Positions 1 through 37,257 of a DNA stretch of 37,257 nt are shown piece after piece. Every line of letters begins with the position of its first letter. Position 1 is the first letter of the stretch. Made by a program: the position numbers and the translations under genes. Origin of the DNA: Hyphomicrobiales bacterium (GTDB taxonomy: Bacteria > Pseudomonadota > Alphaproteobacteria > Rhizobiales > Beijerinckiaceae); contig JAPLOW010000072.1 in assembly GCA_026400555.1 (NCBI GenBank), forward strand, positions 1 through 37,257, read 5' to 3'. The notes beneath the pieces are model-generated. The model did no database searches and was not told the origin of the DNA. It saw nothing but the letters and a program-made list of their open reading frames with translations.

Positions 1-425
1 AGCGCGTAGTAGGTCAATTCGAAGCGCACCTGGTCATTGCCCTTGCCGGTCGCGCCATGGCTGACGGCGTCCGCGCCCATCTGCTCGGCGATTTCGATTT
101 GGCGCTTGGCGATCAGCGGCCGCGCGATCGAGGTGCCGAGCAGGTAGACGCCTTCGTAGACGGCGTTGGCGCGGAACATCGGGAAAACGTAGTCCCTGAC
201 GAAGGTCTCGCGCAGGTCGTCCATGAAGATGTTCTCGGGCTTGATGCCGAGCAGCAGCGCCTTGTCGCGCGCAGGTCCAAGCTCCTCACCCTGTCCGAGG
301 TCGGCGGTGAAGGTAATCACCTCGCAGCCATAGGTGGTCTGCAGCCATTTCAGGATGATCGAGGTGTCGAGGCCGCCAGAATAGGCGAGGACAACTTTCT
401 TCACGGTCTTGTCAGGCTTGGTCAT
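1..425 (-). CDS. argG: Argininosuccinate synthase, N-terminal part (cut by window edge)
   Basis: ArgG joins citrulline and aspartate with ATP to give argininosuccinate, the penultimate step of arginine synthesis in the cytosol. Reading leftward from the ATG at 425-423, the protein begins [10 protein letters not shown] and carries the PP-loop ATP-binding motif AYSGGLDTS at residues 14-22. The segments [13 protein letters not shown] and [16 protein letters not shown], both hallmarks of the family, follow. About 141 codons are visible without a stop and the rest lies beyond base 1. It is transcribed divergently from the isomerase gene at 590. The argD-argF genes of the same pathway lie about 1.8 kb away on the same strand, separated by that isomerase gene and hslO. 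The family call is very secure; only the C-terminal part is unseen. Confidence 0.97.
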
Positions 426-589
426 GAGGCGCTTTCAGATGGGTTCGGCAGCGGGCAGCCGCAAAGGACGATCACTGAACCCGTCCGGTAGCCGAACATC
501 TCGGACGGCGCAACCTTGGCCTCTCGGGCCGCGGCCTTGCGGCCTGCGGGCGGATGCTTAAAGTGATTTCCGAATCGTGTGAGGTGCCA

Positions 590-1192
590 ATGCTGTCGCG
601 GCCTTCCCTGGACTTCTGGTTCGACTTTGCCTCGACGTATTCCTATCTGTCGGTGATGCGCATCGAACGCCTGGCAGCTGACGCAGGCGTGCAGATCCGC
701 TGGCGACCCTTCCTTCTGGGGCCGATCTTCGCGGCGCAGGGCTGGAACAACTCGCCGTTCAACCTGTTTCCCGCCAAGGGCCGCTACATGTGGCGTGACA
801 TGGAACGGCGCTGCCAGAGATATGGCCTGCCGCTGAAGCGCCCGGCACCGTTTCCGCAGAATTCCCTGAGCTGCGCCCGCGTCGCGCTGGCCGGTCGGGA
901 TGCCGGGTGGACGCCATCCTTCACCAAGGCCTGCTTTCACCTCGGCTTCGGCGAAGGGCGTTCGATCCAGGATGAAGCGGTGATCGTCGAGGCGCTGCGG
1001 GCGGCGAATGTCGATGCACAGGCGGCCCTGAGCCAGTCCAAAAGCGAGGACATCAAGGGCCGCCTCAAGGCGGAAACCGAGCTTGCCAAGTCGCTCGGCA
1101 TCTTCGGCGCCCCCGCCTTCGTCACACAGGATGGCGAGATCTTCTGGGGCGACGACCGCCTCGAAGACGCCATCGAATGGGTCAGGCAATAA
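590..1192 (+). CDS. 2-hydroxychromene-2-carboxylate isomerase-like DsbA-fold protein
   Basis: Members of this kappa-GST/DsbA-fold family catalyse glutathione-dependent isomerisations; the type reaction belongs to naphthalene catabolism, but many homologues have unknown substrates. The N-terminal strand LDFWFDFASTYSYL holds the family's active-site serine region in the form FASTYSYL. The C-terminal part shows the cis-proline loop FGAPAFV and GEIFWGDDRLEDAI. The length of 200 residues is normal. I chose the ATG at 590 because GAGG lies 5 bases upstream; an in-frame ATG at 554 would add 12 residues. It ends 6 bases before the convergent hslO stop. No naphthalene genes are near, so the physiological role here is open; a general glutathione-linked isomerase or oxidoreductase is equally possible. 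Confidence 0.87.
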   Translation: MLSRPSLDFWFDFASTYSYLSVMRIERLAADAGVQIRWRPFLLGPIFAAQGWNNSPFNLFPAKGRYMWRDMERRCQRYGLPLKRPAPFPQNSLSCARVALAGRDAGWTPSFTKACFHLGFGEGRSIQDEAVIVEALRAANVDAQAALSQSKSEDIKGRLKAETELAKSLGIFGAPAFVTQDGEIFWGDDRLEDAIEWVRQ

Positions 1193-1198
1193 GCAGGC

Positions 1199-2203
1199 TC
1201 AGGGCTGCGGTGGTGCGTCGGGCTCGATGTCATCCGGGCCAAACTCGTGCACCTGCGAACAGAACTCACACGTCACCTTCACCTTGCCGTCGTCGGCCAC
1301 CATCTCCCGCCGCTCTGCTGGCGAGAACTTCCGCAGCATCGCAAGCACGCTCTCGCGCGAACAGCGGCAGACCTCGCGCACGGACACTTCCTCGAACACC
1401 CTTGCGCCGCGCTCATGAAACAGCCGGTAGATCAGCCGCTCGCTTTCCAGCATCGGATCGACCAGTTCATGGTCCTCGACCGTGTCGATCAGGGCGCGCG
1501 CCTCGGTCCAGGCATCGTCAGCCACGCCGTCAGGGTCGCGCTCCGGCAAGGATGACTTGTTGGGATCGTCGCCGGGATCGAGGTCCTGCTGCCTCCGCCG
1601 TTCCGGCGATGTCGGCAGGAACTGGACCATGATCCCACCGGCGCGCCAGCTCTCACCGTGCGAGCCGACAACGCGTGCGGTGGCAAGGCGCAGCCGTGTC
1701 GGGATCTGCTCGGACTGCCGGAAGTAGCGGTGCGCGGCGGCCTCGAGTCCATCGGCCCCGTCGAGCGGCACGACTCCCTGATAGCGCGAGGCGTGGCTGC
1801 CCTGGTCAATGGTCATGCCGAGATAGCCGGCGCCCAGCAGGGCGGCCGTGCTGGTCTGCTGGCTGGCGACCGCCTGGCCAAGCCGCTCCGCATCGAACCG
1901 CGCCATGGCGCGCAGACGGTCAGGCGCATCGAAATCCACCACCACCATCTCGACCGGGCCGTCCGTCTTGGTCTGGAGCTGGAAGCGGCCTTCGAACTTC
2001 AGCGCGGTGCCGAGCAGGGCTGTCAGAGCCGCCGCTTCGCCCAGCACGCGCGCGACAGGTTCCGGATAGCCATGGCGGTGCAGGATCACGTCGAGCGCCG
2101 GCCCCAGACGGACCACGCGACCGCGCACGTCGAGCGCCTCGACGGTGAACGGCAGGACGCGGTCATCCTGCTCGGCGGCGGCGGTCAGAACAGTCTCGGT
2201 CAT
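1199..2203 (-). CDS. hslO: Redox-regulated chaperone Hsp33
   Basis: Hsp33 is a cytosolic holdase that is activated by oxidation and heat and protects unfolding proteins. The C-terminal zinc switch is complete, with CxC at residues 279 and 281 and CxxC at residues 312 and 315. The N-terminal domain shows ALLGTALKFEGRFQLQTKT and GYLGMTIDQG as in the family. At 334 residues it is slightly longer than E. coli Hsp33 because of an insertion around residues 205-230 rich in charged residues and a short tail. It is the last gene of the minus-strand operon argD-argF-hslO: its ATG lies 3 bases after the argF stop. This order is common in Hyphomicrobiales. Confidence 0.96.
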   Translation of the reverse strand: MTETVLTAAAEQDDRVLPFTVEALDVRGRVVRLGPALDVILHRHGYPEPVARVLGEAAALTALLGTALKFEGRFQLQTKTDGPVEMVVVDFDAPDRLRAMARFDAERLGQAVASQQTSTAALLGAGYLGMTIDQGSHASRYQGVVPLDGADGLEAAAHRYFRQSEQIPTRLRLATARVVGSHGESWRAGGIMVQFLPTSPERRRQQDLDPGDDPNKSSLPERDPDGVADDAWTEARALIDTVEDHELVDPMLESERLIYRLFHERGARVFEEVSVREVCRCSRESVLAMLRKFSPAERREMVADDGKVKVTCEFCSQVHEFGPDDIEPDAPPQP

Positions 2204-2206
2204 GCC

Positions 2207-3127
2207 TCAGGCCTGAACCTGTCCGAAACACCAGGCCAGTATCGCCTTCTGGGCATGCAAACGGTTTTCCGCCTCATCATAGACGACGGATTGCGCGCCA
2301 TCCATCACCTCGTCCGTGACCTCCTCGCCGCGCGTGGCGGGCAGGCAGTGCATGAATACGGCGCGTTTGTCCGCACGCCTCATCAGCGCCTCGTCGACCT
2401 GGTAGGGACGCAGCAGATTGTGCCGGTTACCTTCCGTGTCGCCCATCGACACCCAGCAGTCGGTGATGACGCAGTCGGCACCTTCCGCTGCTTCCTCCGG
2501 CCGGCGGGTGAGCGTCAGCTTCGCGCCGTTCTCCCTCGCCCAGTTGAGCAGGTGAGCGGGCGGCTGCAACGCCTCCGGCGTGGCGATGTGCAGGTCGAAA
2601 TCGAAGCGGCCGGCGGCATGGACCCATGAGGTCAGCACATTGTTGGTGTCGCCGGTCCACGCAATCTTGCGCTTGTGCAGCGGGCCGCGATGCTCCTCGA
2701 AGGTCATGATGTCAGCCATCACCTGGCACGGGTGCGAGGTCTTGGTCAGGCCGTTGATCACCGGCACCGTGGCGTACTCGGCGAACTCGCGCAACTGCTC
2801 GTGATCGAGCATGCGGATCATGATGCCATCGACATAGCGCGAGAACACGCGGGCCGTGTCGGCCACGCTTTCGCGCTCGCCGAGCTGGATTTCCCGCCCG
2901 GTGACGAACATCGGCGTTCCGCCGAGCTCGTGGATGCCGACCTCGAACGAAGCGCGCGTGCGCAAGGATGGCTGGTCGAAGATCATCGCCACGACCTTGC
3001 CACCAAGGGATTTGTCGGCATCGGCGGCCGGCGTGCGGCGGCGCGCCTTGATGGCGGAGCCTGCATCGAGCAGCGCCCGCAACTGGGCCGTCGAGAAATC
3101 GGACAGATCAAGAAAATGACGCACCAT
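2207..3127 (-). CDS. argF: Ornithine carbamoyltransferase
   Basis: ArgF makes citrulline from ornithine and carbamoyl phosphate in arginine synthesis. The carbamoyl-phosphate loop reads SLRTR at residues 54-58 (STRTR in many homologues). HPCQ lies in the middle and the ornithine-site motif [11 protein letters not shown] near residue 260. I take the ATG at 3127, giving MVRHFLDL and 306 residues, the usual length; the open frame extends 28 codons further upstream into argD but that extension has no family resemblance. The gene starts 28 bases after the argD stop and is followed at 3 bases by hslO, so the three are probably co-transcribed from a promoter upstream of argD. Confidence 0.97.
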
Positions 3128-3155
3128 CACGGCACTCCAACAAAGGTGAGGATGC

Positions 3156-4352
3156 TCACTCGGCAGCCGCGCGCGACAGGTCGGCTTCCACGCTGGCTGC
3201 GGCCTGTTCAAGCCGCGCCATGGCCTCGGTCAGGTCCGCTTCCGTGATCGTCAGCGGCGGGATCAGCCGCACCACATTGTCGCCGGCCCCGACGCTGAGC
3301 AGCCCGGCCTTGCGGGCGGCGGCCTGAAACTCGGTGTTCGGCACGCGGCACTTGACGCCGATCAGCAGGCCCTGTCCGCGGACACACTCGATCACCTTCG
3401 GGTGGCTGTCGGCAAAGGCCGCCAGCTTCTGCTTGAACGAGAGGGCGATGTCGTTGACATGGGTTAGGAAACCCTCGGCCAGAACCACGTCGAGGACGGC
3501 ATTGCCGACCGCCATGGCCAGCGGATTGCCGCCGAACGTGGTGCCGTGGGTGCCGGCGGTCATGCCGACCGCCGCCGCCTCGGTGGCGAGACATGCGCCC
3601 ATCGGAAAGCCGCCGCCGATGCCCTTAGCGATCGACATGATATCGGGCGTGATGCCGCTCCATTCATGGGCGAAGAGCTTGCCCGTGCGGCCGACGCCGG
3701 TCTGGACCTCGTCCATGATCAGCAGCAGCCCGTGCGCGTCGCACAGATCGCGCAGGCCGCGCAGGCATTGGGACGGAACAGGCCGCAAGCCACCTTCGCC
3801 CTGGATCGGCTCGATCATGATCGCGGCGGTCTCCGCCGTAATCGCGGCTTTCAGCGCGTCATGGTCGCCGAATGCGACCTGGTCAAAGCCATCGACCTTG
3901 GGCCCGAAGCCCTCTAGGTACTTCTTTTGCCCGCCGGCGGCGATGGTTGCCAGGGTGCGGCCGTGAAAGGCACCTTCGAAGGTGATGATCCGGTAGCGCT
4001 CCGGATGGCCATGGGCGTGATGGAACTTCCGCGCCATCTTGATCGCGGCCTCGTTGGCCTCCGCGCCGGAATTGCAGAAGAACACGGTCTCCGCGAAGGT
4101 GTTGGCAATCAGCCGCTCGGCGAGGCGCTTGCCCTCCGGCATCTGGTAGAGGTTCGAGGTATGCCAAAGCTTGGCCGCCTGGTCCTGCAGGGTCTTGACC
4201 AGATGCGGATGCGAATGGCCGAGCGAGTTGACGGCGATTCCGGAGCCAAAATCGAGATAGCGCTCGCCGGTCGTGGCGATCAGCCAGGGGCCTTCGCCCC
4301 GCTCAAACGCGACATCGGCACGGGCATAGGTGGGAAGAATGGGGGTGATCAT
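3156..4352 (-). CDS. argD: Acetylornithine aminotransferase
   Basis: ArgD is a PLP-dependent class III aminotransferase that converts N-acetylglutamate semialdehyde to N-acetylornithine; many also serve as succinyldiaminopimelate aminotransferase in lysine synthesis. Motifs seen include [12 protein letters not shown] (residues 94-105), the PLP-ring Asp in [12 protein letters not shown] (D214), and the Schiff-base lysine K243 in [11 protein letters not shown]. The length of 398 residues is standard. The start ATG at 4352 is preceded by AAGGA at a good distance on the minus strand. It is the first gene of the argD-argF-hslO operon; its promoter must lie in the 4353-4732 gap. Confidence 0.97.
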
Positions 4353-4732
4353 CGGAACAGTCCTTCAAGCTTGATGCATGGCGCGTTTCACAGCGCCGGA
4401 GCGGAAAAGGCGAATGGAACATGACAGCACACGGATGCCGCGTCGCCGCGCTCCGTCGCCGGGGTCATCGTCGCTCGCGCGACCTCGTTCCGTTCCAGCC
4501 CATTCTGCTCATCAGCCTTGACCGATCGATGAAAGCGCAAAATCAAACGCCGCCGAGGTGGCCCTGGCGGCTTTGCGCACTATGCGGATGCGGGGCCGCG
4601 ATGTCAATCACGCGGCGAAATCCGCTGGCTCGCAGATTTTTTTGCAAGAGGCGAATCGAAACGCATTCTACGCGCCTCTTTGTCAGCATGAGGTGTCCAG
4701 CGCGGCCGCCCATGCAACATGAGGAGAGGTCG
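4353..4732. other. Gene-free stretch between argD and DUF2892 gene
   Basis: This 380-base interval separates divergent genes and should hold the promoters of argD (minus) and of the small membrane gene at 4733 (plus). An open frame crosses it from 4421 in phase with the 4733 gene, but its translation looks like no protein and the strong ribosome site GAGGAGAGG at 4721-4729 points to the 4733 ATG. The only clear structure is the inverted repeat at 4646-4680, listed separately. I could not assign -35/-10 boxes with confidence. Confidence 0.6.
4646..4680. promoter_or_regulatory. 8-bp inverted repeat upstream of DUF2892 gene
   Basis: AAGAGGCG (4646-4653) and CGCCTCTT (4673-4680) are perfect inverted arms with a 19-base centre, preceded by a run of seven T at 4637-4643. 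It lies 52 bases before the ATG at 4733. It could be an operator or a weak hairpin; a T-run follows neither arm in the sense needed for an intrinsic terminator on the plus strand. Confidence 0.35.
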
Positions 4733-4948
4733 ATGATCTGTCGCAAGAACGTCGCCGGTTGGGAACAGATCCTTCGGCTTGTGGCGGGCGCGGCCATGAT
4801 CGCCTGTGGCCTGATCAGCCGCGCGGGCAATCCGGTGGGCTATCTGATCGCCGCGGTCGGCGTCGTCACGGGTCTGACGGGCATCTTCGGCTATTGCCCG
4901 GCCTCCGCCATGGCCGGACGCAGGCTCGCCGAGCGCTCGCCCTCATGA
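4733..4948 (+). CDS. DUF2892 (YgaP-type) small inner-membrane protein
   Basis: This is a 71-residue protein beginning MICRKNVAGWEQILRL with two predicted membrane helices (about residues 13-30 and 35-53). The signature GIFGYCPASAMAG follows, matching the DUF2892 pattern (N-terminal Asn-Val-Gly-like entry, two helices, Gly-x-Cys-Pro). In YgaP this domain anchors a rhodanese domain, which is absent here; the function of stand-alone DUF2892 proteins is not established. The ribosome site GAGGAGAGG is strong. The stop TGA at 4946-4948 overlaps an ATG at 4945 that would start the following sigma-factor pseudogene, indicating an ancestral operon. Unlike its downstream neighbours this gene looks intact. 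Confidence 0.8.
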   Translation: MICRKNVAGWEQILRLVAGAAMIACGLISRAGNPVGYLIAAVGVVTGLTGIFGYCPASAMAGRRLAERSPS

Positions 4949-5481
4949 GCGTACCGGCGCACGGTGCAAGCCGCATTTGCCGGTCGCGCTGATCGAGGAA
5001 GGGCAGCAAGGCGAGCGGCTGGCGATCGACCGGCTTCTCGACCTGAGCCAGCCTGATATCCGGCGCTATGCGCGCATGAACTGCAAGACCGAAGACATTG
5101 ATGACGCCGTGCAGGACGCGATGTGGCTGGTCTATCGCCGCATCGGCGCCCTGCGCATGGCCACTGCTTTCTTGAGCTGGCTGTTCGAAATCGTGCGCAG
5201 GGAATGTCAGCGCGTGACCCGCCGCGCGCTACGCATGCAGCCACTCTAGGCGCTGGAGAACGATGTCGCCTTCGCCAAATGGCCGGTCGAAGATTTGAGG
5301 CTGGATCTGGCCTCGGCCATCCAGTCGTTGCCCGACCACTACCGTACCATCATCCTGATGCGCGACATCGACGAACTGACCATCAACGAGATTGCTGCAT
5401 CGAACGGCCTCACCCGCGAGGCGGTCAAGGCAAGACTTAATCGCGCCCGGACCATGATCCAGGGAATACCTGAAGGACTGA
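4945..5481 (+). pseudogene. Degraded sigma-70 family (ECF-like) sigma factor
   Basis: Two fragments in one frame together form a small sigma factor. Region 2 is seen in YARMNCKTEDIDDAVQDAMW and FLSWLFEIVRRECQR (4977-5246). Region 4 is seen in LPDHYRTIILMRDIDELT and AASNGLTREAVKARLNRAR (about 5310-5453). They are separated by an in-frame TAG at 5247-5249. Three lesions are visible. First, the natural start ATG at 4945, overlapping the upstream stop, is in a different frame from the body at 4977. Second comes the amber stop. Third, an apparent one-base insertion near 5460-5463 has disrupted the end; a shift there restores the typical tail REYLKD and a TGA at 5479-5481. A TTG at 4977 or 5295 could start fragments, but neither would give a complete sigma factor. 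Sequencing error cannot explain all three easily but should be excluded. Confidence 0.82.
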
Positions 5482-5485
5482 TCGC

Positions 5486-5736
5486 ATGGACACGACCACC
5501 GCTAGCCCCTTCGCCAGCTAGTCGCTCGCCGAGCACGCCGTGGCCTCATTGGCATCGGCGCCATCACCTGGGCCATCGCTCTGGGCAGCGCCGATACTCA
5601 GTTGTGGGCGCTGCCCGTTGCGCTTGGCCTTGGCGCCATCGCGGTTCTCGCGTTCCGCGGCGGCCCGGTCTGCTGGACCATCGGCTTGTTCGAGACGGGT
5701 TATCGGAGCTGGCGCAGCTTCCGGGTGCGCGCCTGA
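5486..5736 (+). pseudogene. Degraded small membrane protein downstream of sigma pseudogene
   Basis: An ATG at 5486, 4 bases after the ancestral sigma-factor stop, opens MDTTTASPFAS and then meets TAG at 5519-5521. Past it the frame reads SLAEHA, after which a shift near 5540 is needed to enter the reading GLIGIGAITWAIALGSA, a hydrophobic stretch, then GGPVCWTIGLFETGYRSWRS and a TGA at 5734-5736. The reconstructed product of about 83 residues would have two short membrane helices and a Pro-Val-Cys-Trp motif. It resembles small membrane proteins that accompany ECF-like sigma factors in this order, but I do not recognise a named family. Its stop abuts the convergent pgi stop (TGA then TCA). Confidence 0.7.
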
Positions 5737-7371
5737 TCAACCTGGCTGCAAGCCACGCATCCAGCCGACCAGTCCTTGCGTCGAGCCATCGCGCCCTTCG
5801 GTCGATTGCCGCCCCTCGACCATCGCTTGCAGCCCTGTGGCCAGTTCCTTGCCGAGTTCCACGCCCCACTGGTCGAAGGCATTGATGTTCCAGATCGTCG
5901 CCTCGACAAAAACGCGGTGTTCGTACAGGGCGACGATCCGGCCAAACGTGAAGGGATCGAGCCTGCGGTAGAGCAGCATGGTGGAGGGGCGGTTGCCCGG
6001 AAACACGCGGTGCGGGGCGAGCCGCTCGACCTCGCCCGGAGGCAGGCCCCGGGCCGCAAGCTGCGCGCTTGCCTCCTCAAGTGTCCGTCCCAGCATCAGC
6101 GCTTCGGCCTGGGCCAGCGCATTGGCGCAGAGGATGGCATGGTGGTGGGCCAGGTCGGGCTCATGCGCCTCGGCCGCCAGCAGGAATTCCGCGGGAACGG
6201 GGTCAGTGCCCTGGTGCAGCAGCTGCATGAAGGCGTGCTGGCCGTTCGTTCCCGGCTCGCCCCAGACCACCGGTCCGGTCGGCACTGCAACCGCCGATCC
6301 GTCGAGCCGGACGGCCTTGCCGTTCGATTCCATGTCGAGCTGCTGCAGATAGGCCGGCAATCGCGCCAGCCGCTGGTCATAGGGCAGCACCGCGCGCGTC
6401 GCATAACCGCAGCCATTGCGGTGCCAGATGCCGACCAGCGCGAGCCAGACCGGCAGATTCCGTTCGAGTGGCTGCGTGCGGAAATGCTCGTCCATGGCAT
6501 GCGCACCGGCGAGGAAGTCCCCAAAGCGCTCTGGCCCGATCGCGAGCATCAGCGGCAGTCCGACCGCCGACCAGACCGAGTAACGGCCGCCGACCCAATC
6601 CCAGAAGCCGAAGACGCGCCCCGGCGGAATCCCGAAGGCGGCGACCTTGTCGAGCGCTGTGGAGACGGCGCAGAACTGCGCGGCGACCGCGGCCTCGCCA
6701 AGGGCGGCCACGATCCAGCGCCGCGCCGATTGCGCATTGGTCATCGTCTCGATGGTGGTGAAGGTCTTCGAGGCAACGATGACGAGCGTGCGCGCCGGAT
6801 CGAGGCCCTTCAGCGTGTCCGACAGATGCGCGCCGTCGATGTTCGAAATGAAGTGGGAGCGGGGCCCGTCATGGTATGGGCTCAGCGCCAGCGTCGCCAT
6901 CACCGGTCCGAGATCGGAGCCGCCGATACCGATGTTGACCACATCGGCGAAGGGCCTGCCGTCATGCGCGGCAATGGCCCCGGAGCGGACGCCCGCGCAG
7001 AACACGCCCATGGCGCCGAGCACGGCCTCGACATCCGGCATCACATTGCGTCCGTCGACCATCACCGGACGGCCCGAGCGATTGCGGAGCGCGGTGTGCA
7101 GAACGGCGCGGCCCTCGGTGATGTTGATCGCCGCCCCCCCCAGCATGGCGTCGCGGCGACCCTCGACATCCGCCGCGCGTGCGATGGCGAGAAGCTGCGT
7201 CATCACGGCTGGCGTGATCATCGTCTTGGACGCATCGAGGAGCAGGTCGCCGTCGCTGAGCGAAAATCGCGTGAAACGGTCCGGATCTGCCGCGAACAGC
7301 GCGCGCATGGAACGTTTCACCGCGAGTGCGCCTGACCGGCGCAGGTTTCGCCACAGGGCTGCATCGATCAT
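5737..7371 (-). CDS. pgi: Glucose-6-phosphate isomerase
   Basis: Pgi interconverts glucose 6-phosphate and fructose 6-phosphate in the cytosol. The phosphate-binding region [14 protein letters not shown] is present. Both family signatures are seen, one around [14 protein letters not shown] and the other [18 protein letters not shown] near the C-terminus. From the ATG at 7371 (MIDAALWRN) the protein has 544 residues, close to the usual length. An in-frame GTG at 7446 would add 25 residues that do not look like the family, but neither start has a clear ribosome site, so the start is uncertain. It is divergent from the RNase D gene and ends directly against the small-membrane-protein pseudogene. 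A run of eight C at 7133-7141 does not break the frame. Confidence 0.95.
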
Positions 7372-7541
7372 CGGGGGCACTCGCGCAGATTGGAAGCCGG
7401 GCAGTTTCTGTAGCCCGACAGCCGCCTCTGCGGAAGCGGATTCCACTTTGCCGCGACTTGCTCTACATGAGAGCGGTTGCGTCCCCTCAGTGGTGCAGCC
7501 CGGCCTGCCCCACTCCTCTCTCGCCTCAAGAAAAGCCGTTC

Positions 7542-8156
7542 ATGACCATCACGCTTCACCAGGGCGATCTGCCCGCCGGATATGATCCGGGACCGTCCAT
7601 CGCGATTGACACCGAGACATTGGGTCTCAACCCGCATCGTGACCGGCTTTGCGTCATCCAGCTGTCGCGTGGCGACGGCTCCGCCGAGGTCGTCCAGATC
7701 GCCAAGGGCGCAGCGTCGCCGCCGGTGCTCTGCGCCATCCTTGCCGATCCGTCCGTGCTGAAGATATTCCACTATGCCCGCTTCGACATTGCCGTGCTGC
7801 GGCACAGCTTCGGGGTGGTCACCACGCCGGTCTACTGCACCAAGATAGCCTCGCGCCTGGTGCGGACCTACACCGACCGGCATGGCCTCAAGGACCTGGT
7901 GCGGGAACTGCTGGGCGTGGAGCTGTCCAAGCAGCAGCAGTCATCGGACTGGGGCGCAGCGGACCTGAGCAAGGAACAACTGGCCTATGCAGCGTCAGAC
8001 GTGCTGCATCTTCACCAGCTGAAGGCAAAGCTCGACGTGCTGCTCGACCGCGAAGGGCGCGCGGGACTTGCTAAGGCATGCTATGAATTCCTGCCGACGC
8101 GGGCCGAACTCGACCTGCAGGGCTGGCCGGAAGCGGATATCTTTGCGCATTCTTGA
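7542..8156 (+). CDS. rnd: Short ribonuclease D (DEDDy 3'-5' exonuclease)
   Basis: This is a 3'-5' exoribonuclease-type protein of the DnaQ/RNase D fold, expected to act on structured RNAs such as tRNA precursors. Exo I is seen as IDTETLGL (D23, E25), Exo II as FHYARFDIAVL, and Exo III as YAASDVLHL with the DEDDy tyrosine. At 204 residues it has only the nuclease domain; the two HRDC domains of E. coli RNase D are absent, which is usual for alphaproteobacterial copies. The ATG at 7542 gives MTITLHQGDLP; the open frame upstream into pgi antisense is non-coding. It precedes the lpt-rpoN block with an 85-base gap. Confidence 0.92.
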   Translation: MTITLHQGDLPAGYDPGPSIAIDTETLGLNPHRDRLCVIQLSRGDGSAEVVQIAKGAASPPVLCAILADPSVLKIFHYARFDIAVLRHSFGVVTTPVYCTKIASRLVRTYTDRHGLKDLVRELLGVELSKQQQSSDWGAADLSKEQLAYAASDVLHLHQLKAKLDVLLDREGRAGLAKACYEFLPTRAELDLQGWPEADIFAHS

Positions 8157-8241
8157 GAGATGACAGGCATTGTTGTTGCATTGACGGCTTCGCCACGACC
8201 GGCGTCATGAAATAGCCCAGAGGACTGCCTAGACTCGCCCC

Positions 8242-9105
8242 ATGACATTTATGAACATGGCCAACACGACCGTCAGTGCGGATGCGGCGCGTCGCGCGCA
8301 GCAGGAGCAGCGTCGTGACCAGGCCAGCCGCGCCTATCGCGCCGCGCGCAGGCACAGCCGTCTGGTGCGGTTTCTCAGACTGGCCATTCCGCTCGGCGCC
8401 GTACTCAGCTTTGCAGGCTTCATCGTGCTGCCCTTCATCAATCCCTTTCGCGCCGCCGGCGTGAGCGTGGGGGCTGTCAAGATGGACGGCACGCGCGTGA
8501 CCATGGAGCAGCCCCGCCTTGCAGGCCACCGCAAGGACAACAAGCCCTATGAGGTGACAGCCGTCAGCGCGGTGCAGGATATCCGCATCCCCAACATCAT
8601 CGAGCTGAACGAGATGACCGCCCGTCTGGTGAACACCGATGACAGCGTCCTCAACCTCACCGCGAAGAAGGCAGTCTTTGACAGCCAGAAGGAACAGCTC
8701 AAGCTGCGCGACGATGTCCGCCTGCGGACGCAGGCCGGGCAGGAGGCCTTCCTGAAATCCGCCGATGTGGACTTCAAGGCCGGGACTGTGACCTCGCGGG
8801 AGGCTGTCACCGTGCGTCTTCCGGACATGAGCGTCTCGGCCGACGGTCTCGAGGTGGTCGACAACGGCGCACAGATCGCTTTCGTCGGCCGGGTGTCCGC
8901 CCTGATCGACGACAAGGACAGCGCCAGAGCCGCCGCAGCCCCCCCTGCCACGACCAAGGCTGCGACGCCGCCCGCGCCGGTATCGTCTCCGGCCGCCTCC
9001 GCTCCAAGAGGTGCGATTTCAGCTGCGCCTGACGTCAACGAGCGCGGGGTGACGGTGATCGACCCGGCGACCGGTCGCGCTGTTCCCGTGCGCCCCGCTC
9101 CCTGA
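8242..9105 (+). CDS. lptC: LPS export protein LptC
   Basis: LptC is a bitopic inner-membrane protein that passes lipopolysaccharide from the LptBFG transporter to LptA in the periplasm. One membrane helix is seen at about residues 44-67, after a basic cytoplasmic segment (RAARRHSRLVRFLRL). A periplasmic beta-rich domain follows with YEVTAVSAVQD and LKLRDDVRLRTQAGQEA typical of the LptC/OstA-like fold. The C-terminal 60 residues are rich in Ala and Pro and probably disordered, making the protein (287 residues) longer than E. coli LptC (191). The start may be 8242 or in-frame ATGs at 8251 or 8257. lptA follows after 14 bases. Confidence 0.92.
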   Translation: MTFMNMANTTVSADAARRAQQEQRRDQASRAYRAARRHSRLVRFLRLAIPLGAVLSFAGFIVLPFINPFRAAGVSVGAVKMDGTRVTMEQPRLAGHRKDNKPYEVTAVSAVQDIRIPNIIELNEMTARLVNTDDSVLNLTAKKAVFDSQKEQLKLRDDVRLRTQAGQEAFLKSADVDFKAGTVTSREAVTVRLPDMSVSADGLEVVDNGAQIAFVGRVSALIDDKDSARAAAAPPATTKAATPPAPVSSPAASAPRGAISAAPDVNERGVTVIDPATGRAVPVRPAP

Positions 9106-9119
9106 AGGATTTCCAGAAT

Positions 9120-9785
9120 ATGGTCTCGCGCAATCTATGCTGTGCTCTCGGGCTGTCCCTGGTCCTCCTGCCAGGCCTTGCAATGGCCCAGTCGGCCCGG
9201 CCCGGCGCCGCCGCGCCCACCAACGCGCCACTGAGTGGCCTGGGCAGCAATTCGAATGACCCGATCAAGATCGACGCCGACCGGCTTGACGTCCTCGACA
9301 AGGAGAGCAAGGCGGTGTTCGCCGGCAATGTCGTGGCCGTGCAGGGCAAGACGACCATGCGGTGCTCGAAGATGACGATCTTCTACGACAATCGCGGCCA
9401 GACAGCGGCTGGCGCCGCTACGGCCCGCGCGCCGAGGCCCCAGCCGGCAGCGTCTCCCGCCAGCATGGGTGGCGACGGCGGCATCAAGCGCCTCGAATGC
9501 GACGGGCCTGTCACGGTCACATCCGAAGAGCAGGTGGCCACCAGCCAGAAGGCTGTCTTTGACCGAGAGAAAGACCTTGTGGTCATGACCGGCGACGTCG
9601 CGCTCGCGAAAGGGCCAAACGTGACGCGCGGCGAGCGGCTGGTCTACAACACCAAGACCGGTATCGCCAATTTCGACGGCGGCCGGGTGCGCGGCTTTTT
9701 CGTGCCGGGCTCGGCAGAGCCCCCTGGCGCGGCAACGCCGGCAAAGCCCGCGCGTGCTGGCCAGCCGGGCTCGGCAACCAATTGA
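9120..9785 (+). CDS. lptA: LPS transport periplasmic protein LptA
   Basis: LptA forms the periplasmic bridge that carries lipopolysaccharide to the outer membrane. A signal peptide is visible: MVSRNLCCALGLSLVLLPG, then a likely cleavage after AMA at residue 23. The OstA domain follows: DPIKIDADRLDVLDKESKA, VFAGNVVAVQGKTTMRCS, and later VVMTGDVALAKG. An Ala/Pro-rich insertion at about residues 99-118 separates two halves, and the tail is Ala/Pro/Gly rich. The length is 221 residues. It sits between lptC and lptB, as expected for the export machine. Confidence 0.93.
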   Translation: MVSRNLCCALGLSLVLLPGLAMAQSARPGAAAPTNAPLSGLGSNSNDPIKIDADRLDVLDKESKAVFAGNVVAVQGKTTMRCSKMTIFYDNRGQTAAGAATARAPRPQPAASPASMGGDGGIKRLECDGPVTVTSEEQVATSQKAVFDREKDLVVMTGDVALAKGPNVTRGERLVYNTKTGIANFDGGRVRGFFVPGSAEPPGAATPAKPARAGQPGSATN

Positions 9786-9840
9786 CGGCGTGCCGGTCGA
9801 TGCGGATATCTGACTCCCGGCAGGCAGGGGCATTGTCGAC

Positions 9841-10794
9841 GTGAAATCTCCGTTCAGCTTCGGCAAGACGCGGGCCGCGGTTCCCGCCGCGCCATCCTTG
9901 CCCGTCCAGGTGACGCGGCCGGACAGCGCTGCGCTGGCCGCGGCAGATCAGTTGCGCGCCTTGTTGGCTGAAGAGGCGGAGCGGCAGGCCGTTGCTGTAG
10001 CACCCGCCGCAGCAGACAGAGAGTTCGCAACCGCCCAGACCGAGTCCCAGGCCCTCAACGCCAGCGGCGGCGTTGGCGTCCTGTCGGTGACGGGCCTGCG
10101 CAAGAGCTACCGCGGGCGAACTGTGGTCAACGATGCCGGCCTCAACGTCCGCAACGGCGAAGCGGTCGGGCTGCTGGGTCCGAACGGTGCCGGCAAGACC
10201 ACGATCTTCTACATGATCACCGGCCTCGTGTCGGCGGACCAGGGCCGCATCACCCTTGATGGCAACGACATCACCCATCTGCCCATGTACCGGCGCGCGC
10301 GCCTCGGGATTGGTTATCTGCCGCAGGAGCAGTCAATCTTTCGTGGCCTGACTGTCGAGGACAACATCCGCGCTGTTCTTGAGGTCGTCGAGCCGAACCG
10401 CAAGCGGCGCGAGGCGGAACTCGACGCGCTACTGGACGAGTTCAAGATCACGCGCCTGCGCAAGGCGCCATCGATCGCGCTGTCGGGCGGCGAACGCCGG
10501 CGCTGTGAAATCGCCCGCTCGCTGGCGGCGCGCCCGTCCTTCGTCCTGCTTGATGAACCCTTCGCAGGCATCGACCCGATTGCGGTCGGGGACATCCAGG
10601 CCCTGGTGCGCCAGCTGACCGACCGCGGCATTGGCGTGCTGATCACGGACCATAACGTGCGTGAGACGCTCGGGCTTGTCGACAGGGCCTACATCATTCA
10701 CTCGGGCCGCGTCCTGACCGAGGGCAGCCCGGAAGACATTGTCTCCAACGCCGATGTGAGGCGCGTCTATCTGGGCGAGGATTTCCGCCTCTGA
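9841..10794 (+). CDS. lptB: LPS export ABC transporter ATPase LptB, with N-terminal extension
   Basis: LptB powers LPS extraction from the inner membrane with LptF and LptG. The ABC domain is complete: Walker A GPNGAGKTT (residues 113-121), Q-loop near LPQEQSIFRGL, signature ALSGGERRR, Walker B FVLLDEPFAGID, and H-loop TDHNVRE. The usual LptB is about 240 residues; here roughly 78 extra Ala/Gln-rich residues precede the ABC domain from a GTG start at 9841. Codon use in that extension is the same as in the body and similar extensions occur in related genera, so I keep it. lptF and lptG are not in the window. rpoN follows 171 bases later. Confidence 0.94.
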   Translation: MKSPFSFGKTRAAVPAAPSLPVQVTRPDSAALAAADQLRALLAEEAERQAVAVAPAAADREFATAQTESQALNASGGVGVLSVTGLRKSYRGRTVVNDAGLNVRNGEAVGLLGPNGAGKTTIFYMITGLVSADQGRITLDGNDITHLPMYRRARLGIGYLPQEQSIFRGLTVEDNIRAVLEVVEPNRKRREAELDALLDEFKITRLRKAPSIALSGGERRRCEIARSLAARPSFVLLDEPFAGIDPIAVGDIQALVRQLTDRGIGVLITDHNVRETLGLVDRAYIIHSGRVLTEGSPEDIVSNADVRRVYLGEDFRL

Positions 10795-10910
10795 CGGCCT
10801 GCTGCGCGCTGGATGGGCCTGTCAACCCGGCATTAAGCACATTGCTTTTGTGCCGATCTTCCTTTGACCTTCGTCGTCCGGAGTCATAGGTTCGTAAGCA
10901 AAGGCAATTT

Positions 10911-10935
10911 TCATGCCGACTGGATATCGGCATGA
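10911..10935. promoter_or_regulatory. 9-bp inverted repeat in the rpoN leader
   Basis: TCATGCCGA (10911-10919) and TCGGCATGA (10927-10935) are perfect inverted arms around a 7-base spacer, 30 bases before the rpoN ATG at 10966. It may be an operator or a small hairpin in the leader near the ribosome site; the sequence alone does not tell which. No T-run follows, so it is not a terminator. Confidence 0.45.
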
Positions 10936-10965
10936 ATCAGCGCGCTGAAGGACTGACGGGGTTCG

Positions 10966-12546
10966 ATGGGCATTTCCGCCAAGCTTGAGATGAGGCAGGG
11001 GCAATCCCTTGTCATGACGCCGCAGCTCCTGCAGGCGATCAAGCTGTTGCAGCTGTCGCATCTCGATCTGCAGAACTTCGTGGACGCCGAACTTGAGCGT
11101 AATCCGCTGCTGGAGCGGGCCGATGGTGATGACGGCCCGGACATCGGTGAGCGCGAGCGGGGCCAGGACGAGTTCAGCGAGGGTCCATCCAGCCAGGCCG
11201 ACGGTTCAATCGATGACGGTGGTCAGGGCGAGTGGCTCGGAACCGAACTGGCGACGGGGCGTGAGACCCTGGAGCGCGACCTCGGAACCCGTCTCGACAA
11301 TGTCTTTCCGGATGACCTGCCGCAGGCGGCGCGCCACGAGCGGACCGCCGAGGACATGCTTCCGGTCACGGGCGGCGGTGCGGTCAGCAGCGGCGGCTCG
11401 GCCAGTTTTGACGATGATCTGCCGGGCCTTGAGGAAACGCTGGCGGTCGAGCAGGATCTGCACACCGTTCTGGTCGAACAGCTTGATGTCGCCACCACAG
11501 ACCCGGCGGAGCGCCTTCTCGGTCGCCAGTTGATCGACGCGATCAACGAGGCAGGATACTTTGCCGATGACCTCGCCGAAATGGCCGAGCGGCTTGGCGT
11601 CGCGTTGGCGCGGCTGGAGGCATTGCTCGCGCTGATCCAGACCTTTGAGCCGAGTGGTATCGGCGCGCGCGACGTGGCCGAGTGCCTGACCATCCAGCTG
11701 AAAGACAGGGACCGGTTCGATCCGGCGATGGCAGCGCTGGTGGCCAACCTGCCCTTGCTGGCGAAGCGGGATCTGGCCCAGCTCAGGCGGATCTGCGGGG
11801 TTGATGATGAGGATCTGACCGAGATGATCGCCGAAATCCGGCAGCTTGATCCCAAGCCCGGCCGCGGCTTCGGCAGCTCCGCCGTCCAGTCGATCACGCC
11901 GGATGTTATGATCCGCGCCGCACCGGACGGATCCTGGCTGATCGACCTCAACCCGGACACGCTGCCGCGCGTCCTGGTCAGCCAGACCTACCACGCGCGT
12001 GTCAGCAAGGCCGCCCGCAGCGACACGGAGAAGGCCTTCATCGCCGATTGCCTGCAGACGGCCAACTGGCTGACGCGCAGCCTCGAACAGCGCGCCCGCA
12101 CGATCCTGAAGGTCGCGAGCGAGATCGTTCGCCAGCAGGACGCCTTTTTCGTCTACGGCGTCGAGCACTTGCGGCCGCTCAATCTGAAGACCGTGGCCGA
12201 CGCCATCGCCATGCATGAATCGACGGTTTCGCGCGTCACCTCGAACAAATACCTGATCAGCCCGCGCGGCCTTTTCGAGATGAAGTACTTCTTCACCGCC
12301 TCGATCGCCAGCACTGGGTATGGCGAGGCGCATTCCGCCGAGGCCGTACGCCACCGGATCAAGGCGATGATCGATGGCGAGGCTGCCCTTGAGGTCCTCT
12401 CCGACGACGCCATCGTCGTCAAGCTTCGCGAACAAGGTATTGATATTGCACGCAGAACTGTTGCAAAATACCGTGAGGCCCTCGGCATCGGTTCATCGAT
12501 GGAGCGGCGGCGCGAAAAGCTCCAGGGCGGCGTGCGCGCGCGCTGA
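10966..12546 (+). CDS. rpoN: RNA polymerase sigma-54 factor
   Basis: RpoN directs RNA polymerase to -24/-12 promoters and needs enhancer-binding activators; in this order it governs nitrogen, C4-dicarboxylate and other genes. Region I is seen at the N-terminus with its Gln/Leu-rich LVMTPQLLQAIKLLQLS. An acidic region II follows at about residues 50-150, then the core-binding domain. The C-terminus carries the HTH with ESTVSRVTSNKYL and the RpoN box ARRTVAKYRE. The length of 526 residues is normal. Its position after lptB and before hpf and ptsN is strongly conserved. The leader holds a perfect inverted repeat (10911-10935). Confidence 0.97.
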   Translation: MGISAKLEMRQGQSLVMTPQLLQAIKLLQLSHLDLQNFVDAELERNPLLERADGDDGPDIGERERGQDEFSEGPSSQADGSIDDGGQGEWLGTELATGRETLERDLGTRLDNVFPDDLPQAARHERTAEDMLPVTGGGAVSSGGSASFDDDLPGLEETLAVEQDLHTVLVEQLDVATTDPAERLLGRQLIDAINEAGYFADDLAEMAERLGVALARLEALLALIQTFEPSGIGARDVAECLTIQLKDRDRFDPAMAALVANLPLLAKRDLAQLRRICGVDDEDLTEMIAEIRQLDPKPGRGFGSSAVQSITPDVMIRAAPDGSWLIDLNPDTLPRVLVSQTYHARVSKAARSDTEKAFIADCLQTANWLTRSLEQRARTILKVASEIVRQQDAFFVYGVEHLRPLNLKTVADAIAMHESTVSRVTSNKYLISPRGLFEMKYFFTASIASTGYGEAHSAEAVRHRIKAMIDGEAALEVLSDDAIVVKLREQGIDIARRTVAKYREALGIGSSMERRREKLQGGVRAR

Positions 12547-12733
12547 GGCCGCTGCGCCGGACAGTGTCCGCGAGCCCGGCCATCAGGCCCCGGAATGCGT
12601 TGACAGGACCCGGGGAAAGGACCACCTTCAGGTTGCACGACGCGGTCGGATGGCTCCACTCCGGACCATCTTCAGCGTCGGCGAATGGGCTGGTCCGGCA
12701 TGGGCAGGCCCTCTGAACTTCGGAGGAGAAAGC

Positions 12734-13324
12734 ATGGGTCTGCGTGTCTCTGGCAAGAACCTTGATGTTGGCGAAGCAATCCGTTCGCAGGCGGAACAAA
12801 GGGTCGGATCGGCACTCGGAAAGTACTACGAAGGCAGTTACAACGGCCATGTGACGGTCGCAAAGGACGGCACCGGGTTTCGCAGCGACGCGGTGCTTCA
12901 CCTGTCCTCGGGCATGACGCTCGAAGCGTCAGGCAGCGCCCATGATGCCTATCAGAGCCTCGACAAGATGGTCGAGCGCATGGAAAAGCGCTTGCGGCGC
13001 TACAAGCGTCGGCTGAAGGATCATTCCGGCAACGCCCATGACCGCCGGGTGCTGATGCAGATCCCGTCCTATGTCATTGAGGCCCCCGACGAGGATGTCG
13101 AGGAGGACATCGCGCCTCAGGCTTCAGGCGCCCATCCGGCCATCGTCGCCGAAACCACGAGATCGTTGCATGACTTGAGCGTCAGCGACGCTGTCTCGGA
13201 ACTGGACCTGACCGGCTCTCCCGTCCTCGTTTTCAGAAATGCTGGCAATGGCCGTGTGAACATCGTATATCGACGTCGCGACGGCAATATCGGGTGGATC
13301 GATCCACCCACGTCCTTGTCTTGA
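12734..13324 (+). CDS. hpf: Ribosome hibernation promoting factor, long form
   Basis: HPF binds the 30S decoding region and, in its long form, dimerises 70S ribosomes to 100S in stationary phase. The N-terminal S30AE domain is seen (MGLRVSGKNLDVGEAIR, then YQSLDKMVERMEKRLRRYKR at about residues 75-95). The C-terminal dimerisation domain follows a linker and contains GSPVLVFRNAGNGRVNIVYR and GNIGWIDP. At 196 residues it is a long HPF. The ATG at 12734 is preceded by GGAGGAGA; the frame is open 120 codons upstream into rpoN but that part is not homologous. It lies between rpoN and ptsN, as in other alphaproteobacteria. Confidence 0.95.
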   Translation: MGLRVSGKNLDVGEAIRSQAEQRVGSALGKYYEGSYNGHVTVAKDGTGFRSDAVLHLSSGMTLEASGSAHDAYQSLDKMVERMEKRLRRYKRRLKDHSGNAHDRRVLMQIPSYVIEAPDEDVEEDIAPQASGAHPAIVAETTRSLHDLSVSDAVSELDLTGSPVLVFRNAGNGRVNIVYRRRDGNIGWIDPPTSLS

Positions 13325-13353
13325 CGGACTGAATCGATTTAAAGGACGTCAAG

Positions 13354-13372
13354 GCCGGGACCCAGACCCGGC
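13354..13372. promoter_or_regulatory. Small GC hairpin between hpf and ptsN
   Basis: GCCGGG (13354-13359) and CCCGGC (13367-13372) can pair around a 7-base loop in the 74-base gap. There is no T-run, so it may modulate stability of the hpf transcript rather than terminate. Only the pairing is seen. Confidence 0.3.
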
Positions 13373-13398
13373 ACGCTTGATGCATATGCCGGATCACC

Positions 13399-13860
13399 AT
13401 GCTGCTTCATGATCTTCTCACCCCCGATTCCGTCATTGCTCCGTTGAAAGCCAACGGCAAGAAGCAGGCGCTGCAGGACATTGCCCAGCGGGCGGCGGCG
13501 ATCACCGGTCTGAGCGAGCGCGAGATTTTTGAAACCCTGCTGCAGCGCGAGCGGCTGGGCTCGACCGGTATCGGGGACGGCATCGCCATCCCCCATGGCC
13601 GTTCCGCCAGGCTTGATCGCTTGCGCGGCCTGTTCGTCCGCCTCGAGAAGCCGATCGATTTCGAAGCGCTCGATGGCCAGCCCGTCGACATCCTGTTCGT
13701 TCTGCTCGCACCTGAGGGTGCTGGGGCCGATCACCTGAAGGCGTTGGCCCGCGTCGCCCGCGTCCTGCGCGACCGCTCCACGCTTGAGCGTATCCGCCGC
13801 GCCCATGACGCCAGCGCGGTGTTCGCGATCCTCACCGAAAGCACGGCCCAGGCCGCCTGA
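13399..13860 (+). CDS. ptsN: PTS-Ntr EIIA component
   Basis: PtsN is the terminal phosphate acceptor of the nitrogen phosphotransferase relay (PtsP-NPr-EIIANtr). It controls potassium, nitrogen and carbon functions by protein contact. The phospho-histidine is H66 in GIAIPHGR, within the family pattern GSTGIGDGIAIPHG. The length of 153 residues is standard. It is the last gene of the lptC-to-ptsN block; the start ATG at 13399 lies 74 bases after hpf. The ptsP and NPr partners are outside the window. Confidence 0.96.
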   Translation: MLLHDLLTPDSVIAPLKANGKKQALQDIAQRAAAITGLSEREIFETLLQRERLGSTGIGDGIAIPHGRSARLDRLRGLFVRLEKPIDFEALDGQPVDILFVLLAPEGAGADHLKALARVARVLRDRSTLERIRRAHDASAVFAILTESTAQAA

Positions 13861-13990
13861 CGGCTATCACGTGGCCGCGCCTTGCCGACTACGGCTTATG
13901 GCGGACTTGGAAAGAGTGCGGGCGGCGGCTAAGGAGCGATGCGCCGCTTGAAAGCTTGGATGTCAGCGGCGGCCTGTCCGGAGATTGCTC

Positions 13991-15619
13991 ATGCCGACCG
14001 CGCACACCACGCTTTTCCCCCTTGGGCCCGACCCGACTCCCTTCCGCAAGCTGACCGACAAGGGCGTGCGTGCCGAGAAACTGGGCAGCCACGAGGTGCT
14101 GATGGTTGATTCGGAGGCACTACGCCTTCTGGCAGAGACAGCCTTCATCGACATCAACCACCTGCTTCGCCCGGCCCATCTCAGGCAGCTGGCGGCCATC
14201 CTGGATGATCCGGAAGCGACGTCCAACGACAAGTTCGTCGCCTACGACCTGCTCAAGAACGCCAACATCTCCGCCGGCGGTGTGCTGCCCATGTGCCAGG
14301 ACACGGGCACGGCGATCGTCATGGGCAAGAAGGGTCGTCTGGTCTGGACGGACGGGACGGACGAGGGCGCCATCGGACAGGGCGTCCTCGACGCCTACTT
14401 CAAGCGCAACCTGCGCTATTCGCAACTGGCGCCGATCTCGATGTTCGAGGAGCGCAACACCAAGAACAACCTGCCGGCGCAGATCGAGTTGTATGCCGAA
14501 GGCGAGGGCTTTGATCCGCACGCCTACAAGTTTCTCTATATCGCCAAGGGCGGCGGTTCAGCCAACAAGAGCCTGCTCTTCCAAGGCACGCCGTCGCTGC
14601 TCACCCATGACCGGATGATGGCCTTCCTGAAGGAGAAGATCCTCACCCTCGGCACGGCGGCCTGCCCGCCCTACCACCTGTCGATCGTCATCGGCGGGCT
14701 GTCGGCCGAGCAGACCATGAAGACGGTCAAACTCGCCTCCACCAAGTATCTTGATCACCTGCCCACGCAAGGGTCGGAGGCGGCGCATGCTTTCCGGGAT
14801 CTCGCCATGGAGGCAGAGGTCCACAAGCTGACGCAGTCGCTCGGCGTCGGCGCGCAGTTCGGCGGCAAGTATTTCTGCCACGATGTCCGCGTCGTCCGCC
14901 TGCCGCGCCATGGCGCCAGCCTGCCCATCGGCATCGGCGTGTCGTGCTCGGCGGATCGCCAGGCGGTCGGCAAGATCACGCCGTCAGGCGTGTATCTCGA
15001 AGAGCTCGAGCGCAACCCGGCCCGCTTCATGCCGGATGTTGATGAGGCGACGCTGGGCGGTCCGGTGGTCGACATCGATCTCGCCCGCCCCATGCCGGAG
15101 ATTCTGGCGACCCTGTCGCAATATCCCGTCAAGACACGCCTGTCGCTGACCGGCACCATCATCGTGGCGCGCGACCTCGCCCATGCCAAGATCAGGGAAC
15201 GGCTCGAAAACGGCGCCCCGATGCCGGACTACTTCAGGCATCATCCGATCTATTATGCCGGCCCTGCAAAGACGCCCGAAGGCATGGCATCGGGCTCGTT
15301 CGGTCCGACAACGGCCGGTCGGATGGATTCCTATGTCGACCAGTTCCAGGCCTTTGGCGGCTCGATGATCATGCTCGCTAAGGGCAACCGCTCGAAAGCG
15401 GTGCGCGATGCCTGCCAGCAGCACGGCGGCTTCTATCTCGGCTCGATCGGCGGGCCGGCCGCCCGCCTCGCGCAGGACTGCATCACCAAGGTCGAGGTGC
15501 TGGACTACCCGGAACTGGGCATGGAGGCGATCTGGAAGATCGAGGTCCGCAATTTCCCGGCCTTCATCGTGATTGATGACAAGGGCAATGATTTTTTCAA
15601 GGAGCTCAACCTCGGGTGA
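13991..15619 (+). CDS. fumA: Class I fumarate hydratase (4Fe-4S)
   Basis: This oxygen-sensitive TCA-cycle enzyme hydrates fumarate to malate. It is a single chain of 542 residues with both the N-terminal alpha-like domain and the C-terminal beta-like domain. Cluster cysteines are visible in [26 protein letters not shown] and [10 protein letters not shown]. The C-terminal part has the swivel-domain motifs [11 protein letters not shown] and [15 protein letters not shown] chose the ATG at 13991 with GGAG nearby; a TTG at 13985 would add two residues. It converges on mutM with a 6-base gap. The symbol fumA is by family; substrate could also include mesaconate/tartrate-type variants. Confidence 0.93.
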
Positions 15620-15625
15620 GCGCCA

Positions 15626-16513
15626 TCACCCGGGCTGGCAACTCGGACAGAAAAATGTCGACCGCCCCGACTGCACAATCCGATCGACCTTGCTGCCGCA
15701 GCCCGGAGTGACGCAATCCTCGCTTTCGCGGTCATAGACCTTGAAGGCGTGTTGGAAATAGCCGAGCGACCCGTCCGTGTGGGCGAAGTCGCGCAGGGTC
15801 GAGCCGCCTGCCGCAATCGCCTCGGTCAGAACATCGCGGATGATCCCTGCCAGCTCGTGCGCCTTGGGCCGTGGCCGCCCGGTCTTGGTGGCGATCACGC
15901 CCGCCGGCAATTCCGGATTGAGGCCCGCGCGGAACAGCGCCTCGCAGACATAGATGTTGCCGAGGCCCGCGATCAGCCGCTGGTCCAGAAGCGCGGCCTT
16001 GAGCGGCGCGGCCTTGCCGGCAAACAGCGCGGCAAGCGTCTCGCCGGACAGCTCGTTGCCGAGCGGCTCGATGCCCATGCCGGCGAAATGCTTCGACTGG
16101 AACAGGTCCGCCACCGGCGCCATGTCCATGAAGCCGAAGCGGCGCACATCATTGTAGGTGATCCGGCCGGCACTGCCGAGCTCGAACACAACATGGTCGT
16201 GGATCAGGTGGCGGCCCGCATCGGCATAAAACACGCCCGGCTCGTGCGCAGACGCGTCGGGGGCGTCGATGATGAACCGGCCGGTCATGCCCAAATGCAT
16301 GATCAGCGCCTCGCCTGATCCAAGCTCCGCGATGAGGTATTTCGCGCGGCGCGACAGGCTTTTCACCTGCTGGCCCGTCACGCGCTCGGCAAAGCGGTCA
16401 GGGAAGGCAAAGCGCAGATTCTTGCGGCGGAGGACGAGCCGCTCGATGCGCGCGCCGACCAGCACCGGCTCAAGCCCGCGGCGGACGGTTTCGACCTCGG
16501 GCAGCTCGGGCAT
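15626..16513 (-). CDS. mutM: Formamidopyrimidine-DNA glycosylase
   Basis: MutM removes 8-oxoguanine and other oxidised purines and cuts the abasic site by beta/delta elimination. The catalytic N-terminus [14 protein letters not shown] places Pro2 and Glu3 as required. The H2TH region [20 protein letters not shown] is intact. The zinc finger at the end shows four cysteines (CVTPGC, then CPSC) with the catalytic Arg in SGRSTFFC. The length of 295 residues is usual. It is divergent from ubiE with a 77-base gap that must hold both promoters, a conserved arrangement. Confidence 0.97.
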
Positions 16514-16590
16514 GGGCGATGTCTTCCGGTTCTCGTGGACGCGTTCACTGTGGCGTCATGCCCGCATAGCGCGGCGCGGCGCTTTTCGCT

Positions 16591-17394
16591 ATGACAGCGC
16601 CCATGAGCACGCGCAACACACCGCCTTCCTCCGCACCCGATTCGGATCACGCGACCCATTTCGGCTATGAGACCGTGCGTCTGGCGGACAAGCAGGCCAA
16701 GGTCGATGACGTGTTCCACAAGGTGGCGGCCCGCTATGACCTGATGAACGACTTCATGTCGGCAGGACTGCACCGCATCTGGAAGGATGTGCTGGTCGCG
16801 ATGGTGAAGCCATCGAAGGCGCGGCCGTTCCATCACCTCGATGTGGCCGGGGGCACTGGCGATGTCGCCTTCAGGGTGCTGGAGGCCGGCGGCCCTCAGA
16901 CGGCTGTCACGGTCCTCGACATCAACGGCGACATGCTCGAGGTCGGGCGGACGCGGGCCGACAAACGCTTTGCCAAGGATGGGCAGATCGCGTTCGTCGA
17001 GGCCAATGCCGAGGACCTGCCCTTTGAGGACAGAACATTCGACGCCTACACCATCGCCTTCGGCATCCGTAACGTGCCCCGCATCGACAAGGCCCTGAGC
17101 GAGGCTCACCGCGTGCTGAAGCGCGGCGGCCGCTTCCTGTGCCTCGAGTTCAGCCATGTCGACGTGCCGCTGCTCGATCAGGTCTACGAGGCCTACTCAT
17201 TCAACGTCATTCCGCCCATGGGCCGGATGGTGACAGGCGAAGCTGAGCCTTATCAGTACCTCGTCGAATCGATCCGAAAGTTCCCGAAACCGAAGGCATT
17301 TGAAAGCATGATCACCGAGGCCGGCTTTTCCCGTGCCAGCCATACCATGCTGACCGGCGGCGTCGTCGCGATCCACTCCGGTTGGAAGCTGTAG
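16591..17394 (+). CDS. ubiE: Ubiquinone/menaquinone methyltransferase UbiE
   Basis: UbiE is the SAM-dependent C-methyltransferase of ubiquinone synthesis. The SAM-binding glycine loop reads [13 protein letters not shown] (about residues 82-94). Family markers [33 protein letters not shown] and [14 protein letters not shown] follow, then [10 protein letters not shown] near the end. The length is 267 residues; an in-frame ATG at 16603 would shorten it by four. The last bases overlap the possible TTG start of ubiB at 17382, so the two are probably translated from one transcript. Confidence 0.97.
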
Positions 17395-17402
17395 GAATCC
17401 CG

Positions 17403-18968
17403 TTGTTTTCAACACTTGCATCGCTGGCGAGACTGGCGCGCGTCGGCTTTGTGCTGGCGCGCGAGGGCGCGCTGGCGCTCGTCGAGCCGTCCGCGCTGCC
17501 GCCGGGCCCGCCGCGCTGGGGTCTGAAGCTCGCGCGCCTGATCGAGCGCCCCAATGTTGGCGGGTCGGCCGAGCGGCTGGCGGCGGCACTGACGCGGCTT
17601 GGGCCGAGCCACGTCAAGTTCGGCCAGTTCCTGGCCACACGGCCTGATGTGGTCGGCATGCGGGTGGCGGCTGATCTTTCTCAGCTTCAGGATCGGATGG
17701 AGCCGTTTGACACGGCCATTGCGGTGAAGACCGTGGAAGCTGCCCTGGGAAAGCCCATCGGAGCGGTGTTCCGCGTTTTCGATCCACCGATTGCCGCCGC
17801 GTCGATCTCGCAGGTTCACCCGGCGCTGACCCATGACGGGCGAAAGATGGCCGTGAAGGTTCTCCGCCCGCAGGTGAGGGAGCGCTTCACGCGCGATCTC
17901 AAGGCCATCCGGCGCGGCGCGGAACTTGCCGTGCAATTCTCGCCCGAAGCCAAGCGCCTGCGCGTCACCGGCGTGGTCGACACCTTGATCCGCTCGGTTA
18001 CGATGGAAATGGACCTCAGGCCCGAGGCCGCCGCGCTCTCAGAGCTGGCCGAGAACACTGCCAAGGACAGCGACTTCCGCGTGCCGAAGCCCGATTGGGA
18101 ATTGACGGCCCGCGATGTGCTGGTGGCCGAGTGGGTCGACGGCATTCGCATGTCGGACCTCGCCGCCATCGAGGTGGCCGGTCATGACAGGGTGGCGCTG
18201 GGACGCAGCATCATCCAGTCCTTTCTCAAGCACACCTTGCGGGATGGCTTCTTCCACGCAGACATGCACCCCGGAAACCTGTTCGTCGATGCCGAAGGGC
18301 GCATCGTGGCGGTCGATGGCGGCATCATGGGACGGCTTGGTCCGAAGGAGCGGCGGTTCCTGGCCGAAATCCTCCTCGGCTTCATCACCCGCAACTACCG
18401 TCGTGTGGCAGAGGTGCACTTCGAGGCCGGCTATGTGCCGGCGCACCATTCGGTCGATGATTTTGCCCAGGCGATCAGGGCCGTGGGCGAGCCGATCCAT
18501 GACCGCAGCGCCGACCAGATCTCGATGGCCAAGGTACTGACGCTGCTGTTCGAAATCACCGGCCTGTTCGACATGAAAACCCGGACCGAACTGGTGATGC
18601 TGCAGAAGACGATGGTGGTTGTGGAAGGCGTCGGGCGCATGCTCGATCCGCACCTCGACATGTGGCGGACGGCCGAGCCGGTCGTGCGCGACTGGATCAC
18701 ACGCAATCTGGGGCCGGTCGGCCGGATCGAGGATGCGGGACGTGGTGTGATGTCGCTCGCCGGCGCGGTTGCACAATTGCCCGACACGGTCGCACGCGGC
18801 GAACGGCTCCTCGCGCATCTGGAAGAGGCCACCGCGCGCGGCTTTGCACTCGATGCGGATAGCGTGGCGGCCATTGGCCGCGCGGAAGCGGCGCGCAACC
18901 GCTGGGGCAATCTGGCGCTCTGGCTGATCGCCGCATTTCTGGCTTATGGCATCTTTGCCGGATTGTGA
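17403..18968 (+). CDS. ubiB: Ubiquinone biosynthesis kinase-like protein UbiB
   Basis: UbiB is an atypical ABC1/ADCK-family kinase-like ATPase needed for ubiquinone synthesis and associated with the inner membrane. The KxGQ motif lies in HVKFGQFLATRPD (about residue 72). The Ala-rich nucleotide loop is AAASISQVHPA, and the catalytic segment is FFHADMHPGNLFV. The metal-binding Asp is in VAVDGGIMGRLG, where Gly stands at the Phe of the usual DFG. A C-terminal membrane helix, LALWLIAAFLAYGIFAGL, is clear. I prefer the TTG at 17403 because AGGA lies 6 bases before it; a TTG at 17382 overlapping ubiE would add seven residues. Confidence 0.95.
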   Translation: MFSTLASLARLARVGFVLAREGALALVEPSALPPGPPRWGLKLARLIERPNVGGSAERLAAALTRLGPSHVKFGQFLATRPDVVGMRVAADLSQLQDRMEPFDTAIAVKTVEAALGKPIGAVFRVFDPPIAAASISQVHPALTHDGRKMAVKVLRPQVRERFTRDLKAIRRGAELAVQFSPEAKRLRVTGVVDTLIRSVTMEMDLRPEAAALSELAENTAKDSDFRVPKPDWELTARDVLVAEWVDGIRMSDLAAIEVAGHDRVALGRSIIQSFLKHTLRDGFFHADMHPGNLFVDAEGRIVAVDGGIMGRLGPKERRFLAEILLGFITRNYRRVAEVHFEAGYVPAHHSVDDFAQAIRAVGEPIHDRSADQISMAKVLTLLFEITGLFDMKTRTELVMLQKTMVVVEGVGRMLDPHLDMWRTAEPVVRDWITRNLGPVGRIEDAGRGVMSLAGAVAQLPDTVARGERLLAHLEEATARGFALDADSVAAIGRAEAARNRWGNLALWLIAAFLAYGIFAGL

Positions 18969-19094
18969 GAGGCAAAGCCGGCTACCTTCCTGCTGTGAGC
19001 GGCGCAAACAGGCCGTCGCCCCGTGCCCCCATCCACTGCGGTCGTCCGGTCGGGGCAGGGTTGCAACCGCATGGGCGTTCGGCTTATCTGGGCC

Positions 19095-20567
19095 ATGACA
19101 GAACATAAGAACCTTCCCTATCACCGTGCTGCCACTGCCGGCGAAGCGATCGACAAGCTCCAGGAGCTGTACGAGAAGGCCACCGGGGCCATTCGCAAGG
19201 CGCTTGATGCCTACCTGACTGACCGCACCGTCCCGACCCCCGAACAGCGCGCGCGCTTCCGCTATCCCGAATTGCGCGTAACCTATGAACCCGATGCGCT
19301 GCCAGGCAAATCGCGCCAGGCCTACGCCAAGTTTGCAGCGCCGGGGATCTATGCCACGACGGTCACGCACCCCGCGGAGTTTCGCGACTACCTGCTCGAT
19401 CAGTTGACGCCCCTGATGCGCGACTACGGCGCCGTGGTCGAGGTCGGCGTCAGCGCCCAGGAAATCCCCTATCCCTACGCGCTCCACGGTGGCGATGAGC
19501 TGGCACGCGGTGGCGTCACGGCTGCCGAATTGGCGCAGCATTTCCCTGTGCCGCTGCTGTCCGCCATTGGCGACGAGATCGCCGACGGGACCTTCGACAT
19601 GACAGGCGATGGGCCGAGGCCGCTCAGCCTGTTCGACGCCGTGCGCACCGACTACTCGCTCAAGCGCCTTGTCCACTACACCGGCACCGACTGGCGTTCC
19701 GTCCAGCACTGGATCCTGCTGACGAACTACCATCGCTATGTCGACCAGTTCGTGCGTCACGGCATCGAAGCCATCCGCGCCGGCGCGGCCGAACGGCTGG
19801 TTGCGCCCGGCGGCCTCGTGATCGACGCGCGCTCGGCCGATGAGTCGGCGGTGGCGCGGCTGGCCGCAGCGCCCTGGCACCGCTTCCAGATGCCGGCCTA
19901 CCATCTGGTCAAGAAGGGCGGACAGGGCGTTACGCTGGTCAACATCGGGGTTGGGCCCTCCAACGCCAAGAACATCACGGATTATCTCGCGGTGTTGCGC
20001 CCGAACACCTGGCTGATGATTGGCCATTGCGGCGGTCTCAGGCAGGCGCAGGTCATTGGCGACTACGTGCTGGCCCATGCCTACTTCCGGCAGGACCGCA
20101 TTCTCAATGATCTCCTGCCGCCGGAGATCCCGATTCCGGCGCTGGCCGAGGTCCAGATCGCGCTCCAGCAGGCAGCGGCCCGCGTCACGGGCGAAAGCGG
20201 CGACGCCCTCAAGAACCGGCTGCGCACCGGAACCGTGGTCACCTTCGACGACCGCAACTGGGAGCTGCAGTGGACGCCGGCCCGCAAGCGCATCAACCAG
20301 TCGCGCGCCATCGCCGTCGACATGGAATCAGGCACGATCGCGGCCCAGGGCTACCGGCTGCGCGTTCCCTACGGCACGCTTCTGTGCGTCTCCGACAAGC
20401 CGCTGCATGGCGAGATCAAGCTGCCGGGCGCAGCCAATGCCTTCTACGAGCGTGCAGTCAACGAGCATCTCAGGATCGGCATCGAGACGGTGGAGTTGCT
20501 CAAGCAGGCGGGCACCAGCATCCACTCGCGCAAGCTGCGCTCGTTTGATGAGCCTCCGTTCCGGTGA
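19095..20567 (+). CDS. amn: AMP nucleosidase
   Basis: Amn hydrolyses AMP to adenine and ribose 5-phosphate, tuning the adenylate pool. It has the N-terminal regulatory AMP-nucleosidase domain (YHRAATAGEAIDKLQELYEK, RYPELRVTYEP). The C-terminal phosphorylase-like domain shows VTLVNIGVGPSNAKNITDYL, LMIGHCGGLRQ, and the purine-site segment AVDMESGTIAAQG. The length from the ATG at 19095 is 490 residues, as in E. coli; the frame extends 24 codons upstream without resemblance and no start has a strong ribosome site. It sits alone between ubiB and coaBC, where related genomes often lack it. Confidence 0.95.
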   Translation: MTEHKNLPYHRAATAGEAIDKLQELYEKATGAIRKALDAYLTDRTVPTPEQRARFRYPELRVTYEPDALPGKSRQAYAKFAAPGIYATTVTHPAEFRDYLLDQLTPLMRDYGAVVEVGVSAQEIPYPYALHGGDELARGGVTAAELAQHFPVPLLSAIGDEIADGTFDMTGDGPRPLSLFDAVRTDYSLKRLVHYTGTDWRSVQHWILLTNYHRYVDQFVRHGIEAIRAGAAERLVAPGGLVIDARSADESAVARLAAAPWHRFQMPAYHLVKKGGQGVTLVNIGVGPSNAKNITDYLAVLRPNTWLMIGHCGGLRQAQVIGDYVLAHAYFRQDRILNDLLPPEIPIPALAEVQIALQQAAARVTGESGDALKNRLRTGTVVTFDDRNWELQWTPARKRINQSRAIAVDMESGTIAAQGYRLRVPYGTLLCVSDKPLHGEIKLPGAANAFYERAVNEHLRIGIETVELLKQAGTSIHSRKLRSFDEPPFR

Positions 20568-20596
20568 TAGGACATCTCCGGAACTGAGGACGTCTC

Positions 20597-21847
20597 GTGC
20601 CGAACGGAAAATCCATCCTCCTGATCGTCGGCGGCGGCATCGCCGCCTACAAGGCGCTTGAACTGGTGCGGCTTGCGCGCCGCAAGGGCATTGCCGTGAC
20701 GCCGATCCTGACCAAGGCCGGCGCAGAGTTCGTCACCCCGCTCTCATTGGCCGGGCTGGCGGGCGCGAAGGTCTATGACGATCTGTTTTCCCTGACCGAC
20801 GAGGTCGAAATGGGGCATATCGCCTTGTCGCGCTCGGCGGATCTTGTGGTCGTGGTCCCGGCGACGGCTGATCTGATCGCGAAGATGGCGAATGGCATCG
20901 CCAATGATATGGCCAGCGTGACGCTTCTTGCGACGGACAAGGACATCGTGATCGCGCCGGCGATGAATGTGCGCATGTGGCACCATCCCGCGACCCAGCG
21001 CAATCTCGAGACCTTGCGGCGCGACGGCGTCACGATCGTCGGGCCCGCGACAGGCGCCATGGCCTGCGGCGAGTTCGGTCCCGGCCGTTTGGTCGAGCCG
21101 CCGGAGCTGCTGGCCGCCATCGAGGCCAAGCTGATTTCCTGCGTTCCGAAACCGATGCCGGGTCAGGCGCTGGCGGGCAAGCACGTGCTCGTCACGTCGG
21201 GCCCAACCCACGAGCCGATCGATCCGGTGCGCTACATCGCCAACCGCTCCTCGGGCAAGCAGGGCCACGCCATCGCTGCTGCGGCGGCTGCAGCCGGCGC
21301 CAGGGTGACCCTGATATCCGGGCCGACAAGTCTTGCCGACCCTGCAGGCGTCACGACCGTGCACGTCACGACCGCGCGCCAGATGCTGGCCGCCACCGAG
21401 GCAGCCTTGCCAGCGGACATCGCGATCTTCGCTGCGGCAGTGGCGGATTGGCGGGTGGCGAACGCGGCGGACGAGAAGCTCAAGAAGACCGCCGGGTCGG
21501 GTTCGGGCGCGCCCGCGCTGGCCCTGACCGAGAACCCCGACATCCTTGCGACGGTTGCGCACCTCAAGGCTGGCCGTCCGGCCTGCGTGGTTGGCTTCGC
21601 AGCCGAAACCGAGCACGTGATCGCCAATGCGACAGCCAAGTTCAGGCGCAAGGGTTGTGACCTGCTCGTCGCCAACGATGTCAGCCTGACCGGCTCGGGC
21701 ATCGCCGGCGGCGTGTTCGGCGGTGACGCCAATGCCGTGCATCTGGTCAGCGCGTCGGGCGTGGTGTCATGGCCCGTCATGGGCAAGGACGAGGTGGCGG
21801 CGAAGCTGATCGCGCATCTCGCGGCGCTGGACAGCGGCTGGGCCTGA
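20597..21847 (+). CDS. coaBC: Bifunctional phosphopantothenoylcysteine decarboxylase / ligase
   Basis: CoaBC makes 4'-phosphopantetheine for coenzyme A in two steps: ligation of cysteine to phosphopantothenate using CTP, then FMN-dependent decarboxylation. The N-terminal CoaC flavoprotein domain shows [26 protein letters not shown], the PAMN clamp in [13 protein letters not shown], and the active-site Cys loop [10 protein letters not shown]. The C-terminal CoaB domain shows [30 protein letters not shown] and AAAVADWR. The length is 416 residues from a GTG at 20597. Its TGA overlaps the dut ATG (TGATG at 21845-21849), so the two are translationally coupled. Confidence 0.96.
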
Positions 21848-22308
21848 TGCCGCGGCTCGCAGTCCGCGTGATGATCCTTCCGCATGCCGAGAGCCTGGCC
21901 TTGCCGTCCTATGCCAGCGCAGGCGCCGCAGGTCTTGATCTGGTCGCGGCTATCCCCGACGGCGACGCATTTACGCTCGGACCCGGTGAAAGGGGCCTTG
22001 TCCCGACCGGGTTTGTGCTCCAAATACCTAAAGGATTTGAAGCGCAGGTGCGGCCGCGCTCCGGGTTGGCTCTCAAGCATGGTGTCACCGTGCTGAACAG
22101 TCCGGGGACGATCGACGCCGATTATCGTGGGGAGATCAGGGTCATCCTGATCAATCTCGGCCAGGAGCCATTCACGCTCCGCCGGGGTGACAGGATCGCC
22201 CAGCTCGTCGTGGCGCAGGTCACGCGCGTGGTACTGCACAAGGCCGATAGCCTTGAACAGACCGAACGCGGGACCGGCGGTTTTGGCTCGACCGGCGTCA
22301 ACTCCTGA
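21847..22308 (+). CDS. dut: Deoxyuridine triphosphatase
   Basis: Dut is a homotrimeric dUTPase that keeps uracil out of DNA and supplies dUMP. All five motifs are present in order: [43 protein letters not shown], and the flexible C-terminal arm [10 protein letters not shown]. The length is 153 residues. The ATG at 21847 overlaps the coaBC stop; a later GTG/ATG pair near 21868 would remove conserved sequence. coaBC-dut coupling is widespread in bacteria. Confidence 0.97.
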
Positions 22309-22359
22309 AGAGGTGACGGGGCTGGAGCCTGCGCCAGCCTCTTGAAAGGTATTGCCGAC

Positions 22360-22812
22360 ATGATCTTGTTGTCCCGCCGGAGCCTTCTGTCGATCGCGGC
22401 CGTTGTTGATATCGCGCTGCACGCGCGTCCCCAGCCCGTTTCCGCGAAAATGCTTGCGGCGCGGCATGATCTGCCGCCGCGGCACCTTGAGACGGTCCTG
22501 CAGGCGCTGGTGCGGCACGGAATCCTGAAGGGGGTGCGCGGGCCGCGCGGCGGCTACGAGGTCGCCAGGGAGCGCCGCCGCATCACGGCCGGAGACATCG
22601 TGCGCGCAGCGATGTCGGTGACCGGTGAGGACGACCTGCCGCCGCTGCCGCACTCGCGCCTTGTCGACGAGATCGTCGGGCCGGAGGTCAAGGCCGCCGG
22701 CGAGGCCTTCCTCGCGCGGCTTGATGGCATTTCGGTCGAGGATCTGTGCAAGCATGCCGAAACACGAAAGGTGTTCGGCGCGGACCTGACCATGGCAGAT
22801 TTCACAATATAA
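22360..22812 (+). CDS. Rrf2-family transcription regulator, CymR-like, with CysE-like Ile tail
   Basis: The 150-residue product begins [20 protein letters not shown] and has the Rrf2 winged helix: [19 protein letters not shown], then the wing [18 protein letters not shown]. The three-cysteine Fe-S cluster of IscR/NsrR is absent; one Cys occurs in DLCKHAE. It therefore resembles the cysteine regulator CymR more than iron-sulfur sensors. cysK follows after 83 bases on the same strand. The protein ends ADFTI with a terminal Ile, like the C-terminal tails by which serine acetyltransferases insert into the CysK active site. I infer that it controls cysK and may dock with CysK. The ATG at 22360 is chosen with GAAAGG upstream; a TTG at 22342 would add six residues. 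Confidence 0.85.
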
Positions 22813-22851
22813 TTTGTAAAATTATTTATTTATCGACCTGTATTGTGAAAT
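22799..22851. promoter_or_regulatory. Candidate Rrf2/CymR operator and cysK promoter island
   Basis: An AT-rich island in otherwise high-GC DNA holds three related half-sites: ATTTCACAA (22799-22807), TTGTAAAAT (22814-22822) and TTGTGAAAT (22843-22851). The first two form a dyad with one mismatch around a 6-base spacer. The first and third are perfect inverted copies of 11 bases (ATTTCACAATA / TATTGTGAAAT). The left arm encodes the last residues of the Rrf2 protein. The site lies 45-97 bases before the cysK ATG. I infer regulator binding; the protein that binds is not proven by sequence. Confidence 0.6.
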
Positions 22852-22895
22852 ATGGCATTGATCCTCATCCCCTTGTTCTGGATGAGGACAACACC

Positions 22896-23882
22896 ATGAC
22901 ACAAGCTGCCAGAAAGACCGACACCGCCGCGACTCGGAGCCCGGGGCGCGGGCGCATTTATGACTCGATCACCGACACGATCGGCGACACGCCCATTGTC
23001 CGCCTGAGGCGGATCGGGCTTGAGCGTGGCGTCAGGGCCAACCTGCTCGCCAAGCTTGAATTCTTCAATCCGATCGCCAGCGTCAAGGACCGGATCGGCG
23101 TCAACATGATCGATGCTCTGGAGGCGTCCGGCAAGCTGAAGCCCGGCGGCACCCTGATCGAGCCGACCTCCGGGAACACCGGCATTGCGCTGGCTTTCGT
23201 GGCGGCCGCCCGCGGCTATCGCATGATCCTTGTGATGCCGGAGACCATGTCGCTGGAACGCCGCAAGATGCTCGCCCTTCTGGGCGCCGAACTCGTGCTC
23301 ACGCCAGGCCCGCAGGGCATGCGCGGCGCGGTCGCCAAGGCCAATGAACTGCTCGCCGAGATTCCCGCTTCGATCATGCCGCAGCAGTTCCAGAATCCGA
23401 ACAATCCCGACATCCACCGCCGCACGACAGCGGAGGAAATCTGGAACGACACCCATGGCGCCATCGACTATTTCGTCTCGGGCGTCGGCACGGGCGGCAC
23501 CATCACCGGCGTCGGGCAGGTCCTCAAGGCGCGGAAGCCCTCTGTGAAGATTGTCGCCGTGGAGCCGGAGGATTCTTCCGTGTTGTCGGGCGGGGCGCCC
23601 GGCCCGCACAAGATCCAGGGCATCGGGGCCGGTTTCATTCCCGATGTCCTCGACCGCAGCGTGATCGACGAGGTGGTCACCGTCGGCAACCAGACAGCTT
23701 TCGACACGGCCCGCGCCCTGGCCAGGCTCGAGGGAGTTCCCGGCGGCATCTCCTCGGGCGCAGCTGTGGCCGCAGCCCTTGAACTGGGCAGCAGGCCCGG
23801 CATGGCGGGCAAGAACATCGTGATCATCATACCGTCCTTTGCAGAACGCTACATCTCGAGCGCTTTGTTCGACGGGCTGTGA
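22896..23882 (+). CDS. cysK: Cysteine synthase A (O-acetylserine sulfhydrylase)
   Basis: CysK makes cysteine from O-acetylserine and sulfide with PLP. The Schiff-base lysine is K64 in [11 protein letters not shown]. The substrate loop is [13 protein letters not shown], and the PLP-phosphate loop is [13 protein letters not shown]. The length of 328 residues is slightly long because of about 20 N-terminal residues before [17 protein letters not shown]. The gene lies directly downstream of the Rrf2 regulator with a dyad-rich promoter between, so it is probably under that regulator's control. A second, different cysteine synthase lies at 24790-25782 on the other strand. Confidence 0.96.
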
Positions 23883-23998
23883 TCGACGCGACGGCGAAAA
23901 AGTCCTGAAAAGGCGGCGACAGCGACGACGCGATCGTTGCCTTTTCGGGTGCGGTGAACAATGTCTGGCGGATATCCTTCCCAACCCCCGGATGTTGC

Positions 23999-24793
23999 AT
24001 GACTGCGCTGCTGACCTCGATCGTCAACCACCCCAGAACCGAACGCATTGTGATGATCCTGATCATCATCAATGCCATCACGCTTGGACTCGAAACCTCC
24101 AAGTCGGTCATGGCCGATTACGGTCCGGTGCTGATGTTGCTGGACAAGGTCATTCTTGGCGTCTTTGTCGCCGAACTGCTCGCGCGGATCATCGTCAAGC
24201 GGGCTGCCTTCTTCCGTGATCCATGGAGCCTGTTCGATCTGTTCGTGGTGGGCATCGCCCTGGTGCCGACCAGCGAATCGCTCTCCGTCCTGCGGGCACT
24301 GAGGGTGCTGCGCGCCTTGCGCCTGATCACGGTCGTACCTTCGCTGCGCAAGGTCGTCGCCGGCCTGATCGGTGCGATGCCGGGCATGGGGTCGATCGGC
24401 CTGCTGCTCCTGCTCGTCTATTACGTCTTCGCCGTGATGGGCACCAAGCTCTTCGGCGAGACAAACCCCGAACTGTTCGGCTCGATCGGCACGACCGCCT
24501 ACACCCTGTTCCAGGCGATGACGTTCGATGACTGGTCCAACGGCATCGTCAAACCGCTCTACGAGAAAGGTCACAGCTGGGGCTGGGTCTTCGTCATCCT
24601 GTTCATGGTGCTGTCGGCCTTCATGGTCCTCAACCTGTTCATCGGCGTCGTCGTGACGGCGCTTGACGAGGTCACCGCCAGCGAAGCGCCGAAGCTGACC
24701 CATCCGGCTCACAGCAACGAGGACGTCGTCGCCGAACTCAAGGCCATGCGTGCTGAGATCGCCGTGCTGCGCGGCGAGATGGCGAGACGCTAG
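23999..24793 (+). CDS. Bacterial voltage-gated cation channel (NavBac family) with DDW filter
   Basis: This single-domain six-helix channel is expected to form a homotetramer in the inner membrane. S1 starts near residue 17. S4 carries Arg at residues 99, 102, 105 and 108 in the every-third pattern (VLRALRVLRALRLI). The pore helix and filter read LFQAMTFDDWSNG, with filter residues 175-181 TFDDWSN. S6 ends VLNLFIGVVVTALDEV, and a C-terminal heptad helix (EDVVAELKAMRAEIAVLRGE) should form the tetrameric coiled coil. NavAb and NaChBac have Leu-Glu-Ser-Trp filters, so this one is unusual and may pass calcium. The ATG at 23999 gives 264 residues; a GTG at 23954 would add 15. Its TAG overlaps the convergent cysteine synthase stop. 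Confidence 0.93.
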   Translation: MTALLTSIVNHPRTERIVMILIIINAITLGLETSKSVMADYGPVLMLLDKVILGVFVAELLARIIVKRAAFFRDPWSLFDLFVVGIALVPTSESLSVLRALRVLRALRLITVVPSLRKVVAGLIGAMPGMGSIGLLLLLVYYVFAVMGTKLFGETNPELFGSIGTTAYTLFQAMTFDDWSNGIVKPLYEKGHSWGWVFVILFMVLSAFMVLNLFIGVVVTALDEVTASEAPKLTHPAHSNEDVVAELKAMRAEIAVLRGEMARR

Positions 24794-25782
24794 GCGGGCG
24801 CTGCCAGCACCGCGCCCAGCATCCGTTCGTCGACGCCGCCTGCGCGCTGCAGCCACGCCGGCGCCGGCAGGCCCTTGCCGCGCAGGAAGGTGGGGTCGAA
24901 CAGCTTGGACTGATAGCGGGTGCCGTAGTCGCAAAGGATCGTCACGATCGTCTTGCCCGGCCCCAGATCATGCTCCAGCAGATCGAAGCAGACCGGCAGC
25001 GCCTCCTCGTCCGGGATCTGGAACGAGACGTCTGGCCTGAAGCCTTCCAGATTGGCGGTAATGCGCCCCTGACCGATGCCTTCGGTGATTGACGAGCCCT
25101 CGGCCTTCAAGGTTCCGGTCGTGTAGAAGGCATGCAGGGCCGCCCCCATCGGGTCAGCAAGGCCGATGGTCATGCCGGGCTTCGCGGCACGCAGGGCCTT
25201 GGCCACGCCGGCCAGCGTGCCGCCCGTGCCAACCGCGCAGATGAAGCCATCGATCTCGCCATCCGTCTGCGCAAGGATTTCAGGACCCGTGGTGGCGGCA
25301 TGGCCCTCGCGGTTGGCCGTGTTGTCGAACTGGTTGGCCCAGACCACGCCTTCGGGAGTGACGGCGGCAAGCGCCTCGGCAAGACGGCCCGACACTTTCA
25401 CATAGTTGTTCGGATTCGAGAAAGGCGCAGGCGGCACCTCGATCAGCTCCGCGCCTGCCAGCCGGATCATATCCTTCTTCTCCTGGCTCTGGCTGTTCGG
25501 GATCACGATCACTGTGCGGTAGCCGAGCGCGTTGCCGACAAGGGCAAGGCCGATGCCGGTGTTGCCCGCCGTGCCCTCGACGATCACGCCGCCGGGCCTG
25601 AGCGCGCCACGCGCCTCCGCGTCACGGATGATCGCGAGGGCGGCGCGGTCCTTGACCGACTGGCCGGGGTTCATGAACTCGGCCTTGCCCAGGATGCGGC
25701 ACCCGGTCAGCGCGGACGCCTGACGCAGGGCGATCAGCGGGGTGTTGCCGATCGCCTCGATGATGCCATTGCGGATGGTCAT
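24790..25782 (-). CDS. Second cysteine synthase (CysK-type, OASS family)
   Basis: A PLP-dependent beta-family enzyme of 330 residues beginning MTIRNGIIEAIGNTPL. K44 in NPGQSVKDRAALA is the PLP lysine. The substrate loop is EGTAGNTGIGLAL and the phosphate loop VGTGGTLAGVAK. It differs clearly from the cysK product at 22896 (EGTAGNTG instead of EPTSGNTG), so the two are old paralogues, not a recent duplication. O-acetylserine sulfhydrylase activity is likely; a role with other sulfur or selenium donors or in cystathionine metabolism is possible. It converges with the channel gene, sharing a CTAG at the stops, and diverges from the RNA methyltransferase gene. Confidence 0.92.
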   Translation of the reverse strand: MTIRNGIIEAIGNTPLIALRQASALTGCRILGKAEFMNPGQSVKDRAALAIIRDAEARGALRPGGVIVEGTAGNTGIGLALVGNALGYRTVIVIPNSQSQEKKDMIRLAGAELIEVPPAPFSNPNNYVKVSGRLAEALAAVTPEGVVWANQFDNTANREGHAATTGPEILAQTDGEIDGFICAVGTGGTLAGVAKALRAAKPGMTIGLADPMGAALHAFYTTGTLKAEGSSITEGIGQGRITANLEGFRPDVSFQIPDEEALPVCFDLLEHDLGPGKTIVTILCDYGTRYQSKLFDPTFLRGKGLPAPAWLQRAGGVDERMLGAVLAAPA

Positions 25783-25871
25783 GATCCATGCCTCTTGCTG
25801 TTTGCCGGGAGTGCTGAACCTGATAGGCCAAGCGCGGGGGCGCGTCACCCTCATCCAACGAAGGTGAGCCC

Positions 25872-27134
25872 TTGTCCAACATCCAGCCACAGCCGTGCAC
25901 GGTGACCATCGAACGCCTCGGCGTGCGGGGCGACGGCATGACCGGGCATGGTCATGCCGCCATCGTCGTCCCCGGCGCATTGCCCGGCGAAGTGGTGGAG
26001 ATCGACGCGGTGGGCGAGCAGCGCGCCTTGCTGCGCGTCGTGACGCCATCGCCCGACCGTATCGCGCCGATCTGTCCGCTGTTCGGAGCCTGCGGCGGTT
26101 GCGCCACCCAGCATGTCGGGCCCAATACCTACGCCGCCTGGAAGCACGGGTTGGTCGCAGAAGCGCTCGAGCGCGCGCGGATCGCCACGCTGGTTCGCCC
26201 TCTCATCGATGGTCATGGCATGGGGCGCCGGCGCGTGACCCTGCACGGACGGCGGCGTGATGGCGAAGCGTTGGCCGGCTTCATGCGCGCCAGGAGCCAC
26301 GACCTGATCGCGGTCAGCGCCTGTCCGATCCTGAGCCCCGCCGTGGCGCGTGCGCCGGAGGTGGCCCGCTCCCTGACCGGTGCGCTGGCAGCGTCGGCCA
26401 AGCCTCTCACCATCCTGATCACCGCGACCACAGGCGGCCTCGACGTCGATGTCCGCGGCAATGGTCCGGCAAGTGACAGGCAGCGCATCGGCTTGACCAA
26501 CCTTGCCACGCAGCTTGATCTGGCCCGGCTCTCGATCCACGGCGATGTCATCGTCGCGCGGCGCGAGGCGTTGCAGGTGATGGGCAAGGCGCGCGTCAAT
26601 GTGCCGCCCGGCGGGTTCCTGCAGCCGACCGTCGAAGGCGAAGCCGAACTGGCGCGCCTTGCCTGCGAGGCTGTGCAAGGCGCAAGGCACGTGGCTGATC
26701 TCTTCGCCGGTTCCGGCCCGTTCGCGCTGCGGCTTGCCGAACATGCAACCGTTCATGCCGTCGAAAGCGAGGCTGCCGCGCTGTCGGCGCTCGACAGGGC
26801 CGCCCGCGCAACGCCCGAACTGCGGCGCATCACCGTCGAACCGCGGGACCTGTTCCGCCGTCCGCTCCTCCCGCAGGAGTTGAAGCTCTTCGATGCGGTC
26901 GTGCTGGATCCTCCGCGCGCCGGTGCCGAGGCGCAGTGCGCACAGTTGGCAAAATCGGCGGTGCCGACCATCGCCTATGTCTCGTGCGATGTCGGCAGCT
27001 TCGTGCGCGATGCGGCCACCCTGCTGCAGGGCGGCTATACGCTGGAGCATGTCACGCCGGTCGACCAGTTCCGCTACTCTGCCCATGTCGAGGTGGTGGG
27101 CGTGTTTGCAAAGCCCAGGGCGAGAAAGAGGTAG
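25872..27134 (+). CDS. rlmD: RumA/RlmD-type 23S rRNA (uracil-5-)-methyltransferase
   Basis: This SAM-dependent enzyme methylates C5 of a uridine in RNA; E. coli RlmD acts on U1939 of 23S rRNA. The N-terminal TRAM-like domain (TVTIERLGVRGDGMTGHG) is followed by Fe-S cysteines C68, C74 and C77 in CPLFGACGGC, with a fourth in SACPI. The methyltransferase part shows LFAGSGPFALRLAE, LDPPRAGAEAQ, and the nucleophile in YVSCDVGSFVRD. The length is 420 residues from a TTG at 25872, preceded by AAGGTGAG. The exact target base (RlmD versus RlmC/TrmA-like) cannot be fixed from sequence. The next gene starts 6 bases later. Confidence 0.88.
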   Translation: MSNIQPQPCTVTIERLGVRGDGMTGHGHAAIVVPGALPGEVVEIDAVGEQRALLRVVTPSPDRIAPICPLFGACGGCATQHVGPNTYAAWKHGLVAEALERARIATLVRPLIDGHGMGRRRVTLHGRRRDGEALAGFMRARSHDLIAVSACPILSPAVARAPEVARSLTGALAASAKPLTILITATTGGLDVDVRGNGPASDRQRIGLTNLATQLDLARLSIHGDVIVARREALQVMGKARVNVPPGGFLQPTVEGEAELARLACEAVQGARHVADLFAGSGPFALRLAEHATVHAVESEAAALSALDRAARATPELRRITVEPRDLFRRPLLPQELKLFDAVVLDPPRAGAEAQCAQLAKSAVPTIAYVSCDVGSFVRDAATLLQGGYTLEHVTPVDQFRYSAHVEVVGVFAKPRARKR

Positions 27135-27140
27135 CCTGCC

Positions 27141-28553
27141 ATGGACAGCGCAAATGGCCTGATCGGCAGCCTTGGCGCCATTGTCGGAACACGGCATGTC
27201 CTGACGGAGGCGGCGGACATGGCGCCCCATCTGAGGGAGTGGCGCGACCTGTTCGTCGGCAAGGCGCGGGCCATCATAAAACCGGCCAACACGGCCGAGG
27301 TCTCGGCCTTGCTTGCCTTTGCCCACCAGACAGGCACGGCCATCGTGCCGCAGGGTGGCAATACAGGCCTGGTCGGCGGCCAGATCCCGGTCAGCGACGG
27401 CCGCGAAATCATCCTGTCGCTGGCGCGGATGGACCGGCTGCGCCAGATCGATCCAGACGGCGACACGATCACGGTCGAGGCCGGCATGACCCTGCAGGCT
27501 GTCCAGTCGGCAGCGGACGCGGCGAACCGCCTGTTTCCCCTCTCGCTGGCCTCGGAAGGCAGTTGCACGATTGGCGGCAACCTGTCGACCAATGCCGGTG
27601 GCACAGCCGTGATCGCCTATGGCAACAGCCGCGATCTGTGCCTAGGCCTTGAGGTCGTGCTGGCCGATGGCCGCATCTGGAATGGCCTCAGGACCCTGCG
27701 CAAGGACAACACCGGTTACGATCTGAAGAACCTGTTCATCGGCGCCGAAGGCACGCTCGGCGTTATCACGGCGGCGTCGCTGAAGCTGTTTCCGAAGCCA
27801 CAGGCCCGCGCGACCGCGTTCCTTGCGGTTGCGGACCCTGCGAACGCCCTCGCACTGCTGAATCTGGCGAAGGCGGAGGCGGGCGGGCAATTGACCACCT
27901 TCGAGCTGATGCCCCGGTTCGGCATCGAGGTCGTGCTGCGCCACGCCGCCGACACGCGCGATCCTCTGGCGGCGCCGTCGCCCTGGTACGTGCTGATGGA
28001 GATGTCATCGCCGGCCGCCGGCGGTCTCGAAACGCAGGCCGAAGCACTTCTGGAGAGGGCGTTTGAAGCGGGCTTCATCACTGACGGGGCGATCGCCGCG
28101 ACCTTGCAGCAGCGCGGCGCCTTCTGGCGCATCCGCGAGGCGATGAGCGAGGTCCAGCGCTTTGAGGGTGGCTCGATCAAGCATGACGTATCGGTTCCGG
28201 TTGCGGCCGTCCCGGCCTTCCTCGACCGCGCGCTTGTGCGTGTCACGGCGATGATCCCGGGCTGCAGGCCGTTGCCCTTCGGCCATCTCGGCGACGGCAA
28301 TATCCATTTCAACATCTCGCAGCCCATCGGCGCCGACAAGGCGGCCTATCTGGCGCGCTGGGATGAGGTGAACGAAGCGGTGCACGGCGTGGTGCATGAG
28401 TTCGGCGGTTCGATCTCCGCGGAGCATGGCATCGGGCGGCTGAAGCGGCACCTGTTGCCCGGCGTCAAGGATCCAGTGGAACTGGCCATCATGCGGGCGA
28501 TCAAGGCGACGCTCGATCCGACGGGCATTCTCAATCCGGGTGCTGTACTCTGA
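27141..28553 (+). CDS. FAD-linked D-2-hydroxyacid dehydrogenase (D-2-hydroxyglutarate type)
   Basis: The product is a GlcD/D-lactate dehydrogenase-family flavoprotein of 470 residues. The FAD-binding PCMH domain shows VPQGGNTGLVGGQIP and the segment SEGSCTIGGNLSTNAGGT. The C-terminal domain shows GHLGDGNIHFN and SAEHGIGRLKRHLL, as in D-2-hydroxyglutarate dehydrogenases. D-2-hydroxyglutarate is the best guess, with D-lactate or glycolate as alternatives; serA-linked 2-hydroxyglutarate made in serine synthesis is a common source. It starts 6 bases after the RNA methyltransferase and is followed by the UxaA-family gene, so it may belong with either. Confidence 0.85.
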   Translation: MDSANGLIGSLGAIVGTRHVLTEAADMAPHLREWRDLFVGKARAIIKPANTAEVSALLAFAHQTGTAIVPQGGNTGLVGGQIPVSDGREIILSLARMDRLRQIDPDGDTITVEAGMTLQAVQSAADAANRLFPLSLASEGSCTIGGNLSTNAGGTAVIAYGNSRDLCLGLEVVLADGRIWNGLRTLRKDNTGYDLKNLFIGAEGTLGVITAASLKLFPKPQARATAFLAVADPANALALLNLAKAEAGGQLTTFELMPRFGIEVVLRHAADTRDPLAAPSPWYVLMEMSSPAAGGLETQAEALLERAFEAGFITDGAIAATLQQRGAFWRIREAMSEVQRFEGGSIKHDVSVPVAAVPAFLDRALVRVTAMIPGCRPLPFGHLGDGNIHFNISQPIGADKAAYLARWDEVNEAVHGVVHEFGGSISAEHGIGRLKRHLLPGVKDPVELAIMRAIKATLDPTGILNPGAVL

Positions 28554-28629
28554 TCATGGGCCACAGGCTTGCCGCCAGCCCGCTCCCTTGCTTTGATAGC
28601 GCAACAGGAAGACGTCCGGAGGACCAAAG

Positions 28630-30183
28630 ATGAACCTGATTTCGCGGCCGCCGAGCGGCGCGCCTGCCGGCCCGCCGCGCGTGCTGAAACTCAGCGCCTC
28701 CGACAATGTCGTCGTTGCGGTCGATCCGGTCGATGCCGGTGTCTCCGCAGGTGGCGTGACGGCGCTCGCGCGCATTCCCCGTGGGCACAAGCTGGCCGTC
28801 GCGCCAATCGCAAAGGGCGAGCCGGTCCGCAAGTACGGCCAGATCATCGGCTATGCCGCTGACGACATCGCGTCCGGCTCGCACATCCACACGCACAACT
28901 GCCTGTTCGCTTCGGTGGCGCTCGACTACGCCCATGCCAGCGCAGCCCACGCGACGGACTATGTTCCGCAAGCCGACCGCGCCACGTTCGAAGGTTTCCG
29001 GCGCGACAACGGCAAGTTCGGCACACGCAATTACGTCGGCATCCTGACCTCGGTGAACTGCTCGGCCTCCGTCGCCAAGTTCATGGCGGAAGAGGTGCGC
29101 CGCTCCGGCATTCTGGCGGATTATCCCAATGTCGATGGCGTCATCGCGCTGACTCATGGCACGGGCTGCGGCATCGACTATTCCGGCCCGGCCTTCGACG
29201 TGCTCAAGCGCACCACCTGGGGCTATGCCTGCAATCCGAACATGGCCGCCGTTCTCGTCGTCGGGCTCGGCTGCGAAGGCTTCCAGATCGCCAAGATGAA
29301 GGAGGCCTATGGTCTGTCCGAAAGCGATGTCTTCCGCACCATGACCATCCAGGATGTCGGGGGCACAAAGAAGACCGTTGCCGCCGGCGTCGAAGCCGTC
29401 CGCGACATGCTGGCGATCGCCAACCGCAAGACCCGCGAAACCGCATCGGCGTCCGAACTGATGCTGGCGCTCCAGTGCGGCGGCTCGGATGGCTATTCCG
29501 GGATCACGGCCAATCCGGCCCTTGGCCATGCGGTGGACCTGCTGGTGGCGCAGGGCGGCACGGCCATCCTGTCCGAAACGCCCGAAATCTACGGCGCCGA
29601 ACATCTGTTGACCCGGCGCGCCGTAAGCCGCGAGGTCGGCGAAAAGCTCGTTGGCATCATCAGGTGGTGGGAGGAGTATACCGCCCGCAACAACCAGTCG
29701 ATGGACAACAACCCCTCGCCCGGCAATAAGGCCGGCGGGCTGACAACCATTCTGGAGAAGTCGCTTGGCGCTGCCGCCAAGGGCGGCTCGACGGCGCTCA
29801 CCGGTGTCTACAACTATGCAGAACCGGTCACCGGCAAGGGCTTCGTCTTCATGGATACGCCCGGCTACGACCCGGTCTCTGCGACGGGGCAAGTGGCGGG
29901 CGGCGCCAACATCCTCGCCTTCACCACCGGGCGCGGCTCGGCCTATGGTTGCAAACCGACGCCTTCCGTCAAGCTCGCCACCAACTCCGACATCTATCGT
30001 CGAATGCTCGACGACATGGACATCAACTGTGGCGACATCCTTGATGGCGCCTCGCTGGAAGCCAAGGGTCAGGAAATCTTTGACTATCTGCTGAGGGTGG
30101 CGTCCGGCGAACGTTCAAAGTCCGAGGAGCTCGGCTATGGCGACGCCGAGTTCGTGCCCTGGCAGCTTGGGGCGACGATGTGA
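28630..30183 (+). CDS. UxaA-family dehydratase (altronate/galactarate type)
   Basis: The 517-residue protein has an N-terminal SAF domain (KLSASDNVVVAVDPVDAG to HIHTHNCLF, about residues 18-93) and the large GD/AH domain after it. The latter contains RRDNGKFGTRNYVGIL, HGTGCGIDYSG, LQCGGSDGYSGITANPALG and FTTGRGSAYGCKPTPSVKL. These enzymes dehydrate sugar acids such as altronate or galactarate to 2-keto-3-deoxy acids and use iron or other divalent metal. The substrate cannot be fixed. No uronate isomerase, altronate oxidoreductase or transporter is in the window. It precedes a PfkB kinase by 15 bases, suggesting a dehydrate-then-phosphorylate step. Confidence 0.9.
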   Translation: MNLISRPPSGAPAGPPRVLKLSASDNVVVAVDPVDAGVSAGGVTALARIPRGHKLAVAPIAKGEPVRKYGQIIGYAADDIASGSHIHTHNCLFASVALDYAHASAAHATDYVPQADRATFEGFRRDNGKFGTRNYVGILTSVNCSASVAKFMAEEVRRSGILADYPNVDGVIALTHGTGCGIDYSGPAFDVLKRTTWGYACNPNMAAVLVVGLGCEGFQIAKMKEAYGLSESDVFRTMTIQDVGGTKKTVAAGVEAVRDMLAIANRKTRETASASELMLALQCGGSDGYSGITANPALGHAVDLLVAQGGTAILSETPEIYGAEHLLTRRAVSREVGEKLVGIIRWWEEYTARNNQSMDNNPSPGNKAGGLTTILEKSLGAAAKGGSTALTGVYNYAEPVTGKGFVFMDTPGYDPVSATGQVAGGANILAFTTGRGSAYGCKPTPSVKLATNSDIYRRMLDDMDINCGDILDGASLEAKGQEIFDYLLRVASGERSKSEELGYGDAEFVPWQLGATM

Positions 30184-30198
30184 GATGGGGACTGTGTC

Positions 30199-31107
30199 AT
30201 GATTGTCGTCTTCGCCTCGATCATCCTTGATCATGTCGCGGCCGTACCGCGCCTGCCCGGCCCTGGCGAGACCGTCATCGGCCCGTCCTATCGGATATTT
30301 CCGGGCGGAAAGGGCGCTAATCAGGCGCTTGCGGCGGCGCGGGCCGGCGCGCCTGTGCTGGTTGGCGGTGCTGTCGGAACCGATGCCGCTGCAGACGCTG
30401 CACTGTCGCTTCTGGCCGAAGGCGGCGTCGATCTGTCCGGGGTTCGAAAGGTCGACTTGCCCACGGGCGCGGCCTTCATCGGCGTCGACGCGAAGGGCCA
30501 GAACCAGATCATCGTCACCGCCGGGGCCAACCTGAAGGCGAGCGCCGCCAGCCTCAGCCATCATGTCTGGACAAAAGATGATCTGCTGCTGCTGCAATGC
30601 GAGACGCCCGAGAGCGAATGCATCGCGGTGGCGAGGGCCGCGAAGGCAGGCGGCGCCCGCGTGATCCTGAACACCGCGCCAGCAGGTCCCGTCAGCCCCG
30701 ATCTCCTCGACCTTCTGGACGTCCTGATCGTCAATGAGCACGAGGCTGTGGTGCTGTCCGTGTCGCTGGACTGGGACGAGCGCGATCCGGACCTGATCGC
30801 GGCCCGTGCCGACCGCGAGCTCGGCATCGCCTGCATCGCGACGCTCGGCGGCGAAGGCTGCATCGGCTGGGCCAACGGAGTCCGGCGCTCGCTGCCCGCT
30901 CCGGAGGTCCGCGTCGTCGACACGGTCGCGGCGGGCGATGCCTTTGTCGGCGCCTTCGCGGCGAGCCTGCACCGGGGCCTCGGCTTCTCTGGCGCGCTGC
31001 AGCGCGGTATCGCGGCCGGGTCGCTCGCCTGCACCCGCGCCGGCGCCCAGCCGAGTCTGCCCGACTCTGCCGAGATTGAGGCGCTGGCAGCGAAAATGTC
31101 CATGTGA
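30199..31107 (+). CDS. PfkB-family sugar kinase (ribokinase-like)
   Basis: This 302-residue ATP-dependent carbohydrate kinase has the PfkB N-terminal signature around FPGGKGANQALAAAR and GTDAAADAALS. The C-terminal signature, VVDTVAAGDAFVGAFA, includes the catalytic Asp of AAGD. The best family match is ribokinase, but the gene lies 15 bases after a UxaA-type dehydratase, so a 2-keto-3-deoxysugar-acid kinase is plausible. A short basic-poor middle segment (SVSLDWDERDPDLIAARAD) is present instead of a usual helix-rich lid; this may reflect substrate choice. The gene ends 120 bases before hmgA, which has its own leader. Confidence 0.87.
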   Translation: MIVVFASIILDHVAAVPRLPGPGETVIGPSYRIFPGGKGANQALAAARAGAPVLVGGAVGTDAAADAALSLLAEGGVDLSGVRKVDLPTGAAFIGVDAKGQNQIIVTAGANLKASAASLSHHVWTKDDLLLLQCETPESECIAVARAAKAGGARVILNTAPAGPVSPDLLDLLDVLIVNEHEAVVLSVSLDWDERDPDLIAARADRELGIACIATLGGEGCIGWANGVRRSLPAPEVRVVDTVAAGDAFVGAFAASLHRGLGFSGALQRGIAAGSLACTRAGAQPSLPDSAEIEALAAKMSM

Positions 31108-31159
31108 CCGCCCGTCGGTGCGCACTCCAAGGCTATGGCCAGCGAACGGGGATCAAACA

Positions 31160-31186
31160 AGTTTCATCTGCAACTATCTTGCAACT
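31160..31186. promoter_or_regulatory. Candidate operator before hmgA
   Basis: AGTTTCA-TC-TGCAACT (31160-31175) is a dyad with one mismatch, and a second TGCAACT follows at 31180-31186, exactly 11 bases after the first. The element lies 42-68 bases before the hmgA ATG. A perfect GTTGCAAC occurs before fahA (32709-32716), sharing the TGCAAC core. I infer a binding site for the regulator of the homogentisate operon (MarR or IclR type in other bacteria); none is encoded in the window. Confidence 0.5.
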
Positions 31187-31227
31187 TTCCGGAGCCTGCG
31201 CCATAACCCGTCGGACAGGAGGATGGC

Positions 31228-32631
31228 ATGGCAGATTCAGTCTCATCACGGCTTGGCTCACCCGACATTGCGCGCGACAAGGCGGACGGCATGAGCGGCG
31301 GCGCCCGCACCACGGTCGAATCGGCGTTGCGCTACATGTCCGGTTTCGGCAACTCCTTCGAGACCGAGGCCCTGCCGGACGCGCTGCCTGTTGGCCGCAA
31401 CTCACCGCAGAAATGCAATTACGGCCTGTTTGCCGAGCAATTGTCGGGCTCGGCCTTCACGGCGCCGCAAGGCAAGAACGAGCGCTCCTGGCTCTATCGC
31501 ATCAGGCCGAGCGTCAAGCATTCGCAGCGCTATGCGCCGATCAGTCCCGGACTGATCCGGACAGCCCCGAACAGCGCGGAGCGCAAGCCCATGCTGGGCC
31601 AGTTGCGCTGGGATCCGTCGCCGCTTCCCGAGACGCCGGTCAGCTTTGTCGAGGGCCTGCAGACCATCACGACGGCAGGTGATTCAGACACGCAGGCCGG
31701 CATGGCGGCCCATATCCTTGTGGTGACCCGGTCGATGCAGGACGAGTACCTCTTCAATTCGGATGGCGAGTATCTGATCGTCGCGCAGCACAATGCGCTG
31801 CGCTTCTGCACCGAGTTCGGCGTGATCGAGATCGAACCTGGCGAGATCTGCGTCATTCCGCGCGGTGTCATCTTCCGCTGCGAACTCGTCGACGGCCCGG
31901 CACGGGCCTATGTCTGCGAGAATTACGGCGGCGCCTTCACCTTGCCGGACCGTGGCCCGATCGGCGCCAACTGTCTCGCCAACCCGCGCGACTTCCTCAC
32001 GCCCGTCGCCGGCTATGAGGACCGCGAGGTTCCCTCGAAGCTGTTTGTCAAATGGGGCGGAGACCTGTTTGTCACCGACATAGCCCAGTCGCCGCTCGAT
32101 GTCGTGGGCTGGCACGGCAACTACTACCCCTACAAGTATGATCTGCGCCGCTACGCCGCCGTCGGCTCGATCTCCTATGATCACCCTGATCCGTCGATCT
32201 TCACGGTCCTGACCTCGCCCTCCGGCGAGCCGGGCACGGCCAACATCGACTTCGTGATCTTCCCCGAGCGCTGGACGGTGGCCGACAACACCTTCCGGCC
32301 GCCCTGGTACCACCGCAACATCATGAGCGAGTTCATGGGGCTGGTCTATGGCGTCTATGACGCGAAGCCGGAGGGGTTCGTGCCCGGAGGGTTCTCGCTC
32401 CACAACCAGATGCTGCCGCATGGCCCTGATGCGCCCGCATTCGAGCACGCATCGACCGTGGAGTTGAAGCCGGTCAAGCTGACCGGGACCATGGCCTTCA
32501 TGTTCGAAACACGCTTCCCCCAGCGCCTCACGGCCCATGCGGCGGGCCTGCCGACTGTGCAGAAGGGCTATATCGACTGCTGGGACGGCCTGAGCCGGCG
32601 CTTCGACGCGAAACAGAAGCAGCCTTGGTGA
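31228..32631 (+). CDS. hmgA: Homogentisate 1,2-dioxygenase
   Basis: HmgA opens the ring of homogentisate to maleylacetoacetate, the central step of tyrosine and phenylacetate breakdown. The iron ligands are seen at H362 and E368 in [14 protein letters not shown] and H398 in [12 protein letters not shown]. The N-terminal [19 protein letters not shown] and WLYRIRPS are hallmarks of the family. The length of 467 residues is slightly above the 430-445 usual, because of about 30 extra N-terminal residues. The ribosome site AGGAGG (31217-31222) is strong. It heads the operon hmgA-fahA-maiA-MBL-FAD hydroxylase, with a candidate operator just upstream. Confidence 0.97.
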
Positions 32632-32670
32632 TTTCGATTGGCGCGGCCCCGGCCGCAGCGTAGCCTTCAA

Positions 32671-32686
32671 GGCGAGATGACTCGCC
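32671..32686. promoter_or_regulatory. Small hairpin between hmgA and fahA
   Basis: GGCGAG and CTCGCC pair perfectly around a 4-base ATGA loop in the 157-base gap. There is no T-run, so it is not a classic terminator; it may stabilise the 3' end of the hmgA message. Confidence 0.3.
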
Positions 32687-32708
32687 GCCCCTCAGGCTCG
32701 CGCTTGAG

Positions 32709-32716
32709 GTTGCAAC
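32709..32716. promoter_or_regulatory. GTTGCAAC palindrome before fahA
   Basis: A perfect 8-base palindrome 73 bases before the fahA ATG shares the TGCAAC core with the repeats in front of hmgA. The 157-base hmgA-fahA gap is unusually long for an operon, so a second regulated promoter for fahA is plausible. Short palindromes also occur by chance; the support is the shared core. Confidence 0.4.
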
Positions 32717-32788
32717 ACAGCGAACCGCAGCCAATCCCGTCACGAGTTGCGGTCGCGAGGGACAACGCCAAAGGATCGACGCCCCATC

Positions 32789-33799
32789 ATGAAACTTGCC
32801 TCGCTGAAACAGGGCCGTGACGGTCGCCTTGTGGTTGTCACCAACGATCTCACCCGCGCCACCGACGCCTTCTTCATTGCGCCGAGCCTGCAGGCGGCCC
32901 TTGATGACTGGCCGCGCATTGCGCCGAAGCTGGCGGATCTCGCCGCCCAGCTCGAACTGGGCTCGGTCCCGTCCTTCCGCTTTCATGAACATGATTGCGC
33001 CTCGCCCCTGCCTCGCGCCTTCCAGTGGGCGGATGGCTCGGCCTACGTCAACCATGTCGAACTCGTGCGCCGGGCGCGCGGCGCCGAGATGCCCGCCAGC
33101 TTCTGGACCGACCCCCTGATGTATCAGGGCGGGTCGGATGCCTTCCTCGGGCCACGCGACGCCATTCCGCTCGCTAGCGCGGATCATGGCTGCGATCTCG
33201 AAGGCGAGATCGCGGTCGTCACCGGCGACGTGCCGATGGGCGCCACCCGCGCGGAGGCCGCCGCTGCGATCCGCCTGATCATGCTCGTCAACGACGTCTC
33301 GCTGCGCAACCTCATTCCCGGCGAACTGGCCAAGGGTTTTGGCTTCTTCCAGTCCAAGCCATCTTCGGCTTTCTCGCCCGTCGCGGTCACGCCGGACGAG
33401 TTGGGCGCGGCATGGGATGGCGGCAAGATCACGCTTCCGCTGCTGACCTTCATCAACGGCAAGCCTTTCGGCAAGGCCAATGCCGGAGTGGACATGACCT
33501 TCGATTTTCCGGCGTTGATCATGCACGCGGCGAAGACGCGCGCCTTGTCGGCCGGCACGATCATCGGCTCGGGCACGGTCTCCAACAAGGGCGCCGATGG
33601 CGGTCCGGGCAAGGCGATCGCCGAAGGCGGCGTCGGCTATTCCTGCATCGCCGAACAGCGTGTCGTCGAAACGATTCTCTCCGGCGCCGCAAAAACGCCC
33701 TTCCTCGCGGCCGGCAACACGGTCCGCATCGAGATGAAGGACGCCAAGGGCCACTCGATATTCGGCGCGATCGAGCAGCAGGTGGTTGCCCATGGCTGA
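32789..33799 (+). CDS. fahA: Fumarylacetoacetate hydrolase
   Basis: FahA splits fumarylacetoacetate to fumarate and acetoacetate, ending tyrosine breakdown. The product has 336 residues. Metal ligands are seen in the segment HGCDLEGEIAVVTGDV and in VNDVSLRNLIPGEL; GFGFFQSKPSSAFSPVAVTP follows. The C-terminal GSGTVSNKGADG and GYSCIAEQRVVETI are typical of the bacterial FAH type. The ATG at 32789 (MKLASLKQ) is preceded by AAAGGA at some distance; the frame is open further upstream without homology. Its stop overlaps the maiA ATG at 33792 by 8 bases. Confidence 0.94.
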   Translation: MKLASLKQGRDGRLVVVTNDLTRATDAFFIAPSLQAALDDWPRIAPKLADLAAQLELGSVPSFRFHEHDCASPLPRAFQWADGSAYVNHVELVRRARGAEMPASFWTDPLMYQGGSDAFLGPRDAIPLASADHGCDLEGEIAVVTGDVPMGATRAEAAAAIRLIMLVNDVSLRNLIPGELAKGFGFFQSKPSSAFSPVAVTPDELGAAWDGGKITLPLLTFINGKPFGKANAGVDMTFDFPALIMHAAKTRALSAGTIIGSGTVSNKGADGGPGKAIAEGGVGYSCIAEQRVVETILSGAAKTPFLAAGNTVRIEMKDAKGHSIFGAIEQQVVAHG

Positions 33800-34436
33800 T
33801 CAGGGGGTCCTTTACGGTTACTTCCGCTAATCCGCCGCCTACCGTGTGCGGATTGCGTTGAACCTGAAGGGCCTCGAAGCCGAGCACCGCTTCGTCCACC
33901 TGCGCAAGGGTGAACAGCGCGCGAACGACTACAGGCGCCGCAATCCCGCGGGGCTGGTGCCGTTCTGGAGCGAGAAGGGCTTTGGTCTGTCCCAGTCGCT
34001 CGCCATCATCGAATATCTCGATGAGCTGCATCCCGATCCGCCGCTGCTGACCGGATCGGCCCGCGACCGCGCGCTGATCCGCGAAATGGCGCTGACCATC
34101 GCCACCGACATCCATCCGCTCGGCAATCTGCGCGTGCTCGACAAGCTGACCCAGGATTATCATGCCGATGAGGCGGCCCGCGCCGCCTGGTGCCGGACCT
34201 GGATGGAAAGCGGTTTCGAGGTGATCGAGCGACGGCTCGCCAGCACACCTGGTCATCTGTGCTATGGTGATGCGCCGACGCTGGCTGACGTCTGCCTTGT
34301 GCCGCAACTGTTCAACGCGCGGCGCTTCGGCGTCGATCTCACCCGCTTTCCGCTGATCGCGCGGACCGACGCGGCGCTCAGCGAGATCGAGGCGTTCCGC
34401 AAGGCATCGCCGTCGCTGCAGCCCGACGCAGAATGA
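33792..34436 (+). pseudogene. maiA: Maleylacetoacetate isomerase with premature ochre stop
   Basis: The ATG at 33792 overlaps the fahA stop and opens MADQGVLYGYFR, then TAA at 33828-33830, then SAAYRVRIALNLKG in the same frame and the rest of a zeta-class GST to 34436. The stop stands where the first Ser of the active-site motif SSxxxRVRIAL belongs. A single C-to-A change from TCA would explain it. After the stop the frame is intact, including LVPFWSEKGFGLSQSLAIIE and HLCYGDAPTLADVCLVPQLF. A GTG at 33846 could start a 196-residue fragment, but it lacks beta strand 1 and the catalytic serines, and no ribosome site precedes it. Recent pseudogene or sequencing error are the two explanations. Confidence 0.85.
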
Positions 34437-34450
34437 ACAAGGACCAACCC

Positions 34451-35404
34451 ATGGCCGGCAAGACATTCGCCTCCCACGCCGACATGGCGGACAAGCTCAT
34501 CACCTTTTCCATGATCGGGGATGGGCTCTACGCCTACACCGCGCAGGGTGACCCCAACACCGGCATCATCATAGGCGATGACAGCTGCATGGTGATCGAT
34601 GCGCAGGCGACGCCGCTGATGGCCCGGGATGTGATCGCACGCGTGCGCGCGGTCACCGACAAGCCGATCAAATATGTCCTGCTGTCGCACTACCACGCGG
34701 TCCGGGTTCTCGGTGCGTCGGCCTATGGCGCATCGGAGATCATTGCCCATGAGGCGACGCGCCAGCTCATCGTCGAGCGCGGCGCCGAAGACATGGCCTC
34801 GGAGATCGAGCGCTTTCCGCGCCTCTTCCGCGGCGTCGATACGGTGCCGGGCCTGACCTGGCCGACACAGACCTTTGCCGGCTCATTGACGCTCTGGCTT
34901 GGCAAGCGCCGCGTCGAGATTTCCCACCCCGGACGGGGGCATACGGCGGGCGACACGATCGCCTGGGTGCCGGATGCCGGTGTCATGTTCTCCGGCGATC
35001 TCGTCGAATACCGATCCGCCTGCTATTGCGGCGACGCTTTCCTGCGCGAATGGCCCGGCACCATCCGGACCCTTGCAGCCTATGCTCCCGAGGCGCTGGT
35101 GCCCGGGCGCGGTGACGCGCTCGTTGGCGCGGCGACCGTCAAGGCGGCCATGGATGGCACCAGCGACTTTCTGGGCGCCTTGTACGGCACGGCGGAGCGT
35201 GCCGTGGCAAAGGGCCTGACCCTGAAAGAAACCTCGGCGGCGGTGCGCAAGGTGATGGACAAGCCCTTCGGCGATTACGCCATCTATGAGCATTGCCTGC
35301 CTTTCAATGTCTCCCGCGCCTATGATGAGGCACGCGGCATCGACTGGCCCCGCATCTGGACCGATGAGCGCGACATCGCCATGTGGAAGGCCTTGCAGGA
35401 TTGA
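34451..35404 (+). CDS. MBL-fold metallo-hydrolase with modified HxHxDH motif
   Basis: The protein has the metallo-beta-lactamase fold: GDDSCMVIDAQATPLMAR, then the first metal motif as LLSHYHAVRVLGA instead of HxHxDH. HPGRGHTAGDTIAW and MFSGDLVEYRSACYCGDAF follow. The Asp and His of the usual second-site motif are replaced by Val and Arg, so it may bind one metal or have lost catalysis. It belongs to a group often found with homogentisate genes in this order; the substrate is unknown. I chose the ATG at 34451 (318 codons including the stop) because AAGGACC lies 7 bases before it; an ATG at 34433 overlapping the maiA stop would add six residues. Confidence 0.85.
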   Translation: MAGKTFASHADMADKLITFSMIGDGLYAYTAQGDPNTGIIIGDDSCMVIDAQATPLMARDVIARVRAVTDKPIKYVLLSHYHAVRVLGASAYGASEIIAHEATRQLIVERGAEDMASEIERFPRLFRGVDTVPGLTWPTQTFAGSLTLWLGKRRVEISHPGRGHTAGDTIAWVPDAGVMFSGDLVEYRSACYCGDAFLREWPGTIRTLAAYAPEALVPGRGDALVGAATVKAAMDGTSDFLGALYGTAERAVAKGLTLKETSAAVRKVMDKPFGDYAIYEHCLPFNVSRAYDEARGIDWPRIWTDERDIAMWKALQD

Positions 35405-35406
35405 GC

Positions 35407-36990
35407 ATGAAGCCGGAGGCGAAACCCTTTGCGCAATTCACCTACAGGCGCTCGCCTGACCAGTCGGCGCAAGAGGTGGCCAGGCATCCGGTCGTCATCG
35501 TGGGGGCTGGTCCGGTCGGGCTGACGCTGGCGATCGATCTTGCGCAGCGCGGCCTGAAGCCTGTCCTGCTGGATGATTCCGACCGGATCGGGGACGGCTC
35601 CCGCGCGATCTGCTTCGCCAAGAGGACGCTCGAAATCTTCGACCGTCTCGGCGTCGCGGCCCCCATGCTCGCCAAGGGCGTGCGCTGGCAGGTCGGCAAG
35701 GTCTTTCAGGGCGACCACCAACTCTACCAGTTCGATCTCCTGCCGGAAGCCGGCCACAAGATGCCGGCCTTCATTAACCTCCAGCAATTCCACGTCGAGA
35801 GGTTCCTGGTCAATCGCGCGCTGGAACTTGGCGTCGACCTGCGTTGGAAGAACAAGGTGAGCGCCGTTGCACAAACCCAGGATTCTGTGAGGCTGACCAT
35901 CGAGACACCCGATGGCCCTTATGCGCTCAAGGCCGATCATCTCGTCGCCTGCGACGGCGCGCGCTCGCCGTTGCGGGGTATGCTCGGTCTTGAGTTTGCC
36001 GGCGAACAATTCGAGGACCAGTTCCTCATTGCCGATGTCAGAATGACAGCGGATTTCCCTGTCGAGCGCTGGTTCTGGTTTGATCCACCGTTTCACTCCG
36101 GCCAGTCCTGCCTTTTGCACAAACAGCCGGACGACATCTGGCGCATCGACTTGCAGCTTTCGCCACAGGCCGATGCTGAGCATGAGCGCAAGCCCGAAGT
36201 GGTACGGCCGCGTATCGAGCGCATGCTGGGCCATTCCGATTTCGAGCTTGAATGGGTCTCGATCTACCGCTTCCAGTGCCGCCGGCTTGAGCGCTTCATC
36301 CATGGCCGCTTGATCTTCGCCGGCGACGCCGCCCATCAGGTTTCGCCATTTGGCGCAAGGGGCGCCAATTCCGGCATCCAGGATGCCGACAATCTCGGCT
36401 GGAAGCTGGCGGCGGTCGCATCAGGCGCTGGCCCCCGTGATCTCCTCGCTAGCTATGATTCCGAGCGATCCGAGGCTGCCGACGAGAATATCCTCAATTC
36501 GACCCGCGCCACGGATTTCATCGCGCCGCGCAGCGCGGCCGAGGCGCGCTTTCGCAACGCGGCGCTGGCGCTCGCGAAAGCCGCTCCATTCGCACGCCGT
36601 TTCGTCAACTCCGGGCGACTGTCGCTGCCGACCAGCTATCGCGGAAGTCCGCTGTCGACCCCGGACCATGAACCATGGCGGTGTGGTCCGCCGCCCGGCG
36701 CGCCGTTCATTGATGCGCCGATGGGTGAGGGCTTTCTCGGCGAGAATCTGGGGGGTGGCTTTACGTTGCTGGCCGCGCCGAAGGTTGCACTGCCCGATCT
36801 GCCGGCTGTGTTGACGATGGCGCGTGTTTCGGAGTCGGACATAGTGATTGGGCAGCGCTATGGTCTGAGGGCGGAGGAAGTCTATCTGCTCCGTCCCGAC
36901 GGTCATGTCGCGGCACGTTTCCACAAACTCGATCAGAAACGGCTGTCGGCGGCGCTGGCGCGGGCAGGAGGGATGGTTGATGCCGCTTGA
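35407..36990 (+). CDS. FAD-dependent aromatic hydroxylase (MhpA/PheA-like)
   Basis: This is a class A flavoprotein monooxygenase of 527 residues. The Rossmann motif VIVGAGPVGLTLAIDLAQRG lies near residue 36. RAICFAKRTLEIFDRLG follows, then DHLVACDGARSPLR (the DG motif). The GD motif is LIFAGDAAHQVSPFGARGAN, followed by SGIQDADNLGWKL. A C-terminal thioredoxin-like domain is partial. Relatives hydroxylate phenolic acids with NAD(P)H. Its place in the hmg operon suggests production of homogentisate, for example from 3-hydroxyphenylacetate, but this is inferred. It starts 2 bases after the MBL gene stop, with a weak AGGA site. Its last 11 bases overlap the next frame. Confidence 0.87.
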   Translation: MKPEAKPFAQFTYRRSPDQSAQEVARHPVVIVGAGPVGLTLAIDLAQRGLKPVLLDDSDRIGDGSRAICFAKRTLEIFDRLGVAAPMLAKGVRWQVGKVFQGDHQLYQFDLLPEAGHKMPAFINLQQFHVERFLVNRALELGVDLRWKNKVSAVAQTQDSVRLTIETPDGPYALKADHLVACDGARSPLRGMLGLEFAGEQFEDQFLIADVRMTADFPVERWFWFDPPFHSGQSCLLHKQPDDIWRIDLQLSPQADAEHERKPEVVRPRIERMLGHSDFELEWVSIYRFQCRRLERFIHGRLIFAGDAAHQVSPFGARGANSGIQDADNLGWKLAAVASGAGPRDLLASYDSERSEAADENILNSTRATDFIAPRSAAEARFRNAALALAKAAPFARRFVNSGRLSLPTSYRGSPLSTPDHEPWRCGPPPGAPFIDAPMGEGFLGENLGGGFTLLAAPKVALPDLPAVLTMARVSESDIVIGQRYGLRAEEVYLLRPDGHVAARFHKLDQKRLSAALARAGGMVDAA

Positions 36991-37257
36991 TCTCGACGCC
37001 CGCTTTCCAGATCCCGACGCGGCTTATCGCGCCATCGTCGAGGCGCATCGCGGCCTGGCGGTGATCGCCTATGACCTCGGCGAACTGAGCAAGGCGCTCG
37101 TTCACCTGAAGCGCGTCTCCGAACTGGATCCGAAAGACTCCCGGCCGAGCCGGCTGTCCGGGCTGATCAACAAGGACATGTCGCAGGATCCGGACGCGGA
37201 GGCAGCCTACCGCGAGGCGCTGCGTCGCGGCCTGCCCCCCGAGGGCGAGCGCGAGGT
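36980..37257 (+). CDS. TPR-like protein, N-terminal part (cut by window edge)
   Basis: An open frame from the ATG at 36980 runs 92 codons to the window end with the strong GC-rich third positions of real genes here. It begins MPLDLDARFPDPDAAYRAIV and then reads AHRGLAVIAYDLGELSKALV and LKRVSELDPKD, which fits one 34-residue tetratricopeptide repeat. RLSGLINKDMSQDPDAEAAY and REALRRGLPP fit a second. The start overlaps the hydroxylase stop by 11 bases, so it may be co-translated. The first 25 residues also resemble small DUF2783 proteins that often follow this hydroxylase, but the rest does not. Function is unknown. Confidence 0.65.
   Translation, partial: MPLDLDARFPDPDAAYRAIVEAHRGLAVIAYDLGELSKALVHLKRVSELDPKDSRPSRLSGLINKDMSQDPDAEAAYREALRRGLPPEGERE

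Follow-up and report, generated by a model that had tools for sequence, protein, structure and literature searches.

In Bacillus subtilis, four papers describe the cysteine synthase CysK as acting with the Rrf2 protein CymR as a co-repressor (PMC4961446, PMC12895370, PMC9239247, PMC11487621), and one of them presents an AlphaFold-Multimer model of CymR2-CysK2 in which the CymR C-terminus is anchored in CysK; a published proposal of tail docking thus exists for B. subtilis CymR (PMC11487621). CysE also carries a C-terminal Ile tail for the CysK active site. According to a review, the terminal Ile accounts for some 80% of the energy of the interaction in Haemophilus influenzae, DFSI is the native CysE tetrapeptide of Mycobacterium tuberculosis and was crystallised with CysK1 (2Q3C), and CysK favours pentapeptides whose third residue is hydrophobic and whose fourth is acidic (PMC9547175). 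The unrelated proteins CdiA-CT and EGL-9 are described, in another paper, as binding CysK or its homologue CYSL-1 through a C-terminal Ile (PMC5562914). Judged from its listings, the open-access literature that we searched describes no cysK-linked Rrf2 protein with such a tail from Proteobacteria and yielded little on cysteine or O-acetylserine sensing in Alphaproteobacteria.

The window, by which we mean the whole 37,257-nucleotide stretch of DNA analysed here, holds a candidate for such a system (Table 1). An earlier note on this DNA had proposed that a cluster-less Rrf2 regulator with a CysE-like tail lies 83 bases before cysK and that CysK serves as its co-repressor by reading O-acetylserine. 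The descriptive part of that proposal is borne out: the translated regulator ends in MADFTI, its stop codon ends at 22812 and the cysK ATG stands at 22896, and its only Cys is at position 130. The regulator belongs to the Rrf2 family by its Pfam score, which exceeds the cut-off of 30 bits, and by its fold; it scores 71 bits against TIGR00738 (cut-off 73.3) and falls below the equivalog cut-offs of CymR (NF047409; 50.9 against 195 bits), IscR (48.2 against 207.55), RirA (31.6 against 193) and NsrR (25.9 against 182). An AlphaFold2 model of the protein (mean pLDDT 83.2) matches RsrR, IscR, CymR and NsrR by Foldseek, with E values near 1e-8 to IscR and CymR, and renders residues 136-150 as coil, with pLDDT below 50 at 144-149. 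It is the one Rrf2 match in its own genome (3.79 Mb, 85% complete).

Table 1. Features of the regulator-cysK locus, in positions of the window
Feature	Position	Strand	Basis
dut, upstream neighbour	21769-22308	+	dUTPase, 110.2 bits
Rrf2 regulator, cluster-less, 150 aa	22360-22812	+	Pfam PF02082, 79 bits
Variable, predicted flexible linker, about residues 136-146	22765-22797	+	entropy and model coil
Codons of the C-terminal tail D147-F148-T149-I150	22798-22809	+	conservation of Ile and aromatic-x-Ile
Operator-like near-palindrome TTTCACAATATAATTTGTAAAA, 22 bases	22800-22821	.	spans tail codons and stop
TCGACC, at the place of the conserved -35-like TCGACA of relatives	22833-22838	+	column profile, 65 loci
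Second half-site ATTGTGAAA, within the presumed -35/-10 spacer	22842-22850	+	conserved half-site
cysK, cysteine synthase A, 328 aa	22896-23882	+	TIGR01139, 441.8 bits

The downstream gene is a cysteine synthase by its TIGR01139 score (cut-off 350.95 bits), by the presence of the TSGNT, QF, GVGT and GIGA motifs, which a review names as those of the CysK active site (PMC9547175), and by its best PDB match, M. tuberculosis CysK1 (2q3b/2q3c/2q3d, E 1.9e-117). Of the 155 CysK reads from linked loci that exceed 300 residues, 145 show QF, 148 GVGTGG and 142 GIGAGF, the remainder being either cut reads or true variants; TSGNT served to select the CysK frames, and its presence in 172 of 172 hence carries no evidential weight. 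The gene order dut-rrf2 is conserved: 90 of 96 cysK-linked loci (L090, whose upstream sequence is missing, being left out of the count) and 41 of 55 further loci have a dUTPase motif upstream, which anchors the orthology of the locus. L032, the nearest named relative of the genome that holds the window, stands at 97% identity.

Some features of the neighbourhood stand beside this main line. Directly 3' of cysK lies an Ion transport protein, a single-domain cation channel (23954-24793, plus strand; PF00520, 150.6 bits), and on the opposite strand, some 0.9 kb away from cysK, a second cysteine-synthase-like PLP enzyme (24790-25812, minus strand; NF007989, 484 bits); an opposite-strand CysK-like match, 37% identical, also occurs in the close relatives L032, L036 and L098. 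Within the regulator, Cys130 (22747-22749) sits in an E-[DE]-L-C motif ahead of the linker and is kept in 67 of the 96 unique order-level proteins (counted from the C-terminus, ungapped). A Cys of Staphylococcus aureus CymR is reported as a redox site (PMC13256707), and by comparison Cys130 could be such a site.

Within the order Hyphomicrobiales, a protein search matched 69 of 297 genomes at E 1e-8 or better and 43 at 4.5e-29 or better, and a contig scan gave 77 loci; the loci of the 43 best genomes and those of the scan were read, L108 being excluded for want of an Rrf2 match. cysK follows directly downstream in 106 loci, which encode 97 unique proteins, and all of these end in Ile except that of L106. 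The tails of the other 96 read DFTI (72), DFAI (13), DFSI (5), DYTI (2), DYSI (2), NFTI (1) and HFTI (1), with an entropy of 0 at -1, 0.93 at -2, 0.25 at -3 and 0.17 at -4, against 3.1-3.6 bits at each of positions -5 to -10. Because a conserved tail behind a hypervariable stretch is the mark of a docking motif on a variable tether, we read these columns as such a motif, and the coil predicted at residues 136-150 agrees with that reading.

A profile built from 20 orthologues (alignment A3) carried the comparison to the class, where 238 of 385 genomes matched at E 1e-15 and at least 150 of the 385 matched strongly (each of the matches listed reaching E 3.8e-42 or better), and to the phylum, where 252 of 349 genomes matched, many of them with IscR-like proteins. 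We read 47 phylum loci and 68 class loci, the latter comprising 28 that came up as best matches and 40 picked by place, 20 of these 40 mainly because the alignment ended before the tail. A downstream cysK on the same strand accompanies 58 of the class loci, and every one of the 58 regulators ends in Ile (that of L216 with N at -3); six of the ten class loci without a downstream cysK do so. Pooling gave 242 loci, 218 of them unique by their last 90 residues, of which 172 are cysK-linked in the sense that cysK lies on the same strand within 800 nt downstream. Terminal Ile occurs in 171 and aromatic-x-Ile in 170 of these 172, as against terminal Ile in none of 12 three-Cys, cluster-bearing Rrf2 proteins, and we therefore conclude that a terminal Ile next to cysK is not chance. 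Among cluster-less relatives with no cysK detected, 15 of 34 unique proteins carry the aromatic-x-Ile tail (Fisher p = 1e-15 against the 170 of 172, uncorrected for shared ancestry), so that cysK linkage is not strictly needed for it; for three of the 15 (L256, L262, L268) no more than 0.8-1.5 kb of downstream sequence was read, and in their group cysK usually comes after one intervening gene.

In a non-alphaproteobacterial class of the phylum, sequence reading gives the gene order rrf2, ThiF/MoeB-like gene, cysK (L252, L263, L289), with the tails TYSI, TYTI, TYAI and NFSI. L289 reads as having a second ThiF/MoeB-like gene 3' of cysK, and these genes around cysK hint at a sulfur-carrier route to cysteine. 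Other surroundings also occur: in L271 a regulator with the tail SFSI is followed, again on sequence reading, by peroxiredoxin-like and sulfite/nitrite-reductase-like genes instead of cysK, and in L274-L276 Rrf2 proteins with the tails NFSI, DFCI and DFSI lie beside a methyltransferase-like gene, cysK being absent within 2.2 kb downstream.

Natural losses of the tail provide controls. In a genus whose name, Phreatobacter, we take from L099, L101-L103 and L105, the dUTPase motif lies just upstream of rrf2 in all 12 unique loci; there is no downstream cysK, and none of the 12 proteins ends in Ile, the tails being LLEPA, FETA, YETA, LALA, LAVA and VLAD. cysK was found elsewhere in each of the ten genomes of the genus that were searched, and within about 1.5 kb on each side of that gene no relative of this Rrf2 was found. 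As the rows of this genus form one group with L106 in the tree (99/80), they represent one tail loss and not twelve. L106 itself lacks the tail yet has cysK 272 nt downstream, which suggests that the tail may disappear before the linkage does. In family f118, three loci without cysK end in HATI, HAAI and RVVA. Orthologues without a terminal Ile, which the earlier note had named as evidence against its proposal, therefore do exist, mostly where the linkage to cysK has been lost, with L106 as the linked exception.

The tails also fit the docking partner in part. F or Y stands at -3, position three of the pentapeptide, in 170 of 172 tails, in line with the hydrophobic preference of CysK, and the MtbCysE tail, DFSI, recurs among them; -2, position four, is mostly T, S or A, and here most tails depart from the acidic preference. 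CysE tails vary widely in the order and regulator tails beside cysK do not. CysE of the genome that holds the window (G000:C19:7684-8166, L129) ends in MDQLLAELG, without a terminal Ile, and the CysE ends in 21 genomes with a tailed regulator (20 and this one) are Ile in seven, Leu in ten and neither in four; Ile ends CysE in three of 18 comparison genomes without a strong Rrf2 match (G152 having a weak one, 4.9e-9) and in neither of two Phreatobacter-genus genomes. A CysE ending in Ile or Leu (17 of the 21) may compete for the same CysK site. The idea that the CysE tail was lost as a consequence of the regulator occupying its place on CysK we dropped as a general claim, there being no clear exchange across genomes.

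At the DNA level, the near-palindrome across the stop codon matches TTTCACAATNNNNATTGTGAAA with two mismatches and is the sole site with up to three mismatches in its own genome (3.79 Mb, 85% complete). This single site before cysK speaks for a local rrf2-cysK loop; other sites, if weaker or located in the part of the genome that is missing, could perhaps have escaped the search. In many of the order loci the tail codons supply one half of such a palindrome, which runs over the stop and has TTTCACAAT-N4-ATTGTGAAA as its best form. A column profile could be anchored on TCGAC or TCGCC, at similar spacing, in 65 of 96 order loci; the half-site is conserved in these 65 relatives, a second half-site, TGTGAATT, occupies +11 to +18 counted from the first base of TCGACA, and a TA lies near +23. 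Conservation alone marks TCGACC/TCGACA as a presumptive promoter element: the -10 of the window is weak, and a generic promoter scan returned two sites with other hexamers, neither at the conserved TCGACA position. A search of the rrf2-cysK gap for a terminator found none.

We hypothesize that the regulator is a repressor at cysK whose tail docks in CysK and is displaced by O-acetylserine, a full model to which we give a probability of roughly 0.7. An Rrf2 dimer would bind the near-palindrome and the half-site before cysK and limit cysK transcription; we infer this binding from the placement of the sites. The flexible tail (DFTI in this regulator and [D/N/T]-[F/Y]-x-Ile in most cases) would enter the CysK active site as the CysE tail does, an interaction that the conservation makes likely, and CysK would thereby become the sensor, so that CysK itself probably signals the need for cysteine to the regulator. 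When O-acetylserine is scarce and the cell is supplied with sulfur or cysteine, free CysK would hold the tail and shift the regulator towards one of its states, by the CymR precedent most likely repression. Accumulating O-acetylserine would occupy the active site, whereupon the tail would leave and cysK would be expressed. Comparative sequence shows the tail as conserved protein, its linkage to cysK, the flexible linker and operator-like sites around the cysK promoter; co-repression by CysK and competition by O-acetylserine are drawn from analogy with CymR.

The alternative that the terminal residues merely mirror an operator half-site had been raised as a caution in the earlier note, and within the order part of it stands. 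The palindrome runs over the tail codons; the Asp at -4 is encoded by GAT in 87 of 94 cases, against GAC 451 and GAT 276 for Asp elsewhere in the same ORFs; and ACA and ATA are in excess at the tail over the rest of the ORFs. From this codon use we take part of the tail conservation within the order to be DNA constraint. The GAT bias lasts, at 43 GAT to 6 GAC, in the 49 loci with a weak right half-site (at most 4 of 6), all of which keep the motif, as compared with 44 to 1 in the 47 loci with a good one (5 or 6). Because the bias is similar and 4-of-6 sites are more frequent here (30 of 96 loci) than within the cysK coding region (16%), a degraded or weak operator site probably survives in many of the 49, and the motif in all 49 is therefore only modest evidence. 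Across the class, by contrast, the bias is absent (GAC 26, GAT 23 in the 58 loci with cysK) and the residues are retained. In L112, L113, L114, L116, L117 and L118, where cysK begins about 24-42 nt after the stop, no operator was seen and the tail is kept; the residues are also found encoded by codons such as AGC, TCG and TAT. The Ile is thus conserved also where the DNA site would have to lie elsewhere, which the earlier note had proposed to check, and we rejected DNA as the only cause of the tail on half-site scoring, codon use and the loci without operator room; this account is now very improbable. The note's central claim, of a CysE-like tail as the link to CysK, gains from selection at the protein level, from the tie to cysK and from the sequence of a crystallised ligand, and must cede part of the order-level conservation to DNA.

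Given a protein motif, what it docks to and with what effect can still be read otherwise. The tail might dock while CysK sequesters the regulator as an anti-repressor, or while the regulator inhibits the CysK enzyme. The evidence from the tail is identical, since conservation cannot give the sign of the effect of CysK on the regulator, and a gap of 20 nt or less between rrf2 and cysK in 39 of the 172 unique linked loci is operon-like and would suit a stoichiometric complex of any sign; a half-site between the presumed -35 and -10 in the order suits repression, however, and the CymR precedent uses CysK as co-repressor, so that we regard these variants as unlikely, at something like one chance in six. 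Still less probable is a tail that serves as a degradation signal, makes an intramolecular contact or addresses another PLP enzyme, such as the one encoded opposite cysK at 24790-25812. Cluster-less relatives that keep the tail with no cysK nearby, as in L274-L276, speak for it; it has to be set against a tail pattern that includes a crystallised CysK ligand, the loss or decay of the tail in some lineages where cysK is not linked, and the disorder of the tail in the model. An ordinary iron-sulfur regulator of the IscR, RirA or NsrR type with a coincidental Ile end would share the fold, but the missing three-Cys motif, the lack of any Ile end among the three-Cys proteins and scores far under the respective cut-offs leave this reading next to no probability. 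We accordingly retain the docking repressor that senses O-acetylserine through CysK as the best explanation of the locus.

If this holds, the role of CysK as a trigger enzyme would be a general one, in which it signals O-acetylserine to gene regulators by way of a single C-terminal code, an aromatic-x-Ile common to the cysK-linked family, CymR and some CysE proteins that tends to decay once cysK moves away. Control by CysK as a trigger enzyme would then extend well beyond the Firmicutes, the final residues of unnamed 'Rrf2 family regulators' could serve to propose them as regulators of cysteine metabolism, and the mechanism could be tested by the removal of a single residue.

The comparison with known systems places the family beside, and not within, CymR. 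Both share the Rrf2 fold and a tail in which the terminal Ile follows an aromatic residue at -3; the ends of three CymR-type PDB chains illustrate this (S. aureus 3t8r, YMFYI; Listeria innocua 3lwf, YMFYI; Thermincola potens 4cic, YMYYI). They differ in that the CymR tail is of the MFYI type and that of the window family of the DFTI type, and in that the gene of the window family adjoins cysK, with an operator-like site in its own genome at the cysK locus only. In an unrooted tree of 74 rows and 156 columns, four CymR-type and 12 three-Cys rows split at 100/100 from the 58 others, so that CymR groups with IscR apart from the cysK-linked family; this placement and the score of 50.9 against 195 bits rule out membership in CymR. 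IscR, RsrR and NsrR resemble the regulator in fold by Foldseek, and RirA by profile, whereas the three-Cys cluster motif of IscR, RirA, NsrR and RsrR is lacking in the window regulator and in all 172 cysK-linked relatives. With CysE the likeness lies in the C-terminal Ile tail for the CysK active site, DFSI of MtbCysE being identical to some regulator tails; in contrast to CysE, the tail is here carried by a DNA-binding protein, in a genome whose own CysE has no Ile tail. EGL-9 with CYSL-1 and CdiA-CT with CysK differ in that the Ile-ended partner is a prolyl hydroxylase in the one case and a secreted protein in the other, neither of them a transcription factor. From the tree split and the score below the CymR model, we think that the cysK-linked family probably works like CymR-CysK without being CymR, in a separate proteobacterial lineage. 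On balance we favour a second Rrf2 lineage with a CysK-docking tail, present in Alphaproteobacteria and in at least one further class of Pseudomonadota, whose tail was gained independently of CymR or is ancestral and was lost in IscR, two histories between which an unrooted tree does not decide; in either case there would be two Rrf2 lineages sharing one docking code.
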